DNA of 64,000 bases from Faecalibacterium hattorii (GTDB taxonomy: Bacteria > Bacillota > Clostridia > Oscillospirales > Ruminococcaceae), in contig NZ_PRLC01000016.1 in assembly GCF_003287455.1 (NCBI RefSeq), forward strand, positions 1 to 64,000, given 5' to 3'. Positions 1-64,000 of the stretch are shown piece by piece. Both the position numbers and the translations under genes were made by a program. A model generated the notes under the pieces. The model saw only the letters and a program-made list of their open reading frames with translations. It searched no databases and was not told the DNA's origin. Position 1 is the stretch's first letter; every line of letters starts with the position of its first letter.

Positions 1-2
1 AG

Positions 3-76
3 CGACCCGGATCGGGCTCGAACCGACGACCCCCAGCGTGACAGGCTGGTGCTCTAACCAACTGAGCTACCGGGCC
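3..76 (-). tRNA. tRNA-Asp (GTC)
   Basis: Reading the minus strand, a complete cloverleaf is visible. The 7-bp acceptor stem is GGCCCGG with CCGGGTC, the anticodon loop is CTGTCAC with anticodon GTC, and the T loop is TTCGAGC. No CCA is encoded after the discriminator G. It is the last of three tRNA genes transcribed leftwards from the promoter at 286-314. Confidence 0.95.
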
Positions 77-80
77 ACAA

Positions 81-156
81 TGGTGGAAGTTAACGGGCTC
101 GAACCGCTGACCCTCTGCTTGTAAGGCAGATGCTCTCCCAGCTGAGCTAAACTTCC
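81..156 (-). tRNA. tRNA-Val (TAC)
   Basis: The minus strand folds as a tRNA with acceptor stem GGAAGTT/AACTTCC, anticodon loop CTTACAA (anticodon TAC) and an encoded 3' CCA. It lies 4 nt from tRNA-Asp and 7 nt from tRNA-Gly, so the three are almost certainly one transcript. Confidence 0.95.
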
Positions 157-163
157 ACAAAAA

Positions 164-239
164 TGGAGCGGCCGACGAGGCTCGAACTCGCTACCTCCAC
201 CTTGGCAAGGTGGCGCTCTACCAGATGAGCTACGGCCGC
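164..239 (-). tRNA. tRNA-Gly (GCC)
   Basis: The minus strand gives acceptor stem GCGGCCG/CGGCCGC, anticodon stem CCACC/GGTGG with loop TTGCCAA (anticodon GCC), T loop TTCGAGC and an encoded CCA. It is the first gene of the leftward tRNA cluster. Confidence 0.95.
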
Positions 240-285
240 ATACTCCATGTGGCGTGCCGGGGTTTCGCTCCCGGCGACGTTGGTT

Positions 286-314
286 ATTATACCGCACCGC
301 CGCCCCTTTGTCAA
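286..314 (-). promoter_or_regulatory. Promoter of the tRNA cluster
   Basis: On the minus strand TTGACA (309-314) and TATAAT (286-291) are both perfect consensus hexamers separated by 17 bp, about 45 nt upstream of tRNA-Gly. This fits strong constitutive transcription of stable RNA. It is divergent from the nfnAB promoter. Confidence 0.9.
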
Positions 315-441
315 CCACAAATTTTCAAAAACTCTTACTTTTTGCAAAACCGACCCAACATCGTAAAACAAATTCTGCACACCCGTTCCCGCCCCTTGGG
401 AAAGTTTCAGCTCTCAGGGCCGAGACACAAGCAAAATTCAA

Positions 442-470
442 TTGCATTCCTATATAAAAAAGGTTATAAT
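442..470 (+). promoter_or_regulatory. Promoter of nfnAB
   Basis: TTGCAT (442-447) and TATAAT (465-470) are separated by 17 bp. The predicted leader before the nfnA start is about 95 nt. Bases 315-441 show nothing else I recognise. Confidence 0.8.
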
Positions 471-497
471 GGAAAAGTTAAAAGCTGCATGTTTTTC

Positions 498-533
498 GCG
501 TCTGCTGCGCCTCGCGGGCGGGCAGACGCATTT
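498..533 (+). promoter_or_regulatory. Leader hairpin of nfnAB, possible attenuator
   Basis: The leader holds a perfect 8-bp stem GCGTCTGC (498-505) / GCAGACGC (522-529) with a GC-rich inner stem, followed by ATTTTC. The T-run is short, so this could be a weak terminator or only a stabilising structure. The ribosome binding site lies about 25 nt further downstream. Confidence 0.4.
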
Positions 534-570
534 TCATGCCGAGATTCTGCCAGAAAAAGGAGCTAACGCA

Positions 571-1416
571 ATGTACAAGATCACTGAAAAAGTCGCGCTG
601 AACCCCACCGTGACGAAGATGGTCATTGAAGCCCCGCTCATCGCCAAAAAGGCAAAGCCGGGCCAGTTTATCATTGTGCGCCCGTTTGAGGACAGCGAGC
701 GCATCCCCCTGACCGTGGCCGGTTACGACCGCGAGAAAGGCACCGTGGACATCATCTTCCAGATCGTCGGCGGCACCACCATGGAGCTGAACAGCCTGAA
801 CGCGGGCGACAGCGTCCACGATTTTGTCGGCCCGCTGGGCCGCGCCACCGAGACCGAGGGCCTGAAGAAGGTCTGCGTCGTGGGCGGCGGCGTCGGCTGC
901 GCCATTGCGCTGCCCATTGCCCGCGAACTGCACGAGCAGGGCTGCACCGTCCACAGCGTCATCGGCTTCCGCAATAAAGATCTGCTCATCCTTGAGGACG
1001 AGTTCAACGCTTGCAGCGACGAGCTGCGCATCATGACCGACGACGGCAGCTACGGCACCAAGGGCGTCGTCACCGCTGCACTGGACGAGCTGGTGGCTGC
1101 CGGCAACCAGTACGACCTCGTCATCACCATCGGCCCGCTGATCATGATGAAGTTCGTCGTCAAGACCTGCCAGAAGCACGGCCTGAAGAGCATCGTTTCC
1201 ATGAACCCCATCATGATCGACGGCACCGGCATGTGCGGCGGCTGCCGCCTGACCGTGGGCGGCGAGACCAAGTTCGCCTGTGTGGACGGCCCCGACTTCG
1301 ACGGCGACCTCGTGGATTTCGACGAGGCCATGGCCCGCGGCACCATGTACCGCCCCTTTGAGGCCAAGGCCCGCGAAGCGGCCTGCAATCTGTTCAAGAC
1401 TCAGGAGGGAAAATAA
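571..1416 (+). CDS. nfnA: NADH-dependent ferredoxin:NADP+ oxidoreductase, small subunit NfnA
   Basis: This 281-residue protein has the ferredoxin-reductase type FAD and NAD(P) folds in order (FAD part roughly 1-95, nucleotide part from about 105 with the VVGGGVGCA loop). A C-terminal 2Fe-2S cluster follows, with cysteines near 221, 224 and 236 in the pattern MCGGC then FACVDGP. That layout is typical of NfnA and of the related sulfide dehydrogenase/dihydroorotate dehydrogenase electron-transfer subunits. The partner nfnB starts 1 nt after the stop codon. The known complex couples NADH, NADPH and reduced ferredoxin by flavin-based electron bifurcation in anaerobes. The start at 571 is chosen for AAAAAGGAG 8 nt upstream; in-frame codons further upstream lie in the structured leader. 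Confidence 0.88.
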   Translation: MYKITEKVALNPTVTKMVIEAPLIAKKAKPGQFIIVRPFEDSERIPLTVAGYDREKGTVDIIFQIVGGTTMELNSLNAGDSVHDFVGPLGRATETEGLKKVCVVGGGVGCAIALPIARELHEQGCTVHSVIGFRNKDLLILEDEFNACSDELRIMTDDGSYGTKGVVTAALDELVAAGNQYDLVITIGPLIMMKFVVKTCQKHGLKSIVSMNPIMIDGTGMCGGCRLTVGGETKFACVDGPDFDGDLVDFDEAMARGTMYRPFEAKAREAACNLFKTQEGK

Positions 1417-1417
1417 G

Positions 1418-2812
1418 ATGGCTTTCAATATGGACCCGAAAAAGTGCCCCATGCCCACGCAGGACCCCAACGTCCGCAACAAGAACTTTGAGGAAGTGGC
1501 ACTTGGCTATACCGCCGAAATGGCCGTGAACGAAGCAAAGCGCTGCATCCACTGCAAGAACAAGCCCTGCCAGACCGGCTGCCCGGTCGGCATCGACATC
1601 CCGGAGTTCATCGGCCATGTGGCCGAGGGCGACTTTGAAGCCGCCTATCAGGTCATCAACCGCTCCTCTTCCCTGCCCGCTGTCTGCGGCCGTGTCTGCC
1701 CGCAGGAGAGCCAGTGCGAGGGCAAGTGCACCCGCGGCATCAAGAACGAGCCCGTCGGCATCGGCCGTCTGGAGCGCTTCGTGGCCGACTGGCACCGTGA
1801 AAACGTCCACACTGCCCCGGTCGTGCCCGAATCCAACGGCCACAAGGTCGCCATCATCGGCGCGGGTCCTGCCGGCCTGACCGCTGCGGGCGATCTGGCA
1901 AAGCTGGGCTACAAGGTCACCGTGTACGAGGCGCTGCATGTGGCGGGCGGCGTGCTGATGTACGGCATCCCCGAATTCCGTCTGCCCAAGGCCATCGTCC
2001 AGCAGGAGATCGACGGCCTGAAGAAGATGGGCGTCGATTTCGAGTGTAACATGGTCATCGGCAAGGTGCTGACCATCGACGAGCTGATGGGCGAGTACGG
2101 CTACGAGGCCGTCTTCGTGGGCTCCGGTGCCGGTCTGCCCCGCTTCATGGGCATCCCCGGCGAGAGCCTGAAGGGCGTTTACTCCGCCAACGAGTTCCTG
2201 ACCCGCTCCAACCTGATGAAGGCTTACCTGCCCACCAGCAAGACCCCCATCCGCACCGGCAAGAAGGTCGCCGTTGTGGGCGGCGGCAATGTGGCCATGG
2301 ACGCTGCCCGCAGCGCCCTGCGTCTGGGTGCCGAGACCGTCTACATCGTCTACCGCCGCGGCATGGCCGAACTGCCCGCCCGTAAGGAGGAAGTGGAGCA
2401 CGCCGAGGAAGAGGGCATCATCTTCAAGACCCTGTGCAACCCGGTGGAGATCCTGTCCGATGACGACGGCTTCGTCAAGGCCATCACCTGCGTGGAGATG
2501 GAGCTGGGCGAACCCGACGCCTCCGGCCGCCGCCGCCCCATCGAGAAGAAGGGCAGCGAGTTCACCATGGATGTGGACACCGTCATCATGAGCTTGGGCA
2601 CCAGCCCGAACCCCCTCATCCGCTCCACCACCCCCGGTCTGGAGACCAACAAGCACGGCTGCATCGTCACCGAAGGCGACGAGGGCAAGACCAGCCGCGA
2701 GGGCGTTTATGCGGGCGGCGACGCCGTGACCGGTGCCGCTACCGTCATCAAGGCCATGGGTGCCGGTAAGGCAGCCGCGAAGGCCATTGACGAGTACATT
2801 CAGAATAAGTAA
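1418..2812 (+). CDS. nfnB: NADH-dependent ferredoxin:NADP+ oxidoreductase, large subunit NfnB (GltA-type)
   Basis: A 464-residue protein of the glutamate-synthase small-subunit family. Two 4Fe-4S cysteine groups are visible at the N-terminus (CIHCKNKPCQTGCPVG at about 43-58 and CGRVCPQESQCEGKC at about 92-106). An FAD-binding GAGPAGL follows near 150, with a second dinucleotide fold VVGGGNVAMD near 285 and a C-terminal GGDAVTGAATV. No glutamate synthase large subunit is adjacent and the gene is paired with nfnA, so NfnB is a better call than GltD. The start is preceded by AGGAGG, which overlaps the end of nfnA and suggests translational coupling. The protein probably works in the cytosol balancing NADPH and ferredoxin pools. 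Confidence 0.88.
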   Translation: MAFNMDPKKCPMPTQDPNVRNKNFEEVALGYTAEMAVNEAKRCIHCKNKPCQTGCPVGIDIPEFIGHVAEGDFEAAYQVINRSSSLPAVCGRVCPQESQCEGKCTRGIKNEPVGIGRLERFVADWHRENVHTAPVVPESNGHKVAIIGAGPAGLTAAGDLAKLGYKVTVYEALHVAGGVLMYGIPEFRLPKAIVQQEIDGLKKMGVDFECNMVIGKVLTIDELMGEYGYEAVFVGSGAGLPRFMGIPGESLKGVYSANEFLTRSNLMKAYLPTSKTPIRTGKKVAVVGGGNVAMDAARSALRLGAETVYIVYRRGMAELPARKEEVEHAEEEGIIFKTLCNPVEILSDDDGFVKAITCVEMELGEPDASGRRRPIEKKGSEFTMDVDTVIMSLGTSPNPLIRSTTPGLETNKHGCIVTEGDEGKTSREGVYAGGDAVTGAATVIKAMGAGKAAAKAIDEYIQNK

Positions 2813-2901
2813 GTTTCCATTTAGAGTTTAAAGCGAGATGGCACACTGTTGCAAAACAAAAATGCAACTACACCTTGTGCAAAGAACTAGTACAAAATCA
2901 G

Positions 2902-2956
2902 AAACCCGGAACCTTTTGAGCTGTTTTCGCTCTGAAAAGGTTCCGGGTTTTATGTA
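2902..2956. terminator. Terminator between nfnB and the convergent lipoprotein gene
   Basis: A perfect 16-bp inverted repeat is present: AAACCCGGAACCTTTT (2902-2917) with AAAAGGTTCCGGGTTT (2935-2950). It is T-rich on the + side and A-rich on the left, so it can serve both converging transcripts. Confidence 0.9.
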
Positions 2957-3008
2957 TTATTTTTCGGAGCGCTATTGCATCGGTCTCTTTCCGTCTAACC
3001 AAATAAAA

Positions 3009-3491
3009 TTATTCATACCATGACTTTTCTTTTTCATCGGAGGCAAACACTGTCTGCTTTCCACCATATTTGACTGTTATTTTATAGGAATCAATCTGTT
3101 CCGACACATGAAAAGCCACATAGCCTTTTACACTTCCATTGGCAGGGATGGGCATCTGACTAAACAGCTCCGGAAAATCCGTGCGCATTTCATCTTGCCC
3201 ACAAAACGGAGCATCTTTCCCATTGAACTGTGCTGTAAAATTATCCTTGGTGAGGGTAATTGGCGCCGTGCTGTTGTTTGTTATGCGGAAACGGCACTCT
3301 TCCACGGAATTGTAGCTCGTAATAGACCCCAGCTCAATACTAAGAGACCCGACTGTTGCTGTAGCATATCCATAAGGTTTTGCCGTATACGAGCTAGAGG
3401 ATTCTTCACCCGAACAAGCACTAAGTGCAACTAAAGCAGCAAGTGCAGAAGTTGATTTTAGAAAGTTTCTTCTCGTCATCTGATTTAACAT
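3009..3491 (-). CDS. Small lipoprotein with twin-arginine signal peptide, function unknown
   Basis: The protein is 160 residues. The N-terminus reads TRRNFLK followed by a hydrophobic stretch and the lipobox LSAC, so export as a lipoprotein, probably by the Tat route, is likely. The mature part (about 30-160) is beta-rich, resembling immunoglobulin-like extracellular domains of the DUF4352 kind (ITNNSTAPITLTKDNF, then a C-terminal strand with YKITVKYGGK), but I cannot assign a family with confidence. The start at 3491 follows GGAGGAAA; an upstream in-frame start would add an unlikely charged extension. Composition is AT-richer than its neighbours, and the gene sits beside a gene remnant, which hints at recent rearrangement here. 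Confidence 0.7.
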   Translation of the reverse strand: MLNQMTRRNFLKSTSALAALVALSACSGEESSSSYTAKPYGYATATVGSLSIELGSITSYNSVEECRFRITNNSTAPITLTKDNFTAQFNGKDAPFCGQDEMRTDFPELFSQMPIPANGSVKGYVAFHVSEQIDSYKITVKYGGKQTVFASDEKEKSWYE

Positions 3492-3576
3492 ATTTTTCCT
3501 CCAATTGTGTATTGCATAATATATCCATATTTGAGAGTTCTGTTTACCTGTCCACAGACCTCTCATAAAAGAACAC

Positions 3577-3774
3577 CTATATCAACTTATTTTTCACGCA
3601 GCACCAATAGATACCGTCTTCCTTCACATCGCGGCAATGGCCGGTGGCGATGCAGATCTTGGTGCCGTTCTGCCGCAGTTTTTGCAGCGCCTCCACCGTT
3701 CTGGGGCGGATGCCCTCCTTGAGCGTCACCAGAGTGCCGTCGATGTCAAAAAAGATGATCTTGGGCTTTGTCAT
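3577..3774 (-). pseudogene. Truncated HAD-family hydrolase remnant
   Basis: The first ~46 residues are a good HAD/Cof-type start: the catalytic motif FFDIDGTLV, then the helix RTVEALQKLRQNG and the second-motif strand KICIATGH. After that the frame runs into about 19 unrelated residues and a stop. Full-length members are around 250 residues, so the cap and the rest of the core are missing. A ribosome binding site (AGGAGG) still precedes the ATG. I read it as a deletion remnant; a tiny expressed product is possible but could not be a functional phosphatase. Confidence 0.75.
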
Positions 3775-3902
3775 AGCGTTCCTCCTGCATTTTTCTTATA
3801 TCATAGCACACTTGCTGCCGTTTGCCAAATGTATCCCAGTTGTTGTGCAACCTGCTCAATTTTCCGAGGTGATTTTTGTCGGTTATTTCTGGCGCATTGT
3901 GA

Positions 3903-3930
3903 TTGATTTTGACGGAAATCTTGCTATAAT
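3903..3930 (+). promoter_or_regulatory. Promoter of fruR-fruK with a candidate operator
   Basis: TTGATT (3903-3908) and an extended -10 TGCTATAAT (TATAAT 3925-3930) are spaced by 16 bp. Just downstream, AAGCTTCA occurs twice in tandem (about 3940-3958). A direct repeat placed there could be the operator for the DeoR-type repressor encoded next; that role is inference. Confidence 0.7.
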
Positions 3931-3995
3931 AAGGACAGAAAGCTTCACAAAGCTTCAAGTCCAATCACAAAACACCAAAGGAGTGACCTTTCCTC

Positions 3996-4751
3996 ATGTT
4001 GGCAGAAGAACGCTTCGCCCTCATCCTTGACCTGCTGGCCCGCCAGCGCACTGCCACCGTGCAGGAGCTGTGCGAGGCGCTGAGCGCCAGCGAGTCCACC
4101 ATCCGGCGCGATCTGAACGAGCTGGACAAACTGGGCAAGCTGAACAAAGTCCACGGCGGAGCCACGCTGCCGGACAGCCCCTTCCGCACCGACGAACCCA
4201 CCATGGCCGCCAAGGAAACGCTGGCCGTGGACCAGAAACAGAGCATCGCACAGGCGGCAGCTTCCCTCATCCAGCCGGAGGACTTCATCTTTTTGGATGC
4301 CGGTTCCACCACCCTTGCGGTGGCCCGGCTGCTCAGCGGCCCGGCGCTCAAGGCCAGCTATGTGACCAACGGCGTGGCCCACGCGCGGCTGCTGGCCCAG
4401 AAGGGCTGCCGGGTGTTCCTGCCCGGCGGGCTGCTCCGCCCCCAGACCGAAGCCATCATCGGGGCGGCGGCGCTGACGGCTTTGCAGCAGTACAACTTCA
4501 CCAAAGCCTTCATGGGGGCCAACGGCGTGGCGCTGGAGGCCGGGTTCACCACCCCGGACCCGGAGGAAGCCGCCGTCAAGGCTGCTGCCGTCCGCCGGGC
4601 GCGGGAGGCATGGTTCCTTGTGGACGATTCCAAGTTCGCGCAGGTCTACCCCGCCGTCATCACCGATCTGCACAGCGGAGCCATCCTGACCAACCGCTGC
4701 CCCAACCCCAAATACCGAGAATTTACTTTGATAAAGGAGACGGAATTATGA
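3996..4751 (+). CDS. fruR: DeoR-family transcriptional repressor, FruR-like
   Basis: This 251-residue regulator has an N-terminal winged helix with the family signature SASESTIRRDLNELDKLGKL (about 29-48) and the following VHGGA. The C-terminal sugar-phosphate effector domain carries the typical DAGSTT (about 96-101) and a DDSKF motif near 211. Overlap with fruK (ATGA at 4748-4751) makes a fructose operon regulator the best call; family members sense fructose-1-phosphate. The start at 3996 has AAAGGAG 12 nt upstream. Confidence 0.85.
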   Translation: MLAEERFALILDLLARQRTATVQELCEALSASESTIRRDLNELDKLGKLNKVHGGATLPDSPFRTDEPTMAAKETLAVDQKQSIAQAAASLIQPEDFIFLDAGSTTLAVARLLSGPALKASYVTNGVAHARLLAQKGCRVFLPGGLLRPQTEAIIGAAALTALQQYNFTKAFMGANGVALEAGFTTPDPEEAAVKAAAVRRAREAWFLVDDSKFAQVYPAVITDLHSGAILTNRCPNPKYREFTLIKETEL

Positions 4752-5653
4752 TCTACACTGTAACCTTCAACCCTGCCATTGATTATGTCGTCCGTCTGGA
4801 CAAGGCGCTGGAAGTCGGCGAGGTGAACCGCGCCGTCGGCGAAGACTGCGTGCTGGGCGGCAAAGGCATCAATGTGTCCGGTGTGCTCCGGGAGCTGGGC
4901 TGCGAGAGCGTGGCGCTGGGCTTTGTGGCGGGCGAGACCGGCGCGTGGCTGGAACGCGGGCTGGCCGCGCAGGGGCTGTGCACCGACTTCATCCACCTCG
5001 ACCACGGCATGACCCGCATCAACGTGAAGATCAAGGCCAGTGAAGAGACCGAGCTGAACGGCGCGGGCCCCGCCATCCCGGCGTCGGCCTTGCAGCAGCT
5101 GGAAGAAAAGCTCGATGGGCTGACCGAAAACGATGTACTCATCCTCGCGGGCAGCATCCCGTCCAGTATGCCGCAGGACACCTACGAGCGGCTGCTGGCC
5201 CGGCTGGACGGCAAGGGCGTGCGCTGCGTTGTGGACGCCACCCGCGCCCTGCTGGCCAACGTCCTGCCCTTCCACCCCTTCCTCATCAAGCCCAACAATC
5301 ACGAACTGGGCGAACTGGTGGGCAGGGAACTGACCGGCGACGCCGAGATCACCGCCGCAGCCCGCACCTTGCAGGAGAAGGGTGCCCGGAACGTTCTGGT
5401 CAGCATGGCGGGCGACGGAGCCCTTCTGGTGGACGAAGCGGGCGGCGTGCACCGCATCGGCTGCCCCAAGGGCAAGGTCGTGAACAGCGTGGGCGCGGGC
5501 GACAGCATGGTGGCCGGGTTTGTGGCCGGGTATCTCAAGACCGGCCGCTACGACGAGGCCCTGCGGCTCGGCACCGCCTGCGGCAGCGCCACGGCCTTCA
5601 GCCTTGGGCTTGCCAAACGCAGTGAGATCGAAACACTGCTTGCAACGCTTTAA
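4748..5653 (+). CDS. fruK: 1-phosphofructokinase
   Basis: A 301-residue PfkB-family kinase. It begins with the FruK-type MIYTVTFNPAIDYVV, has the GGKGINVS substrate motif near 38 and ends with the anion-hole/catalytic motif NSVGAGDSMVAGF near 245. It would phosphorylate fructose-1-phosphate to fructose-1,6-bisphosphate in the cytosol. It overlaps fruR by 4 nt, so the two are translationally coupled. The usual third member, the fructose PTS permease fruA, does not follow: a small possible reading frame and a terminator end the operon. Confidence 0.9.
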   Translation: MIYTVTFNPAIDYVVRLDKALEVGEVNRAVGEDCVLGGKGINVSGVLRELGCESVALGFVAGETGAWLERGLAAQGLCTDFIHLDHGMTRINVKIKASEETELNGAGPAIPASALQQLEEKLDGLTENDVLILAGSIPSSMPQDTYERLLARLDGKGVRCVVDATRALLANVLPFHPFLIKPNNHELGELVGRELTGDAEITAAARTLQEKGARNVLVSMAGDGALLVDEAGGVHRIGCPKGKVVNSVGAGDSMVAGFVAGYLKTGRYDEALRLGTACGSATAFSLGLAKRSEIETLLATL

Positions 5654-5666
5654 GATCAGGAGAAAA

Positions 5667-5750
5667 GTGGAAAAGCTCCGCACCGCCAAGACGCCGAAGG
5701 AATTCCTCGACTGCATCGACCAGCAGGAGCAGGACCAGCCCCAGAGCTGA
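5667..5750 (+). CDS. Possible small protein downstream of fruK
   Basis: A 27-codon GTG-initiated frame follows fruK by 13 nt, with AGGAG 4 nt upstream of the GTG (short spacing). The product would be basic at its N-terminus and acidic/Gln-rich at its C-terminus (VEKLRTAKTPKEFLDC then QQEQDQ). It lies inside the transcript before the terminator at 5769. I do not recognise it. It may equally be untranslated 3' sequence. Confidence 0.3.
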   Translation: MEKLRTAKTPKEFLDCIDQQEQDQPQS

Positions 5751-5768
5751 ATTTCTCCCAACCATAGG

Positions 5769-5799
5769 AAAAGCCACCCGAACGGGTGGCTTTTCTTTG
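5769..5799. terminator. Terminator after fruK
   Basis: A perfect 12-bp stem AAAAGCCACCCG (5769-5780) / CGGGTGGCTTTT (5783-5794) followed by CTTTGTTG. It lies between convergent genes and is symmetric enough to stop the minus-strand transcript as well. Confidence 0.9.
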
Positions 5800-5804
5800 T
5801 TGTA

Positions 5805-7751
5805 TCACGCTTTCGGCCCACAGACATGTTTCTCTTCCAATTCCAATCCAAGGTCGCCCTCGATCTCCACAAAGCATTCCAGCAGGATGGGGTTGAAGGC
5901 ACCGCACTCGCCGTTCAGGATCATGTCCACAGCCTTCCGGTGGGGGTACGCCTTTTTGTAGCAGCGCTCACTGGTCAGCGCGTCGTAAACGTCCGCCAGC
6001 GCAACGACCTGCGCTTCGATGGGGATCTCGTCCCCTTTCAGCCCGTCCGGGTAGCCGCAGCCGTCCCACCGCTCGTGGTGCCAGCGGGCAATGCTGTAAG
6101 CCGTCTGGAGCAGAGGCTCGGTGTTGAAGTTCTCCAGCTTGCTCAGCATCTCCGCGCCGATGGTGGTGTGGGTCTTGATGACCTCGAACTCCTCCTTGGT
6201 CAGGCGGCCGGGTTTGTTCAGGATCTTCTCGTCGATGGCGATCTTGCCGATGTCGTGCAGGGCTGCAGCCAGCGGGATATTATCCTGCATTTCGGAGGTG
6301 ATGTGGTAGCGGTTGGGCCGTTCCAGCAGCTTTTCCAGCACCCGTTCGGTCAGGTGCTGGATGTGCTGGACATGCAGCCCGCTCTCGCCGTTGCGGAACT
6401 CGACCATCTGGCTCAGAACACCCACCAGCATGGTGGTGTTCTTCTCCCGCTCACGGATCTGCTCCGACAGCAAAGTGCTCAGCCGCCGCTGTTTTGCGTA
6501 CAATTTAATGGTATTGAACACCCGGCGGTAGACCACGCGGGAGTCGAACGGGCGGGAGACGTAATCCGAAACGCCCATTTCGTAGGCACGGCGGACGGAG
6601 GCTTCGCTGTCCTCGCTGGAGATCATGATAACGGGCAGGTCCTCAATGGTGTGGTTGCGGTTCATGAAGTCCAGCACCTCGAAGCCGTCCATCTTGGGCA
6701 TCACGAGATCCAGCAGCACCAAGGCGATATCCCCCATGTGCTGATGCAGCTTTTGAAGGCACTCCTCGCCGTCGGCAGCTTCCAGAATGCGGTAGTCCCC
6801 CCGCAGGATCTCCGAAAGGATGGCGCGGTTCATCTCGGAATCGTCCACGATGAGCACCTGCTGCTTTTGTTCCCGCTTGGAGTTTGCTTCATCGGGCAGG
6901 TCCTCCGCACCAGCCATCACGACGCTGTTCTTGCGGAGCTTGGCCTGATACATCAGCCGGTCGGCCTGACGCACCACGGCATCCATGGAGCCACCGGGCA
7001 TCTGGACGATGCCGCCTATGCTGGCCGAAAGCCGCATGTGGCTGTAGCCGGGCACGATGGCGTCGTGGAGCTTTTCGCGGATCAGCTCCAGCTTGACTTT
7101 GAAGTAATCCTCCGGGATGCCGGGCAGCACCAGCAGAAATTCGTCGCCGCCGAAGCGCACCAGTGCATCGGTCTGGCGGATGCAGCTCCGCACGATGTTG
7201 ACGGCGGTCTTCAGCGCCATATCACCGGCGTGGTGGCCGTAGGTATCGTTGTAGACCTTGAAGTCGTCGAGATCCATCAGCGCCACGCCGGTGGGGCCCT
7301 TCATCCCCCGGACGATCTCCTCATAGTAGCGGCGATTGTACACATCGGTCAGGGCATCGTGGTAAAGCTTGGTGTTGTAGCCGGAGATCGCGCTGAACAG
7401 GGCCTCGGTGTCGTCCGGGTCAATGATGGTATCGCTGTGCATCCGCTGCAGCAGTTCCAGCACGAAGGGGTCCCCGTCCACTTCCAGATATCTGGCCGTC
7501 ACCTGTACGATATCCGGTGCAAAGTATTCCAGTTTTACACGCTGATCGTGGTTCTCATAGGCGCTTTTCACGGCACAGTGGCGGCAGCGGCGGCTCTTGT
7601 GGCGGCAGGCATAGCACAGATCTTCGCCGTTGGGGTCGGAGCGCTCTCCCTCCTCGATCCGTGCAATGGCGTCCCTGTCCAGCAGCCGCACATCGGTGTA
7701 CAATTGCTGTAAGTCGCGGAGCATTGCCTGAACTTCCTGCATCGTCTTCAT
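5805..7751 (-). CDS. Three-domain c-di-GMP protein: GGDEF, receiver, HD-GYP
   Basis: The protein is 648 residues and cytosolic. An N-terminal zinc-ribbon-like cluster (CYAC at 46-49 and CRHC at 56-59) is followed by a GGDEF domain with intact GGDEF (201-205) and an inhibitory-site RQTD five residues before it. A receiver domain follows (VDDSEMN, phospho-acceptor Asp near 348 in LLDLVMP), then an HD-GYP domain with HD at 499-500 and GYP at 566-568. By family knowledge it could both make cyclic-di-GMP (GGDEF) and degrade it (HD-GYP), with phosphorylation switching the balance. The start at 7751 is chosen because GGGGAG lies about 10 nt upstream; longer in-frame starts add ~62 residues without a domain. 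It is divergent from the Hpt gene. Confidence 0.88.
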   Translation of the reverse strand: MKTMQEVQAMLRDLQQLYTDVRLLDRDAIARIEEGERSDPNGEDLCYACRHKSRRCRHCAVKSAYENHDQRVKLEYFAPDIVQVTARYLEVDGDPFVLELLQRMHSDTIIDPDDTEALFSAISGYNTKLYHDALTDVYNRRYYEEIVRGMKGPTGVALMDLDDFKVYNDTYGHHAGDMALKTAVNIVRSCIRQTDALVRFGGDEFLLVLPGIPEDYFKVKLELIREKLHDAIVPGYSHMRLSASIGGIVQMPGGSMDAVVRQADRLMYQAKLRKNSVVMAGAEDLPDEANSKREQKQQVLIVDDSEMNRAILSEILRGDYRILEAADGEECLQKLHQHMGDIALVLLDLVMPKMDGFEVLDFMNRNHTIEDLPVIMISSEDSEASVRRAYEMGVSDYVSRPFDSRVVYRRVFNTIKLYAKQRRLSTLLSEQIREREKNTTMLVGVLSQMVEFRNGESGLHVQHIQHLTERVLEKLLERPNRYHITSEMQDNIPLAAALHDIGKIAIDEKILNKPGRLTKEEFEVIKTHTTIGAEMLSKLENFNTEPLLQTAYSIARWHHERWDGCGYPDGLKGDEIPIEAQVVALADVYDALTSERCYKKAYPHRKAVDMILNGECGAFNPILLECFVEIEGDLGLELEEKHVCGPKA

Positions 7752-7961
7752 CTTTGCCGCTCCCCATGCCTTTCTATGCTGCTTTGCCAAAACGCAAAGC
7801 AAATCTCTGGTATTTTTAGGATATATACTCATTATAAACGGTTTTCCGGCAAATGGAAGGGCTTTCTTGAAACTTTTCCGCAAAAGAGAGGGATTTCGTT
7901 GGGTTTTTCGGAAAAAAGGCCAATTTTTTCGGTGCAAACAGTAGCCCCGCAGAGGGAAAGG

Positions 7962-7970
7962 TGCTATAAT
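7962..7970 (+). promoter_or_regulatory. Extended -10 promoter of the Hpt gene
   Basis: TGCTATAAT with TATAAT at 7965-7970 lies about 40 nt before the start codon. No good -35 hexamer is visible at the right distance, which is usual for extended -10 promoters. The rest of the intergenic space (7752-7960) shows no other gene. Confidence 0.65.
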
Positions 7971-8012
7971 AGCTTATGTATCACCGTTGACGATATAGGG
8001 GGATTTTTGTAC

Positions 8013-8360
8013 ATGACGCTCGAAGAATGCTACACCGCCATGGGCGCGAATTATCAGGATGTGCTCAAGCGGTTCTATAAGTCGGATATGATCCGCCGCT
8101 TTGTCAAAATGTTTTTGCAGGACGACAGTTTCCGTCTGCTGACCGACGCCATGGCCAAGCAGGACGTGAAAGAGGCGTTCCGTGCCGCGCACACCCTGAA
8201 GGGCGTCTGCCTCAACCTCGGCTTCGACAACCTCAGCTCCCCGGCGGTAGCCCTGACGGAGATCCTCCGCGCAGGAACGTTTGAAGGCGCTGCGGAGCAG
8301 TATGCTATCGTGAAAACCGAATACGACCGCACCATCAAGGCCATCAAGGCCCTTGATTAA
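8013..8360 (+). CDS. Histidine phosphotransfer (Hpt) domain protein
   Basis: A 115-residue, almost purely helical protein with the Hpt signature AHTLKGVCLNLGF; the phosphorylatable His is near residue 60. Hpt proteins shuttle phosphate between receiver domains in phosphorelays. The divergent neighbour carries a receiver domain and is the obvious candidate partner; this is inference from position only, since no histidine kinase is nearby. The start follows AGGGGGA. A terminator follows the stop. Confidence 0.85.
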   Translation: MTLEECYTAMGANYQDVLKRFYKSDMIRRFVKMFLQDDSFRLLTDAMAKQDVKEAFRAAHTLKGVCLNLGFDNLSSPAVALTEILRAGTFEGAAEQYAIVKTEYDRTIKAIKALD

Positions 8361-8372
8361 GGTGCGCATTCT

Positions 8373-8401
8373 GAGCCGCGGGGTCACCGGGGCTCTTTTT
8401 T
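8373..8401 (+). terminator. Terminator after the Hpt gene
   Basis: GAGCC (8373-8377) pairs with GGCTC (8391-8395) with an inner CGG/CCG stem, followed by six Ts. It separates the Hpt gene from the solute-binding-protein gene. Confidence 0.75.
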
Positions 8402-8450
8402 ACGGGGTCCGGGCCGGAGATGCCCGCCCCGCGCAGGGGAAGGAAACCGT

Positions 8451-9878
8451 ATGAAACTTCACTTTCGTTCTTTGGTCAGCATCGCACTGAGTGCTGCGCT
8501 CTTGCTGGGCTGTGTGGGTTGCGGCGGCGCCCCCAAGGCAGCCACCACCATTACCGTCTGGACCTACTACAGCGGCGACCAGCTCACCAGCTTCAATGAG
8601 CTGGTGGACGAATTCAATTCCACCGTCGGGCAGGAAAAGCACATCGTGGTCAAAAGCTCCAGCCAAGGCAGCGTGACCGATCTTGAGACCAATGTGCTGG
8701 CCGCTGCCAAGGGCGAAGTGGGCGCTGCCGCCCTGCCCAACATCTACTCCGGCTATGCGGATATGGCCTACGACCTCGACCAGCTCGGCGAGGTCGTGGA
8801 TCTGGCCCCCTACCTGACGGATAAGGAAAAGGCCGCCTATGTGGACGGCTTTTTAAAAGAAGGCGACCTGATGAACAACGGCGAGCTGAAGGTCTTCCCC
8901 GTGGCGAAATCCACCGAGCTGTTCTACCTGAACGCGACCGACTGGGCTCCCTTCGCCGCCGCCACCGGCGTGACCTATGACGACCTTGCCACCGTAGAGG
9001 GCGTGACCGAAGCAGCCCACAAATACTACGACTGGACCGACGCCCAGACCGACACCCCCAACGACGGCAAGGCTTTCTTCGGCCGCGACGCGCTGGCGAA
9101 CTACCTGTTCTGCGGCGCGCAGGAGCTGGGCGTGACCATCTTTGATGCCGAGAACGGCGTCATGACCCTGAACCTTGACAAAGACGTGATGCGCAAGCTG
9201 TGGGACAACTACTATGTTCCCTTCCTCAAGGGTTGGTTCGGGGCCAGCGGCCGCTTCCGCAGCGATGACGTGAAGACCGGCAACCTGCTTTCCTACGTAG
9301 GTTCCTCGTCCAGTTCCACCTTCTTCCCCAAGCAGGTGCTGACCAGTGACACCGAGAGCCACGACATTGAGATAGCGGTCCTGCCCTGCCCCAGCTTCTC
9401 TGGCTGCGCCCCCGTTGCCGCCCAGCAGGGTGCCGGCATGATCGTGACCAAGGGCACCGATGCCCAGATCGAAGCCAGCGTGGAATTTTTGAAGTGGTTT
9501 ACCCAGCCGGAAAATAACATCGCCTTCTCGGTCAGCTCCGGTTACCTGCCCGTGACCCACGCCGCCGCCAGTCTCGACGCCATCCGGTCCAGCGGGCTGG
9601 AGCTGTCCGACTCCATCACCACGGTGCTGGGTCTCTCGCTGAATGCCGTGGAGAACGACCACCTGTACACCACCCACGCCTTCCCGGAGGGTTCCACGGC
9701 CCGCAACAAATTGCAGTACGCCATGGAGGACGCCGCCGAAGCCGACCGCGCCACGGTCGAGGAGCGGATCGCCGCCGGGCAGACCCCCGAAGAAGCCGAG
9801 GCCGAATTCTTGACCGACGACTATTTTGACCAGTGGTACGAGGCCACCCGCACCACACTGGAAGCCTTTGCGGGCTGA
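8451..9878 (+). CDS. Extracellular solute-binding lipoprotein without a transporter, linked to a c-di-GMP protein
   Basis: The 475-residue protein has a Sec signal peptide with lipobox LLGC (alternative CVGC three residues on) and a mature ABC sugar-type solute-binding fold: TITVWTYYSGDQ near 33, and later FLKWFTQPENN and the hinge-region SSGYLPVT. No permease or ATPase genes are adjacent. Instead it lies 34 nt upstream of a membrane GGDEF-EAL protein with an extracellular sensor. The likely role is therefore ligand capture for signalling rather than uptake; that is inference from gene order. Its own promoter is not obvious and transcription may start between the terminator at 8401 and the start at 8451. 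Confidence 0.85.
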   Translation: MKLHFRSLVSIALSAALLLGCVGCGGAPKAATTITVWTYYSGDQLTSFNELVDEFNSTVGQEKHIVVKSSSQGSVTDLETNVLAAAKGEVGAAALPNIYSGYADMAYDLDQLGEVVDLAPYLTDKEKAAYVDGFLKEGDLMNNGELKVFPVAKSTELFYLNATDWAPFAAATGVTYDDLATVEGVTEAAHKYYDWTDAQTDTPNDGKAFFGRDALANYLFCGAQELGVTIFDAENGVMTLNLDKDVMRKLWDNYYVPFLKGWFGASGRFRSDDVKTGNLLSYVGSSSSSTFFPKQVLTSDTESHDIEIAVLPCPSFSGCAPVAAQQGAGMIVTKGTDAQIEASVEFLKWFTQPENNIAFSVSSGYLPVTHAAASLDAIRSSGLELSDSITTVLGLSLNAVENDHLYTTHAFPEGSTARNKLQYAMEDAAEADRATVEERIAAGQTPEEAEAEFLTDDYFDQWYEATRTTLEAFAG

Positions 9879-9912
9879 ATGGATCATTTGATTTGAAAGG
9901 AGCACCCGCCCT

Positions 9913-12900
9913 ATGGGGATCTCATCCCAGCGCACCTCGCCGAAGAAACGCCGCGAGCGTTCCATCTTCGGCTCCATCTTCAACTCCACGATGCTGGTGG
10001 TGCTCGTCGAAGTTCTGCTGCTGGTCGCATCCATCTACCTCATGCGGGTAGGCCCGCAGCTGAACCATAATGCCGAGGATATCCTTGCCATGCAGGTGGA
10101 GACCCGCAGCGGCTACATCCAGTCCCAGTTGAACGATGCGCAGGAGCTTTCCTCCCTGACCAGCCGGATCAACACCCTGACGCAGGAACTGCTGGATAGT
10201 GGTGCCATCGACCTTGCCACGCTGGACAGCAGCAGCGACGCGGCTTACCCCCTGCTGGCGGCCGTCACCCCCAAGCTGATCTCTACCCTGCGCTCCAAGC
10301 CGGTGACGGGCATCTACCTCATCCTGAACACCCACGACCTGAACGAGCGGGCCAGCGGCGACCGGCTGCCCTCCGTCTACCTGCGGGACCTTGATCCCGA
10401 CTCTCCGCCGCCGGAAAACAACTCGGACCTGATGTTCGAGCGGGCCCCCGCCAGACTGGTGCAGACCCAGAACATCGCCACGGATAAGGCGTGGAAGCCC
10501 GCCATCACCTACCGCTCCCTCGGCGCAGAGGGGCTGGTCTACTCGTCGTTCCAGACCGCCTATGACGCGGAAACCAAGCTGGATGCCACTGCCTACGGCC
10601 ACTGGACGACCAGCCCCTATGTCATGAACGGCGATGACCGTCAGGCCATCGCCAACAGCCTCCCCCTCATCCTGCCGGACGGCACCGTTTACGGCGTGGT
10701 GGGCGTAGAGCTTCTGACCAGCTATCTGACCGAAAAAATGCCCTACAACGAGCTGCACACATCCAATTCCGGCAGTTACGCCCTGTGCTATTCGGGCACC
10801 ACCCTCCATGCAGACACCCTCACGCTCACGGCGTTTCCGGTGATGAACAGCGGCGGGCTGGATCTCAGCACCGCCCTCCAACTGACGCGGGCAGGTGCAG
10901 ACTGCTTCCGCTTTTCCAAGAACAACATCTCTTACATCGCTTCCCTCGTTCCGCTGGAGGTTTACAGCCGAAACGCCCCCTTCTACGGGGAGCACTGGTG
11001 TCTGGTGGGCATCGTGCCCTCCTCCGCCCTCTTCGCCTTTGCCCAGCGAGTGCAGCAGCTGCTGTTTTTGACCGTGCTGCTCACCCTCATCGCGGGCTTT
11101 GTTGCCAGTTGGCTGGTCAGTGAGCGGATGTCCAAGCCCGTGGCCCAGCTCTCGGCGGAAGTGGCCAAGGCGCAAAACGCGGCGGCACTGCCCCAGCTTT
11201 CCACCACCGGCATCGCCGAGGTGGACCAGTTTGCTTCCGCCATCAGCCAGCTTTCTTCGGATATGCTGGCCTCCTCCACCCGCTTTCTGCGGATCATGGA
11301 GATGGCCAGTGTGGAGCTGGCGGGCTATGAGCTGCGCAACGACAGCGTTTATGTCACCGACAACTTCTTCCGGATGCTCGGCGTCCAAACGCCTGACCCC
11401 CTGACCCCCTCTTCCTTCCGCGCCGCCCTCTCAGCGGTAGCCCACAGCAGCCTGTACCGCACCACTTCCATCGGCAGTTCCATTTTCACCATTGCGCAGC
11501 CGGACGGCAATGTGCAGTACATCGTCCTCCGCGTCACCCGCATTGTGGCGGAGACGCCCTCGGAGGTGGGTCTGCTGGAGGATGTCACCTCCGCCATTCT
11601 GGAGCAGCAGCGCATCGAGCGTGAGCGCGATTACGACATCCTGACCGGCCTGTACAACCGTCAGGCCTTCAACCGGGTCTGCGCCGATCTCTTCGCCCAT
11701 CCCGACCGGCTGCGCTGCGCGGCCCTGCTGATGATGGACCTCGACAACCTCAAGCACATCAACGACACCTACGGCCACGACTGGGGCGACCAGTACATCC
11801 GCCAGACCGGTCAGTGCTTCGCTGCCAACACCCCCAAGGGCACCGTCTGCTCCCGCCTGTCCGGCGACGAGTTCCTGCTGCTGTTCTACGGGTACGACTC
11901 GCAGGACGCCATCCGCAAAGAGTTGAGCACCCTGAACGGGGCCCTGCGGGCCAGTTGTTCCACCCTGCCCAACGGCAAGACGCTGAACATCAGCATTTCC
12001 GGCGGCGTGGCGTGGTTCCCGGAGGACGGCACCGACTTCAAGACCTTGAAGAAGTACGCCGACTTTGCGATGTATCAGGTCAAGCAGTCCCACAAGGGCC
12101 ACACCGGCGACTTCGACATCGGCGTGTACCACCGGGAGGAGTACGCCGCCCAGACCCAGCGCGAGTTCGAACAGCTGCTGCGGGAAGAACTGGTGACCTA
12201 CTATTTCCAGCCCATCTTCTCGGCCCACAGCGGGCGGGTCGCCGCCTACGAGGCGCTGATGCGGGTGAACATGCCCACCATCACCTCCCCCTCGCAGGTC
12301 ATGACGCTGGCCCACGAGCTGGACCGGCTGTACGACATCGAGCGGATCACCCTGTTCAAATCCGGCGAGATCTACGAGCAATTGCAGCAGAAGGGTCTGC
12401 TCCAGAAGGGGGCCTTCCTCTTCGTCAATTCCATCGCCAATGTCAGCCTGACCCCCGCAGACGTGGCCAAGTATCAGCGCCGTTTCCCCGAACTGCTCAA
12501 GTATCTGGTGGTGGAGATCACCGAACAGGAGGATCTGGACCGCGATTCTCTGGAACGGAAGCGGAACGTGCCGGGCTTCTCCGGCTCCTTCGCGCTGGAT
12601 GATTACGGCAGCGGCTACAGCAACGAGCTGAACCTTCTGGCGCTGGCTCCCCGGTACATCAAGATCGACATTTCCATCGTCCGCGGCATCGACACCGACC
12701 GCGACAAACAGCAGATCGTTTCCAATATCGTAGACTATGCCCACGCCCGCAGTATGCAGCTGATCGCGGAGGGCATTGAGAACGACGCTGAACTGCGCAA
12801 GGTCATCGACCTCGGCGTGGACCTGCTGCAGGGCTTCTACCTCGGCCGCCCCGCTGCAGTGCCTGCCCCCCTCGCGCAGCCCGCACTGGATACCATCCGC

Positions 12901-12933
12901 AGGATCCACACCCGGAATTCCAGTGCCGGGTGA
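9913..12933 (+). CDS. Membrane-anchored GGDEF-EAL protein with extracellular sensor
   Basis: A 1006-residue protein. After a basic N-terminus there is a membrane segment (about 24-44), a ~340-residue extracellular Cache-like domain, a second membrane segment (about 384-405), a HAMP-like linker, a PAS-like stretch, a GGDEF domain (about 575-735) and an EAL domain (about 755-985). The GGDEF motif is altered to SGDEF and no RxxD inhibitory site precedes it. The EAL domain keeps the key residues: YEALMR, VEITEQE, DDYGSGYS, IKID, AEGIEN and LLQGFYLGRP. It is therefore predicted to be a c-di-GMP phosphodiesterase, with the cyclase domain perhaps regulatory. It is probably co-transcribed with the upstream solute-binding lipoprotein. 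The start at 9913 follows AAAGGAG. Confidence 0.87.
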   Translation: MGISSQRTSPKKRRERSIFGSIFNSTMLVVLVEVLLLVASIYLMRVGPQLNHNAEDILAMQVETRSGYIQSQLNDAQELSSLTSRINTLTQELLDSGAIDLATLDSSSDAAYPLLAAVTPKLISTLRSKPVTGIYLILNTHDLNERASGDRLPSVYLRDLDPDSPPPENNSDLMFERAPARLVQTQNIATDKAWKPAITYRSLGAEGLVYSSFQTAYDAETKLDATAYGHWTTSPYVMNGDDRQAIANSLPLILPDGTVYGVVGVELLTSYLTEKMPYNELHTSNSGSYALCYSGTTLHADTLTLTAFPVMNSGGLDLSTALQLTRAGADCFRFSKNNISYIASLVPLEVYSRNAPFYGEHWCLVGIVPSSALFAFAQRVQQLLFLTVLLTLIAGFVASWLVSERMSKPVAQLSAEVAKAQNAAALPQLSTTGIAEVDQFASAISQLSSDMLASSTRFLRIMEMASVELAGYELRNDSVYVTDNFFRMLGVQTPDPLTPSSFRAALSAVAHSSLYRTTSIGSSIFTIAQPDGNVQYIVLRVTRIVAETPSEVGLLEDVTSAILEQQRIERERDYDILTGLYNRQAFNRVCADLFAHPDRLRCAALLMMDLDNLKHINDTYGHDWGDQYIRQTGQCFAANTPKGTVCSRLSGDEFLLLFYGYDSQDAIRKELSTLNGALRASCSTLPNGKTLNISISGGVAWFPEDGTDFKTLKKYADFAMYQVKQSHKGHTGDFDIGVYHREEYAAQTQREFEQLLREELVTYYFQPIFSAHSGRVAAYEALMRVNMPTITSPSQVMTLAHELDRLYDIERITLFKSGEIYEQLQQKGLLQKGAFLFVNSIANVSLTPADVAKYQRRFPELLKYLVVEITEQEDLDRDSLERKRNVPGFSGSFALDDYGSGYSNELNLLALAPRYIKIDISIVRGIDTDRDKQQIVSNIVDYAHARSMQLIAEGIENDAELRKVIDLGVDLLQGFYLGRPAAVPAPLAQPALDTIRRIHTRNSSAG

Positions 12934-12948
12934 TCGGCAGCAGCTTCC

Positions 12949-13776
12949 TCAGTGCTTCCCCAACTGCCAGAACGCAACGGCGCTGGCGGCGGCGACATTC
13001 AGCGAATCGACGCCGTGGGACATGGGGATCTTGACCGTGTAATCACAGGCAGCAATGGTGGAGTGGGCCAGCCCGTCGCCCTCGGTGCCCAGCACGATGG
13101 CAAGCTTCGGCTCAGCGGCAAGAGCCTCGTCGTCGATGCTCACCGAGCGGTCGCTCAGGGCCATGGCCGCGGTCTTAAAGCCGAGGGCATGGAGCTGCGC
13201 CAGCCCCTTTTCGGGCCAGTCGGCGGGCGTTTCGCCAAGCTGCGCCCACGGCACCTGAAACACCGTGCCCATGCTCACCCGCACCGCGCGACGGCAGAGC
13301 GGGTCGCAGCAGGAGGGGTTGATGAGGACGGCGTCCATGTTCAGCGCCGCCGCACTGCGGAAGATCGCCCCCACGTTGGTGGAATCCACAATGCCTTCCA
13401 GCACCGCCACCCGCTTAGCGTCCCAGCAAAGCTCCTCCACGCTGCGGGGAGCCGGGCGGCGGAAGGCGCAGAGCACGCCCCGCGTCAGCTCAAAGCCGGT
13501 CAGCGCGGCCAGCAGCTCTCGGTCTGCGGTGTAGACCGGCGCATCCCCGCAGCGGGTCAGGATCTCCGCCGCCGGGCCGGTGATCTGTTTGCGCTCCATG
13601 AGCAGCGAAACGGGCTGGTATCCGGCATCCAGCGCACGGGAGATCACCTTGGGGCTCTCGGCGATGAAGATGCCTTTTTCCGGTTCCAGCCGGTTCCGGA
13701 GCTGGTTCTGCGTCAGGCGGGCGTAGGGGTCCAGCTCCGGCGCGTGAAAATCGGTGATCTCGACGATGTTCGGCAT
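12949..13776 (-). CDS. TrmH/SpoU-family RNA 2'-O-ribose methyltransferase
   Basis: This 275-residue protein has an N-terminal substrate-binding part (about 1-110; NRLEPEKGIFIAES) and a SPOUT catalytic domain with the family motifs VLEGIVDSTNVGAIFRSA (about 128-145), IVLGTEGDGL near 223 and IPMSHGVDSLNVAAASAVA at the C-terminus, which form the S-adenosylmethionine knot. The RNA target (tRNA or rRNA) cannot be told from sequence. The start at 13776 follows AAGGAGAAA. It converges on the GGDEF-EAL gene with only 15 nt between stops. Confidence 0.88.
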   Translation of the reverse strand: MPNIVEITDFHAPELDPYARLTQNQLRNRLEPEKGIFIAESPKVISRALDAGYQPVSLLMERKQITGPAAEILTRCGDAPVYTADRELLAALTGFELTRGVLCAFRRPAPRSVEELCWDAKRVAVLEGIVDSTNVGAIFRSAAALNMDAVLINPSCCDPLCRRAVRVSMGTVFQVPWAQLGETPADWPEKGLAQLHALGFKTAAMALSDRSVSIDDEALAAEPKLAIVLGTEGDGLAHSTIAACDYTVKIPMSHGVDSLNVAAASAVAFWQLGKH

Positions 13777-13897
13777 AAAAATTTCTCCTTCGGTTCCTTG
13801 ATGGCTCCTATTGTAGCACAACCGGCGCTCCATTGCAAAAGCATGGCTGCCATGTGGGATTTACATGGTCGTTCTTGCCAAAAATCGCGCTCAGATT

Positions 13898-13926
13898 TTG
13901 ACAAATCCAACAAATTGCGCTATCAT
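13898..13926 (+). promoter_or_regulatory. Promoter of the DUF1275 gene
   Basis: Perfect TTGACA (13898-13903), 17-bp spacer, TATCAT (13921-13926). The start codon follows about 30 nt later. Confidence 0.85.
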
Positions 13927-13958
13927 AGACTGGAACTTGTGAAGAGGGGGAAATTTTC

Positions 13959-14681
13959 GTGTCCATCAGCAAAAAACTGTCCCACAACGGGCAGATGTCC
14001 GAAGCGTTCTGCACCGCGATCTTCCTGTCGCTTTCCGGCGGATTGCAGGATGTTTACACCTATTTGTATCGCGGCAAAGTTTTCGCCAACGCTCAGACCG
14101 GCAACATTGTGCTGTGCGGCGTGAAGCTGGTCGAAGGCGACTGGGGGGCCGTGTTGCACTATCTGGTGCCGCTCTGCTTCTTCGCGCTGGGCGTTTTTGC
14201 GGCGGAACTGCTGCGCCAGAAATTCCGGCAGATGCAGCGGCTCCACTGGCGGCAGTTGGTGGTGCTGTGCGAAATTTTGATGCTCTTCGTGGTGGGCTTC
14301 TTCCCGCAGGAATGGAATCTGGTGGCCAACGCCCTCGTCTCCTTCGCCTGTGCGATGCAGGTACAGGCCTTCCGTAAGGTGAACGGCTACGCCTTTGCCA
14401 GCACCATGTGCATCGGCAACCTGCGCAGCGGCATGGACTCTCTGTGCAGTTGGCTCGTGGCGGGCAACCGCGCCGCCAAGGACAAGGCGCTCCACTACTT
14501 TGCCATCATCTTCCTGTTCGCGCTGGGCGCAGCCCTCGGCAGCGTGGCGCTGAATTTCTGCGGGGCCAAGGCCATCTGGTTCTCCTGCCTGCTGCTGACT
14601 GTCAGCTTCTGCCTGATGTTCCTGAAAGAAGATGTGGAAGAGATCAAAGAGGATCTTGAAAAGCTGGAAGCAAAGCATTGA
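13959..14681 (+). CDS. DUF1275 (YoaK-like) membrane protein
   Basis: A 240-residue integral membrane protein with about six hydrophobic segments and the family's N-terminal signature: a first helix with SLSGGLQDVYTYLYRGKVFA, then AQTGNIV. The C-terminus is acidic and lysine-rich. The biochemical function of DUF1275 proteins is not established. The start is a GTG at 13959 with AGAGGGGG 8 nt upstream. It is transcribed alone from a strong promoter. Confidence 0.85.
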   Translation: MSISKKLSHNGQMSEAFCTAIFLSLSGGLQDVYTYLYRGKVFANAQTGNIVLCGVKLVEGDWGAVLHYLVPLCFFALGVFAAELLRQKFRQMQRLHWRQLVVLCEILMLFVVGFFPQEWNLVANALVSFACAMQVQAFRKVNGYAFASTMCIGNLRSGMDSLCSWLVAGNRAAKDKALHYFAIIFLFALGAALGSVALNFCGAKAIWFSCLLLTVSFCLMFLKEDVEEIKEDLEKLEAKH

Positions 14682-14773
14682 CCGCTCCATCTCCCCACCG
14701 GGCTGCATCCAGCCTTATACCGCCTATTCCGCACGGTGCGGGCTGATTTTCCGTTTTTGGCACTGATTTTTCA

Positions 14774-14802
14774 TTGCGCTGCTCGGCTTGATATGGTATA
14801 CT
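14774..14802 (+). promoter_or_regulatory. Promoter of the DUF1846 gene
   Basis: TTGCGC (14774-14779), 17-bp spacer, TATACT (14797-14802). Transcription would begin near 14809, just before the leader hairpin. Confidence 0.7.
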
Positions 14803-14822
14803 AACTCTATGTGTTGAAACTT

Positions 14823-14862
14823 CCGGCGGCGGCCCACGGTGTAACAGCCGCCGCCGGGTTTG
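14823..14862 (+). promoter_or_regulatory. Leader hairpin of the DUF1846 gene
   Basis: An 11-bp perfect GC stem CCGGCGGCGGC (14823-14833) / GCCGCCGCCGG (14847-14857) is followed by GTTTGTT. It lies between the promoter and the ribosome binding site (AATAGGAGC). It is terminator-like, though the T-run is interrupted. Confidence 0.6.
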
Positions 14863-14884
14863 TTACAAAGAATAGGAGCAACGA

Positions 14885-16375
14885 ATGAAAAAAGGATTTG
14901 ACAACGACAAATACCTTCAGATGCAGTCGGAGCACATCCGGGAGCGGATCGCGCAGTTCGACAACAAGCTGTATCTGGAATTCGGCGGCAAGCTGTTCGA
15001 TGACTACCACGCCTCCCGCGTGCTGCCCGGCTTCCAGCCGGACTCCAAGCTGCAGATGCTGCTGCAGCTCAAGGATCAGGCTGAGATCGTCATCGTCATC
15101 AGCGCCGAGGACATCGTAAGCAACAAGGTGCGCGGCGATTACGGCATTACTTACGACCTCGACGTGCTGCGCCTCATCGACGCGTTTCAGGAGCGGGGCC
15201 TGTTCGTGGGCAGCGTGTGCGTGACCATGTACACCGCCGCCCCCGAAGTGGAGGCTTTTGAAAAGCGGTTGAACAGCCTTGGCATCCGCACCTTCCGCCA
15301 CTACAAGATCCCCGGCTATCCCAACGACGTGGCCCGCATCGTCAGCGACGAGGGCTACGGCCGGAACGACTACATCGAGACCCAGCGCCCGCTGGTGGTC
15401 ATCACGGCCCCCGGCCCCGGCAGCGGCAAGATGGCCACCTGCCTGTCCCAGCTGTACCACGAGTACAAGCGGGGCGTCAAGGCCGGTTACGCCAAGTTCG
15501 AGACCTTCCCCATCTGGAACATTCCCCTCAAGCACCCGGTCAACCTCGCGTATGAGGCCGCTACCGCCGACCTGAACGACGTGAACATGATCGACCCGTT
15601 CCATCTGGAAGCCTACGGCAAGACCGCCGTCAACTACAACCGCGACATCGAGATCTTCCCGGTGGTCAACGCGATGTTTGAGCTGATCGCGGGCAAGAGC
15701 CCCTACCACTCCCCCACCGACATGGGCGTGAACATGGCGGGCAACTGCATCATGGACGATGCCGTCTGCTGCGAGGCCTCCTGCAACGAGATCATCCGCC
15801 GTTACTTCAAGTCCCTGTGCGAGCTGAAGAACGGCGCACAGGTCCAGAGCGAGGTCTACAAGCTGGAGCTGCTGATGAATCAGGCCGGGCTTGTGCTGGG
15901 CAGCCGCCCGGTGGAACAGGCCGCCCACGCCGTCTCCGAGAAGACCGGCGGAGCCCCCGCTGCCGCCATCGAGCTGCCGGACGGCACCGTGGTCACCGGC
16001 AAGACCGGCCCCCTGCTGGGTGCGGCGTCCTCGGCCCTGCTCAATGCGCTGAAGAAGCTGGCCGGCATCGATCAGGAAGTCGATCTGGTCTCCGCCGCCG
16101 CCATCGAGCCCATCCAGACCCTGAAAACCAACTATCTGGGCAGCAAGAACCCCCGGCTGCACACCGATGAGATCCTCATTGCGCTGTCCAGCTCTGCTGC
16201 GGCCAACCCCACCGCCGCCCTTGCGCTGCGCCAGCTCTCCGCCCTGAAGGGCTGTGACATGCACTCCACGGTCATCCTGTCCAGCGTGGACACCGACACC
16301 GTGAAAAAGCTCGGCATGTACCTGACTTGTGAGCCCGCCTACGAGGAAGAGGATCGCAAGTACCACAAAAAGTAA
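14885..16375 (+). CDS. DUF1846 family protein
   Basis: A 496-residue cytosolic protein matching the DUF1846 family over its length: N-terminal KGFDNDKYLQMQSEHI, a GDYGITYDLDVLRLID stretch near 84, a nucleotide-binding-like TAPGPGSGKMATCLSQLYHEY near 181, and HSPTDMGVNMAG near 279. The role is not established; the P-loop-like GPGSGK suggests nucleotide or phosphate binding. Found widely in Firmicutes as a conserved single gene, as here. The start follows ATAGGAGC. Confidence 0.88.
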   Translation: MKKGFDNDKYLQMQSEHIRERIAQFDNKLYLEFGGKLFDDYHASRVLPGFQPDSKLQMLLQLKDQAEIVIVISAEDIVSNKVRGDYGITYDLDVLRLIDAFQERGLFVGSVCVTMYTAAPEVEAFEKRLNSLGIRTFRHYKIPGYPNDVARIVSDEGYGRNDYIETQRPLVVITAPGPGSGKMATCLSQLYHEYKRGVKAGYAKFETFPIWNIPLKHPVNLAYEAATADLNDVNMIDPFHLEAYGKTAVNYNRDIEIFPVVNAMFELIAGKSPYHSPTDMGVNMAGNCIMDDAVCCEASCNEIIRRYFKSLCELKNGAQVQSEVYKLELLMNQAGLVLGSRPVEQAAHAVSEKTGGAPAAAIELPDGTVVTGKTGPLLGAASSALLNALKKLAGIDQEVDLVSAAAIEPIQTLKTNYLGSKNPRLHTDEILIALSSSAAANPTAALALRQLSALKGCDMHSTVILSSVDTDTVKKLGMYLTCEPAYEEEDRKYHKK

Positions 16376-16390
16376 GCGTTCCGTATATAA

Positions 16391-16428
16391 AAAGCGCCCT
16401 CCGCATCGTTTGGTGCGGAGGGCGCTTT
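16391..16428. terminator. Bidirectional terminator between DUF1846 gene and pyrG
   Basis: AAAGCGCCCTCCGCA (16391-16405) pairs perfectly with TGCGGAGGGCGCTTT (16414-16428), with A- and T-tracts on both sides. Confidence 0.93.
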
Positions 16429-16445
16429 GTTGTTGATCTCGGTGA

Positions 16446-18077
16446 TCAGACGTGCAACATGCTGCGCTGCTGGACGGTGCGGAACTTGAGGGCCGCAGCG
16501 ATGAAGCCCTTGAACAGCGGGTGGGCGCGGTTGGGCCGGCTCTTGAACTCCGGGTGGAACTGGGCACCCAGATGGAAGTCGCGGCCGGGCAGCTCCACGG
16601 TCTCCACCAAGCGGCCGTCGGGGCTGGTGCCGGAAATGACAAGGCCCTTCTCCTCCATCTCGGTGCGGAAGTCATTGTTGAACTCGTAGCGGTGGCGGTG
16701 GCGCTCCCAGATCTCGGATTCGCCGTAGCACTCGGCCATCTTGGTGCCGGGCTTGACGGTGCAGGGATACTTGCCCAGACGCATGGTGCCGCCCTTGGGG
16801 ATGTTGCCCTGCTGGTCGGCCATCAGCGCGATGACGTTGTGCTTGCCGTCCGGGGTGAACTCGCTGGAGTTGGCATCGGCGTAGCCCAGCACGTTGCGGG
16901 CAAACTCCATGACCATGATCTGCATACCGAGGCAGATGCCGAAGTAGGGCACATGGTTCTCGCGGGCATACTGGGCCGCTTGGATCATGCCCTCAATGCC
17001 GCGGTCACCGAAGCCGCCCGGCACGATGATGCCGTCCACGTCGGTGAAGGCTTCCTTGCAGGCAGCCTGATCGGTCAGGTCCTCACTCTCGACCCAGCGG
17101 ATCTCCACCTGACTGTCGTTCTCGAAGCCGGCATGGTACAGGCTCTCCATGACGGAGAGGTAGGCGTCGTGCAGCTTGACGTACTTGCCCACCAGCGCGA
17201 TGGTGCAGGTCTTGCTGCGGGTGGCGATGCGGGAGACGACGTTCTTCCACTCGGTCAGGTCGGCGGGGGGAACGTCCAGCTTGAGCTTGTTCACCACCAC
17301 GTCGTCCAGACCGTTGGTGTGGAGCATCAGCGGGCACTGGTAGAGGCTGGGCATGGTCAGGTTCTCGATGACGCATTCGGGCTTGACGTTGCAGAAGGTG
17401 CTGATCTTGCGGCGGATGTCGCCGCCCACGCTGCCGTCGGCACGGAGGATGATGATATCCGGGTTGACGCCCATGCCCTGCAGCTCCTTGACGGAATGCT
17501 GCGCGGGCTTCGATTTATACTCGTCCGAGCCGGAGATGTAGGGCACCAGAACCACGTGGATGTAGCAGCAGTTGTCGCGGCCCTGCTCCAGACCCACCTG
17601 ACGGATGGCCTCAAGGAAAGGCTGGCTCTCGATGTCGCCGGTGGTGCCGCCGATCTCGGTGATGACCACATCGGCTTCGGTGGAGGAAGCCAGATTGTAG
17701 ATATAGCTCTTGATCTCGTTGGTGATGTGGGGGATGATCTGGACGGTCTGGCCGAGGTAAGCACCCTGACGCTCCTTGTTCAGCACGTTCCAGTAGACCT
17801 TGCCGGTGGTCAGGTTCGAATACTTGTTCAGGTTCTCGTCGATGAAGCGCTCGTAGTGGCCGAGATCGAGGTCGGTCTCGGTGCCGTCGTCGGTGACGAA
17901 GACCTCACCGTGCTGCAACGGGCTCATGGTGCCGGGGTCTACGTTCACGTACGGGTCGAGCTTCTGGCTGGCGACCTTCAGGCCGCGGCACTTCAGCAGA
18001 CGGCCCAGCGAAGCCGCCGTGATGCCCTTGCCCAGACCGGAGACGACGCCGCCGGTGACGAAGATGAATTTTGCCAT
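16446..18077 (-). CDS. pyrG: CTP synthase
   Basis: A 543-residue, full-length enzyme. The N-terminal synthase domain starts [20 protein letters not shown] (ATP loop) and includes GGTTGDIES. The C-terminal class I glutamine amidotransferase has [10 protein letters not shown] (catalytic Cys), and the His/Glu pair in GAQFHPEF. It makes CTP from UTP, ATP and glutamine in the cytosol, so its position beside the glutamine synthetase block is metabolically apt though probably not an operon. The start follows GAGGAGGAT. A dispersed repeat lies directly upstream. Confidence 0.97.
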
Positions 18078-18118
18078 AAAGATTTATCCTCCTCTATTGT
18101 TTCTTTTCCCAAGAAAAC

Positions 18119-18223
18119 TCCCCCAGTCTGCTTCGCAGCCAGCCCCCTCTGAGAGGGGGCCTCACCGTACTGTAACGTCTCCCTCGCTGAGGGAGACGGC
18201 ATCGCGCCAGCGATGACGGAAGG
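18119..18223 (-). repeat. Diverged copy of the ~146 bp double-palindrome repeat
   Basis: Read on the minus strand this stretch has the same order of blocks as the repeats at 59359 and 60661: CCGTCATCGC, a GCGATGCC block, a first palindrome (CTCCCTC..GAGGGAG), then a GAGGC block with a second palindrome (CCCCCTCTCAGAGGGGG) and GCTGGC. The end sequences are not conserved. It sits between pyrG and the ANTAR gene. Confidence 0.6.
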
Positions 18224-18252
18224 AGTACGTTTCCAAACCAGTATTATACACC

Positions 18253-18822
18253 TTAATCCTCGTAAGAATCAAGGATTTCCTGTGCAATTTCTGCGCGGTC
18301 GCGGCGGGTATCCATGGCCCGCTTTTCGATCAGGCGGTGGGCGTCGGTTTCCGTCATCCCCTCCCGCTCGATCAGGCAGCACTTGGCGCGGCTGACCAGA
18401 CGCACCTGCGCGATCTTTTCCTGCATTTTGGCGTTTTCCTGCCGCAGACGCAGCAGCCGGTGGTTGCTGGCGGCGGCGATGTGGATGGCCTGTAAAAACA
18501 GGGTGTTGGAAAACGGTTTGCTCAGCAGCAGCACGCCCGCGTCACTCATGGTCCCCAACAGCTGCTCGGCGGCAGCGGCCTTTGCCAAGAGCAGCACGCC
18601 CGCGTCCGTTTTCTCCACGGCGTCCGCGCACAGCTCGTGGCCGAACTCGTCCGGCAGCGGCGCGTTGACCACGATGAGCTCAAAATCGGATTCCAGCATC
18701 CTTCGCCGGGCCTCGGCCCCGCTGGGCACGATCAGAGGCCGGGGATACCCCAGCTCTGCCAGCCGCGCGGAGATGTACTCGTTGGAGCTTGCACCGGCGC
18801 TGACGATCAGAGCACGTCCCAT
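18253..18822 (-). CDS. ANTAR-domain response regulator (RNA antiterminator type)
   Basis: A 189-residue protein. A receiver-like domain (about 1-120) is followed by a coiled-coil helix and a C-terminal ANTAR domain with the usual RAKCCLIEREGMTETDAHRLIEKRAM pattern (split here as LIEREGMTETDAH and RLIEKRAMD). The receiver lacks a clear phospho-acceptor Asp: the expected site reads LIVVNAPLP. ANTAR proteins bind hexaloop hairpins in leader RNAs and prevent termination, and members next to glnA are known from clostridia. It lies 44 nt downstream of glnA on the same strand and is probably in the operon. Confidence 0.85.
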   Translation of the reverse strand: MGRALIVSAGASSNEYISARLAELGYPRPLIVPSGAEARRRMLESDFELIVVNAPLPDEFGHELCADAVEKTDAGVLLLAKAAAAEQLLGTMSDAGVLLLSKPFSNTLFLQAIHIAAASNHRLLRLRQENAKMQEKIAQVRLVSRAKCCLIEREGMTETDAHRLIEKRAMDTRRDRAEIAQEILDSYED

Positions 18823-18866
18823 ACGGATCGCTCCTTTCTTATTCCCCTCTCTTTTTCCGGTACGGC

Positions 18867-20186
18867 TCAGACGGCGTTGAAGTAATGGATGCGCTCATAC
18901 TCCGCCGGGTCGGCGGCGTTCTTCAGCGCGGCACAGCGCTTGAGTTCCTCCTCATAGTAGCGGTGGGACAGTTCCTCCGGCAGGACGGAGCGCAGAAATT
19001 CGCTTTCCTGCGCAGCCTGAACGGCCTCCTCCAGCGAGGCAGGCAGCATTTCCAGCCCAAGGCCCTCGGCCTCGGCAGGGCGGAACAGGTTCTTGTTCAC
19101 CGGCTCCTGTAAGATCATCCGGTGCTCGATGCCGTCCAGACCGGCGGCAAGGATCAGCCCGATGGCCAGATAGGGATTGCAGGCGGGATCCGGGCTGCGC
19201 AGCTCCATGCGGCAGTTGTCCCCCTTCACCTGCGGGATGCGGACGAGCTGGCTGCGGTTCTGGCGGCTCCAGCTCACATATTTGGGGGCCTCGTCGCTGC
19301 CGAAGCGGAGGTAGCTGTTGGGCAGCGGGTTCGTAAAGACGGTCAGCTCCCGGCTGTGGGCCAGAACGCCCGCCATGAAGCTGCCCGCGATGCTGTCGGG
19401 GGCGATATCGCCCTCAAACAGGTTGCGGCCGTCCATATAAAGGGACAGGTTGATGTGGAGCCCGCTGCCCGCCTGATCGACCAAAGGCTTGGGCAGGAAG
19501 CTGGCGTGGATGCCGCTGCGCATGGCCACAGCCCGGACGATCTGCTTGAACATCATCACATTGTCGGCGGTCTTGAGCGGGCCGGCGTGGTGACAGTCGA
19601 TTTCGTTCTGGCCGTTGCCGCTCTCGTGGTGGCTGTGCTGGGGGCTCATGCCCATCTGCTCCATAGTCAGGCAGATGTCCCGGCGCAGATTCTCGCCCGC
19701 GTCCAGCGGGGCCACGTCGAAGTAGCCGCCAAAGTCGATGGGCACACGGGTCGGGCGGCCGTGGTCATCGTTTTCGAACAGGTAAAACTCGCACTCGGCT
19801 CCCACGTTGCAGGTAAGGCCCAGCTTGCGGAACTTGCGGCTCATCTGGCGCAGAAAGCCCCGGCAGTTGCCGCCGAAGGGGGCGCCGTCCGGCTTCTCCA
19901 CGTCGCAGAAGAACTGCATCACCCGGCCCTCGGTGGGCCGCCACGGCAGGATGGTCACGGTAGACAGGTCGGGCCGGAGGACAAGGTCGCTCTCCTCCAC
20001 CTTCATGAACCCGGCAATGGAGCTGCCGTCGAAGCAGACGCCGTCCTCCAGTGCCTTGGGCAGGTCGCTGGCCAATACGGCGATGTTTTTCTGGGTGCCG
20101 AAGATATCGCAGAACGCAAAGCGGACGAATTTAACGTTGTTGTCCTCCACAAAATCGAGGATGTCCTGTTGGGTCGTATAGCTCAT
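18867..20186 (-). CDS. glnA: Glutamine synthetase, type I
   Basis: A 439-residue class I enzyme without the adenylylation insertion, i.e. of the GSI-alpha type found in Firmicutes. Visible motifs: the DGSSIAGF N-terminal loop near 53, active-site VGAECEFYLFE near 130, GNGQNEID near 193, and the FLPKPLVDQAGSGLHINLS ATP/metal region near 237 (split FLPKPLVDQAG, SGLHINLSL). It condenses glutamate and ammonia. It follows glnN on the same strand, with a terminator and a competing hairpin between them that probably control its expression. The start follows GAGAGGGGAT. Confidence 0.95.
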   Translation of the reverse strand: MSYTTQQDILDFVEDNNVKFVRFAFCDIFGTQKNIAVLASDLPKALEDGVCFDGSSIAGFMKVEESDLVLRPDLSTVTILPWRPTEGRVMQFFCDVEKPDGAPFGGNCRGFLRQMSRKFRKLGLTCNVGAECEFYLFENDDHGRPTRVPIDFGGYFDVAPLDAGENLRRDICLTMEQMGMSPQHSHHESGNGQNEIDCHHAGPLKTADNVMMFKQIVRAVAMRSGIHASFLPKPLVDQAGSGLHINLSLYMDGRNLFEGDIAPDSIAGSFMAGVLAHSRELTVFTNPLPNSYLRFGSDEAPKYVSWSRQNRSQLVRIPQVKGDNCRMELRSPDPACNPYLAIGLILAAGLDGIEHRMILQEPVNKNLFRPAEAEGLGLEMLPASLEEAVQAAQESEFLRSVLPEELSHRYYEEELKRCAALKNAADPAEYERIHYFNAV

Positions 20187-20201
20187 AAAGATCCCCTCTC
20201 A

Positions 20202-20299
20202 AGAAAAACGCCTAAAGGCCTGCCCTCGGAAAAGAGCAGGTCTTTAGGCTGGTGTAAGAAATAGGAAAAGGAGAATGGCTAATAAATTCTACAGCCTAA
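20202..20299 (-). promoter_or_regulatory. Attenuator-like leader of glnA
   Basis: On the minus strand a terminator hairpin is formed by GCCTAAAG (20249-20242) and CTTTAGGC (20217-20210) with an inner CCTGC/GCAGG stem, followed by GTTTTTCTT and, 16 nt on, the glnA ribosome binding site. Upstream, TTAGGCTG (20299-20292) is exactly complementary to CAGCCTAA (20251-20244), which overlaps the 5' arm of the terminator. The two pairings exclude each other. A third option, GGCT with AGCC at 20280-20277, could free the terminator. Confidence 0.65.
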
Positions 20300-20325
20300 C
20301 GATGCGTTATGGAATGCGCCGGAAA

Positions 20326-22413
<2,088 letters not shown>

Positions 22414-22498
22414 AAATCCTACTCCTTACTTGATCTCGTGTCTTTCCCAATATCGCAAAGACCCATCTGCGTCGATGCGTCTTCACGCGAAAGCTTCT

Positions 22499-22544
22499 TA
22501 AACAAAACGGCGCTGCGAGTCAGGAGGTGACCCACAGCGCCGTT
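22499..22544 (-). terminator. Early leader terminator of glnN
   Basis: Minus-strand AACGGCGCTG (22544-22535) pairs perfectly with CAGCGCCGTT (22515-22506), with an inner GGGTCA/TGACTC stem, and runs into TTTTGTTTAAG. It begins about 10 nt after the predicted transcription start, so most transcripts would stop here unless it is opened. Confidence 0.75.
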
Positions 22545-22559
22545 GCTGTCTATGGCATG

Positions 22560-22588
22560 ATTATAGCCCACAGGGGGAAAAAACGCAA
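22560..22588 (-). promoter_or_regulatory. Promoter of glnN
   Basis: Minus-strand TTGCGT (22588-22583) and TATAAT (22565-22560) are spaced by 17 bp. The ~140-nt leader that follows holds the early terminator and a second hairpin at 22483-22458 with a GACGCA hexaloop. Confidence 0.75.
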
Positions 22589-22672
22589 TAGACAAAACTG
22601 ACGATTTTGCACAAACGGTCTCCTGAAATTTTGGAGTATGCGGGAGGTAGTATGACTATTGCTTTCATTTGA

Positions 22673-22696
22673 GCCGCATCTCCGGGAGCTTTTCCC
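22673..22696. repeat. Dispersed 24-bp motif, copy 1
   Basis: GCCGCATCTCCGGGAGC followed by TTTTCCC. The same 24-mer recurs at 31700-31723 (one mismatch) and, inverted, at 25693-25716 (one mismatch). Here it lies 15 nt past the stop of the minus-strand methylase gene. Confidence 0.65.
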
Positions 22697-22710
22697 GATG
22701 TCCTGCCGTT

Positions 22711-23940
<1,230 letters not shown>

Positions 23941-24033
23941 AAAACAGCTCCTCTTAAATTTCAATTCTACTTTATAATATCATAAAACCGTGCTAGAATA
24001 AATACAAAATCCAACAGAAATGAGGTCGTACAG

Positions 24034-24537
24034 ATGGAAATCGAACGCAAATGGATGGTGAACGGCTGGCCGGAGGGCGAAGGCTTCCCGGCATTGCCGC
24101 TGAAGGAAGAGTTCGCCATGCGGCAGGGTTATATCAGCGTCCACCCAACCGTCCGCATCCGGGAAGAAGCGCTCAGGGGCGGCAGAACCGACTATATCCT
24201 CTGCTTCAAGTCCGGCGGCGGGCTGGCGCGGGAGGAGATCGAACGCCCCATCGATAAAGCCCTCTTCGAGGATCTGGAGACCAAGATCATCGCAAAGCCG
24301 CTGATTCCCAAGATCCGCCGCAGCTACCTTCTGCCGGACGGGCTGGTGCTGGAAGTGAACCATGTGGACGAGGGCCAGCCTACCGAGTTCTGGTACGCCG
24401 AGGTGGAGTACCCCACCGTCGAACAGGCCCGTGCGTGGGACCCGGCCTCCTGCCAACTGGCGGCCTACCTCAGCGATGACGTCACCGGCCAGCCCGGTCA
24501 GAGCATGGGCGAATATTGGGTGAAGACAAGGTTATGA
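24034..24537 (+). CDS. CYTH-domain protein (triphosphate tunnel metalloenzyme family)
   Basis: A 167-residue single-domain protein opening with the diagnostic ExExK motif (EIERKW, residues 2-7) and followed by alternating charged strands typical of the tunnel fold: VRIREEAL, YILCFKSG, EEIERPI, KIRRSYLL, LVLEVNHVD and FWYAEVEY. CYTH enzymes act on triphosphates (inorganic triphosphate, ATP or thiamine triphosphate); the substrate here is unknown. A possible extended -10 TGCTAGAAT lies at 23991-23999. Confidence 0.88.
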   Translation: MEIERKWMVNGWPEGEGFPALPLKEEFAMRQGYISVHPTVRIREEALRGGRTDYILCFKSGGGLAREEIERPIDKALFEDLETKIIAKPLIPKIRRSYLLPDGLVLEVNHVDEGQPTEFWYAEVEYPTVEQARAWDPASCQLAAYLSDDVTGQPGQSMGEYWVKTRL

Positions 24538-24575
24538 AAGATCACCGGCTGGCAAACGCTGTGAGTGAATAAAAT

Positions 24576-24631
24576 AACAGAAGGCCCTCTGTCCTCACAC
24601 CGCAATGGTATGGAACAGAGGGCCTTCTGTT
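24576..24631. terminator. Bidirectional terminator between the CYTH and lectin genes
   Basis: A perfect 17-bp stem: AACAGAAGGCCCTCTGT (24576-24592) with ACAGAGGGCCTTCTGTT (24615-24631). Confidence 0.9.
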
Positions 24632-24643
24632 GTTTCTATGAAA

Positions 24644-25423
24644 TCACTTCTTCGCGGCGGCCTTCTTACGGGCGGCGCGGCTGGTCTTTTTGGCGGTGGG
24701 CTTCTTTGCGGGAGCCTTGGCGGCGGGAGCAGCCTTCGCGGGCTCGGCCTTCCCTTCGGGCTTTGCCTCTTCTGCCTTGGGAGCCTCAGCAGCCGGAGCT
24801 TCCACCTTCGCAGGTGCGGGTTCGGCAGGCTTTTCCTCGGCCTTGGCAGCTTCCACGACCGGCTCTGCCTTCACGGGGGCAGCCTCTACCGGCTTCTCCT
24901 CAGCCTTTTCCACAGGAGCGGCAGCGGGTTCTTCTTCCTTGGCGGCCTTAGCGACGCGCTTTGCGCGGTCCTTCACCTCGGCGATGGTCCACAGCTGGTC
25001 CTCACCGGCGGTCTCCTGCCAGATCTGGAGCTGTGCACCGTCGGCGACGCCCATGCCCACGGTGTCGATGCACTTGCCGCTGGCCCAAGAGGAGCGCAGA
25101 CGGACGGTACCGGCGGGGGTGGGTTCTACGGTCCACATCTGGGACGTGCCGCCCACGTCCTCCCACAGGTGCAGCCAAGTGCCGTTTGCGGTGCCGGTCA
25201 TCATCAGGTCGATGAGCTTACCGGAAGCGCGGTTGCGGATGCGGTAGACCCCATCCCCCACGCGGACAAAGGACCACTCCTGTTCGGGCTTGTGGTCATA
25301 CTTGCCCAGACGGATGCTGCCCTCGTTCTTAGCGGACTCCACCGCCTCGATGACACTGCCGGTACGGGCAGCGATGGTGTAAAAGTGGTCTGCTTCGATC
25401 ACAGTCTGTGCAACAGTTTTCAT
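24644..25423 (-). CDS. Ricin-type beta-trefoil lectin with a histone-like basic tail
   Basis: A 259-residue protein in two parts. Residues ~1-140 form a ricin B-type beta-trefoil with the three expected QxW repeats (EQEWSF, SQMWTV, DQLWTI). Residues ~150-259 are a low-complexity Ala/Pro/Glu/Lys tail ending in a strongly basic run (KKPTAKKTSRAARKKAAAKK), resembling histone-H1-like bacterial DNA-binding tails. There is no signal peptide, so it appears cytosolic, which is unusual for a ricin-type lectin. The start at 25423 follows GGAGGG; an in-frame ATG 15 nt upstream has no ribosome binding site. A TTTGTTC/GAACAAA hairpin (25440-25458) sits just upstream of the ribosome binding site. The function is unknown. 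Confidence 0.85.
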   Translation of the reverse strand: MKTVAQTVIEADHFYTIAARTGSVIEAVESAKNEGSIRLGKYDHKPEQEWSFVRVGDGVYRIRNRASGKLIDLMMTGTANGTWLHLWEDVGGTSQMWTVEPTPAGTVRLRSSWASGKCIDTVGMGVADGAQLQIWQETAGEDQLWTIAEVKDRAKRVAKAAKEEEPAAAPVEKAEEKPVEAAPVKAEPVVEAAKAEEKPAEPAPAKVEAPAAEAPKAEEAKPEGKAEPAKAAPAAKAPAKKPTAKKTSRAARKKAAAKK

Positions 25424-25480
25424 GATAATTCCCTCCAAGTTTGTTCCTCGCGAACAAATCTTTCTTCTTAGTACTGTTAA

Positions 25481-25509
25481 ATTATACCACTTGTCGTATT
25501 TTTTTACAA
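25481..25509 (-). promoter_or_regulatory. Promoter of the lectin gene
   Basis: Minus-strand TTGTAA (25509-25504), 17-bp spacer, TATAAT (25486-25481) preceded by TGG (extended -10). Confidence 0.75.
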
Positions 25510-25528
25510 GGATTTCGACCTTCCTTTA

Positions 25529-25557
25529 GCACTTTTCACAAAAAGTGCCCGTTTTTT
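25529..25557 (+). terminator. Orphan terminator-like hairpin
   Basis: GCACTTTT (25529-25536) / AAAAGTGC (25541-25548) then CCGTTTTTT. No + strand gene ends here, so its role is unclear; it could stop read-through from the terminator at 24631. The remaining intergenic sequence 25558-25690 shows no gene that I can support. Confidence 0.45.
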
Positions 25558-25692
25558 ATTTTCTTTTGCAAGGTTCAACTGAACTTTTTCGTTGCTGACC
25601 GGCCGCACGAGGGGAATTTCTCCGTCGAACGTCCGGGAAGTGGGGCCCCGGCGCGAAGCGTTGGGGCGGAACCGGGGTTCCGGGCTGTTCGC

Positions 25693-25716
25693 GGAGAAAG
25701 CTCCCGGAGATGCGGC
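25693..25716. repeat. Dispersed 24-bp motif, copy 2 (inverted)
   Basis: The reverse complement reads GCCGCATCTCCGGGAGC then TTTCTCC, differing from copy 1 only near its end. It lies just upstream of the MATE promoter. Confidence 0.6.
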
Positions 25717-25730
25717 CCCAGCGGTCCCAC

Positions 25731-25759
25731 TGGACAAAATCCCACTTATCCGCTATACT
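25731..25759 (+). promoter_or_regulatory. Promoter of the MATE gene
   Basis: TGGACA (25731-25736, one mismatch to consensus), 17-bp spacer, TATACT (25754-25759). Confidence 0.75.
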
Positions 25760-25778
25760 GATAATGTATGATATTTTA

Positions 25779-25807
25779 CCGCTCTTTTACAAAAAGGGCG
25801 GCTTTTC
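25779..25807 (+). promoter_or_regulatory. Leader terminator-like hairpin of the MATE gene
   Basis: CCGCTCTTTT pairs over 10 bp with AAAAGGGCGG (one G-T pair) and is followed by CTTTTCT. It lies between promoter and start codon, so it may act as an attenuator of pump expression. Confidence 0.55.
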
Positions 25808-25836
25808 TATGCCATTTGAGAAAGCGAGGTCCTTTT

Positions 25837-27213
25837 ATGTCCGCAGAAGACCGCACGGCGCAGCAATTCCGGAAGATGACCGAGACGCCCATCCCGAAGC
25901 TCATCCTCAGCCTTGCCGCACCGACGATTCTGAGTATGCTCATCACCAGCATCTATAACTTGGCTGACACCTTCTTTGTCGGCCAGATCTCCACCAGCGC
26001 GTCCGGCGCGGTGGGGGTCGTTTCCAGCCTGATGGCCATCATTCAGGCGCTGGGCTTTATGCTGGGCCACGGCGCAGGCAGCATCATCAGCCGGAGCCTC
26101 GGCAGCCAGAACACCAAGGCTGCCACCCGGTTCGCGTCCACCAGCTTCTTCACAGCGCTGACCTTCGGCCTGATCCTTGCCGCTGTCGGCCTCACTACCC
26201 TGCCCCACTTCATGATGCTGCTGGGCAGCACCGAGACCATCCTGCCTCACGCATGCGCCTACGCGCGGCCCATCCTGATCGCAGCACCGCTGATGATGTC
26301 CAGCCTTGTGATGAACAACATCCTGCGCTACGAGGGCAAGGCCAGCTTCGCCATGATCGGTCTGGTCACCGGCGGCGTGCTGAATATGGTGCTGGACCCG
26401 GTGTTCATCTTCGGGTTCGGGCTGGGCACCGCCGGGGCGGGCATCGCCACTGCCCTGAGCCAGAGCATCAGCTTCTGCATCCTGCTGTCCATGTTCCTGC
26501 GCGGCAAGACGGTCAGCCAGTTCCAGTTCAGCGCCGTCACCCGCAGCCCGGCGGAGTTCGGCACCATCCTGATGACCGGTCTGCCCAGCTTCGGGCGGCA
26601 GGGCCTGAACAGCATCGGTGGTATGCTGCTGAACATTGCCGCCCGCAGCTACGGCGACGCTGCCGTGGCGGGCATGAGCATCGTGTCCCGCATCTTCATG
26701 TTCATCATCTCGGTGGCCATCGGCACCGGACAGGGCTTTCAACCGGTGGCGGGTTTCAACTACGGTGCCCGCAAATACCGCCGGGTGGAAAAGGCCTGTG
26801 TCTTTACCATGTGCGCCAGCTTCTGTTTTTTGAGCGTCATCGTTGCAGCGTGCTGGTTCAACGCGGAAGCCCTCATCAAGTTGTTCCGCGATGACCCCGA
26901 AGTGACCGCCATTGCCCTGCCCGCCTTCCGGTATCAGTGCTTTGCGTGCTTCCTGCAGCCGGTGATCGTAGCGGGCAACATGCTGTTCCAGAGCATCGGC
27001 AAATCCGGCCGGGCCACCTTTCTTGCGTGCTGCCGACAGGGCGTCTTCTTCATCCCGCTCATCCTTACCCTGCCCCGGATGTTCGGGCTGCTGGGCATTG
27101 AGATCTGTCAGCCCATCGCCGACGTGCTGACCTTTGTTGTCACGGTGCCCTTCCTTTTCCCCTTCCTCCACCAACTCGTCAAAATGGAAGAAGCGGAGAC
27201 GGCGAAGGCTTGA
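25837..27213 (+). CDS. MATE-family multidrug/metabolite efflux transporter
   Basis: A 458-residue protein with about twelve membrane segments in two similar halves, typical for MATE. It has the N-terminal MTETPIPKLILSLAAPTIL pattern, SIYNLADTFFVGQ near 45, the LDPVFIFGFGLGTAGAGIAT loop near 189 and the QGFQPVAGFNYGARKYRRV motif near 303. It probably exports drugs or metabolites against a Na+ or H+ gradient. The start at 25837 follows GCGAGG; earlier in-frame starts lie inside the leader hairpin region. Single-gene transcription unit. Confidence 0.93.
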   Translation: MSAEDRTAQQFRKMTETPIPKLILSLAAPTILSMLITSIYNLADTFFVGQISTSASGAVGVVSSLMAIIQALGFMLGHGAGSIISRSLGSQNTKAATRFASTSFFTALTFGLILAAVGLTTLPHFMMLLGSTETILPHACAYARPILIAAPLMMSSLVMNNILRYEGKASFAMIGLVTGGVLNMVLDPVFIFGFGLGTAGAGIATALSQSISFCILLSMFLRGKTVSQFQFSAVTRSPAEFGTILMTGLPSFGRQGLNSIGGMLLNIAARSYGDAAVAGMSIVSRIFMFIISVAIGTGQGFQPVAGFNYGARKYRRVEKACVFTMCASFCFLSVIVAACWFNAEALIKLFRDDPEVTAIALPAFRYQCFACFLQPVIVAGNMLFQSIGKSGRATFLACCRQGVFFIPLILTLPRMFGLLGIEICQPIADVLTFVVTVPFLFPFLHQLVKMEEAETAKA

Positions 27214-27236
27214 CTCGCTGTAACCAAATTGTAACC

Positions 27237-27273
27237 ACACCCGGATGTTCCAATGCAATGGAATGTCCGGGTG
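27237..27273 (+). terminator. Terminator after the MATE gene
   Basis: ACACCCGGA (27237-27245) pairs with TCCGGGTGT with an inner TTCCA/TGGAA stem and is followed by TTCG. A possible -10 TATAAT at 27282-27287 for the next gene directly follows. Confidence 0.75.
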
Positions 27274-27338
27274 TTTCGTATTATAATCAAATGGGAATCC
27301 TTCCCTCTGATTTTTCCCCTTGACCCAGTGAGGTACGA

Positions 27339-28973
27339 ATGATGAAACAGAACCTTCTCCGTGTCGGCTGCGCCGCGCTCAGCCTCTCCATGGCGGCAGG
27401 ACTGCTGGCATCCTGCTCGGTGCTGCCCCAGCCTTCTGCTCCGGCTTCCCGCCCGGCCCAGCAGGAGCAGGACGCGCCCAAGAACTACGACGCCGCTTCT
27501 CTGAAGGACGGCAAACTGCGCATCCTGTACAGCTACAATGCACCGGGCGGCAATACCATCCTCTGCGGGGATACGGTGCTGCGCCAGTCCCCTATTACAG
27601 AGACTTCCTACCTGCTGACAGACCACATCACCGGCGAGACGAACTACTACTTCTGCCAGTGGTCGGACAACTCCACCGCCAGCGGGCGGCGCTGCGGCCT
27701 GTTCGACAAGACCGGTGCGGAAGTGCTTTCGCTGGAGGCCCCTTATGACGCCGACCTTTCCGGCGGTCTGCTGATCCTGACGACCCCGACGAGCTTTGCT
27801 GATTCCCCCGTTCACGATCATGCGCCGGGCGATGTCCGGGTCCTTGACCTTGCCACCGGCGAAGAGCTGCCCGTGCCCGAAAACGCCTACACCTGCGTTG
27901 CGGCGGGCGACCGGCTGGCGTTCGGCATCTATGCCCCCGGTGACGCCGCGCCCGACGAGGAAAACGACGACCTCTACCAGTATTCCGCCGTGCAGATACA
28001 GGAGCGGGACGGCACTGTGGTCTACCGGAACGACCATGCCGCCGTCCTTTCGGTGACACTTTCCAACGGGGACGCTTCCGCTCCGACGGACTGGCTGGAG
28101 ATCGACACCTATTCCGATGACGGATCTTCTATTGAGCAGACCTCCCTGCTGAATGCCACCACCGGCGAGGAGCGGAGCGGCTTTGTCGCCTATCTGAGTG
28201 CCGGGGTGGCCAGCTTCCAGAGCGAAAACGGAACGTATCAGCTCGTTGACCTCACCAGCACCGGCCAGAGCGAGGTGCTCTGTGAGTTTGAGGATCCCAT
28301 CAGCGCCTATGCCCCCGGCGTGGCCGTGACCTATCGGCAAGACCTTGGCGACTACGAGCTGCACGACCTGAACACCGGCGATGTGCTGGAAGTGCGCGAC
28401 GAATCCCTCGGCACCGACACCCTCGCCGTCTACGCCAAGGACGGCACCCTCCGCATCTATGACCAGAACACCGGTGCTGTCCTGACCGATACGGTGGTAG
28501 CGCCCATTGAGGGCTTACAGCGCACGGATCTGTATAACGTAGACGGCGGCTGGGTCTGGCTGCGCCAGTACGACAACGACGACTACGAGGTGACCACCAG
28601 CACCATCTGCGGGCCGAACGGCACGAATAAGACCCTTGACCTCGACGCCATCAAAGCCCGCTACGGGGCCGACTTCCAAGGCTACCTGTGGCCCGTCACC
28701 GCCGCCGGGGGTGAGTTCTATCTCTCCGTCTCCTACCAAGGCCCCGGCCAGAATTGGCTCTATGACCTCATCGACAGCACCGGCAACGTGGTCCTTGCCG
28801 GGCTGGGTTCCTGCAACGGCTACTACACCAACACGGCCAATCCCCTGCCCGACGGCGTCTTCGTGGCGCGCAAAGGCTTCGAGTACGGCTGGATGGACCT
28901 CCACGGCCAGTGGGTCTACTGCCAGAACATCTTCTACTCCTCCGGCGACGACGCGGAGAATTACTACTTCTAA
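27339..28973 (+). CDS. Large lipoprotein with beta-propeller-like/WG-repeat character
   Basis: A 544-residue lipoprotein with Sec signal and lipobox LLASC, then a Pro/Ser/Gln-rich linker and a long beta-rich body of repeated strands with Asp/Gly turns. The C-terminus has a WG-repeat-like segment (FVARKGFEYGWMDLHGQWVY). I cannot assign a function. It lies 14 nt upstream of the PstS-like gene and is very probably co-transcribed with it, so the two may act together at the cell surface. Confidence 0.75.
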   Translation: MMKQNLLRVGCAALSLSMAAGLLASCSVLPQPSAPASRPAQQEQDAPKNYDAASLKDGKLRILYSYNAPGGNTILCGDTVLRQSPITETSYLLTDHITGETNYYFCQWSDNSTASGRRCGLFDKTGAEVLSLEAPYDADLSGGLLILTTPTSFADSPVHDHAPGDVRVLDLATGEELPVPENAYTCVAAGDRLAFGIYAPGDAAPDEENDDLYQYSAVQIQERDGTVVYRNDHAAVLSVTLSNGDASAPTDWLEIDTYSDDGSSIEQTSLLNATTGEERSGFVAYLSAGVASFQSENGTYQLVDLTSTGQSEVLCEFEDPISAYAPGVAVTYRQDLGDYELHDLNTGDVLEVRDESLGTDTLAVYAKDGTLRIYDQNTGAVLTDTVVAPIEGLQRTDLYNVDGGWVWLRQYDNDDYEVTTSTICGPNGTNKTLDLDAIKARYGADFQGYLWPVTAAGGEFYLSVSYQGPGQNWLYDLIDSTGNVVLAGLGSCNGYYTNTANPLPDGVFVARKGFEYGWMDLHGQWVYCQNIFYSSGDDAENYYF

Positions 28974-28987
28974 GGGAGGTATTTTTC

Positions 28988-29971
28988 ATGAGACAGTCTA
29001 AGATTTCCCGCCGCTCTTTCCTGCTGGGTCTGGGGTTCCTTTCGTCCGCTGCGGTGCTGACCGCGTGCGGCGGGGGCAGCGCTTCCTCCAGCGAACCCGC
29101 CTCCTCTTCCCAGCCCGAAGAGCCCGCATCCTCGGCTTCCAGTGAGGTGCCCGCCGCACCCATCCTCTCCGTGGATGAGTTCCCGGTTACCGACGGTTCC
29201 ACAGCCTGTATCCCCCTCATTGCGCAGGTCATGGCCGACACCACCGGCATGGACTTGGAAACGGCCCAGAGCTGCGTGACCACCAACACGACTGCGTGGG
29301 CGTGGCGGAACCTCGGCCTGTACGGTGACAACGAGAACGGCACCAAGCTCATCATCGCGTATGAGGCCCCGGACTCAGTTAAGGAAGAACTGGCCGCAGA
29401 CGGTGCCCCGCTGGACCAGAAAGCCCTCGGCCGGGATGCACTGGTCTTCATCGTGAACGAGGAAAACCCGGTCCAGAGCCTGACCCAGCAGCAGCTCCGG
29501 GACATTTACGCCGGGAAGATCACCAACTGGAAGGAGGTCGGCGGCGCGGATGCTGAGATCGTCGCCTTCCAGCGCCGGGAGGACTCCGGCAGCCAGACCC
29601 TGTTCCAGAAGCTTCTGATCCAAGGCGGCGAGCTGATGGACGCCCCCACCGAGCTGGCCCCCACCATGATGGACGAACTGGTGGACGACATCGCCGAGTA
29701 CAACAACTCCGCTAACGCCATCGGATTTTCGGTCTACTACTACATCAGCGAGATGTACTCGAAGCCCGGTCTGCGGCTGCTTGCCGTGGACGGCGTGACG
29801 CCCTCCAACCACACCATCGCCGACCAGAGCTACCCGCTGTGCAACGAATTCTATGCCGCCATCCGGCAGGATTCCGCCGCCGACAGCCCGGAGCGCAAGG
29901 TCTACGATTGGCTCTCCACCGACGCGGGCCGCGCCTGTGTTGAGCAGTCCGGCTATGTGGCGGCCCAATAA
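28988..29971 (+). CDS. PstS-like phosphate-type solute-binding lipoprotein with Tat-type signal
   Basis: A 327-residue protein. The signal peptide carries SRRSFLLG and the lipobox LTAC, then a Ser/Ala-rich linker. The mature domain belongs to the PBP-like phosphate-binding superfamily: DGSTACIPLIAQ at the start of the fold, the LRDIYAGKITNWKEVGG motif near 168, and RREDSGSQTLF near 190. No pstC, pstA or pstB follows. A PsiE-like membrane protein gene lies downstream. It could sense phosphate or anchor another oxyanion rather than feed a transporter. The start follows GGGAGGT. Confidence 0.85.
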   Translation: MRQSKISRRSFLLGLGFLSSAAVLTACGGGSASSSEPASSSQPEEPASSASSEVPAAPILSVDEFPVTDGSTACIPLIAQVMADTTGMDLETAQSCVTTNTTAWAWRNLGLYGDNENGTKLIIAYEAPDSVKEELAADGAPLDQKALGRDALVFIVNEENPVQSLTQQQLRDIYAGKITNWKEVGGADAEIVAFQRREDSGSQTLFQKLLIQGGELMDAPTELAPTMMDELVDDIAEYNNSANAIGFSVYYYISEMYSKPGLRLLAVDGVTPSNHTIADQSYPLCNEFYAAIRQDSAADSPERKVYDWLSTDAGRACVEQSGYVAAQ

Positions 29972-29995
29972 ATTCTTACAGTTTGTTCAGTTTAT

Positions 29996-30024
29996 TTGAC
30001 TTCCCTCAGAATCTTTGCTACAAT
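29996..30024 (+). promoter_or_regulatory. Promoter of the PsiE-like gene
   Basis: TTGACT (29996-30001), 17-bp spacer, TACAAT (30019-30024) preceded by TGC (extended -10). Confidence 0.85.
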
Positions 30025-30078
30025 GAAGAAAAAGTTTGGGTATTTCCCCCAGATTTCTGATGTGAAGGAGAACCGATC

Positions 30079-30645
30079 ATGCTCAAACCAGAGACTTCCC
30101 GCATGGAGAGCCACAGCCGCGCTGCCCTGAAGAACTACATCATTCAAGCGTCCACCCTGTTGGAGATCGTACTTTCCGGGCTGGTGCTCATCGGGTTGCT
30201 GCTCACGATCATACCGCTGATCAAGTGGATGCCCGGCTTGCTGTTCGACGGCAACGATGTGGAGATCCGGTCGTTTCTGGAACGGGCGCTGGACATCGTC
30301 ATCGGCATCGAGTTCATCAAGATGCTGGCCAAGCACAGCCCCGGCAGCAGCTTGGAGGTGCTGCTCTATGCCATCGCCCGCCACATGGTCGTCGGGCATG
30401 AATCCGCCATCGAGAACCTCCTCAGCGTCGGCGCTATCGCGCTGATCTTCATCGTCCGTAAATTCTTCTTCGTGCCCGCTTTCGGTGCCCATCTGCCGGA
30501 CGGCCACCCTGCCCCCGACCTGACGCCAAACCAGAGCGGCATCCGCGCCGAGGAATTCCGTGAGCGGCTGCGCAAGCGCATCCACGCCGAGGATGTTTCC
30601 GACGACGAAGAGGATGAAGACCCCGAATACGAGGATATCGAGTAA
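30079..30645 (+). CDS. PsiE-like small membrane protein
   Basis: A 188-residue protein with about four hydrophobic segments (about 28-49, 66-84, 95-108, 113-131). The central pattern ALDIVIGIEFIKML followed by RHMVVGHESAIENLL and IALIFIVRKFFF resembles PsiE, a phosphate-starvation-inducible membrane protein family of unknown activity. The C-terminus is a highly acidic tail (DDEEDEDPEYEDIE), not typical of PsiE. Its position after a PstS-like gene supports a phosphate link, but it has its own promoter. The start follows AAGGAGAA. Confidence 0.65.
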   Translation: MLKPETSRMESHSRAALKNYIIQASTLLEIVLSGLVLIGLLLTIIPLIKWMPGLLFDGNDVEIRSFLERALDIVIGIEFIKMLAKHSPGSSLEVLLYAIARHMVVGHESAIENLLSVGAIALIFIVRKFFFVPAFGAHLPDGHPAPDLTPNQSGIRAEEFRERLRKRIHAEDVSDDEEDEDPEYEDIE

Positions 30646-30661
30646 ACGCAACCCACACGAA

Positions 30662-30698
30662 AAGGGAGCCTCCCGCAATGGGGAAGCTCCCTTTCTGT
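30662..30698. terminator. Bidirectional terminator
   Basis: AAAGGGAGC (30663-30671) with GCTCCCTTT (30687-30695) and an inner CTCCC/GGGGA stem, between the convergent PsiE-like and amino-acid-binding genes. Confidence 0.8.
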
Positions 30699-30710
30699 TT
30701 GCTGTTGAGC

Positions 30711-31616
30711 TTATGCGTTGGTCACGCCGCCCTCAACCACGAGCTCGTCCTCGTAATCCATGCCGTAGGTGTCCACAAGGGTCTCCTCGTAGTCCTTGTG
30801 GAAGAACTGCTCCTCGGCCAGCGACTTGATCTCATCGTTGATCCAGTCCAGCAGGGTGGTGTTGCCCTTGCTGACGGCCGGGGCGATGGTGTCCTGACTG
30901 CCCAGCGAGGGGATGCCGACGGTATAGCCGGGGTTCTGCTTTGCGAAAGCGATGACCTCGGTGTTATCGTTGGCCCATGCCACACCGTTGCCGTTCTCCA
31001 GCGCGTTCTTAGCGGTAGCGTAGGAATCGTACTTCTGCAGGGGGATATCGGGGTAGTTCTTGACCAGATAGGTCTCGGCGGTGGTGCCGGAGATGACGAT
31101 CATCTGATCGTCGGCGTTCCAGTTGTCGAGGCTGGTGATCACATTGCTGTCCGGCGAGATGACGCCCAGCGCAACGTTCATGTAAGGCAGCGCGAAATCG
31201 ACTTCCTCGGCGCGCTCCGGGGTCACAGTGAAGTTGGCGAGGATGATGTCCACCTTGCCGGTCTGCAGGTACTCGATGCGGTTGGCCGCCTCGGTGGAGA
31301 CGAAGTTCACCTCGACGCCCAGATCCTCGCCCAGACGGTTGGCGAAGTAGACATCGTAGCCCTGATACTCGCCGTTCTCGTCCACATAGCCGAAGGGGTT
31401 CTTGTCGGAGAAGACGCCGATGTTCACGGTGCCGTCGGCCTTGATCTCGTCCAGTGTGCGGTAAACGGTATCGCCGCCCGCAGAAGCGGTGCTGCCGGAG
31501 GCTGCACCGGAAGCAGCGTTGGAGCTGGAGGAGCCGCACGCCGTCAGCACAGCGGCTGCGGACACAGCCCCCAGACCCAGCAGGAAGGAACGGCGAGTGA
31601 TCTTATTCGTTTTCAT
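30711..31616 (-). CDS. Polar amino-acid ABC transporter, substrate-binding lipoprotein
   Basis: A 301-residue SBP_bac_3 family protein. The signal peptide has TRRSFLLG and the lipobox LTAC, then a Ser/Ala linker. Family motifs: GTVNIGVFSDKNPFGYVDENG near 64, GYDVYFANRLGEDLGV near 85 and DIILANFTVTPERAEEVDFALPY near 123. It probably binds glutamine, glutamate or a related polar amino acid. It is the last gene of the transport operon (ATPase 107 nt upstream). The start at 31616 follows AAAGGAGAAACC. Confidence 0.9.
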   Translation of the reverse strand: MKTNKITRRSFLLGLGAVSAAAVLTACGSSSSNAASGAASGSTASAGGDTVYRTLDEIKADGTVNIGVFSDKNPFGYVDENGEYQGYDVYFANRLGEDLGVEVNFVSTEAANRIEYLQTGKVDIILANFTVTPERAEEVDFALPYMNVALGVISPDSNVITSLDNWNADDQMIVISGTTAETYLVKNYPDIPLQKYDSYATAKNALENGNGVAWANDNTEVIAFAKQNPGYTVGIPSLGSQDTIAPAVSKGNTTLLDWINDEIKSLAEEQFFHKDYEETLVDTYGMDYEDELVVEGGVTNA

Positions 31617-31699
31617 AATGGTTTCTCCTTTACAAAATCTTTCCCATACGATCTCAAACTGCACACCATTGCAGTTTCTAACAGAATTTGTGCGAAGGG

Positions 31700-31723
31700 G
31701 CCGCATCTTCGGGAGCTTTTCCC
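31700..31723. repeat. Dispersed 24-bp motif, copy 3
   Basis: GCCGCATCTTCGGGAGC then TTTTCCC, abutting the stop codon of the ABC ATPase gene; one mismatch from copy 1. On the minus strand GGGAAAAGCTCCC can fold as a small hairpin in the gap between the ATPase and binding-protein genes. Confidence 0.6.
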
Positions 31724-32476
31724 TTACTTCACCGCATCGAACGTGAACGTATTCAGGAACTTCTTTGCCCGCTCGGTCTGGGGGTGGTCGAAGAACTGGG
31801 CCGGTGCAGCCTCTTCTACGATCCGCCCGCCGTCAAGGAACAGCACCCGGTTCGCCACGGCACGGGCAAACTGCATCTCGTGGGTGACGATGATCATCGT
31901 CTTCCCTTCCCGCGCCAAGTCCAGCATGACGTCCAGCACCTCGCGGACCATTTCGGGGTCGAGGGCGGCGGTCACTTCGTCAAAGAGCAGGATCTCCGGG
32001 TGCATACACAGTGCCCGAACAATGGCGACGCGCTGCTTCTGGCCGCCGGAAAGCTCCCGCGGGTAGCTCTTGGCCTTTTGCAGAAGGCCCACCCGGTCCA
32101 GCAGGGCTTCGGCCTCCTTCTGTACCTCGGCCTTCGGGCGCTTCTGCACCTTAGTCGGGCCCAACAGGATGTTGTCCAGCACGGTCAGGTGCGGGAAGAG
32201 CTCGTAGCTTTGGAACACCATGCCGATGCGCTGGCGCAGGGCCTGTAGGTTCTTGCCGCCGTAGGCGATGGTCTCGCCGCCCAACTGCACCCGGCCGCTC
32301 TGCACCGGCTCCAAGCCGTTCAGACAGCGCAGCAGCGTGCTTTTGCCGCAGCCGGAAGGCCCGACCACCACGATGACCTCGCCGGGTTTGACGGCGAAGC
32401 TGACATTTTCAAGGATGTTGGTATGACCATCATAGCTTTTCACCAGATGGTCTACGGTCAAAATCGGTTCTGCCAT
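31724..32476 (-). CDS. Polar amino-acid ABC transporter, ATPase
   Basis: A 250-residue ABC ATPase with Walker A GPSGCGKST near 39, Q-loop in MVFQSYELFPHLT near 86, signature LSGGQKQRVAIVRAL near 142, Walker B ILLFDEVTAALDPE near 166 and switch His in VTHEM near 197. The Q-loop and length are typical of the GlnQ/HisP subfamily. The start lies 6 nt after the permease stop. Confidence 0.95.
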   Translation of the reverse strand: MAEPILTVDHLVKSYDGHTNILENVSFAVKPGEVIVVVGPSGCGKSTLLRCLNGLEPVQSGRVQLGGETIAYGGKNLQALRQRIGMVFQSYELFPHLTVLDNILLGPTKVQKRPKAEVQKEAEALLDRVGLLQKAKSYPRELSGGQKQRVAIVRALCMHPEILLFDEVTAALDPEMVREVLDVMLDLAREGKTMIIVTHEMQFARAVANRVLFLDGGRIVEEAAPAQFFDHPQTERAKKFLNTFTFDAVK

Positions 32477-32482
32477 TTCCGG

Positions 32483-33157
32483 TCACTTCCATTTCTTTTC
32501 GAGGCAGCTCGCAAGCAGGTTGATGGGCCAGCACGCGAGGAAGTAAAGCATAAAGACGGTCAGATAGATGCCAAAGGCCGCGTTGGGGCTGGCCATGCGG
32601 TTGGCCTCGATGATCTGCTGGGAGACTTTCAGCACCTCCACCACGCCGATCATCAGCACAAGGCTGGTGGTCTTGATCATGCGGGTGATGAGGTTGATAG
32701 ACAGCGGGATCAGCCGCCGCACCGTCTGCGGGATGATGATGTACCAATAAGTCTGCGCCCGGCTCATGCCCAGCGCTTCGCTGCTCTCGTACTGGTGCTT
32801 CGGGATGGCGATCAGCGCTCCACGCACAAGGTCGCTCATCTCCGCCGTGCCCCACAGCACAAAGACGATGATGGAGGCCGTCTCGCCGGGCAGGTCCCAC
32901 CCGAAGGCGCGGGTCGTGCCGAAGTAGACAAGGAAGAGCAGCACCATCTGCGGCATGATCCGGATGATCTCCAGATAGACCCGGAGGATGGCTTTCAGGA
33001 TGGGATTTTTGAAGGTCATCAGCACGCCCAGCAGGATGCCCAGCGGCAAGCTGATGAGAACGGAGATGGCGCTGATCCGGAGCGCCACGCCGAGGCCGCC
33101 CAACAGGCGAAGCATGTTTTTGCCCTTGAACAGGACTTCAAGACCCAAATCCGGCAT
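32483..33157 (-). CDS. Polar amino-acid ABC transporter, permease 2
   Basis: A 224-residue HisM/GlnP-type permease with about five membrane segments, the N-terminal GVALRISAISVLISLPLG pattern and the EAA loop with YESSEALGMSRAQTYWYIIIPQ near 121. It overlaps the upstream permease gene by 20 nt. It probably forms a heterodimer with permease 1. Confidence 0.93.
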   Translation of the reverse strand: MPDLGLEVLFKGKNMLRLLGGLGVALRISAISVLISLPLGILLGVLMTFKNPILKAILRVYLEIIRIMPQMVLLFLVYFGTTRAFGWDLPGETASIIVFVLWGTAEMSDLVRGALIAIPKHQYESSEALGMSRAQTYWYIIIPQTVRRLIPLSINLITRMIKTTSLVLMIGVVEVLKVSQQIIEANRMASPNAAFGIYLTVFMLYFLACWPINLLASCLEKKWK

Positions 33158-33797
33158 AGCGCACCCTCCTTTCCAGCCAACTGCCCAGCAGCGACACCGG
33201 CAGCAGGATGATGAGGTAGAACACCACCAGCAGGAACAGACACTCCGGTGTCTTGTAGTACAGGCCGATGAGATCCTTTGCCGTAAACATCAGGTCCATC
33301 AGGCTGACCGCGCTGAAGACACTGGTCTCTTTGAGCAGGAAGATGACGTTTGCCATGAAGGCCGGCATACTGGTGGACACTGCCTGCGGCAGGATGACGT
33401 AGCGCAGCGTCTGCAGACGGCTCATGCCAAGGCTGTAGGCGCTTTCGGTCTGGATGGGTTCAATGGCCTCCAAGCCGCTGCGGAACGCCTCCGCCATGTA
33501 GCTGCCTCCCAGAAATGCCAGACCCGCGATGCCGCAGATCTCGGCGTTGGTCTTGATGCCGACTTTCGGCAGACCATAGTAAATGAAGAACAGCTGCACC
33601 AGAAGCGGCGTGTTCCGGCTGAGCTGGATGTAAGCTCCTACGATCCGGCGAAGCACCGGAACTCTATCGTATTGGAGCACGGCACAGACAAGGCCGATGC
33701 CGATGGACCATAAAATGCCAATGACGCCCAACCGCAGCGTGAGCCACGCGGCCTTTTCGTACTGCGGCAGATATTGCGCGATCACGTTCCAGTCCAT
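33138..33797 (-). CDS. Polar amino-acid ABC transporter, permease 1
   Basis: A 219-residue permease of the same family: AWLTLRLGVIGILWSIGIG near 17, RNTPLLVQLFFIYYGLP near 61 and the EAA loop SAYSLGMSRLQTLRYVILPQA near 118. First gene of the operon, read from the promoter at 33907-33935. The start follows AGGAGGGG. Confidence 0.93.
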   Translation of the reverse strand: MDWNVIAQYLPQYEKAAWLTLRLGVIGILWSIGIGLVCAVLQYDRVPVLRRIVGAYIQLSRNTPLLVQLFFIYYGLPKVGIKTNAEICGIAGLAFLGGSYMAEAFRSGLEAIEPIQTESAYSLGMSRLQTLRYVILPQAVSTSMPAFMANVIFLLKETSVFSAVSLMDLMFTAKDLIGLYYKTPECLFLLVVFYLIILLPVSLLGSWLERRVRYAGFGS

Positions 33798-33906
33798 TGC
33801 CGTCCCCTCCTTTTGTCAGAATTTCCGGTCCGCCGGGCCGGAGCAGCACGTTTTTGCCTCGGTTTGTGCGCTCTCCCTTTTCCCCGGCTCGTTTCCCGTT
33901 GGCCGT

Positions 33907-33935
33907 ATGATATACCCATTTCCCTAGAATGTCAA
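33907..33935 (-). promoter_or_regulatory. Promoter of the amino-acid ABC operon
   Basis: Minus-strand TTGACA (33935-33930), 17-bp spacer, TATCAT (33912-33907). The leader to the first start codon is ~105 nt. The stretch 33936-34073 is AT-rich with no gene I can support. Confidence 0.85.
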
Positions 33936-34073
33936 TAGGTTTATAGGATTTTTTGGCATTCGAATTTTTTTGCTTTTGTAATGATACCTTATTTCGTTGA
34001 TTTCAGGACCTCCCGTTTCATCTAACCTGTGGAAATGTAGCAGTTTTGCACAAGAAAACAGAGAGAAAAGCAT

Positions 34074-34103
34074 AAAAAAGCAGACCATCCGAAGATGGTC
34101 TGC
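34074..34103 (-). terminator. Terminator downstream of the MBL-fold hydrolase gene
   Basis: GCAGACCATC/GATGGTCTGC (34103-34094 and 34089-34080) closed by a TTCG tetraloop, followed by six Ts on the minus strand. Confidence 0.92.
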
Positions 34104-34156
34104 AGGAAGGATTCGAACTTCGTCAAACGACCCGGTGCGGACAGCCGCCCGGAGCC

Positions 34157-34945
34157 TTAAAACGCCAGCGCCGGGCTGATCTCATTTCGGCGCTGGGTCT
34201 GGACAACGCAGTCCTTATCGGGCACGACACCGGCGGCGCCGAGGGTGCTGAAAACGGTCTGCAATGCCAACTGGGGGCTGTTGTTCTCCTGCGAGAGGTG
34301 GCAGAGCGCGAACTTTTCGCAGCCCTCTTGGATGAGTTCCAGCAGCTTCGCCGAGCACTCGTCGTTGGAGAGGTGGCCCCGCTGGGACTCGATGCGGGAG
34401 CGTAAGTAGTAGGGATACGGGCCGCTGCGGAGCATGTGAAGATCATAGTTGCTTTCCAGTGCAACGAGGTCACAGCCGGACAGCGCCTCGTGCACCGGCG
34501 GCGTCAGCACGCCAAGGTCGGTGGCGATGGTCATGGTCTTGCCGTCCGGGGTGTGGATGCGGTAGCCGACGCAGGGTACATCGTGGCTGGTGGGAAAGGC
34601 CGTAACGCCGAAATCGCCGATGTCCTCTTCCCCTCCGGAAAGGCTGCGCAGCTCGCAGGAGACGGGCACGATGCCGTTGGCGTCCAGAAAATCCAACGTC
34701 GCCGCCGCGCCGTAGACCGGCAGCGGATTCTTCTTGAGGAAGGTGGACAGCCCCTTGACGTGGTCGCTGTGCTCGTGGGTGACGAGGATGCCCGCGCAGT
34801 CCGAGATGTTCAGGTCCAGCGCCTTGAGGGCCGCACTCGTAGTGCGCACACCTTTCCCCATGTCGATGATGAGATACCGCTCCCCGCAGCGCACCACGCT
34901 GCTGTTGCCGGAGGAACCGGAGTATAATGAGATGAATTCAGACAT
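34157..34945 (-). CDS. MBL-fold metal-dependent hydrolase, YycJ/WalJ-like
   Basis: A 262-residue protein. It starts with the subfamily-typical FISLYSGSSGNSSVV, has the metal motif THEHSDH near 57-63, later DVPCVGYRI and metal ligand D in IATDLG. The C-terminal part LSRIESQRGHLSNDEC-like (YLRSRIESQRGHLSNDEC) matches YycJ-type proteins, which are single-strand exonuclease-like enzymes near the walRK operon in bacilli; no walRK is present here. The start at 34945 follows GAGGAGATC. It lies downstream of murA, behind a terminator-like hairpin. Confidence 0.85.
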   Translation of the reverse strand: MSEFISLYSGSSGNSSVVRCGERYLIIDMGKGVRTTSAALKALDLNISDCAGILVTHEHSDHVKGLSTFLKKNPLPVYGAAATLDFLDANGIVPVSCELRSLSGGEEDIGDFGVTAFPTSHDVPCVGYRIHTPDGKTMTIATDLGVLTPPVHEALSGCDLVALESNYDLHMLRSGPYPYYLRSRIESQRGHLSNDECSAKLLELIQEGCEKFALCHLSQENNSPQLALQTVFSTLGAAGVVPDKDCVVQTQRRNEISPALAF

Positions 34946-34956
34946 TGATCTCCTCA

Positions 34957-34991
34957 TAAAAGCAGCCCACCGCGGGACCGCAGTAGGCTGC
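34957..34991 (-). terminator. Terminator-like hairpin between murA and the MBL gene
   Basis: GCAGCC (34991-34986) / GGCTGC (34967-34962) with an inner CTGCGG/CCGCGG stem, then TTTTAT on the minus strand. It ends just before the MBL ribosome binding site, so it may limit rather than abolish read-through. Confidence 0.65.
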
Positions 34992-35003
34992 ATGATTTAT
35001 TTG

Positions 35004-36290
35004 TTACATCGCCGATTCCAGCGCGGCGGGTGCACGATCCACCTTGCAGATGTCGGCACCAAGGCCGCGCAGCTTCTCCACGATGTTCTCGTAGCCGCGC
35101 TCGATGTGGCCGATCTCCTCGATCTCGCTGGTGCCGTCGGCCATCAGGGCCGCGACGACCATGGCCGCGCCGGCACGCAGGTCGGAAGCGCGGAGCGGGG
35201 CCGGAGTGAGCTTCTCCACACCCTCAAAAACGGCCACCTGACCGTCCACCTGAACGTTCGCGCCCATCTTGCGCAGCTCGTCCACATAGCGGAAGCGGTT
35301 GTCCCAGACGCTCTCGGTGATGGTAGAGGTGCCCTTGGCCACGCTGAGCAGCACGCCCATCAGGGGCTGCATATCAGTCGGGAAGCCGGGGTGGGGCATG
35401 GTGTTGATCTTCAGGGGCAGGATATCGCCGGTGCGGCGGACGCGGACGGAGTCATCAAACTCCTCCACCTCGACACCCGCACGGCGGAGCTTTGCGGTGA
35501 TGGGTTCCAGATGCTTCGGGGTGACGTTTTCGATAAGGACATCGCCTCCGGTGGCAGCGGCAGCCACCATATAGCTGCCCGCCTCAATCTGATCCGGGAT
35601 GATGCTGTAGGTGCAGCCGTGCATCCGCTCGACGCCGCGCACCTTGATGACATCGGTGCCCGCGCCGCGCACATCCGCGCCGCACATATTCAGGAAGTTT
35701 GCCAGATCGACGACATGAGGCTCCTTGGCACAGTTCTCAAGGATGGTCTGGCCCTCCGCCATGACGGCGGAAAGCATCCCGTTCATGGTCGCGCCGACGC
35801 TGACCTTATCGAAGAAGATATGAGCGCCGGTCAGGCCCTCCTTGGCGCGGACCGTGATCATGCCGTAGTCCACGCTGTCCTCCGCGCCGAGGGCGCTGAA
35901 GGCCTTGAGGTGCTGGTCGATGGGGCGGGGGCCAAGGTTACAGCCGCCGGGCATGGCCACCTGCGCCTTGCCAAAGCGGGACAGCAGCGCGCCGAGGAAG
36001 TAGTAGCTGGCGCGCATCTGGCGGGACAGATCGTCCGGCACATTGGTGCTGGTGAGGTGGGTGGTGTCGATCTCGTAGGTGTTCCGGTTCAGCATCCGGA
36101 TCTGGGCACCAAGGACGCTCAGGATCTTCAGGCTCACCGCCACATCGCTGATATCGGGCAGATTCTCAATGACGCAGACGTCACCGGCCAGAATGGTGGC
36201 CGGCAGGATGCCCACAGCCGCATTTTTTGCGCCAGAGATGGTGACCGCGCCGTGCAGGGGCTTACCGCCCGTAATAACAAACTTTTCCAA
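35004..36290 (-). CDS. murA: UDP-N-acetylglucosamine 1-carboxyvinyltransferase (MurA)
   Basis: A 428-residue enzyme of the EPSP-synthase fold. It has the N-terminal substrate motif GAKNAAVGILPATIL near 20, the catalytic loop cysteine in AMPGGCNLGPRPID near 115-120 (the fosfomycin-target Cys is present) and a final RGYENIVEKLRGLGA. It performs the first committed step of peptidoglycan synthesis. The initiation codon is TTG at 36290, supported by AAGGAG 9 nt upstream. The two-copy habit of Firmicutes means another murA may exist elsewhere. Confidence 0.94.
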   Translation of the reverse strand: MEKFVITGGKPLHGAVTISGAKNAAVGILPATILAGDVCVIENLPDISDVAVSLKILSVLGAQIRMLNRNTYEIDTTHLTSTNVPDDLSRQMRASYYFLGALLSRFGKAQVAMPGGCNLGPRPIDQHLKAFSALGAEDSVDYGMITVRAKEGLTGAHIFFDKVSVGATMNGMLSAVMAEGQTILENCAKEPHVVDLANFLNMCGADVRGAGTDVIKVRGVERMHGCTYSIIPDQIEAGSYMVAAAATGGDVLIENVTPKHLEPITAKLRRAGVEVEEFDDSVRVRRTGDILPLKINTMPHPGFPTDMQPLMGVLLSVAKGTSTITESVWDNRFRYVDELRKMGANVQVDGQVAVFEGVEKLTPAPLRASDLRAGAAMVVAALMADGTSEIEEIGHIERGYENIVEKLRGLGADICKVDRAPAALESAM

Positions 36291-36373
36291 TTTTATGATC
36301 TCCTTGTCGTGGGGCTGCGTGTGACCGCCCCCAAAGGGTTCCGTTTCTCTTCACTCGTTACATCCGATGCGTA

Positions 36374-36436
36374 CCAAAAGGGCAAAAGCCCTCATGATAT
36401 GCTATCTTATTATACACAACTTCGGCCAAAAAGCAA
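36374..36436 (-). promoter_or_regulatory. murA promoter and leader hairpin
   Basis: Minus-strand TTGCTT (36436-36431), 16-bp spacer, TATAAT (36414-36409). About 17 nt downstream GAGGGC-TTTT-GCCCTTTT forms a short terminator-like stem (36392-36376). The rest of 36291-36562 shows nothing else. Confidence 0.55.
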
Positions 36437-36562
36437 AGACCCATTTGCACAGCAGGGATTATTTTCTGTTTTGCCCAGAAAAAATGAAGATATTCTGTGA
36501 ATTTGTTCGTTTTTTCAAAAATCTGCCAGAAACTTCGACAGACTGCACGATACAAACCGCCC

Positions 36563-38569
36563 TTACCAGACGCAGTCTTCGCAGTGGGTTTCCTTGATCC
36601 AGCCCAACTGATAGGCTTTGACGAGCTGTTTCAGGTCATGCACGCGCTCCCGCAGCACCTCGCCCTCGTCGGTCTCCTCCACGAGGATGCGGTGGTTCTC
36701 GGTCTCCAGAATGTTTTTCTGGGAAATGATATCGATGTTCTCGTTCACGGCCTTTTCGGCGCTCTCGAAGGGCTGATGGGTGCGCAGGGACATGGTGCGG
36801 CTGGAGTAGACCAGCGTATACCCCGCGATGCCGGTTTTGTCGTGGTAAGCGCGGCAGAAGCCGCCGTCGATAACCACGAGCCGTCCCCCGCCCTTGATGG
36901 GGCTCTCGCCGCTCTTTTCGCGGACGGGAACATGACCGTTGACGATGTGGTTCGTGCCGGGCAGACCGAACTCGGCCAAGATGCGGCGGCAGGCGGCCTC
37001 CTCGTTATACCATGTATAATAGGGGTCCTTGATTTCCTCATAGGTGGCGGGGTCGGCGATGTAAATGCGCTCAAAGGTGGTCATGGCGCTGCGGCCGAAC
37101 AGCGGCGACAGCTTGCCGCACCACAGATACCACAGGAAATCCTGTCCGCTCTGGCGGGCGGCAGAGCCCTCCGGCGCAAAGTAGCCCCGGCGGGCACGCT
37201 CATCGCAGTAATCCATCAGGGCACGGCCGGAATAGCTGTGGCCCTCGAACCGCTCCACGGCGAAGCTGCCGTTTTTGGTCATGGGCACGACGCCGTGGTA
37301 AAGCAGGTTGCCGTTTTCAATGTGGTAGACGCTGCCCTTGGCGTACAAAAATTCAATGTGCTGCTGTAATTTCTCGCTCTGGCGGAAGGACTGCACGAGC
37401 TTATCCAGCACCACCTGCTCGTCGGGGTTGAGCTTGGCGGGGTCGGCGGGGTCCACGGTGGGGAAGCTGGTATCCCGCAGGGGGTACTCCTTGCCGCCCA
37501 CGGTGACGGTTCCCTTTTCCCAGTCGATGCGGCGGAGGAAATCCCGCCCCTGCATCTTGAAATCGGGGTTGCGGTCGATGACGCGGCACTCCATCTTGAG
37601 CATCAGGATGGTGACGGCCTTGTGCATGACGGCGCAGCGGTGGAGCATACCGGGGGTGTAGGGGCCGCGGGCCGCGTCGGTGTGGGGTATCCAGAGGGTC
37701 AGGTCGTCATCGCCATAGAACTGCTCGGCCATCCGCTGCAAGTGACGGAGGTTGATGCCGTAGCAGTCTTCCAGCATCCCGTGGTTGTGGTAGGCCAGCG
37801 TCGTTTTCAGCACGGTGCAGATGCAGATGGGGCTGCCCGCCGCAGCGCCCATCCAGACGACATCGTGGTTGCCCCACTGGATATCGACGTTGTGGTGGCG
37901 CATGAGCAGATCCAGAATGATATCGGGGCGGGGGCCGCGATCAAACAGATCACCGACGATATGTAATTTATCCACGGCCAGCCGCTTGATCAGCTCACAC
38001 AGGCGGACGATGAATTTATCGGCCCGGCCATTCTCGATGATGCTGCCGACGATCTGGCCGTAATACAGGTCTTTGTCGTGATCCTCGAAGTGGGCATGGA
38101 GCAGCTCGTCCAGAATGTAGCCGCAGCTGACGGGCAGACACCCCCGCACATGCTCACGGGTGTGCTTCGAGGAGACCAAGCGGCAGATGTCGATGAGCCG
38201 CAACAGGGTCGTGGTGTACCACTGTTCCAGCTCGTCCTCGTCGGCGCAGCGGGCCTTGAGCTGAGGCAGCTTCTCGTTAGGGTAATAGATGAGGGTGGCC
38301 AGCTCCGCACGGGCTCCTACCGGGATGGTGTCCCCCAGCACGATATCGACCTTTTCCCGGATGACGCCGGAGGCCGAGTTCAGGATGTGGACGAAGGCTT
38401 CGTTTTCGCCGTGCAGGTCGCTCATGAAGTGCTCGGTGCCCTTGGGCAGCTTGAGCAGCGCCTGTGTGCTGATGATCTCGCTGGCCGCCGCCGCTTGGGA
38501 CGGGTAGTCCCGCGCCAGCAGAGACAGATATTTCAGGTGATCTCGGATCTCTTCGTTTTCGGTACGCAT
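36563..38569 (-). CDS. fbp: Fructose-1,6-bisphosphatase, class III (Bacillus type)
   Basis: A 668-residue enzyme, the expected length for class III. Calcineurin-like metal motifs are in place: MSDLHGENEAF near 48, VGDLFDRGPRPD near 189 and WGNHDVVWMG near 216, with GHVP near 541 and VIDGGFCRAYH near 563. It would hydrolyse fructose-1,6-bisphosphate for gluconeogenesis, opposing the product of the fruK route. The start at 38569 follows GGGAGGAAG; an upstream frame extension has no ribosome binding site. Divergent from the radical SAM gene. Confidence 0.94.
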   Translation of the reverse strand: MRTENEEIRDHLKYLSLLARDYPSQAAAASEIISTQALLKLPKGTEHFMSDLHGENEAFVHILNSASGVIREKVDIVLGDTIPVGARAELATLIYYPNEKLPQLKARCADEDELEQWYTTTLLRLIDICRLVSSKHTREHVRGCLPVSCGYILDELLHAHFEDHDKDLYYGQIVGSIIENGRADKFIVRLCELIKRLAVDKLHIVGDLFDRGPRPDIILDLLMRHHNVDIQWGNHDVVWMGAAAGSPICICTVLKTTLAYHNHGMLEDCYGINLRHLQRMAEQFYGDDDLTLWIPHTDAARGPYTPGMLHRCAVMHKAVTILMLKMECRVIDRNPDFKMQGRDFLRRIDWEKGTVTVGGKEYPLRDTSFPTVDPADPAKLNPDEQVVLDKLVQSFRQSEKLQQHIEFLYAKGSVYHIENGNLLYHGVVPMTKNGSFAVERFEGHSYSGRALMDYCDERARRGYFAPEGSAARQSGQDFLWYLWCGKLSPLFGRSAMTTFERIYIADPATYEEIKDPYYTWYNEEAACRRILAEFGLPGTNHIVNGHVPVREKSGESPIKGGGRLVVIDGGFCRAYHDKTGIAGYTLVYSSRTMSLRTHQPFESAEKAVNENIDIISQKNILETENHRILVEETDEGEVLRERVHDLKQLVKAYQLGWIKETHCEDCVW

Positions 38570-38649
38570 GGCTTCCTCCCAAAAATTATGCAGTATTCTT
38601 TCACGATATGAAATATTCACCCATAGTATACCACAACTGCGCCCGAAAA

Positions 38650-38658
38650 TGGTATAAT
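38650..38658 (+). promoter_or_regulatory. Extended -10 promoter of the radical SAM gene
   Basis: TGGTATAAT with TATAAT at 38653-38658; no clear -35. A minus-strand TATACT (38630-38625) about 55 nt before fbp may serve the divergent gene. Confidence 0.6.
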
Positions 38659-38704
38659 AGAAGCGAGCAATTTGTTCGAAACTTTTGCAAAGGACTTGGA
38701 TAGT

Positions 38705-39622
38705 ATGCCGAAAACCTTCCCCTTCGCCCCCAAAAACTGTACGCTCTGCCCCCGGCAGTGCCATGCCGACCGCGCTTCCGGGCGGATCGGCTTCTGCGGG
38801 GCCGGCGGCACCTTAAAGGCCGCCCGCGCCGCCCTCCACTTCTGGGAGGAACCCTGCATCAGCGGCACACGGGGCAGCGGCACGGTGTTTTTCTCCGGCT
38901 GCACCCTGAAGTGCTGCTTCTGCCAGAACTACCCCATCAGCGCCGAGGGGCTGGGCAAAGAGATCACGGTGGAGCATCTGGCCGAGATCTTCCTCGACCT
39001 TCAGGCGCAGGGGGCCCACAACATCAACCTTGTCACCCCCGGCCAGTGGCAGCCGTGGATCATCGCGGCGCTGGACGAAGCCCGCGCCAAGGGGCTGCAC
39101 CTGCCCATCGTCTGCAACACCGGCGGCTACGAAACGCTGGACAGCATCGAGCGCTGGCGGGGGTACATTGATATCTGGCTGGCCGACCTGAAATATGTTT
39201 CCTCTTCCCTCTCGGCGGAGCTTTCCGCTGCACCGGACTATTTCGCGGCGGCGAAAGCGGGCATTGAGGCCATGATGGCCCAAACCGGCCATCCGGTCTT
39301 CGACGCAGACGGCATCCTGCAAAAGGGCGTCATCCTGCGCCACCTCGCCCTGCCCGGCCATGTGGACGACAGCTTCGCCGTCCTCGACCAGATGGCCGCA
39401 TGGAACCGCGCGGACCCCGGCTGCTTCCTGCCCAGCGTCATGAGCCAGTACACTCCCTTCTACAAAGCCGCCGACCACGGCATCGGCCGCCGCATCACCA
39501 CCTACGAGTACCGCCGGGTGGTCAACTACGCCATGGACCTCGGCCTGACCGACGGCTATATGCAGCAGAAGAGCAGCGCCAAGGAAGAGTATACCCCCAG
39601 CTTTGATTTGACGGGGATTTGA
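38705..39622 (+). CDS. Radical SAM protein, PflX/pyruvate-formate-lyase-activase-like
   Basis: A 305-residue protein. An N-terminal cysteine motif (CTLCPRQCHADR near 12-23, then GFCGAGG) precedes the radical SAM cluster motif CTLKCCFC near 68-75, of the CxxxCxxC type. Further on are GAHNINLVTPGQ and NTGGYE. The arrangement is that of the uncharacterised PflX group rather than a true PFL activase, and no glycyl radical enzyme is adjacent. The chosen ATG at 38705 is preceded by AAAGGA at rather long spacing. Confidence 0.85.
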   Translation: MPKTFPFAPKNCTLCPRQCHADRASGRIGFCGAGGTLKAARAALHFWEEPCISGTRGSGTVFFSGCTLKCCFCQNYPISAEGLGKEITVEHLAEIFLDLQAQGAHNINLVTPGQWQPWIIAALDEARAKGLHLPIVCNTGGYETLDSIERWRGYIDIWLADLKYVSSSLSAELSAAPDYFAAAKAGIEAMMAQTGHPVFDADGILQKGVILRHLALPGHVDDSFAVLDQMAAWNRADPGCFLPSVMSQYTPFYKAADHGIGRRITTYEYRRVVNYAMDLGLTDGYMQQKSSAKEEYTPSFDLTGI

Positions 39623-39633
39623 TTGGATTTTTC

Positions 39634-39661
39634 TTGTGTTTTAACCGACGCATGTTATAAT
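39634..39661 (+). promoter_or_regulatory. Promoter of the DUF262/ATPase operon
   Basis: TTGTGT (39634-39639), 16-bp spacer, TATAAT (39656-39661) preceded by TGT (extended -10). The first start codon follows 40 nt later. Confidence 0.75.
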
Positions 39662-39700
39662 AAAGTAAATTGTTTTTACTTTAAATGGAGGGCGTGCACT

Positions 39701-40999
39701 GTGATAGACAGCGTGTATCAAGATCGTATATCTCAAATTGTCAAGATCGCGCAAGAAAGCAATCATATTGTCAGCCAACAGATTGCTTTTGATATTTTGC
39801 AAGATAAGGACAATCACTTGACCGTTGAAGAATTCGAACAAGCTTCAAATGACCTGCGCGCAAAGGGAGTTCAAATCACTTCTTTTGAAACCAGTGAGGA
39901 TTATCCTGATGACCCCTCTAGTGCACCCACCTTTATTCCTGCAGATGTGCATATCCAAACCAGATCCGTTAATGTCGACGCCATTTTGGATCGTCTGAAT
40001 TATAATGAAATCGACTTGAAGCCGCTTTTTCAAAGGCAGGGCAATTTATGGTCCATGCAGCAGCAGAGTCGTCTGATCGAGTCTCTGATGCTAAAGATCC
40101 CCCTTCCTGCATTCTATTTCGATGCAGCCGATGAAAGCTCATGGGTAGTCATTGATGGCCTTCAGCGTCTTACTGCATTCCAGAATTATCTGATGCCTTC
40201 CGAAAAGGATAACGACCCTTCTAAAACTCCGCCTTACAGATTAGAGGGGCTTCAATATTTGACGCAATTTAACGGAAAGACATTCTCAGAACTCCCACGG
40301 CAGTATATTCGCCGCATCAAAGAATCTCAGTTGGTGTTATACTTGGTCGAACGCGGGACGCCGGATGAAATCGTCCGCAATATCTTCCAACGCATCAATA
40401 CCGGCGGCCTTACGCTTTCGGAGCAAGAAATCCGACAAGCGCTTTATGAGGGTGACGGAACGAAATTGACGGAGGAACTTGCAAAATCCGAATCGTTCCT
40501 GAATGCAACGCAGAACGCTGTTGAAACAGATCGTATGACCGACCGGGAGTACATCAATCGATATCTTGCTTTTACTCTGTTCGACTACGAAAAATGTTAC
40601 AATGGCAATATTGACAGCTTTTTAAGCTATGCACTAAAAGAACTGAAAAAATGTTCCCCCGGAAGACTCGATCAAATTCGCTCTGATTTTTGCCATACGA
40701 TGGATCTATGCGCTTTTCTGTTTGGAAAGTATGCTTTTCGGACGCAAAACAAGGATTGGCGGCGCGGGCGTCTCAACAAAGCGCTGTTTGAAGTATGTTC
40801 GGTTTGTTTTTCTCGTCTGTCCGCAGAAAAAGAAAGTATTCTTCGCGCACATTCTTCGGATTTTTTGAAATGCTTTCATGACCTTCTGCAAAAAGACGAA
40901 TACCGCAACGCTTTGCGCGGCGGCGATAGCTCTGCTGTACGTCGCCGCATTAACATGACACAAGAATTTCTGGAGGCATTTATATGCTCGAACGAATAA
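39701..40999 (+). CDS. DUF262 (GmrSD N-terminal/ParB-like) protein of a putative defence operon
   Basis: A 432-residue protein. The DUF262 core lies in about 100-270: LKPLFQRQGNLWSMQQQSRLIESLMLKIPLP (split LFQRQGNLW and SRLIESLMLKIPLPAFYF) and the diagnostic VIDGLQRLTAF near 150. ARRNIFQRINTGG-like IVRNIFQRINTGGLTLSEQE is near 230. Such domains carry ParB-like nucleotide hydrolysis or nuclease activity in GmrSD type IV restriction and other anti-phage systems. The C-terminal ~160 residues show no domain I recognise; no GmrD-type HNH motif is present. Initiation is a GTG with GGAGGG 8 nt upstream. The ATPase gene overlaps its 3' end by 16 nt. Codon use is clearly AT-richer than flanking genes. 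Confidence 0.82.
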   Translation: MIDSVYQDRISQIVKIAQESNHIVSQQIAFDILQDKDNHLTVEEFEQASNDLRAKGVQITSFETSEDYPDDPSSAPTFIPADVHIQTRSVNVDAILDRLNYNEIDLKPLFQRQGNLWSMQQQSRLIESLMLKIPLPAFYFDAADESSWVVIDGLQRLTAFQNYLMPSEKDNDPSKTPPYRLEGLQYLTQFNGKTFSELPRQYIRRIKESQLVLYLVERGTPDEIVRNIFQRINTGGLTLSEQEIRQALYEGDGTKLTEELAKSESFLNATQNAVETDRMTDREYINRYLAFTLFDYEKCYNGNIDSFLSYALKELKKCSPGRLDQIRSDFCHTMDLCAFLFGKYAFRTQNKDWRRGRLNKALFEVCSVCFSRLSAEKESILRAHSSDFLKCFHDLLQKDEYRNALRGGDSSAVRRRINMTQEFLEAFICSNE

Positions 41000-42093
41000 A
41001 GCTCGAAAACTTCAAATGTTTTAAATCTCAGGAAATTCCTCTGGGCTCGATTTCCATTCTGACCGGTCTCAATGGCATGGGAAAATCTACCGTTTTGCAA
41101 AGCCTTCTTTTGCTTCGCCAATCCGCCGAAGGCGAAACCATTAAGTCTCTAAAATTGAACGGTCGATACATCAAGCTTGGCAATGGGCAGGATGTTCTTT
41201 ACGAAAAAGCCGCTTCCGATGAAATTACTCTGGCCTTTTGGGAAAACGGAATTTCCCACTCCTATTCCTTTGCGTACAACGCAGAAAGCGCCGTTTTGCC
41301 GTTAAAGGATCCCCTTGATCCGGCTCTTGCCCCACAAGACTCTGTACTTTTCGGGAACCGTTTTCTTTATCTTTCTTCTGCTCGAATCGAGCCACAGCCA
41401 GATTATCACACCATTGATGACCCCATGCAGTTGGAAAATCACGAATTCGGTGTAAATGGTGAGTTTTCTTTGCAATATCTTGCAGAGCACTCTGGTGATC
41501 CTATTCTTTGCACTAAGGCAATTCGTTCTTCTCAACCCGGTGCCCGAAGCAATTCATTGATTGACCAGCTTCAACTTTGGTGTAATGAGATCTCTCCCGG
41601 CGTCTCTCCCCGTGTCGTTGTTGACAGTTTGCGGCGCAGTGTCGATTTGACTTATGATTATCGCGAAGGCAATGATCGCTCCGGTACCTACAAAAGCGTC
41701 AATGTCGGCTTCGGAATCACTTACGTGCTCCCCGTTTTGATTTCACTTCTCTCATCTAGACCCGGTGACCTGATTCTGATCGAAAATCCAGAAGCGCATA
41801 TTCATCCGCGCGGTCAACGGATGCTCGGTGAACTTCTTGCGCGTGTTGCTGCCAGCGGGATTCAGGTGATCGTTGAAACTCATAGCGATCACATTTTGAA
41901 TGGTCTCCGCGTCGCCGTAAAGCAAAAGCACATTGAAAGCAGTAATGTCTCGATCGCGTACTTTTCACAGAGTCAGAACAATGATTACGCACATACCGTT
42001 GTTTTCCCGAAAATGTTCCCATCCGGGCAGATCAGCGAGTGGCCTGCTGGATTTTTTGATGAGTGGGAAAACGCTTTATTGGACTTATTATAA
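40984..42093 (+). CDS. AAA ATPase (DUF3696/OLD-like, RecF-type) of a putative defence operon
   Basis: A 369-residue SMC/RecF-type ATPase. It begins LERIKLENFKCFKSQEIPLG, with Walker A LTGLNGMGKSTVLQSLLL near 29-36. The central region carries GFGITYVLPVLISLL, then Walker B DLILIENPEAHIHPRGQ near 260 and the switch VETHSDHILNGLR near 298. The C-terminus lacks a TOPRIM domain, so this is an ATPase only, not a full OLD nuclease. The Walker B/ENPEAHIHP form is that of DUF3696-type proteins common in defence loci. It overlaps the DUF262 gene and the next gene follows after 15 nt, so the three are one operon. AT-rich like its neighbours. Confidence 0.85.
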   Translation: MLERIKLENFKCFKSQEIPLGSISILTGLNGMGKSTVLQSLLLLRQSAEGETIKSLKLNGRYIKLGNGQDVLYEKAASDEITLAFWENGISHSYSFAYNAESAVLPLKDPLDPALAPQDSVLFGNRFLYLSSARIEPQPDYHTIDDPMQLENHEFGVNGEFSLQYLAEHSGDPILCTKAIRSSQPGARSNSLIDQLQLWCNEISPGVSPRVVVDSLRRSVDLTYDYREGNDRSGTYKSVNVGFGITYVLPVLISLLSSRPGDLILIENPEAHIHPRGQRMLGELLARVAASGIQVIVETHSDHILNGLRVAVKQKHIESSNVSIAYFSQSQNNDYAHTVVFPKMFPSGQISEWPAGFFDEWENALLDLL

Positions 42094-42108
42094 GAGCAAG
42101 GACGAAAA

Positions 42109-42870
42109 ATGCGTATTGGGATAAACGATCTTTCATTTTTTTATTCCTTTGAAAATTTTCATGATGCTTTGGAAGCACTGCATCGGTACGCAACGATCTG
42201 CTTTCAAATCAAAAAAGCCGCCAAAAATAGAACCTACTCCAACTTGGAGGAATCTCCTTTTATCACCGCACCACGCAAGGATACGGGATTTGAACTTGTG
42301 AAGGGTTTTCCGCTTCGCAAGCTGCTTGCTTTGATTCCGGACCCCAATGAAAGGATTTTGCTCAGTACGATTCTTTCAAACTCTGCTACAGCTGATTTTT
42401 CGGATTTCCCTTTTCTTTTTGATGGAAACACTTCTTCCATTTGTGCCTACGCTGCTGAAAATGGTGGTTTTGTCGCCAGCCTCTTATCACACGATCACTT
42501 TATCGCTCCAGTTTTGACCGGAACGCGCAGAGGCATGGATTGTACCCTGAAAAACATTGCAACCGTTCAGCACCTTCAGGACTATGAGATTGCCTTAGGT
42601 CGTCGTATTTATCAGGCCAACAGTGGAAAACATAAGTCCTCCCGCTTTAACCCTTATGGAAAAGGTAAGGTCGCCAGTCCCATGGATCTTACCGATGATG
42701 AAGCGCAAGATCTTTTAAACCGCTCCGTACCTATTGGGCAGCGCTTCTATGGAAAGCGAAACGGAAAATATTATACATTCAATTGCACGCAGAACAATAT
42801 CTATCACGGCTATCGAAGCGATGATCTATCGGAAGACATTCGCTCCCAAATAGACCCCATTTTCACGTAA
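42109..42870 (+). CDS. Unknown protein, third gene of the putative defence operon
   Basis: A 253-residue soluble protein that I do not recognise. No signal peptide or membrane segment is visible. The C-terminal ~75 residues look like a compact module with conserved-looking aromatic and basic positions: GKHKSSRFNPYGKGK, then LTDDEAQDLLNRSV, and RFYGKRNGKYYTFNCTQNN followed by YHGYR. Several His residues (SHDHF near 126-130 and the C-terminal KHK and YHGY) could be catalytic or metal ligands, but that is a guess. It starts 15 nt after the ATPase stop with AAGGA upstream. As the last member it could be the effector. Confidence 0.6.
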   Translation: MRIGINDLSFFYSFENFHDALEALHRYATICFQIKKAAKNRTYSNLEESPFITAPRKDTGFELVKGFPLRKLLALIPDPNERILLSTILSNSATADFSDFPFLFDGNTSSICAYAAENGGFVASLLSHDHFIAPVLTGTRRGMDCTLKNIATVQHLQDYEIALGRRIYQANSGKHKSSRFNPYGKGKVASPMDLTDDEAQDLLNRSVPIGQRFYGKRNGKYYTFNCTQNNIYHGYRSDDLSEDIRSQIDPIFT

Positions 42871-42934
42871 AGCTTTTTTCGTCACCCTCCACAAAAATCC
42901 CCGCTTATTTTCTCTTTTCATCCGCGGCATTTGC

Positions 42935-42963
42935 TTGCTATCTGCTTCGGGGTGCGGTATAAT
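42935..42963 (+). promoter_or_regulatory. Promoter of the sugar kinase gene
   Basis: TTGCTA (42935-42940), 17-bp spacer, TATAAT (42958-42963). Confidence 0.85.
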
Positions 42964-43026
42964 GGATACAACAATGTGTTCTCACATCGTTACGGTATAA
43001 AGCAACGACTTTTTAGGAGGAGCGTT

Positions 43027-44115
43027 ATGGAACACTACAATCCGATCCTTGGCAGCGAGGCCAACGGCCAGAAGTTCATCACCTGCGGTGAGATCATGCT
43101 GCGCCTGACCCCGCCGAACTACGAGAAGATCCGCATGGCATCCAGCTTCGAGGCCAGCTACGGCGGCAGCGAGGCCAATATCGCTTTGGCTCTGGCAAAC
43201 CTTGGCGTGGACAGCACCTTCTTCAGCGTAGTGCCCAACAACAGCTTGGGCAAAAGCGCCGTGCGCTGGCTGCGCTCCAACGATGTCCACTGCACCCCCA
43301 TGATTCTGACCGAGCCGGACGAGACCCCCTCGAACCGCCTTGGCACCTACTATCTGGAGACCGGCTATGGCATCCGTGCCTCCAAGGTCATCTATGACCG
43401 CAAGCACAGCGTCATCACCGAGTACGATTTCTCGCAGGTGGATCTCGACGCTCTGCTGGACGGCTTCGACTGGCTGCACCTGAGCGGCATCACCCCGGCG
43501 CTGGCCCCCAACTGCCGCGGCCTCATCATCGACATGCTCAAGACCGCCAAGAAGAAGGGCCTGACCGTCAGCTTCGACGGCAACTTCCGCTCGACGCTCT
43601 GGACTTGGGAGGAAGCCCGCGACTTCTGCACCGAGTGCCTCCCCTACGTGGATGTGCTGCTGGGCATCGAGCCTTACCACCTGTGGAAGGACGAAACCGA
43701 CCACTCCAAGGGCGACTGGAAGGACGGCGTGCCCCTGCAGCCCAGCTACGAGCAGCAGGATGAGATTTTCCAGCACTTCATTGAGCGCTATCCCAACCTG
43801 AAGTGCATCGCCCGCCATGTGCGCTACGCCCACAGCGGCAGCGAAAACAGCCTGAAGGCCTTTATGTGGTACGAAGGCCACACCTTCGAGAGCAAGCTGT
43901 TCACCTTTAACATCCTCGACCGCGTGGGCGGCGGCGACGCTTTTGCCAGCGGCCTGATCTACGCCATGCTCCACGATTACAAGGCCATGGATATGATCAA
44001 CTTCGCCGTGGCCAGCAGCGCCATCAAGCACACCATCCACGGCGATGCCAACATCACCGACGATGTGAGCTCCATCCGCAACCTGATGAATATGAACTAC
44101 GATATCAAACGCTGA
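43027..44115 (+). CDS. kdgK: PfkB-family sugar kinase, 2-keto-3-deoxygluconate kinase-like
   Basis: A 362-residue kinase. ITCGEIMLRLTPP opens the fold, YGGSEANIALALANLG near 43 binds sugar, VSFDGNFRSTLW near 182 is typical of 2-keto-3-deoxygluconate kinases, and the anion hole/catalytic Asp lie in RVGGGDAFASGLIYA near 299. It probably makes 2-keto-3-deoxy-6-phosphogluconate in uronate or pectin breakdown; the partner aldolase is not in this window, so the substrate is inferred. The start follows AGGAGG. Confidence 0.82.
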   Translation: MEHYNPILGSEANGQKFITCGEIMLRLTPPNYEKIRMASSFEASYGGSEANIALALANLGVDSTFFSVVPNNSLGKSAVRWLRSNDVHCTPMILTEPDETPSNRLGTYYLETGYGIRASKVIYDRKHSVITEYDFSQVDLDALLDGFDWLHLSGITPALAPNCRGLIIDMLKTAKKKGLTVSFDGNFRSTLWTWEEARDFCTECLPYVDVLLGIEPYHLWKDETDHSKGDWKDGVPLQPSYEQQDEIFQHFIERYPNLKCIARHVRYAHSGSENSLKAFMWYEGHTFESKLFTFNILDRVGGGDAFASGLIYAMLHDYKAMDMINFAVASSAIKHTIHGDANITDDVSSIRNLMNMNYDIKR

Positions 44116-44138
44116 GTTTCGCCCCCGCGCTTCCGTCT

Positions 44139-44178
44139 GCCGGGAACCGACCATTGCGCGTCGGCTCCCGGCTTTTTT
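44139..44178 (+). terminator. Terminator after the sugar kinase
   Basis: GCCGGGAACCGAC (44139-44151) pairs with GTCGGCTCCCGGC (44160-44172; one mismatch) and is followed by six Ts. Confidence 0.92.
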
Positions 44179-44213
44179 ATGCCGCAATGTGAGGCAAGAA
44201 AATAACGGTTCTA

Positions 44214-44258
44214 AGAAAAAAGCAGCGCCCGCATGGAGATCTCCCGGCGGGCGCTGCT
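44214..44258 (-). terminator. Terminator of the membrane GGDEF gene
   Basis: AGCAGCGCCCGC (44258-44247 on the minus strand) with GCGGGCGCTGCT (44232-44221) then TTTTTCTT. Confidence 0.9.
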
Positions 44259-44290
44259 TATTGTATCTTATTGGATTCCGAACGATTTGC

Positions 44291-45964
44291 CTAAACGGAA
44301 GGCCGCGCAGAGCGCTTCTGGCGTTCCTTTTCCCTGTACATCCGGTCGTCGGCTTCGCGGAGGAAGGCAGGCAGATCTTCGACCAGCGGCTGCCAGAACG
44401 AGCCGATGGCGGCATCGACGCCGTGGCGGACAAGGGCTTCCCGGAGCTGGTGCACCTTGTCGGCAAAGTCCTCCTGCCCGATGGGGCAGCGCAGCACCAC
44501 GAACTCATCGCCGCCGATGCGGTATCCTTCGCCGGGGAAGACTTCGTTCAGGGCGTCGGCGGTGCGGCGGATGAGGGCATCCCCGGCCTCGTGGCCGAAG
44601 CGGTCGTTGCAGTGCTTGAGACCGTTCAGGTCCATGTAAATGCCGCCGATCTCCCTCAGCGTCCCTTTCTCCCAGCCGCTCAGGTTCTCCATGTAGCGGT
44701 TGCGGTTGGAAAGGCCCGTCAGCATATCGATATAACAGAACTTATACAGCCGCTCCTGCGTCTTTTTCTGCTCCAGACTGTTGGTCACGAAGAACTGGAT
44801 GGAGGACAGCAGCGTGGCGTCTCCCACATGCTCCTTGGGGTTGTCTACCCCCAGAAAACCGGTCACGACATGGTCTCGCAGCAGCGGCACCGCCAGCAGC
44901 GAATGAATGTTCTGGGGTGCCAGCACGTCATAGATGAGCTGGCCCTTTTTCTGTTCGAGGTCGGGCAGGAAGTAGACGCCCTCCCGCTCAAACGCTTCGA
45001 TCCACTCGGCCACTGCTTCCAGCGGGACTTCCTGCAGATTGTCCTTTTCCTCGCTCACGCCCTCCCGCACCGCCTCGTGGGTGTTGACGATGACGTTCCG
45101 CTCCCGGTCCAGTTCGAAGATATAGCTGCGGTCGGCGGCAAAGTAATCGCTGATGACCCCCAGCAGCTCGTTGGTGGCCTTGTCGAGGTCCCGCCCGCCG
45201 GTGGAAAGCTTCTCCACGCAGCGGTTCAGCACCGTGGCGATCTCCAGCTTTTCGGCGATCTGGGCTCGGCTCGTTTCCAGCCGGAGCATCGCCTCGTTCT
45301 GCTCCTTGATGGAGACCAGAAACATCAGGACCATCGCAACGCCGATGGCCAGATCGACCAGCGCCAGACCGTAGTGTACGATCTGGATCGAGATCGCCAG
45401 CAGCGGCAGCACCAGATAAGACCCCGTTGCCAGAAACATGCCGCGGCTGATGCGTGCCCTGTATTGCAGCAGCAGACTGCCGTCCAGCGCCATGGCCACC
45501 ACCGGAACGATCATGGAAATGGGATACCCTGCGCTGCGGTGGTAGACATTGGACGCATCGAACGTATAATACAACCCGGTGAACTGCGATACGACCACCA
45601 GCGCAAGGCCCACACAGCAAAGGGCCCGCACCACCTTCACCCGCTTGAGGGCTGCGTTTTCTTCCGGCGTCAGGAGCATTGCACAGATGTAGTAGTGAAA
45701 AAACAGCAGCGTCAGTTCCACGAGAAAAAAGTTGAGAAAATTGCTGATGCGGACCATCCAGAACCCCAGCAGGTCCGGTCTGCCCCGGAACAGGTTCGTC
45801 ATCGCATCCCAGAACAGCAGAACCGATGTCGAGACCTGCATCCGGTAGATCCAGTCACGCTTCACCGTCCGATAATATTTTGTGATCCAGAAATACAGAC
45901 TCGACACCGCACAGAACAGACTGCCCCATAACAGAAGCACACTGTTTATGATCTCGCGGCTCAT
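44291..45964 (-). CDS. Membrane GGDEF protein with GAF-like sensor
   Basis: A 557-residue protein. About seven hydrophobic segments occupy residues ~8-230. A GAF-like domain follows (about 255-385; LGVISDYFAADRSYIFELD, then HSLLAVPLLRDHVVTGFLGVDN), then a GGDEF domain with intact YRIGGDEF near 490 and LTGLSNRNRY near 415. No RxxD inhibitory site precedes the motif. It is predicted to be an active diguanylate cyclase. The start at 45964 follows GGAGGA; an ATG six codons upstream overlaps this ribosome binding site. Single-gene unit with its own terminator. Confidence 0.87.
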   Translation of the reverse strand: MSREIINSVLLLWGSLFCAVSSLYFWITKYYRTVKRDWIYRMQVSTSVLLFWDAMTNLFRGRPDLLGFWMVRISNFLNFFLVELTLLFFHYYICAMLLTPEENAALKRVKVVRALCCVGLALVVVSQFTGLYYTFDASNVYHRSAGYPISMIVPVVAMALDGSLLLQYRARISRGMFLATGSYLVLPLLAISIQIVHYGLALVDLAIGVAMVLMFLVSIKEQNEAMLRLETSRAQIAEKLEIATVLNRCVEKLSTGGRDLDKATNELLGVISDYFAADRSYIFELDRERNVIVNTHEAVREGVSEEKDNLQEVPLEAVAEWIEAFEREGVYFLPDLEQKKGQLIYDVLAPQNIHSLLAVPLLRDHVVTGFLGVDNPKEHVGDATLLSSIQFFVTNSLEQKKTQERLYKFCYIDMLTGLSNRNRYMENLSGWEKGTLREIGGIYMDLNGLKHCNDRFGHEAGDALIRRTADALNEVFPGEGYRIGGDEFVVLRCPIGQEDFADKVHQLREALVRHGVDAAIGSFWQPLVEDLPAFLREADDRMYREKERQKRSARPSV

Positions 45965-46046
45965 CCGGTCTCCTCCTTTCATGGAGTTTTTGAAATCTAC
46001 CCTTATTGCACACGTTTTCCCTTACGATTGCAATCCGGGCGCAGAA

Positions 46047-46084
46047 AAAGGGCGTTCCTCCCATTTCCGGGCGGAACGCCCTTT
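46047..46084 (-). terminator. Terminator of the TrpXYZ-like operon
   Basis: AAAGGGCGTTCC/GGAACGCCCTTT stem (46084-46073 and 46058-46047) followed by TTCTGC after a five-T run on the minus strand. Confidence 0.88.
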
Positions 46085-46098
46085 GTGTTATGATCCCA

Positions 46099-46893
46099 TC
46101 AAGACAGGATCATCCGGTCGTTGGCGAACTCACCGCCGCTGGCGATCTGGAACTTGGCCAGCAGGTCGGAGACCTGCAGCTTCTTCTTCTCCTCGCCGGA
46201 GACGTCGTAGATGATGTGGCCCTCGTACATCATGATGAGGCGGTTGCCGTACTTGATGGCATCCTTCATATTGTGGGTGATCATCATGGTGGTCAGATGG
46301 TTTTCTTCCACGATCTTGGCCGAAAGGGTCAGCACCTTGAGCGCGGTCTTGGGGTCCAGCGCAGCGGTGTGCTCGTCCAGCAGCAGGAGCTTGGGCTTGT
46401 TCATGGTGGCCATCAGCAGGGTCAGAGCCTGACGCTGGCCGCCGGAAAGCAGACCCACGCGGGCGGTAAGGCGATCCTCCAAGCCGAGGTCGAGGCTCTT
46501 GAGCAGCTCGCGGTAGCGCTCCCGCTCCGCCTTGGTGATGCCGATGCGCAGCCCGCGCCGCTTGCCGCGGCGGGCCGCCAGCGCAAGGTTCTCCTCGATC
46601 TGCATGGTGGCGGCGGTGCCGGTCATGGGGTCTTGGAAAACGCGGCCGATGTAGGCGGCACGCTGGTGCTCGCTCAGCTTGGTCACATCGATGCCGTCAA
46701 TGAGGATCTTGCCCTCGTCCACGGGCCAGACACCGGCCACCGCGTTCAGCATGGTGGACTTACCCGCGCCGTTGCCGCCGATGACGGTGACGAAGTCCCC
46801 CTCGTTCAGCTTCAGGTTCAGGCCGTTCAGCGCGGTCTTCTGGTTGACGGTACCGGCGTTGAAGGTCTTGGATACGTTCTGGATCTCAAGCAT
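46099..46893 (-). CDS. ABC transporter ATPase, TrpZ-like
   Basis: A 264-residue ABC ATPase: Walker A GGNGAGKST near 38, Q-loop in VFQDPMTGTAATM near 87, signature LSGGQRQALTLLMA near 148, Walker B LLLLDEHTAALDPK near 170 and ITHNM near 202. The combination with the neighbouring permease and ABC_sub_bind protein is the TrpXYZ arrangement. It overlaps the permease gene by 8 nt (ATGCTTGA). The start at 46893 follows GGAGGG. Confidence 0.92.
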   Translation of the reverse strand: MLEIQNVSKTFNAGTVNQKTALNGLNLKLNEGDFVTVIGGNGAGKSTMLNAVAGVWPVDEGKILIDGIDVTKLSEHQRAAYIGRVFQDPMTGTAATMQIEENLALAARRGKRRGLRIGITKAERERYRELLKSLDLGLEDRLTARVGLLSGGQRQALTLLMATMNKPKLLLLDEHTAALDPKTALKVLTLSAKIVEENHLTTMMITHNMKDAIKYGNRLIMMYEGHIIYDVSGEEKKKLQVSDLLAKFQIASGGEFANDRMILS

Positions 46894-47827
46894 TTTTTGC
46901 ACCCTCCTTCTTCTTGGCGGTGGGCTTGGCAAAATACTTGCCCTTCCAATACGGCACCGCGAGGAACACGGCCACGACCGAAGCACTGAGCAGCTTGAGG
47001 AGGTTTGCGTCAAAGCCGAGGGTCAGCACCAGCTGGATGACGATGTAGTAGATGATTGCGCCCAGCGAAACGGACACGAGCTTGAGGGCGAAGTTCTGGA
47101 AGATGCGGCCAAATACGGCCTCGCCGATGATGACAGCGGCCAGACCGATGACGATGGCGCCGCGGCCCATGCTGACATCCGAAAAGCCCTGATACTGGCT
47201 CAGCAGCGCACCGGACAGGGCCACCAGACCGTTGGACACGGCCAGACCCAGCACCACGTTGAGGTTGGTGTTGATGCCCTGTGCGCGGGACATGGCTGGA
47301 TTGGAGCCGGTGGCGCGGATGCCGCAGCCCAGCTCCGTGCCAAAGAACCAGTACAGCACACCGATCAGCACAGCCGTGACGATGATGACCATGATGATGG
47401 GGTTGTGCAGGGCGAACTCCTTGACCCAGCGCAAGGAGATGAGCAGATCGTACTTGTCCACATTGATGGACTGGTTCGCCTTGCCCATGATCTTCAGGTT
47501 GATGGAGTAAAGGGCCAACTGGGTCAGGATACCGGCAAGGATGGCCGGGATGCCCATAAAGGTGTGGAGCAGACCGGTGACAAGGCCGGTGGCAAGGCCG
47601 GCCAGCAGCGCGATGAAGAGCGCCGCCCAGACGTTCATGCCGGAGAGCAGACACATGACGCAGACCGCGCCGCCGGTGCCGAAGGAGCCGTCCACGGTCA
47701 GGTCTGCCACGTCAAGGATGCGGTAGGTCAGATACACGCCAATGGCCATGATGCCCCAGATGAGGCCCTGCGCACAGGCACCGGGCAGCGCACCGGGCAG
47801 ATTGGCAAGTCTAGCAAGCAGTTCCAA
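46886..47827 (-). CDS. ABC transporter permease, TrpY-like
   Basis: A 313-residue BPD_transp_2-type permease with about eight to nine membrane segments: GLIWGIMAIGVYLTYRILD and VDGSFGTGGAVC near 45, GCGIRATGSNPAMSRAQGIN near 168 and SGALLSQYQGFSDVSMGRGAIVIGLAAVIIGE near 204 (split SGALLSQYQGF, MGRGAIVIGLAAVIIGE). The family imports aromatic amino acids or similar compounds with an ABC_sub_bind partner. The C-terminus is lysine-rich. Confidence 0.9.
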   Translation of the reverse strand: MELLARLANLPGALPGACAQGLIWGIMAIGVYLTYRILDVADLTVDGSFGTGGAVCVMCLLSGMNVWAALFIALLAGLATGLVTGLLHTFMGIPAILAGILTQLALYSINLKIMGKANQSINVDKYDLLISLRWVKEFALHNPIIMVIIVTAVLIGVLYWFFGTELGCGIRATGSNPAMSRAQGINTNLNVVLGLAVSNGLVALSGALLSQYQGFSDVSMGRGAIVIGLAAVIIGEAVFGRIFQNFALKLVSVSLGAIIYYIVIQLVLTLGFDANLLKLLSASVVAVFLAVPYWKGKYFAKPTAKKKEGAKNA

Positions 47828-47866
47828 AATAAAACCTCCAAACGATACACTTTTTTAGGACACCAA

Positions 47867-47900
47867 AGCGGAGAAGAGCCAAAAATCGCCCTTCTCCGCT
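47867..47900 (-). promoter_or_regulatory. Intercistronic hairpin between binding protein and permease
   Basis: AGCGGAGAAG (47900-47891, minus strand) pairs with CTTCTCCGCT (47876-47867), followed by TTGGTG without a proper T-run. It may protect the binding-protein mRNA or give partial termination, producing more binding protein than permease. Confidence 0.5.
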
Positions 47901-47926
47901 GTATTTCAGATGTTTATCCGAGGAAT

Positions 47927-48958
47927 TCAGCCCTCGATGGCCTCGTAGCCTTCCGGCACAGTCACGCCCAGATCATCGCAGATGGTCTTGTTGTACTTCT
48001 TGGTCACGCTGGTGTACTCGATGGGCATGGTGGAGATATCGGCCTCGCCGGTCAGGATCTTAGCTGCCATCTCGCCGGTGGTGTGGCCCAGATCGTAGTA
48101 GCTGATGGACAGGGTCGCCACGCCGCAGCCCGCGCAGATGCCCTCCTCACCCGCGAAGACGGGCTTCTTGGCCGGGCGGCAGATGCCGTCCACAATGCCG
48201 GTGTTGGCGGCAACGGTGTTGTCGGTGGGAACATAGACGGCGTCGTTCTCGTCGGCCGCCTTCTGGCAGACGGAAGCGAGGTCGTTGGAGTCGGAGAAGG
48301 CGTACTGGGTGGCGGTCACACCGGCAGCTTCCAGATACTTCTGAACCTCATCCACCTGATACTGGCTGTTGGCCTCAGCGGAGCAGTAGAGCAGACCGAC
48401 CTTCTTAACGTCGGGCAGCCACTCGGTGATCATCTCAGCCTGCTGATCCAGCGGAGCCAGATCGGAGGTGCCGGAGACGTTGCCGCCCACGGTGCCGTCG
48501 AAGTCGGTCAGGCCCAGCGCCACGCCGTACTCGGTGACGGAGGTGCCCAGAATGGGGATGCTGTTGGTGGCTGCCTGTGCCGCCTGCAGGGCGGGGGTGG
48601 CGTTGGCCATGATCAGATCCACACCGGCGGAAACAAAGCCGTTGGCGATGGTGGCGCAGGTCGCGGAATCGTTCTGTGCGTTCTGGAAGTCGAACTTCAC
48701 GTTGTCGCCGAACGCCTCAGTCAGGGCGTCCTCAAAGCCCTGCGTAGCTGCGTCCAGCGCCGCATGCTCGACCAACTGGCAGATGCCGACGGTATAGCTC
48801 TGGCCGTCCGCAGCAGCGGAACCGGCAGCGGAGGCCGCGGAGGAAGCCGTGGAAGAAGCTGCGGCAGAGCTGGAAGAGCCGCCGCAAGCGGTCAAGGCTG
48901 CGGCAGCGCCGCAGACAGCGGCGGCAGACAGGAACGAACGACGAGTGATTTTACGCAT
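47927..48958 (-). CDS. ABC_sub_bind solute-binding lipoprotein, TrpX-like, with Tat-type signal
   Basis: A 343-residue lipoprotein. TRRSFL and the lipobox LTAC form the export signal, then a long Ser/Ala linker. The mature domain has YTVGICQLVEHAALDAATQGF, ANATPALQAAQAATNSIPILGTSVTEYG and DNTVAANTGIVDGICRPAKKPVFAGEEG, characteristic of the family (segments near 65, 125 and 250). The ligand is probably tryptophan or another aromatic compound. The start at 48958 is preferred over an ATG two codons earlier, because GGGAG is then 8 nt upstream. First gene of the operon. Confidence 0.9.
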   Translation of the reverse strand: MRKITRRSFLSAAAVCGAAAALTACGGSSSSAAASSTASSAASAAGSAAADGQSYTVGICQLVEHAALDAATQGFEDALTEAFGDNVKFDFQNAQNDSATCATIANGFVSAGVDLIMANATPALQAAQAATNSIPILGTSVTEYGVALGLTDFDGTVGGNVSGTSDLAPLDQQAEMITEWLPDVKKVGLLYCSAEANSQYQVDEVQKYLEAAGVTATQYAFSDSNDLASVCQKAADENDAVYVPTDNTVAANTGIVDGICRPAKKPVFAGEEGICAGCGVATLSISYYDLGHTTGEMAAKILTGEADISTMPIEYTSVTKKYNKTICDDLGVTVPEGYEAIEG

Positions 48959-49054
48959 AATCATTACTCCCTCAATTTTACATTTCGCGGCCACAGGCTG
49001 CCGCGGGAAAGCGTTTTGACAAGCGGTTTTTCTCGTTCCGCTTTACACTCGTGA

Positions 49055-49083
49055 AGTATAGCACATTTCCTGCCCGAATACAA
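49055..49083 (-). promoter_or_regulatory. Promoter of the TrpXYZ-like operon
   Basis: Minus-strand TTGTAT (49083-49078), 17-bp spacer, extended -10 TGCTATACT (TATACT 49060-49055). The leader is ~90 nt; I see no T-box or trp leader peptide in it. Confidence 0.8.
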
Positions 49084-49118
49084 TCCGGCAACAACCTAAG
49101 TTATCGATGGAAGTAATT

Positions 49119-49865
49119 TTATTTATCAGTTTTTTCGATTGATTCACGAAAACGAACGTTCCTTCGCTTTTGCAGTGCGGACAGTTTTTCCAGTTCTGCG
49201 TCCAATCCGCGCAGATTTTCTTCCAACTGGGGCAGAAAGGGCGCGGCGAAGTCGTACCGATAATAAAGCGCTTGCCAGAGTTTTTGCTGCACCCGCCGGA
49301 TAAACACCGGCTCGAACACCGCTTCCAGCGCCTCCACCCGGTCTTCCAGCGCCATGCACACCTGCGCCCAGCGCACATCCGTAGCCTCCCGCGCCGGGAT
49401 GTCGTACCGGGCCAGATAGTCCCCCACTTTGGCTGAGATGACCTGCCCGCCGCAGGAGGTCGGCTGCAAAAAGTAGCTGACGCTCCCCTCTTTGGTGATC
49501 TCCTGCGCCAGCGGGTAGAGCGCGCAGACCAGCGGCTCGGCGTCATGGATGGCGCAGCGGCTGTGGGTCAGGAAGGGGCAGTTGTTCCCCTCCTCCCGCA
49601 CCGGGGCCAGCCGCAGCACGGGCAGACGGCTCACCACCCCGATGGACGCCTTGCAGAACGCCCGCGCCACCGTCCGGGGCGGCAGACGCAGCCGCGCCGC
49701 GATCCGCCACAGGTCAAACCCCGACAGCACGATGTCCTCCCGCCCCCGGCAGCAGTCCCCGCACCCCGCGCACGCAAACGAAAACCCTTCGTCCCGCCCA
49801 AGCAGCGGCACCTCGCGCGTAAAATCCACCCGCCCGCAAAGGTCGAGCTGCGATTGTTTGAGCAT
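49119..49865 (-). CDS. YkgJ-family cysteine-cluster protein
   Basis: A 248-residue protein with the family cysteine pattern: FACAGCGDCCRGREDIVLS near 30-45, NNCPFLTHSRCAIHDAEPLVCALYPL near 90-115 (split CPFL, CAIH, PLVCALYP) and a later SCGG. These cysteines probably bind a metal or an iron-sulfur cluster; function unknown. The C-terminal ~90 residues are helical. The start at 49865 follows AAAGGAGG. Confidence 0.87.
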   Translation of the reverse strand: MLKQSQLDLCGRVDFTREVPLLGRDEGFSFACAGCGDCCRGREDIVLSGFDLWRIAARLRLPPRTVARAFCKASIGVVSRLPVLRLAPVREEGNNCPFLTHSRCAIHDAEPLVCALYPLAQEITKEGSVSYFLQPTSCGGQVISAKVGDYLARYDIPAREATDVRWAQVCMALEDRVEALEAVFEPVFIRRVQQKLWQALYYRYDFAAPFLPQLEENLRGLDAELEKLSALQKRRNVRFRESIEKTDK

Positions 49866-49915
49866 AGAGCGGCCTCCTTTGGCTCCTGAAATAGAAGTTT
49901 CCTCTATTATACAAG

Positions 49916-49947
49916 AAAACCGTCCGTGTGAAAACACACAGACGGCA
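49916..49947 (-). terminator. Terminator of the polysaccharide cluster
   Basis: CCGTCTGTGTG (49947-49937) pairs with CACACGGACGG with one mismatch and runs into TTTTCTTG on the minus strand. Confidence 0.85.
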
Positions 49948-49953
49948 AATGTT

Positions 49954-50142
49954 TTAGAATCCTTCTTTTTCGGCTGTCGGCTCGGTCAAAAGCTCCGGGC
50001 GGTACTCTCGCAGGATGTTGACGGCTGCTGCTACAGGCTGGTCGATCATACTGTCCAGACAGGGCCGCAAATAGTCCTCCACATTGTAGACCGGAATGAT
50101 GACCGATATTTTAGGTGTTGTCGTCAATGAATCCTCTCTCAT
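49954..50142 (-). pseudogene. Truncated family 2 glycosyltransferase remnant
   Basis: About 62 codons. The first half is a clean GT2 N-terminus (KISVIIPVYNVEDYLRPCLDSM), after which the frame jumps to MIDQPVAAAVNILREYRPELL and stops; the nucleotide-sugar DXD region and acceptor domain are missing. An internal deletion of a ~300-residue gene explains it best. The start is uncertain. Confidence 0.7.
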
Positions 50143-50185
50143 TTCCTCGTGCACTCTATTCCACTTCCTCAGCAAGCCCGCCATT

Positions 50186-51106
50186 TCAAATCCGTTCCTG
50201 CTTCGGGTAAAACGCAAGTCCCTTCCCCACGCCGCACAGGAGCACGCCAAGCCGTTTCAGCCGGTGATCTTTTGCGCGGGTCAGCACCCATAAAAAATCC
50301 CGCCCGCGCTTGGCAATGTAATAGGCGATGCCCTTTGCCCCCTCGCGGCGGTAAATATAGGCTTCGTTGCGGAAAGCCAGTTTATAGCGGCCCAGACGCT
50401 CCACGGAATCCACCGCCAGATTGCTTCCGCTGTTGTTTTTCATAGCATGGATGACGCGGCTCTGGCCCACCACATAGCACGGCATTTTCTCCCGTATCGT
50501 GATGCGCCGGGTATATTCGATATCATCACCCCAGATAAAGAACTCTTTGACGGGCAGACCCACTGCGTGGATCGTTTCCGCTTTCAGGAACAGCGAGACA
50601 AATGTCGCCTGTTCCGCCAGCAGAATGCCATCCCGCAGCAGCTCGATGCGGTCATAGAAGTTCTTCTTGATCTTGGGGCGGTTCATGCGGCATTCCCTGC
50701 CGTCCGTCCAAAGCGCCACACTGCTCAGCCAGCCATACTCGCCCTGCAAAAGACGGTCTGCATCCAGAAGCTTCTCCAAAGCCACTGGTTCCGGGAAGCA
50801 GTCGTCGTCCATGACCCAGACGAAGGCATAGCCTACTTCTACCGCCCAGCGCATCCCAAAATTGAAGCCGCCAGCGCCGCCGAGGTTCTCGCCCGTGTTC
50901 CGGTAGAAGATCGACGCATCGTGTTGCGCCGCACGCTGCACAAGGGCTTGGGTATCGTCCGTGCTGGCATTGTCCACGACCAGAATATCACAGGGCATCG
51001 TCTGCTTTTGCAGAGACATCAGACATTGCCGCAGCATCTCTGCGCGATTATAGGTCACGACCACTGCCGCGACCCGATCTTTTATTTCGTCCATTGGTTT
51101 TGTCAT
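50186..51106 (-). CDS. Family 2 glycosyltransferase, galactofuranosyl/rhamnosyltransferase-like
   Basis: A 306-residue cytosolic enzyme: VAAVVVTYNRAEMLRQCL near 12, VVDNASTDDT near 43, NLGGAGGFNFGMRWA near 73, the metal-binding VWVMDDDCFP near 96 and the C-terminal FIWGDDIEYTRRI near 190. The NLGGAGGF and WGDDIE motifs are typical of GlfT2-like and related polymer glycosyltransferases. It lies 8 nt after the DUF4422 gene. No convincing ribosome binding site precedes the chosen start, so coupling to the upstream gene is likely. Confidence 0.87.
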   Translation of the reverse strand: MTKPMDEIKDRVAAVVVTYNRAEMLRQCLMSLQKQTMPCDILVVDNASTDDTQALVQRAAQHDASIFYRNTGENLGGAGGFNFGMRWAVEVGYAFVWVMDDDCFPEPVALEKLLDADRLLQGEYGWLSSVALWTDGRECRMNRPKIKKNFYDRIELLRDGILLAEQATFVSLFLKAETIHAVGLPVKEFFIWGDDIEYTRRITIREKMPCYVVGQSRVIHAMKNNSGSNLAVDSVERLGRYKLAFRNEAYIYRREGAKGIAYYIAKRGRDFLWVLTRAKDHRLKRLGVLLCGVGKGLAFYPKQERI

Positions 51107-51114
51107 TTTTACTT

Positions 51115-51882
51115 TTACGTCCAGTTTTTCCGAAACTTGCGCTCAATAAATGCCATGCCCTTTTTCAGCCAATGCTGGCTTTCCATGAACACCACCGGCA
51201 TTTCGGTATAGGAAATATGATTCGTCTCGACCCACACATCCAGCAGCCGCTCCGAAAGAAAACCGAAGACGCGCTTGTTGTATTCATCGTACTCCGACAG
51301 GTTGATCTGCCGCTCCGCACGATCCAGAACATCAAAGAGCCATGTACAGTAGTGATCCAGCAGATCCCGGCGCATAATGAACATATTGAACCGGTGCCCT
51401 GCCGTCCGCTCCATCACATCGTCGAACGCGCGGACATACTCCGGGTAACGCTCTTCCAGAATCGACCGTACAAGATCCATATCTTTTTTATGGTGCGCAT
51501 GGGCATACTGCGAATAGGTCGTCTCGATCCAGTAATTTCGCTTTTGCGGCAGGATCACCGGCGCCTTTTCCAGTGCCTCTTCGATCTGGGAACGGTTCGC
51601 GATCCGGCTTTCCTTGCGGAGCGCGAACCGCTTTCCGGCAAAGTAGCGCCGGTAGTGGACCAGCCCAATGCAGTCCGCGTCCAGATTTTTCCACGCCCAA
51701 TAGAGCGCCGTCATCTCGCAATAGTACTTGTTCTTTGCGGAAATATTCTCCCCGGTATCGTCACGCAGAGCATTTTCCATTCCGGGGATCCGGACCCCGC
51801 CCACCTGAATGGGAGCATAAATATTTTCTCCCGGCAGTGAATACGCCTTGTGCATCGCCACCAGTATTTTAATTTTCTGCAT
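51115..51882 (-). CDS. DUF4422 glycosyltransferase
   Basis: A 255-residue protein with the DUF4422 features: KIKILVAMHKAYSLPGENIYAPIQVG at the start (split ILVAMHKAY, YAPIQVG), NKYYCEMTALYWAWKNLDAD near 53, GLVHYRRYF near 75 and HRFNMFIMRRDLLDHYCTWLF near 160. These enzymes add sugars to capsule or exopolysaccharide repeat units. The start at 51882 matches where family members begin; an ATG 14 codons upstream is possible but close to the promoter. Confidence 0.85.
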   Translation of the reverse strand: MQKIKILVAMHKAYSLPGENIYAPIQVGGVRIPGMENALRDDTGENISAKNKYYCEMTALYWAWKNLDADCIGLVHYRRYFAGKRFALRKESRIANRSQIEEALEKAPVILPQKRNYWIETTYSQYAHAHHKKDMDLVRSILEERYPEYVRAFDDVMERTAGHRFNMFIMRRDLLDHYCTWLFDVLDRAERQINLSEYDEYNKRVFGFLSERLLDVWVETNHISYTEMPVVFMESQHWLKKGMAFIERKFRKNWT

Positions 51883-51940
51883 TCCTTTATGTTCTCCCCA
51901 ATCAGTCCGCACTTCTAGCCTCATAACAGTACTATTTTAG

Positions 51941-51969
51941 ATTATATCATGCTTTGGGCTTCCTATCAA
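51941..51969 (-). promoter_or_regulatory. Promoter of the two glycosyltransferase genes
   Basis: Minus-strand TTGATA (51969-51964), 17-bp spacer, TATAAT (51946-51941), which sits just after the wzy-like gene and overlaps no coding sequence. Confidence 0.75.
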
Positions 51970-51976
51970 GCCCGAA

Positions 51977-53164
51977 TCAGCGTTCCAGCACACAATAAGG
52001 AAGCACACCATTTTTATTATAGATTCCCACAGCCACCAGTGTTTCCAACGCAAAAGCGACCGCCAGCGCCGCCGTCATCAATTTGCGGCGTTTGGAGTCC
52101 TCTTCTGCCCGCAATGCTTCCGGCAGAAGCAGAAACTGCGGTGCCGCGTAATAGTAATTGACCCGCTTCATCAGCGGCAGCACTCCGGAAAAAGCCAGCG
52201 CCAAAGTTCCGAGGAGTGTCATATTATACCAGATCACGTAATACGGGTTCTCCACCTTGGCTTTGGCCCAGTAATGACCGCAGAAAAGCAGCACGCACAG
52301 ATTGATGGCAAAGAACATCCATTCAAATCCGTCCTTTGACCATGCCGAACCGAGATAGCGGGCATAGTAAGCCAGCCCGACGCGCGGCATGAGCCACGCA
52401 GCCAGCGCTCCCAGCGGACCGGAGAGCACCAATGTCACCCCCACCGCCGCAAACGCACAGCGAGGCTTGACCTCGATGCGGCAGAGAAAATAGCACGGCA
52501 AAAGCAGCACCGCCGTTGTGTGAAAAAACATTGCCGCCGCCACGCAAATCAGAAACGGAAGCAGCCGCCGTTCCCGGATGAAGCGGACGGCGACCAGACC
52601 AATGCCAATTGCAACGTACTGCCGGATGATGTTCAGGCTCAAAAAATAATTGCTGGTCGCCACATAAAGGTAAACTGCCAGCACCGGGCTGCTGCTTTGG
52701 GTAAAAATCGCATAGAACACGCAGCCCGCCACGAGAGTCGAAGTGAGAACGATCACCACGCGGAAGTTTCCATTCAGCCAAACGCCCAGTTCCATCAAGG
52801 CGCGATACCCCGCCTCGCTGTTATCCAGAACGACGCGGAAAAATTCCGCCGCTTCCTGCGTAGTTCCGGGCAGCCCCCACTGGCTCAGCCATGGCAGGAG
52901 CGGGCCAAACAGTTCATCCCGCAGCGCCTCTCCCCCGCCGCCTCGGATCCATTGCAGCTCCCGGAACTCCGGCAGGTATGTATAATAAAAGTCTGTGCCG
53001 ACACCCCAGCGGGCCGCACTCACGATCAGCAGCGGCAATGCGCAGATCATGTTTTGAAAAAACGCCTGAAGTGCTGTTTCCTGCACCATCTGAGCCTGTA
53101 GTCTTTTTTGTCTGTGCCATGTCAAAAGGCAGGACAGAAGCGTTGCCGCCGTATAAATCAGCAT
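51977..53164 (-). CDS. EpsG/Wzy-like polysaccharide polymerase
   Basis: A 395-residue membrane protein with about ten hydrophobic segments. The EpsG-type pattern is visible: a loop with SAARWGVGTDFYYTYLPEF near 48-66, NYFLSLNIIRQYVAIGI near 175 and a following RFIRERRLLPFLICVAAAMFFHTTAVLLLP region (split IRERRLLPF, FFHTTAVLLLP). It probably polymerises repeat units of a surface polysaccharide together with the two glycosyltransferases downstream. The start at 53164 follows GAGAGG. No flippase or chain-length regulator is adjacent, so the locus is incomplete. Confidence 0.82.
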   Translation of the reverse strand: MLIYTAATLLSCLLTWHRQKRLQAQMVQETALQAFFQNMICALPLLIVSAARWGVGTDFYYTYLPEFRELQWIRGGGGEALRDELFGPLLPWLSQWGLPGTTQEAAEFFRVVLDNSEAGYRALMELGVWLNGNFRVVIVLTSTLVAGCVFYAIFTQSSSPVLAVYLYVATSNYFLSLNIIRQYVAIGIGLVAVRFIRERRLLPFLICVAAAMFFHTTAVLLLPCYFLCRIEVKPRCAFAAVGVTLVLSGPLGALAAWLMPRVGLAYYARYLGSAWSKDGFEWMFFAINLCVLLFCGHYWAKAKVENPYYVIWYNMTLLGTLALAFSGVLPLMKRVNYYYAAPQFLLLPEALRAEEDSKRRKLMTAALAVAFALETLVAVGIYNKNGVLPYCVLER

Positions 53165-53231
53165 CGTACCTCTCCGATTTTTCTCATATTGGATCACAAA
53201 TATTTCTCTTGGAACATTTTTGCCAAAAAGA

Positions 53232-53272
53232 AAGCCCCCGAAAGGAAACGATCACTCGTTTTCTTTCGAGGG
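53232..53272 (-). terminator. Terminator of the tmRNA gene
   Basis: On the minus strand CCCTCGAAAG...AACGA pairs with TCGTTT...CTTTCGGGGG and is followed by CTTTCTTTTTGG. Confidence 0.85.
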
Positions 53273-53289
53273 TTCGTCCGCGCTGCGGA

Positions 53290-53638
53290 TGGTGGAGGCG
53301 ATGGGAGTCGAACCCATGTCCGAAAGGAGTTCAGTGTAGGTGTCTCCGGGTGCAGGCGATCTACAACATTCCCGCCGCGTCACGCCGATCGTCAGGCTAA
53401 CGCTTTGGTAGCTTCATGAGTTCCTGCCGGTCCGCAAAGCTTAGGTCCGTTCAGGTGCTGTGTCTAAAGGACGCCCCGGCCCCACACGACACAAGAGTGG
53501 GCGGAACGCGCAGCACTCAGGCTGCGAGCAACTGATAATTGTTGTTGTCAGTTAATTTTTTGGAGGAGTTTAGAGCAGGTCCCCCGCTGCTACCCGCTGC
53601 CCAGACCTCGCTCCCCCCGTCGAAACCTTTACGCCCCC
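53290..53638 (-). ncRNA. ssrA: Transfer-messenger RNA
   Basis: The minus strand starts GGGGGCG and ends CGCCTCCACCA, which form the 7-bp tRNA-like acceptor stem, and carries the conserved 3' T-arm region GTTCGAATCC-like (GGGTTCGACTCCCATCGCC). Length is 349 nt, as expected. The tag reading frame ends at 53517 (TGA) and reads DNNNYQLLAA from 53549; one or two codons may precede it, since the resume codon is not certain. tmRNA rescues stalled ribosomes with SmpB, whose gene lies 65 nt upstream in the same orientation. Confidence 0.95.
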
Positions 53639-53703
53639 TTATAACGCACACCTTGCGATGTGCGGAAAAGCGAAAAGATCCTGCGGCAGGAAGTCTGCCT
53701 GAA

Positions 53704-54186
53704 TCAATAGTAGACGCCGTTGGATTTAACGGCCCGGTCGATGGAGCGCTTTGCGTCGCGCTTGGCGGCGTCGGCACGCTTGTCGTAGAGCTTTTTGCCC
53801 TTGCACAGGCCCACTTCCATCTTGACGCGGCCATGCTTGAAGTAGAGCGAAAGGGGCACAAGGGTGTAGCCTTGCAGCTTGCACTGCTGGTGCAGCCGCC
53901 GGATCTCGCTCTTGTGGGCCAGCAAACGCCGCACCCGCATGGGATCCTGATTGAAGATGTTGCCGTGGTCGTAGGGGGTGATGTGCATCCCTTTGACCAG
54001 AAGCTCGCCGTTTTCGATATCGACCCAGCTGTCCTTCAGGTTGACGCCGCCGGCGCGGAGGCTCTTCACCTCGGTGCCCTTCAGCTCCACACCTGTTTCC
54101 AGCGCTTCCAGAACAAAATATTCGTGGCGTGCTTCACGGTTTGTGGCGATGGTCTTCGTCGCCGGACGCTCTTTGGTCGGTGCCAT
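53704..54186 (-). CDS. smpB: SsrA-binding protein SmpB
   Basis: A 160-residue, full-length SmpB: ATNREARHEYFVLEALETGVELKGTEVKSLR near 14-44 (split EARHEYFVL, GVELKGTEVKSLR), GMHITPYDHGN near 66, RRLLAHKSEI near 85, and the C-terminal basic helix KGKKLYDKRADAAKRDAKR that enters the mRNA channel. It delivers tmRNA to stalled ribosomes. The start at 54186 is placed 7 nt after GGAGG. The gene has its own promoter and is followed by ssrA. Confidence 0.97.
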   Translation of the reverse strand: MAPTKERPATKTIATNREARHEYFVLEALETGVELKGTEVKSLRAGGVNLKDSWVDIENGELLVKGMHITPYDHGNIFNQDPMRVRRLLAHKSEIRRLHQQCKLQGYTLVPLSLYFKHGRVKMEVGLCKGKKLYDKRADAAKRDAKRSIDRAVKSNGVYY

Positions 54187-54222
54187 GGGCACGCCTCCCT
54201 TCTGCTCTGGTATCGTCTTGTT

Positions 54223-54250
54223 AGTATATCATATTTTTATGGTTTTGCAA
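54223..54250 (-). promoter_or_regulatory. Promoter of smpB-ssrA
   Basis: Minus-strand TTGCAA (54250-54245), 16-bp spacer, TATACT (54228-54223), about 35 nt before smpB. Confidence 0.75.
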
Positions 54251-54296
54251 GGCCCGTTTTTGAAGAAAGTGTAAATTCTTCCCAAAAATCAGGCCG

Positions 54297-54896
54297 TCAC
54301 AGTTCCCCGCGACCGGACAAGGCCCGGTACAGGGTCGTTTCGTCGGTGTACTCCAAGCTGGCACCCACCGGCAGACCGTAGGCCAGCCGGGTGGTCTTGA
54401 TGCCCAGCGGCTTGATGAGCTTGGCCAGATACATGGCGGTCGCCTCGCCCTCGACGGTGGGGTTCATCGCCATGATGACCTCTTTTACCTCGCCGTCGCC
54501 CAGCCGGGCCAGCAGCTCCTTGACGGTGAGCTGCTCGGCGCCGATGCCGTCCATCGGGCTGATGAGGCCGTGGAGCACATGGTACATGCCGTGGTACTCG
54601 CGGGTGCGCTCAAAAGCCTGTACGTCGCGGGGGGTCTCCACCACGCAGATGATGGAATGGTCCCGCTTGGCGCTGGCGCAGATGGGGCACAGCTCGGCCT
54701 CGGTGTAATTCTGGCAGACGCGGCAGCGATGGAGCTTGGTGTGGGCGTTCTGGATGGCACCCGCCAGCGCGGCGGCGTCCTCATCCGACATGCTCAGCAC
54801 CTGATACGCCATCCGGGTCGCGCCCTTGCGGCCGATTCCCGGAAACTTGCCGAACTCTTCGATCAGCTTTTCCAGCGGGGCTGCATTATAACCCAT
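54297..54896 (-). CDS. recR: Recombination mediator protein RecR
   Basis: A 199-residue RecR. An N-terminal helix-hairpin-helix (KFPGIGRKGATRMAY near 17) is followed by the zinc cysteines CRVCQNYTEAELCPIC (57-72), the TOPRIM domain (ICVVETPRDVQAFERT near 83; MAMNPTVEGEATAMYL near 142) and the C-terminal Walker-like LAYGLPVGASLEY. It works with RecO/RecF in loading RecA. It follows ybaB by 19 nt in the conserved dnaX-ybaB-recR order. Confidence 0.97.
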   Translation of the reverse strand: MGYNAAPLEKLIEEFGKFPGIGRKGATRMAYQVLSMSDEDAAALAGAIQNAHTKLHRCRVCQNYTEAELCPICASAKRDHSIICVVETPRDVQAFERTREYHGMYHVLHGLISPMDGIGAEQLTVKELLARLGDGEVKEVIMAMNPTVEGEATAMYLAKLIKPLGIKTTRLAYGLPVGASLEYTDETTLYRALSGRGEL

Positions 54897-54915
54897 GACG
54901 ATCCCTCCTGCCGGA

Positions 54916-55254
54916 TCAGAGGCCCGGAATGTTCAGGCCGCCGGTCAGCTTGCCCATCTCGGCTTCCGCCGTCTCGTCCACCTGCTTGACGGTGGCATTG
55001 ATGGCCGCTGCCACGAGGTCTTCCAGCATTTCGATGTCGTCGGGGTCCACGGCTTCGGGCTTGATGGAGATGCTCAGCACCTCGTGCTTGCCGTTCATCT
55101 TGACGGTGACCATCTCACCGGAGGCGCTGCCGGTGTACTCGGCGGCTTCCAGCTCGGCCTGTTTGGCCTTCATGTCATCCTGCATCTTCTGTGCCTGACG
55201 CATCAGGGCGTTCATATCGGGGCGGCCAAAACCTGCGGGCATTCTTGCTTTCAT
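54916..55254 (-). CDS. YbaB/EbfC family nucleoid-associated protein
   Basis: A 112-residue protein with MNALMRQAQKMQDDMKAKQAELEAAEYTGSASGEMVTVKMNGKHEV features of the family (split MRQAQKMQDDM, GEMVTVKMNGKHEV) and PDDIEMLEDLVAAAINAT. Members bind DNA as tweezer-like dimers. Placed between dnaX and recR, as in most bacteria. The residue stretch before the first family helix (MKARMPAGFGRPD) is Met/Gly-rich, as usual in Firmicutes. Confidence 0.96.
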   Translation of the reverse strand: MKARMPAGFGRPDMNALMRQAQKMQDDMKAKQAELEAAEYTGSASGEMVTVKMNGKHEVLSISIKPEAVDPDDIEMLEDLVAAAINATVKQVDETAEAEMGKLTGGLNIPGL

Positions 55255-55274
55255 AGTGGGTTCTCCTTTTTATA

Positions 55275-57149
55275 TTATCGATTCTTTTTCGCGGAATCCT
55301 CAATGCTGACGTCCAGCCCCAGCTGCTCCAATTTGTGCAGCGACTCCTCGGCGTTGGCCGAGGGGCGGTGGACATTCTTCGGCTCGTATGGGCCAATGGG
55401 CACCGCCACGCCGGACACCTGCGCGATCAGCTTTTTGATGAGCCGCTGGCTGTCCTTGTTGGCGCGGATGAAATCCCGGAAGGTCTTTCCTCCGTCGATC
55501 AGCACACGGGTGCCGTCGAAATAGCCCTTCGACTTCTTCAGATAGGTGTAGAGCATGGGGTCTTTTTCTTGCAGCAGCTTGACCACCTCGCCCCACTGTG
55601 GGAAGGGGTTGATGCCCTCCGCCGCCACCTTGCGGGGCGTGTTGAGCTTGGGGTCTGCGGGGTTCGCCGGGGCGGGTGCCGTCGGCTGCGGCCGGGGTTC
55701 CGGCTGCGGAGCCGGTTTTTGCTCCTGCACCGGCTGAGTGAGCTGGGCCGGTTCGTCCCACGGCAGCGGGGCTGCGTCGGCGACCGGCGGCTCTTCTGGC
55801 AGCGGAGGCAGGTCGTCCTCCACAGGGGCTGGGACGCTTTCCTGCGGCGCGGGAGCCGACTTTGCTGGCTCCTCTGCCACGGGTGCTGCCGGTTCCGGCT
55901 GCGAGGTCGGAATGGTCGGCTGCTGGACCGGCTCCGGAGCGGGCGCAGTCGGCGCAGCGGGTTCGCTGGCAAAGGGCTGCACCGGAGCCGTCGCAAAGGG
56001 ACGGGGTGCCTCCGGCTGGGGAGCCGCTGCGCGGGCCGGTGCGGCAGCTGCCGCATACACCGGCTGCTGGGCCGGTTCCGACAGGCTGAACAGGGCCAAT
56101 TCCAGCTCGATCCGCTGATCGCTGCCGCGGGTCATGTGCTCCAAGGCGTTGCCCAGCGTGCGGATGGCACGGATGGCCTCCCGCTGGCCCAGATGCGGCC
56201 CTTTTTCGAGGTACTGTGCCTCTTCCTCCGGCGACACACCGGACAGCAGCGTCTGCCCGCCGGGCAGCGCCGCCAGCATCAAAGCACGGTAATGCGCGAT
56301 GAGCTCTTCGGTCAGCCGCTTCACGTCCACCGACTGCTGGCGCAATTGGGCCAGTTGAGCCAGCGCCGCCGCCGCATCCTGCGCCTCGATGGCGTCCGAG
56401 ATGCGGAACAGGTAGCTCCGGTCAGTGACGCCCGCCATCCGGCGGACCACATCGGCGTCCACCTTAGCCGTCACGCCCGCGCAGGTGTCCAGAATGGACA
56501 GCGCATCGCGCATGGCGCCATCGGCCAGCCGGGCGATCAGCTCTGCGCCGTCGCCGGTCAGCTCCAAGCCCTCCTGCCCGGCGATGTACTCCACCCGCTT
56601 GGCGATATCTTCGGGCCCGATGCGGGTGAAATCATACCGCTGGCAGCGGGACAGGATGGTGGCGGGGACCTTCTGGATCTCCGTCGTCGCCAAGATGAAG
56701 ATCACGTGGGCGGGCGGTTCTTCCAGCGTTTTCAGCAGCGCATTGAAGGCTGCCGTGGAGAGCATGTGCACCTCGTCGATGATATATACCTTATATTGGC
56801 ACGCGCTGGGGGTGTAGGCGGTCTCGTCGCGCAGGTCGCGGATGTCATCCACGCCGTTGTTGGACGCCGCATCCATCTCCACCACGTCAAGGATGCTGCC
56901 GTTGTCAATGCCGCGGCAGATCTCACACTCGCCGCAGGGGTCTCCGTTGTGGGGGTGCAGACAGTTGACCGCCTTGGCGAAGATCTTGGCGCAAGAGGTC
57001 TTGCCTGTGCCGCGCACGCCGGTAAACAGGTAGGCGTGGCCCACTCTCCCGGTGGCGATCTGGTTGCGCAGCGCCGTCACGATGCCGCGCTGGGCCACCA
57101 CATCCTCGAACCTCTGGGGTCTCCACTTGCGGTATAACGCGCGATACAT
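55275..57149 (-). CDS. dnaX: DNA polymerase III subunit gamma/tau
   Basis: A 624-residue clamp-loader ATPase. ALYRKWRPQRFEDVVAQ opens the fold; Walker A FTGVRGTGKTSCAK is near 40, the zinc cysteines (CGECEICRGI) near 70, Walker B IIDEVHMLS near 120 and the SRC motif TILSRCQRYDF near 165. Residues ~370-510 are a Pro/Ala/Gln-rich linker, then the tau C-terminal domain. I see no obvious slippage heptamer that would create gamma. The start at 57149 follows GGGGAG. First protein gene of the dnaX-ybaB-recR operon, right after the SRP RNA gene. Confidence 0.96.
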   Translation of the reverse strand: MYRALYRKWRPQRFEDVVAQRGIVTALRNQIATGRVGHAYLFTGVRGTGKTSCAKIFAKAVNCLHPHNGDPCGECEICRGIDNGSILDVVEMDAASNNGVDDIRDLRDETAYTPSACQYKVYIIDEVHMLSTAAFNALLKTLEEPPAHVIFILATTEIQKVPATILSRCQRYDFTRIGPEDIAKRVEYIAGQEGLELTGDGAELIARLADGAMRDALSILDTCAGVTAKVDADVVRRMAGVTDRSYLFRISDAIEAQDAAAALAQLAQLRQQSVDVKRLTEELIAHYRALMLAALPGGQTLLSGVSPEEEAQYLEKGPHLGQREAIRAIRTLGNALEHMTRGSDQRIELELALFSLSEPAQQPVYAAAAAPARAAAPQPEAPRPFATAPVQPFASEPAAPTAPAPEPVQQPTIPTSQPEPAAPVAEEPAKSAPAPQESVPAPVEDDLPPLPEEPPVADAAPLPWDEPAQLTQPVQEQKPAPQPEPRPQPTAPAPANPADPKLNTPRKVAAEGINPFPQWGEVVKLLQEKDPMLYTYLKKSKGYFDGTRVLIDGGKTFRDFIRANKDSQRLIKKLIAQVSGVAVPIGPYEPKNVHRPSANAEESLHKLEQLGLDVSIEDSAKKNR

Positions 57150-57178
57150 CCCGCTTCTCCCCTTTCTGCAATAAAAAA

Positions 57179-57377
57179 CGGACAGCGCTGACGGGGTTTG
57201 ACCCCCGCCTTGCGTAGCTCGACATACGAATGCAGGCTGACTGAAACGCACGGGGCACACCGCTTAAGGCTGCTTGGTTCCCCACCTGACCTGGTTCACG
57301 GCGGCCCCATCGTACAGGGCCCGCATCCGTATGTCGAACCGCGCAGCAGGCGCTGTCCGACAAGGCACAATTCGTGC
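57179..57377 (-). ncRNA. ffs: Signal recognition particle RNA
   Basis: The minus strand contains the universal domain IV core: CAGGTCAGG, a GGAA tetraloop, then AGCAGCC. Long outer stems extend it: CGACATACGGATGC with GCATTCGTATGTCG, and a terminal CGGACAGCG/CGCTGTCCG stem that runs straight into a six-T tract. It binds Ffh and targets membrane and secreted proteins. The 5' end is uncertain: transcription from the promoter at 57384 would begin near 57377 with a small GCACGAATTGTGC hairpin. Length is intermediate between the short E. coli and long Bacillus types. Confidence 0.92.
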
Positions 57378-57383
57378 TTGATT

Positions 57384-57412
57384 ATTATAGCATGTTTCCG
57401 GGGAGATTGCAA
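57384..57412 (-). promoter_or_regulatory. Promoter of the SRP RNA
   Basis: Minus-strand TTGCAA (57412-57407), 17-bp spacer, extended -10 TGCTATAAT (TATAAT 57389-57384). Confidence 0.85.
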
Positions 57413-57498
57413 GTAGAAATAGTGCGGCGGGGGAAGCCAGCAGGATGTCGGGTGGTCTCCTATGTCCTGCCCCACCCCGGAGATGCGGCAGATACAGC

Positions 57499-57530
57499 AA
57501 AAAGCCCCCGCCGGGCGTACCGACGGGGGC
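57499..57530 (-). terminator. Terminator of pta
   Basis: GCCCCCG (57530-57524) with CGGGGGC (57510-57504) plus an inner CGG/CCG stem, then TTTTTGCTG on the minus strand. Confidence 0.88.
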
Positions 57531-57553
57531 AAAATCGCTTGATTCAGAGAGAC

Positions 57554-58579
57554 TCAGGACTGGCAGGCAGTGATCAGGCTCATCTTATAGACCTCGTCGG
57601 CGTTGCAGCCACGGGACAGGTCGTTGATGGGAGCGTTCAGGCCCTGCAGGATGGGGCCGTAGGCAGCGTAGCCGCCCAGACGCTGTGCGATCTTATAGCC
57701 GATGTTGCCGGCCTCGATGCAGGGGAAGATGAAGGTGTTGGCCTGACCGGCGACCTTGCTGCCCTTGCACTTGACCTGTGCAACTTCGGGGGCAACGGCT
57801 GCGTCAAACTGCAGCTCGCCATCGACAGCCAGCTCCGGGTCCATCTCCTGTGCCTTGATGACAGCATCGTGGCTCAGGGCGACGGTGCCGCCCTTGCCGG
57901 AACCCTTGGTGGAGAAGCTCAGGACAGCGACCTTCGGGTCGATGCCGAACAGCTTTGCGGTCTTGGCCGTCTCAACGGCCACCTCAGCCAGCTTGGAAGC
58001 AGCGGAGACCTTGACCTCGCCGGTCGCCTTATCAATGGTATCGGTGTAGTCGATGTTGACAGCGCAGTCGCCCATGGCAATGCGCTTCAGGCCCTCTTCG
58101 CCGCCCTCGCGGTCCAGAATGAAGCAGGAGCTCACCAGATGAGCGCCCTTCTTGGTCTTGACCAGCTGCAGAGCGGGGCGGATGGTGTCGGCGGTGGAGT
58201 AGGTAGCGCCGCCCAGCAGACAGTCGGCCTTGCCCATCTTGACCAGCATGGTGCCGAAGTAGTTGGACTTCTTCAGCAGAGCGGTGCACTCCTCAGCGGT
58301 CTGCTTGCCCTTGCGCAGCTCGACCATGGTGTTGACCATCTCATCGAAATCGGCGTAGTTCTCCGGATCAATGATCTCGGCAGCGGAAATATCAAAACCA
58401 CCGGCGGCAGCGGCAGCCTTGCACTCAGCCTCGTTGCCCACCATAACGACCTTCAGCACGCCCTCAGCCAGCAGCTTGCTTGCGGCCTCCAGAATGCGGG
58501 GGTCATTGCCCTCGGTAAAAACGATCGTCTTGGGGTTCGCCTTCAGCTGGGCTACCAGCGGTGCAAACATATCAGCCAT
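57554..58579 (-). CDS. pta: Phosphate acetyltransferase
   Basis: A 341-residue short-form Pta. Motifs include TIVFTEGNDPRILEAA near 18, LLGGATYSTADTIRPALQ near 120 (split LLGGATYSTADTIRPAL), AVLSFSTKGSGKG near 223 and the final NDLSRGCNADEVY, which matches the conserved SRG region. It interconverts acetyl-CoA and acetyl phosphate; acetate kinase is not in the window. A leader hairpin GGGCAC/GTGCCC lies at 58616-58637. The start follows GGAGGTAATC. Confidence 0.96.
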   Translation of the reverse strand: MADMFAPLVAQLKANPKTIVFTEGNDPRILEAASKLLAEGVLKVVMVGNEAECKAAAAAGGFDISAAEIIDPENYADFDEMVNTMVELRKGKQTAEECTALLKKSNYFGTMLVKMGKADCLLGGATYSTADTIRPALQLVKTKKGAHLVSSCFILDREGGEEGLKRIAMGDCAVNIDYTDTIDKATGEVKVSAASKLAEVAVETAKTAKLFGIDPKVAVLSFSTKGSGKGGTVALSHDAVIKAQEMDPELAVDGELQFDAAVAPEVAQVKCKGSKVAGQANTFIFPCIEAGNIGYKIAQRLGGYAAYGPILQGLNAPINDLSRGCNADEVYKMSLITACQS

Positions 58580-58645
58580 TGTGATTACCTCCGAAATTAC
58601 TTTGCAATATGATAGGGCACCACAGATGTGCCCTTCTTTTTTATT

Positions 58646-58673
58646 TTAGCACAGAGTCTGGAAACTTCAAGAC
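58646..58673 (-). promoter_or_regulatory. Promoter of pta
   Basis: Minus-strand TTGAAG (58673-58668), 16-bp spacer, extended -10 TGCTAAAAT (TAAAAT 58651-58646). Confidence 0.7.
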
Positions 58674-58766
58674 AAATCCGAAATTTTGTGGTATATTTTG
58701 TAGGAAGAAATCCCGCGATCAGTTGTTAAGAAATTGTCATTTAGTTTGTGAGAGGTTTAACGAAAT

Positions 58767-59333
58767 ATGGATTGGGAAACACTCCGGGCCAACTGCCTTT
58801 CCTGCCGCAGCTGCGGCCTGTGCGAGACCCGCACGAATGTGGTGTTCGGCCAAGGCTCCGAACACGCCGAGGTTCTGTTCGTGGGCGAGGGCCCCGGCCA
58901 GAGCGAGGACGAGCAGGGGCTGCCCTTCGTGGGCCGCAGCGGGCAGCTTTTGGATAAATATCTGTTCGCCATCGACCTTGACCGCAGCCAGAACTGCTAT
59001 ATCGCCAACATCGTCAAATGCCGCCCGCCGAAAAACCGCGATCCGCTCCCCGCCGAGAGCGAAGCCTGTATGCCGTGGCTACGGGAGCAGTTCCGCCTGC
59101 TGCGGCCCAAGATCGTGGTCTGCCTTGGCCGCATCGCCGCCCAGCGGATGATCCGGCCCGACTTTTCTGTGACCAAGGAGCACGGCACCTTTATTGAGAA
59201 GAACGGCATCCTCTTCATGGGCACCTTCCACCCTGCCGCCCTCCTCCGCCAGCCCCAGAACAAACCGGAAGCCTTTGCAGACTTCGTGGCGCTACGGGAT
59301 AAAATCAACGAAGTATGTGAACATACCTACTAA
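58767..59333 (+). CDS. Uracil-DNA glycosylase, family 4 type
   Basis: A 188-residue iron-sulfur uracil-DNA glycosylase. Cluster cysteines CLSCRSCGLCETR (10-22) are followed by VFGQGSEHAEVLFVGEGPGQSEDEQGLPFVG (split FVGEGPG, EDEQGLPFVGRSG), IVKCRPPKNRDP near 82 and the C-terminal TFHPAALLR near 151. It removes uracil from DNA in base excision repair. The start has GAGAGG about 11 nt upstream. A repeat copy begins 26 nt after the stop. Confidence 0.94.
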   Translation: MDWETLRANCLSCRSCGLCETRTNVVFGQGSEHAEVLFVGEGPGQSEDEQGLPFVGRSGQLLDKYLFAIDLDRSQNCYIANIVKCRPPKNRDPLPAESEACMPWLREQFRLLRPKIVVCLGRIAAQRMIRPDFSVTKEHGTFIEKNGILFMGTFHPAALLRQPQNKPEAFADFVALRDKINEVCEHTY

Positions 59334-59358
59334 GCTGTATAAGGATAGCTTCTTCTTC

Positions 59359-59506
59359 CTACAACCTCTCCGTCAATGCTCCGCATTGCCACCTCCCCTT
59401 GTAGGGGAGGCCTTGGCAGTCCCCGCAAGGTAAACGGTTTCGCCAGAGGCTCCCCTACTAGGGGAGCTGTCGAGCGGCAGCGAGACTGAGAGGTTGTACG
59501 AAGACG
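59359..59506 (+). repeat. ~146 bp double-palindrome repeat, copy A
   Basis: TACAACCTCTC (59359-59369) and GAGAGGTTGTA (59488-59498) are perfect terminal inverted repeats. Inside are two palindromes: CCTCCCC-TTGTA-GGGGAGG and GCTCCCCTACTAGGGGAGC. GCGATGCC/TTGGCAG-type spacers and the flank CGAAGACG are shared with copy B. It is non-coding and looks like a miniature inverted-repeat element. It lies between the uracil-DNA glycosylase and the P-loop ATPase genes. Confidence 0.85.
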
Positions 59507-59570
59507 TACCTTTCCTTGTAGCATTCACCCCACATTTTGCATATCCTAAAGCAAAAGTGAGGTGTTTTCC

Positions 59571-60662
59571 ATGACGAATCTTCGAAGCGATTCCGTTGAT
59601 TTTTTCCTTGGGGCTACGACGCCCGCCGGGTTCAAGGGCTATTTTGAACCGCTGCGCCACGAACCGGGGATGCAGATGTATCTCATCAAAAGCGGGCCGG
59701 GCTGCGGCAAATCGACCCTGATGAAGCGGCTGGCCCAAGCGGCAGAACAGCAGGGTCAGCCCATTGAAAAGATCCACTGTGCCAGCGACCCCGACAGCTT
59801 GGACGGCGTGGTGTTTCTGCAAAAGCACGCCGCCATCCTCGACGCCACCGCACCGCATGTGGTGGAGCCGGATGCCCCCGGCGCGGACGAGATCGTGGTC
59901 AGCCTGTACCACACCATCGACGCCGAAAAACTGGCCGCCCACCGGGACGAGGTGAAGGCCCTGTTCGCCCGGAACGCGGCGCTGCGGGGCCGGGCGGCGC
60001 GGTATATCGCCTCCGCCGGGAGCCTGATGCTGGACAGCCGCCGGGCCGAGGCGTGCAGCGCCAACTTTGAAAAAGTGCGCCGCTACGCGAAGCGGCTGTG
60101 CACCCGGATGCTGCCCCGTCTGCCGGAGCCGGCCCGCGCCAGCGAGGAGCTGCGGCTGCTGTCGGCCATCACGCCGAAGGGGCTGGTCTTCTTCCACGGG
60201 ACGGTTCAGGCGCTGGCCGACCGGTACGTGGTCTTCCGGGACGATTACGGGGCGGTGTCCCGGCTGCTTCTGGAGCTTATCCGGGCCGAGGCGCTGGCGC
60301 GGGGCTACCACATCATCACCTGCCCCTGCGCCATGCACCCCGAAGACCAGATCGACCACCTCTTCATCCCGGCTCTGCGGCTGGCCTTTTTAACGGATAA
60401 CCACTGGCACCCCATCCATATCCCCGGCGTTCAGGCTGTGCGCTGCACCCGCTTCCTTGACCGGGAGAATCTGGCTGGATTCCGCGCCCGCCTCCGCTTC
60501 AACGAGCGGGCCGCTGCAGAACTGCTCGACCAAGCCGTCGCCCTCATGGCCCAAGCCAAGAGCTGCCACGATGAGCTGGAGACTTATTACCGCACCTCGG
60601 TGGATTTTGAAGAGGTGGAGCGGCTGACCAAAGAAACTGAGCAGAAAATTTTAAGGAATTAA
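59571..60662 (+). CDS. P-loop ATPase of unknown function (PRK06851-like)
   Basis: A 363-residue protein with a clear Walker A near 47 (YLIKSGPGCGKSTLMKRLA) preceded by LGATTPAGFKGYF. The middle has DGVVFLQKHAAILDATAPHVVEP near 80-100 and the second half has GLVFFHGTVQALADRYVVFRDDYGAV near 200 and CPCAMHPEDQIDHLFIP near 244. The layout resembles PRK06851-type ATPases found in spore-forming Firmicutes; function unknown. The start at 59571 follows GTGAGGTG. It is bracketed by repeat copies A and B, and copy B begins at its stop codon. Confidence 0.75.
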   Translation: MTNLRSDSVDFFLGATTPAGFKGYFEPLRHEPGMQMYLIKSGPGCGKSTLMKRLAQAAEQQGQPIEKIHCASDPDSLDGVVFLQKHAAILDATAPHVVEPDAPGADEIVVSLYHTIDAEKLAAHRDEVKALFARNAALRGRAARYIASAGSLMLDSRRAEACSANFEKVRRYAKRLCTRMLPRLPEPARASEELRLLSAITPKGLVFFHGTVQALADRYVVFRDDYGAVSRLLLELIRAEALARGYHIITCPCAMHPEDQIDHLFIPALRLAFLTDNHWHPIHIPGVQAVRCTRFLDRENLAGFRARLRFNERAAAELLDQAVALMAQAKSCHDELETYYRTSVDFEEVERLTKETEQKILRN

Positions 60663-60806
60663 CCTCTCCGTCATCGCTCCGCGATGCCACCTCCCCTAAC
60701 GAGGGGAGGCCTTGGCAGTCGGATGAAGCTTACTGGATACGCCAGAGGCTCCCCTACTAGGGGAGCTGGCGAGCCGTAGGCTCGACTGAGAGGTTGTACG
60801 AAGACG
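60661..60806 (+). repeat. ~146 bp double-palindrome repeat, copy B
   Basis: Same orientation and block order as copy A: AACCTCTCCGTCATCGC, GCGATGCCACCTCCCC, GAGGGGAGGCCTTGGCAG, GCCAGAGGCTCCCC, TAGGGGAGCTGGC, then ACTGAGAGGTTGTACG and AAGACG. It starts within the stop codon of the P-loop ATPase gene and ends about 35 nt before the helicase start, so the helicase transcript must read through it. Confidence 0.85.
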
Positions 60807-60841
60807 AAACGAATGTAAAGCACGACCGTGAGGTGACCCCT

Positions 60842-63211
60842 ATGCCGACCATCCATCTCCCCATCCGGCAGTTGGTGGAATTTCTGCTCCGCACCGGCAG
60901 CATCGACAGCCGCTTCACCGGCTTCGACCGCGCCAACGAGGGGGCACGCATCCACCGCAGACTGCAAAAAGCTGCGGGCGAGGGCTACGCCGCCGAAGTC
61001 TTCCTCACAGCGAAGCGGGAAATGGACGGCATTGCGTTCGCTTTGGAAGGCCGGGCCGACGGCATCTTCACCGACGAGGCCGGGACCATCGTCATCGACG
61101 AGATCAAGACCACGGCCATCCCCACCGAGGAGATGCAGGAGGACATGAACCCCTGCCACTGGGCGCAGGGGATGGTCTACGGGGCCATCTATGCCCAGCA
61201 GAACGGGCTGGAGCAGTTGGACGTCCGGCTGACCTATTACCAGATCGACACCGACGAGATCACCCGCTACACCCGGCACTTCACCGCTGGGGAGCTGGAA
61301 GAATTTTTGTGCGGGCTGCTGCGGCAGTATGTGCCATGGGCTCAGCGGCAGTTGACATGGGCCGACGCCCGCAGCGCCAGCCTACAGGCCCTGCGCTTCC
61401 CCTTCCCCGCCTACCGGCCCGGCCAGCGGGCCTTGGCCGGGGAGATCTACCGCGCCTGTGCGGCGGGCAAGACCGAACACAAGGGCGGCACCCGGCTGTT
61501 CTGCCAAGCGCCCACCGGCATCGGCAAGACGATGAGCGCCCTTTTCCCCGCCCTGAAAGCCATCGGCGAGGGCAAGGGCGTGAAGCTCTTCTACCTGACC
61601 GCCCGCAACACGACCCAAGCCGCCGCCGAGGATGCGCTGCAGCGGCTCCACGCCGGGGTGCCGGGCCTTGCGCTGCGCAGCGTGACCCTGACGGCCAAGG
61701 AGAAAGCGTGCCTTTGCAAGGACGCCGACGGTCACCCGTCCTGTCTGCCGGAGGTCTGCCCCTATGCAAAGGGCTATTTTGACCGGGTCAAGGACGCGCT
61801 GGCCTCCCTTTTGGATGGGACCCCGCAGTTCAGCCGGGCCGCGCTGGAAGAAACCGCCCGGCAGTTCACGGTCTGCCCCTTCGAACTGGGGCTCGACCTC
61901 AGCGCGTGGTGCGACGTGGTCATCGGGGATTACAATTACCTCTTCGACCCTGTGGTGCGGCTCCACCGTTTCTTCGACTCCGCCGGGGATTGGCTCTTCC
62001 TCATCGACGAAGCCCATAATCTGCCCGACCGGGCCCGCGCCATGTACTCGGCACAGTTCAGCAAAAGCAGCCTGACCGAGGCAAAGCGCGCCCTCGGCAA
62101 GGGGAAAAGCCCCCTGAAAGCGGCCCTGACCCGCGCCGACAAAGGGTTTCTGGAGACCCGGAAGCAGACAGCCGAGCAGGGCGGCACGGCCTTTCTGCAG
62201 GAGCTGCCCGCCGAGCTGTTGAAGCCGCTCCATGCCCTTCAGGCCCCCTTGCAGGACTGGCTGGAGCAGAACCCCGACGCCGAGGCCCACGCCCAGCTTC
62301 TCGACCTCTATTTCGCAGTGCAGGACATCACCCGCGCGGCCGAGCGGTACGACGAGCACTTCGTCACCCAGTTGTCGGCCTACGGCAGCGACTTGACCCT
62401 GCAATTGCTCTGCCTTGACCCTTCGGCCTTTGTGGACGCCAGCCTTGCCTGTGGGCGGGCGGCAGCGCTGTTCAGTGCCACGCTGACTCCGCCGGGCTAT
62501 TACCGCAGTGTCCTCGGCTGCCCCGATGCCCGCGCCGTGGCGTTGGAAAGTCCCTTTCCGCAGGAGCATCTGGGTCTGTACTGCCTTCCCGGCATCTCCA
62601 CCCGCTACAAGGACCGGGAGGCCAGTATCCCCGCCGTTTCGGATGCGCTGGCGGCACTGGCGGGCGGCAAAGTGGGCAACTACCTCGCCTTCTTCCCCAG
62701 CTACGCCTATCTGCGGGCGGTCTGGGAAGACTTTTCTGCCCGCTACCCGGCCATTCCCACCCTCGTGCAGGAAAGCGGCCTCGACGACGGGGCCCGCGCG
62801 GCCTTTCTCGCCCGGTTCGCCCCGGACCCGGAGCAAACTCTGCTGGGCTTCGGGGTGATGGGCGGCATCTTCGGCGAGGGCGTGGATCTTGTGGGCGACC
62901 GGCTCATCGGCTGCGCCATCGTCGGGGTGGGGCTGCCGCAGGTGAACCCCCGGCAAGAGATCCTGCGCCGCTACTACGACGAACACAGTGGTTCCGGCTT
63001 CGATTATGCCTACCGGTATCCCGGCATGAACAAGGTTCTGCAAGCCGCCGGGCGGGTCATCCGCACCGCCGAGGACAAGGGCGTGGTCCTGCTGTTGGAT
63101 GACCGCTTCGCCCGCAGTGAGTACACCCGCCTCTTCCCCCGCCACTGGCGGCATTTGAAGTATCTGAAGGGAACGGAACAGCTCAAAGAAGAGCTTGCAA
63201 CGTTTTGGTAG
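60842..63211 (+). CDS. DinG/XPD-like FeS helicase with N-terminal PD-(D/E)XK-type nuclease domain
   Basis: A 789-residue protein. Residues ~1-165 hold a nuclease-like core (GRADGIFTDEAG...IVIDEIKTT near 70-90, the D and ExK pattern). The superfamily 2 helicase follows: motif I CQAPTGIGKTMS near 222, iron-sulfur cysteines (CLCKDADGHPSC, EVCPY) near 295-315, DEAH box FLIDEAHNLPDRA near 386 and motif VI QAAGRVIRT near 737. It probably unwinds DNA or R-loops 5' to 3' in repair; the nuclease part may process the product. The start at 60842 follows GAGGTG; an upstream in-frame ATG lies inside the repeat's 3' flank. Confidence 0.87.
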   Translation: MPTIHLPIRQLVEFLLRTGSIDSRFTGFDRANEGARIHRRLQKAAGEGYAAEVFLTAKREMDGIAFALEGRADGIFTDEAGTIVIDEIKTTAIPTEEMQEDMNPCHWAQGMVYGAIYAQQNGLEQLDVRLTYYQIDTDEITRYTRHFTAGELEEFLCGLLRQYVPWAQRQLTWADARSASLQALRFPFPAYRPGQRALAGEIYRACAAGKTEHKGGTRLFCQAPTGIGKTMSALFPALKAIGEGKGVKLFYLTARNTTQAAAEDALQRLHAGVPGLALRSVTLTAKEKACLCKDADGHPSCLPEVCPYAKGYFDRVKDALASLLDGTPQFSRAALEETARQFTVCPFELGLDLSAWCDVVIGDYNYLFDPVVRLHRFFDSAGDWLFLIDEAHNLPDRARAMYSAQFSKSSLTEAKRALGKGKSPLKAALTRADKGFLETRKQTAEQGGTAFLQELPAELLKPLHALQAPLQDWLEQNPDAEAHAQLLDLYFAVQDITRAAERYDEHFVTQLSAYGSDLTLQLLCLDPSAFVDASLACGRAAALFSATLTPPGYYRSVLGCPDARAVALESPFPQEHLGLYCLPGISTRYKDREASIPAVSDALAALAGGKVGNYLAFFPSYAYLRAVWEDFSARYPAIPTLVQESGLDDGARAAFLARFAPDPEQTLLGFGVMGGIFGEGVDLVGDRLIGCAIVGVGLPQVNPRQEILRRYYDEHSGSGFDYAYRYPGMNKVLQAAGRVIRTAEDKGVVLLLDDRFARSEYTRLFPRHWRHLKYLKGTEQLKEELATFW

Positions 63212-63268
63212 AGCTGTATGGGCCGCACCTCCGGTAAAACTCCCCTCGTGCGGCTGGGTCAGCATCAA

Positions 63269-63304
63269 AAAGCGCCTGTCAGGTCAACCCCCGACAGGCG
63301 CTTT
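63269..63304. terminator. Bidirectional terminator
   Basis: AAAGCGCCTGTC (63269-63280) pairs perfectly with GACAGGCGCTTT (63293-63304), between convergent genes. Confidence 0.92.
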
Positions 63305-63307
63305 GCT

Positions 63308-64000
63308 TTATTCTTTACGCTTCCCGTATCGAAGCTCCATGGTCTTCCAGTTGGGCATCGCGCGGCGCAGCTCATCCCACGCGGTCATGGAGACTTGGGT
63401 GTTTGCGCGCAGGGCCTCGAAGGCTTCGTCGAGGTACTGCATTTCCCCGATGGCGTGCATCGCGTGGTCGGAAGCGCACCACTTTCCGATGGGCGTCTGG
63501 CACATCCAGTATACCATCCGGTCGGTCTGCTTCCGCTTCTTGGTGCCCTCCCGGTAGCAGTCGGTGTTCTCGGCGTCGTTCACAGGGACACCCGCTGCCT
63601 TCAGCATCTCGCAGCACTCCCACGCCGCGTCCACGATGGCTTTGCGCTGCTCCACCGTGGAACGGGTCAGGTCGCCGTTGACCGCGTAGCAGACGTAGAC
63701 GATGGGCAGGATGAAGGCGATGTGGCACTTGAGCCACTCGTCCATGTCATCGTAATAGGTCAGCTTGTACTTCACCCCGTCAAACGCCGATTGCAGCCGC
63801 TGGCGGAACACGCCGGAAAGCGGTGCCGTTGCCCCGCCGACGGTCATGCCGACGCTGGTGTGGACGCTGACCAGCCGGTCCGGCTCCCGGCGCCCGGCAG
63901 TGTTCTGGAAACCGAAGGCGATCTTGTCCGCCGGACGCTGCATGGCGCGGAGCACGCCCACTGCATCCGGGTCGTTGCCCAGAAAGACGAAGTATTCGCT
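63308..64000 (-). CDS. Ketopantoate reductase-like protein, C-terminal part (runs off the window)
   Basis: The frame is open from the right edge (SEYFVFLGNDPDAVG) to the stop at 63308, giving at least 230 residues. FQNTAGRRE followed by LSGVFRQRLQSAF and the helical C-terminal half with MDEWLKCHIAFILPIVY fits the 2-dehydropantoate 2-reductase family, in which a Rossmann domain precedes an all-helical domain; the NAD(P)-binding start lies outside the window. Many family members are paralogues not involved in pantothenate synthesis, and the divergent C-terminus makes that plausible here. Confidence 0.65.
   Translation of the reverse strand, partial: SEYFVFLGNDPDAVGVLRAMQRPADKIAFGFQNTAGRREPDRLVSVHTSVGMTVGGATAPLSGVFRQRLQSAFDGVKYKLTYYDDMDEWLKCHIAFILPIVYVCYAVNGDLTRSTVEQRKAIVDAAWECCEMLKAAGVPVNDAENTDCYREGTKKRKQTDRMVYWMCQTPIGKWCASDHAMHAIGEMQYLDEAFEALRANTQVSMTAWDELRRAMPNWKTMELRYGKRKE

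Follow-up and report, generated by a model that had tools for sequence, protein, structure and literature searches.

The spacer between the glutamine synthetase genes glnN and glnA of Faecalibacterium hattorii is best explained as mainly the 3′UTR of glnN, carrying a putative RNA base-pairing seed for which a short partner RNA would serve as a decoy. From sequence evidence, we hold this reading tentatively and with a little less than even confidence. The genes were analysed in a window of 64,000 nucleotides, the whole stretch of DNA considered here, in which the minus strand reads glnN, a 139-base spacer, glnA, an ANTAR-domain regulator and pyrG. The following features are referred to throughout:

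22560 to 22588, minus strand: glnN promoter candidate TTGCGT-17-TATAAT, directly before the hexaloop hairpin (by eye)
22534 to 22549, minus strand: ACAGC-AACGGC-GCTGT hexaloop hairpin (A1, G4) upstream of glnN (by eye; same type in relatives)
20326 to 22413, minus strand: glnN, type III glutamine synthetase (GSIII), putative parent mRNA (Pfam PF12437, PF18318, PF00120)
20292 to 20299, minus strand: TTAGGCTG, 5′ arm of the alternative (antiterminator) pairing (sequence, shuffles, relatives)
20251 to 20279, minus strand: G-free 29-nt element GCCATTCTCCTTTTCCTATTTCTTACACC (= GCCAUUCUCCUUUUCCUAUUUCUUACACC), candidate base-pairing seed (cross-genus conservation)
20244 to 20251, minus strand: CAGCCTAA, 3′ arm of the alternative pairing, overlapping the 5′ arm of the terminator (sequence, shuffles, relatives)
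20210 to 20249, minus strand: intrinsic terminator hairpin 3′ of the element, GCCTAAAG..CTTTAGGC (sequence, folds)
20205 to 20209, minus strand: T run of the terminator, TTTTT (sequence)
18867 to 20186, minus strand: glnA, type I glutamine synthetase (Pfam PF00120, PF03951)
18253 to 18822, minus strand: ANTAR regulator (PF03861, 51.3 bits), with a weak receiver-domain match below the Pfam cut-off

A conserved element at the 3′ end of glnN

Between the two arms of the alternative pairing lies a strongly conserved, G-free stretch of 29 nt, GCCAUUCUCCUUUUCCUAUUUCUUACACC (20279–20251, minus strand). Its exact 21-nt core was found once each in 16 of 31 genomes of the genus, always in the glnN–glnA spacer, and a reversed control pattern had no match in the 31 genomes. 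With three mismatches allowed, the core search returned two further places, both in genome G019, and three further genomes (L021, L023, L024) hold the element with a one-base deletion. The element persists in Faecalibacterium, Gemmiger and Fournierella. When the species-genome collection was scanned with a gapped 20-base pattern, 40 loci were obtained, 26 of them beside glnA (25 with glnN upstream in view) in records titled Faecalibacterium, Gemmiger, Fournierella, Oscillospiraceae and, once, Ruminococcus sp. UBA1828; the other 14, which have no glnN or glnA match nearby, were taken as chance. A further 40 loci were retrieved by position from the surroundings of ANTAR genes in other genera; in eight of them, glnN is directly upstream of glnA. 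The element is exact in two of these (L110, L111) and carries two extra T in two others (L114, L116), at GlnA identities of 53–64% for the four; it is degraded in L115 and was not found in L112, L113 and L144. Viral contigs scanned for the element held none.

The element is predicted to be unpaired, at 0.85–1.0 per base. A conserved, predicted-unpaired candidate seed in the glnN 3′UTR is what would be expected of a base-pairing sRNA derived from a 3′UTR. With regard to a 3′ end at an intrinsic terminator, the T run is present in the window and lacking after the hairpin in 7 of 12 Gemmiger-type loci (counted by eye), where the element is intact. In the spacer of G344 (L286), an insert of ~170 bases sits in the loop of the hairpin that follows the element, with arms and element intact. 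In two Fournierella-type spacers, glnA is set off from the element and its hairpin by a separate promoter-like sequence and a hairpin of the ANTAR type. Because the element is found with hairpins that have no T run, with an insert in the hairpin loop and ahead of a separate promoter-like sequence for glnA, it goes with the 3′ end of glnN and not with glnA attenuation.

The strong terminator in Faecalibacterium and the G-free, unstructured tract would also suit a plain internal terminator that keeps glnA below glnN, combined with a conserved single-stranded site used by a nuclease or a general RNA-binding protein. However, the exact conservation over 21–29 nt exceeds, in our judgement, the usual need of such a protein, and with complementary RNAs in Gemmiger and G019 (see below) we regard this explanation as quite improbable. 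Other candidates were rejected. The Rfam search of the spacer gave nothing above gathering level and, with E up to 10, sub-threshold unrelated families only, so that no known RNA family was recognised. The glutamine riboswitch (glnA RNA motif) is located upstream of glnA and thus shares its position with the spacer, but the spacer lacks an Rfam match to this motif at gathering level or with E up to 10, as the preliminary description had supposed from the sequence when it saw no glutamine riboswitch here. A translated leader peptide was discarded by eye on both strands: in relatives, the frame is broken by length changes of 1 and 2 nt, and the plus-strand frame after ATGGC stops at once in some of them.

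Competing pairings in the glnA leader

The preliminary description had proposed a regulated attenuator, in which TTAGGCTG (20299–20292) is complementary to CAGCCTAA (20251–20244), CAGCCTAA overlaps the 5′ arm of the intrinsic terminator ahead of glnA, and a third pairing can sequester the antiterminator. The letters, the positions and the overlap are correct, and both sides of the third pairing, GGCT (20296–20293) and AGCC (20280–20277, minus strand), are present, although reduced to GGC/GCC in several relatives (by eye). Mutually exclusive terminator and antiterminator pairings exist in this leader. The leader fold beat 200 of 200 shuffles (z −3.64), mostly owing to the terminator, whose hairpin has an internal A/C mismatch; a simple terminator scan missed it, and fold programs find it. 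The complementarity between the upstream segment (glnN stop to element) and the terminator arm amounted to −13.4 kcal/mol, compared with −7.3 ± 1.7 kcal/mol in 400 dinucleotide shuffles (p about 0.005). When forced, the antiterminator reached −34.1 against −40.3 kcal/mol for the terminator. As the terminator is favoured by ~6 kcal/mol, an outside factor would be needed to favour the antiterminator.

For the relatives, 28 glnA leaders of 30 Faecalibacterium loci (own included) were compared; L030 and L031, with glnA cut or absent, were left out. The comparison sample consisted of 13 Gemmiger/Fournierella-type loci with glnN in view, drawn from the 40 loci of the pattern scan over named genomes (L188, with a partial glnN match, was omitted). 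By the pattern used, the element is present in 19 of the 28 genus leaders and absent from nine. In 17 of the 19, the alternative pairing is in register, with at least five contiguous pairs located 8–13 bases upstream of the element and always formed with the bases after ACAC; L019 and L029 have no arm. L003 carries one mismatch adjoining the contiguous pairs, and L010–L013 retain five pairs only (GGCTG/CAGCC). Taken singly, p was below 0.05 in 9 of the 17 leaders and not significant in the other eight. Changes on both sides, from T-A to C-G, were found at the second pair (group L021/L023/L024) and at the seventh (L014 and the same group). These were counted on hand-anchored arms, without repeating the near-identical L007, L008, L011–L013 and L024; a MAFFT alignment shifted two arms by one column. 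None of the 13 Gemmiger/Fournierella-type leaders has five contiguous pairs with the bases after ACAC at 8–13 bases. The nearest are L151 (four pairs) and L176, which pairs with ACACC itself, and L166 (p 0.027) and L184 (p 0.057) pair at other positions.

Since the arm is kept in Faecalibacterium and absent from the 13 others, the pairing is real in one lineage but does not belong to the conserved core; it is lineage-specific, possibly with a regulatory role. As to the covariation that had been suggested as a check on the attenuator, the F. prausnitzii-like genomes keep the exclusive pairings with two double-sided changes and some breaks, and the pairing is absent in other genera. A classic attenuator would require a factor, be it a ligand or a protein such as ANTAR, that recognises the conserved loop and stabilises the antiterminator, so that transcription continues into glnA. 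The exclusive pairings, their register in 17 of 19 leaders, the double-sided changes and the ANTAR gene directly downstream of glnA agree with such a device, whereas the other genera keep the element where the arm is absent, 7 of 12 Gemmiger-type hairpins lack the T run, the two Fournierella-type spacers place the element ahead of a separate glnA promoter-like sequence, and the leader has no ANTAR hexaloop hairpin. Considering also the short pairing in L010–L013, the mismatch in L003 and the eight leaders that are not singly significant, we consider a classic attenuator unlikely.

Complementary RNAs and the proposed seed

A search of 396 family genomes with 24 bases of the element and up to three mismatches gave matches in 15 genomes, versus one for the reversed control. 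Four of these were Faecalibacterium with the spacer only, six had one chance-like place, and five were Gemmiger genomes with two places. In the latter, 5 of 7 sampled Gemmiger genomes, the spacer is accompanied by a second place of opposite sense, which reads GGTGTAAGAAAC-N-GGAAAGGGAGAATG (with a variant in G382) and has a sortase gene on one side and glmS on the other (domains of both identified in L218). It is preceded by a promoter-like TTGCNN-17-TATNCT (6/6, by eye) and followed by a strong terminator, and glmS has its own promoter-like sequence after the partner in four of five Gemmiger genomes (by eye). The sixth Gemmiger genome, G301, holds the partner (L258), and its spacer element is altered (L290). 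In the seventh, G084, the element is degraded and glmS is not preceded by a partner RNA; beyond the glmS region, this genome was searched with the standard element only. In total, a short promoter-to-terminator RNA bearing the complement is predicted upstream of glmS in six of seven Gemmiger genomes. The duplexes of own pairs in seven genomes (six Gemmiger and G019) ranged from −34.2 to −46.8 kcal/mol, compared with shuffle minima of −26.1 to −32.4 kcal/mol. A compensatory change in trans is not supported for G301, whose element pairs no better with its own partner than with the partners of others. The loop region of the partner terminator reads GCCCTTGA in 6/6 (L215–L219, L258), which exceeds the apparent need of a plain terminator.

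The 31 genomes of the genus were also scanned for two arms around a free centre, GTGTAAGAN{0,12}GGAAARGG. This pattern recovered the spacer itself in 16 genomes and four non-self matches, against two for the reversed-pattern control (G007, G011). One non-self match lies in G003, in the leader of an acetolactate-synthase-type gene (TPP enzyme domains), and three lie in G019. One of these is in a promoter-to-terminator RNA next to a DUF1622 gene (L049); the other two coincide with ribosome sites, that of a DUF6323 gene (L048) and that of gdhA, encoding glutamate dehydrogenase (L306; ELFV_dehydrog, 303 bits). The duplex at gdhA would comprise 11 and 10–12 pairs on either side of a bulge of ~8–9 bases. 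Against a background of at most ~0.1 per genome, three matches in G019 are unlikely (about 0.005 over 31 genomes, an estimate), and the presence of a nitrogen gene among them is suggestive.

A widespread trans RNA with a near-full complement was not found in Faecalibacterium other than G019. The complement scans also returned poly-G runs and a few places with three mismatches, which were not accepted. With an E-value limit of 0.1, the RNA model R2 of the Gemmiger partner gave 47 matches spread over 24 of the 31 genomes, comprising 16 spacer antisense matches, two known G019 places and 29 others. Of these 29, 18 loci were inspected, together with the 10 best alignments; they were matched mainly by the terminator and reached at best 16–21 of 29 arm positions. 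At L252 (about 1518–1580; G012:C11), a coding gene ends with GCTGTAAGATAACGGAAAAGG, which leads into a terminator whose loop is TTCCCTTGACAAGGAA; its likeness to the Gemmiger partner is loose, partly due to codons and stop, and probably chance.

In the window's own genome, four patterns disclosed no second complement place, and a looser two-arm pattern over 1.39 Mb (half of the genome) returned the element alone. An R2 hit at G000:C43 was rejected as terminator-driven, the other R2 match there being the spacer. Within the 1.33 Mb sampled (half), gdhA was not met, and none of the ORFs flanking the G019 gdhA was matched at over 45% identity. Targets were screened at 865 ORF starts in about 1.19 Mb against 40 shuffled elements. 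At −24 kcal/mol, nine starts besides the antisense of the element were counted versus 3.7 ± 1.6 (maximum 7 of 40 shuffles), and at −20 kcal/mol the counts were 43 versus 30 ± 7 (shuffle maximum 46). At −20 and weaker, the real count was inside the shuffle range, except at −14. The excess is weak because the element has an anti-Shine-Dalgarno block, as the comparison of deoD leaders showed, and much of the target pairing may be of a generic anti-Shine-Dalgarno kind. The duplex most specific to the element was found at a deoD-like gene (L351 position 7572; G000:C43 about 87572, minus strand), whose leader carries GGTAAGAAATA and AAAGGAGA, complementary to the element. Twelve stretches of other genomes were queried, and six held deoD. 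Among the seven deoD leaders (own included), five beat all of 100 shuffles, one ranked 3 and one ranked 27. The part common across genomes is mainly the Shine-Dalgarno AAAGGAGA, and deoD was not counted as a target. Salmonella GlnZ also targets deoD (PMC9731577), an overlap that is possibly a coincidence.

With its own promoter-like sequence and terminator, the Gemmiger partner could also be the acting RNA, and the element its target: a trans-acting small RNA would pair with the glnN–glnA mRNA and thereby affect glnA expression, processing or termination. Were such a duplex to form on the 29-nt loop of F. prausnitzii-like leaders, it would be expected to block the alternative pairing and favour the terminator. 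However, no such small RNA was recognised in the other 15 of 16 exact-core Faecalibacterium genomes, the alternative arm is absent where the partner occurs, and the complement recurs in two leaders of G019, those of gdhA and the DUF6323 gene, so that the element takes the place of a hub. We consider the target reading rather unlikely and prefer the seed reading: one stretch that is complementary to several otherwise unrelated RNAs, and is kept even where its hairpin has no T run, is best read as a base-pairing seed. The existence of these RNAs, their meeting and their regulation are inferred from sequences, conservation, complementarity and promoter- or terminator-like ends.

If the element is such a seed, the RNA would end at the hairpin, by termination in Faecalibacterium and perhaps by processing in Gemmiger, and expose 29 unpaired, pyrimidine-rich nucleotides. 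Through two arms, these would pair with ribosome-binding regions rich in purines, for example at gdhA, and lower target translation while glutamine synthetase mRNA is abundant. In Gemmiger (upstream of glmS) and in G019 (near the DUF1622 gene), the short partner RNA would mimic a target and titrate the seed. An additional effect of the TTAGGCTG/CAGCCTAA pairing, in F. prausnitzii-like species, would be to tune read-through into glnA. A complete two-RNA nitrogen circuit, in which the glnN seed silences glutamate dehydrogenase, a glmS-side decoy titrates the seed and, in F. prausnitzii-like species, the pairing state of the seed in the antiterminator loop also sets glnA read-through, would be an unlikely conjunction.

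Known systems and ANTAR control

GlnZ is described as an enterobacterial small RNA that originates from the glnA 3′UTR and targets sucA (eLife 2022, PMC9731577). The Faecalibacterium element resembles it in the glutamine synthetase mRNA, the conserved 3′UTR seed and the nitrogen-metabolism targets proposed here, and differs in the phylum, the parent gene (the GSIII gene glnN), the candidate target (gdhA instead of sucA) and the extra partner RNA. By analogy, the element may work like GlnZ; it is not a GlnZ member, and no relationship is claimed. If true, a glutamine synthetase mRNA with a second role in base pairing would have emerged separately from enterobacterial GlnZ, and the two ammonium-assimilating enzymes would be linked by RNA, with a readily testable partner RNA. 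To our knowledge, little is known of base-pairing RNAs in the Firmicutes that are abundant in the gut, and among the matches listed from open-licence full-text literature no title describes such a glnN–glnA base-pairing element. Another known system is transcription attenuation by antisense RNA of the pT181 type. F. prausnitzii-like leaders share with it a loop that is complementary to a short RNA and lies between competing arms, but the partner here would be trans-acting, and the F. prausnitzii-like genomes showed none.

The single ANTAR match of the genome is the gene directly 3′ of glnA. ANTAR antitermination (EutV, PMC3369931; PMC3369936; actinobacterial, PMC8164766) likewise involves a regulator in the operon and nitrogen genes, and a terminator overlapped by an alternative pairing (PMC3369931), as in the glnN–glnA leader. 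In contrast to these systems, the 350 nt upstream of glnA hold no A1/G4 hexaloop hairpin (stem of at least 4 pairs, 2 G-C), and a single hairpin occurs upstream of glnN instead. ANTAR control of the glnN–glnA leader is therefore unsupported for stems of at least 4 pairs; known ANTAR target seeds allow 3-pair stems (PMC3369931), and the targets are defined by two hairpins (PMC3369936, PMC3369931).

The hairpin upstream of glnN, ACAGC-AACGGC-GCTGT (22549–22534), overlaps a terminator (22544–22506) and follows right after the promoter-like sequence; the promoter candidate at 22560–22588 is absent from the output of the consensus promoter scan. Hairpins of the CAGC-AARGRY-GCTG type are carried by 10 of 13 glnN leaders of relatives scanned (L110, L111, L113–L116, L136, L145, L146, L148). 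In the window, no second hairpin was recognised upstream of glnN (22588–22506). Judging from its sequence, the hairpin is likely an ANTAR half-site, a single-hairpin ANTAR target at the glnN transcription start is possible, and the region upstream of glnN is the more likely site of action of the ANTAR protein. Among relatives without the element, an ANTAR-type hairpin (GAAC-AAAGGC-GTTC, ACAGC-AAGGGC-GCTGT or near) precedes glnA in L028, L112, L113, L117, L124, L133, L137 and L148, so that the point of ANTAR control may have shifted between the two genes. Finally, an inverted repeat GTCTAT..ATAGAC (22593–22548, minus strand; by eye) flanks the −35/start region of the glnN promoter candidate and is a possible operator.
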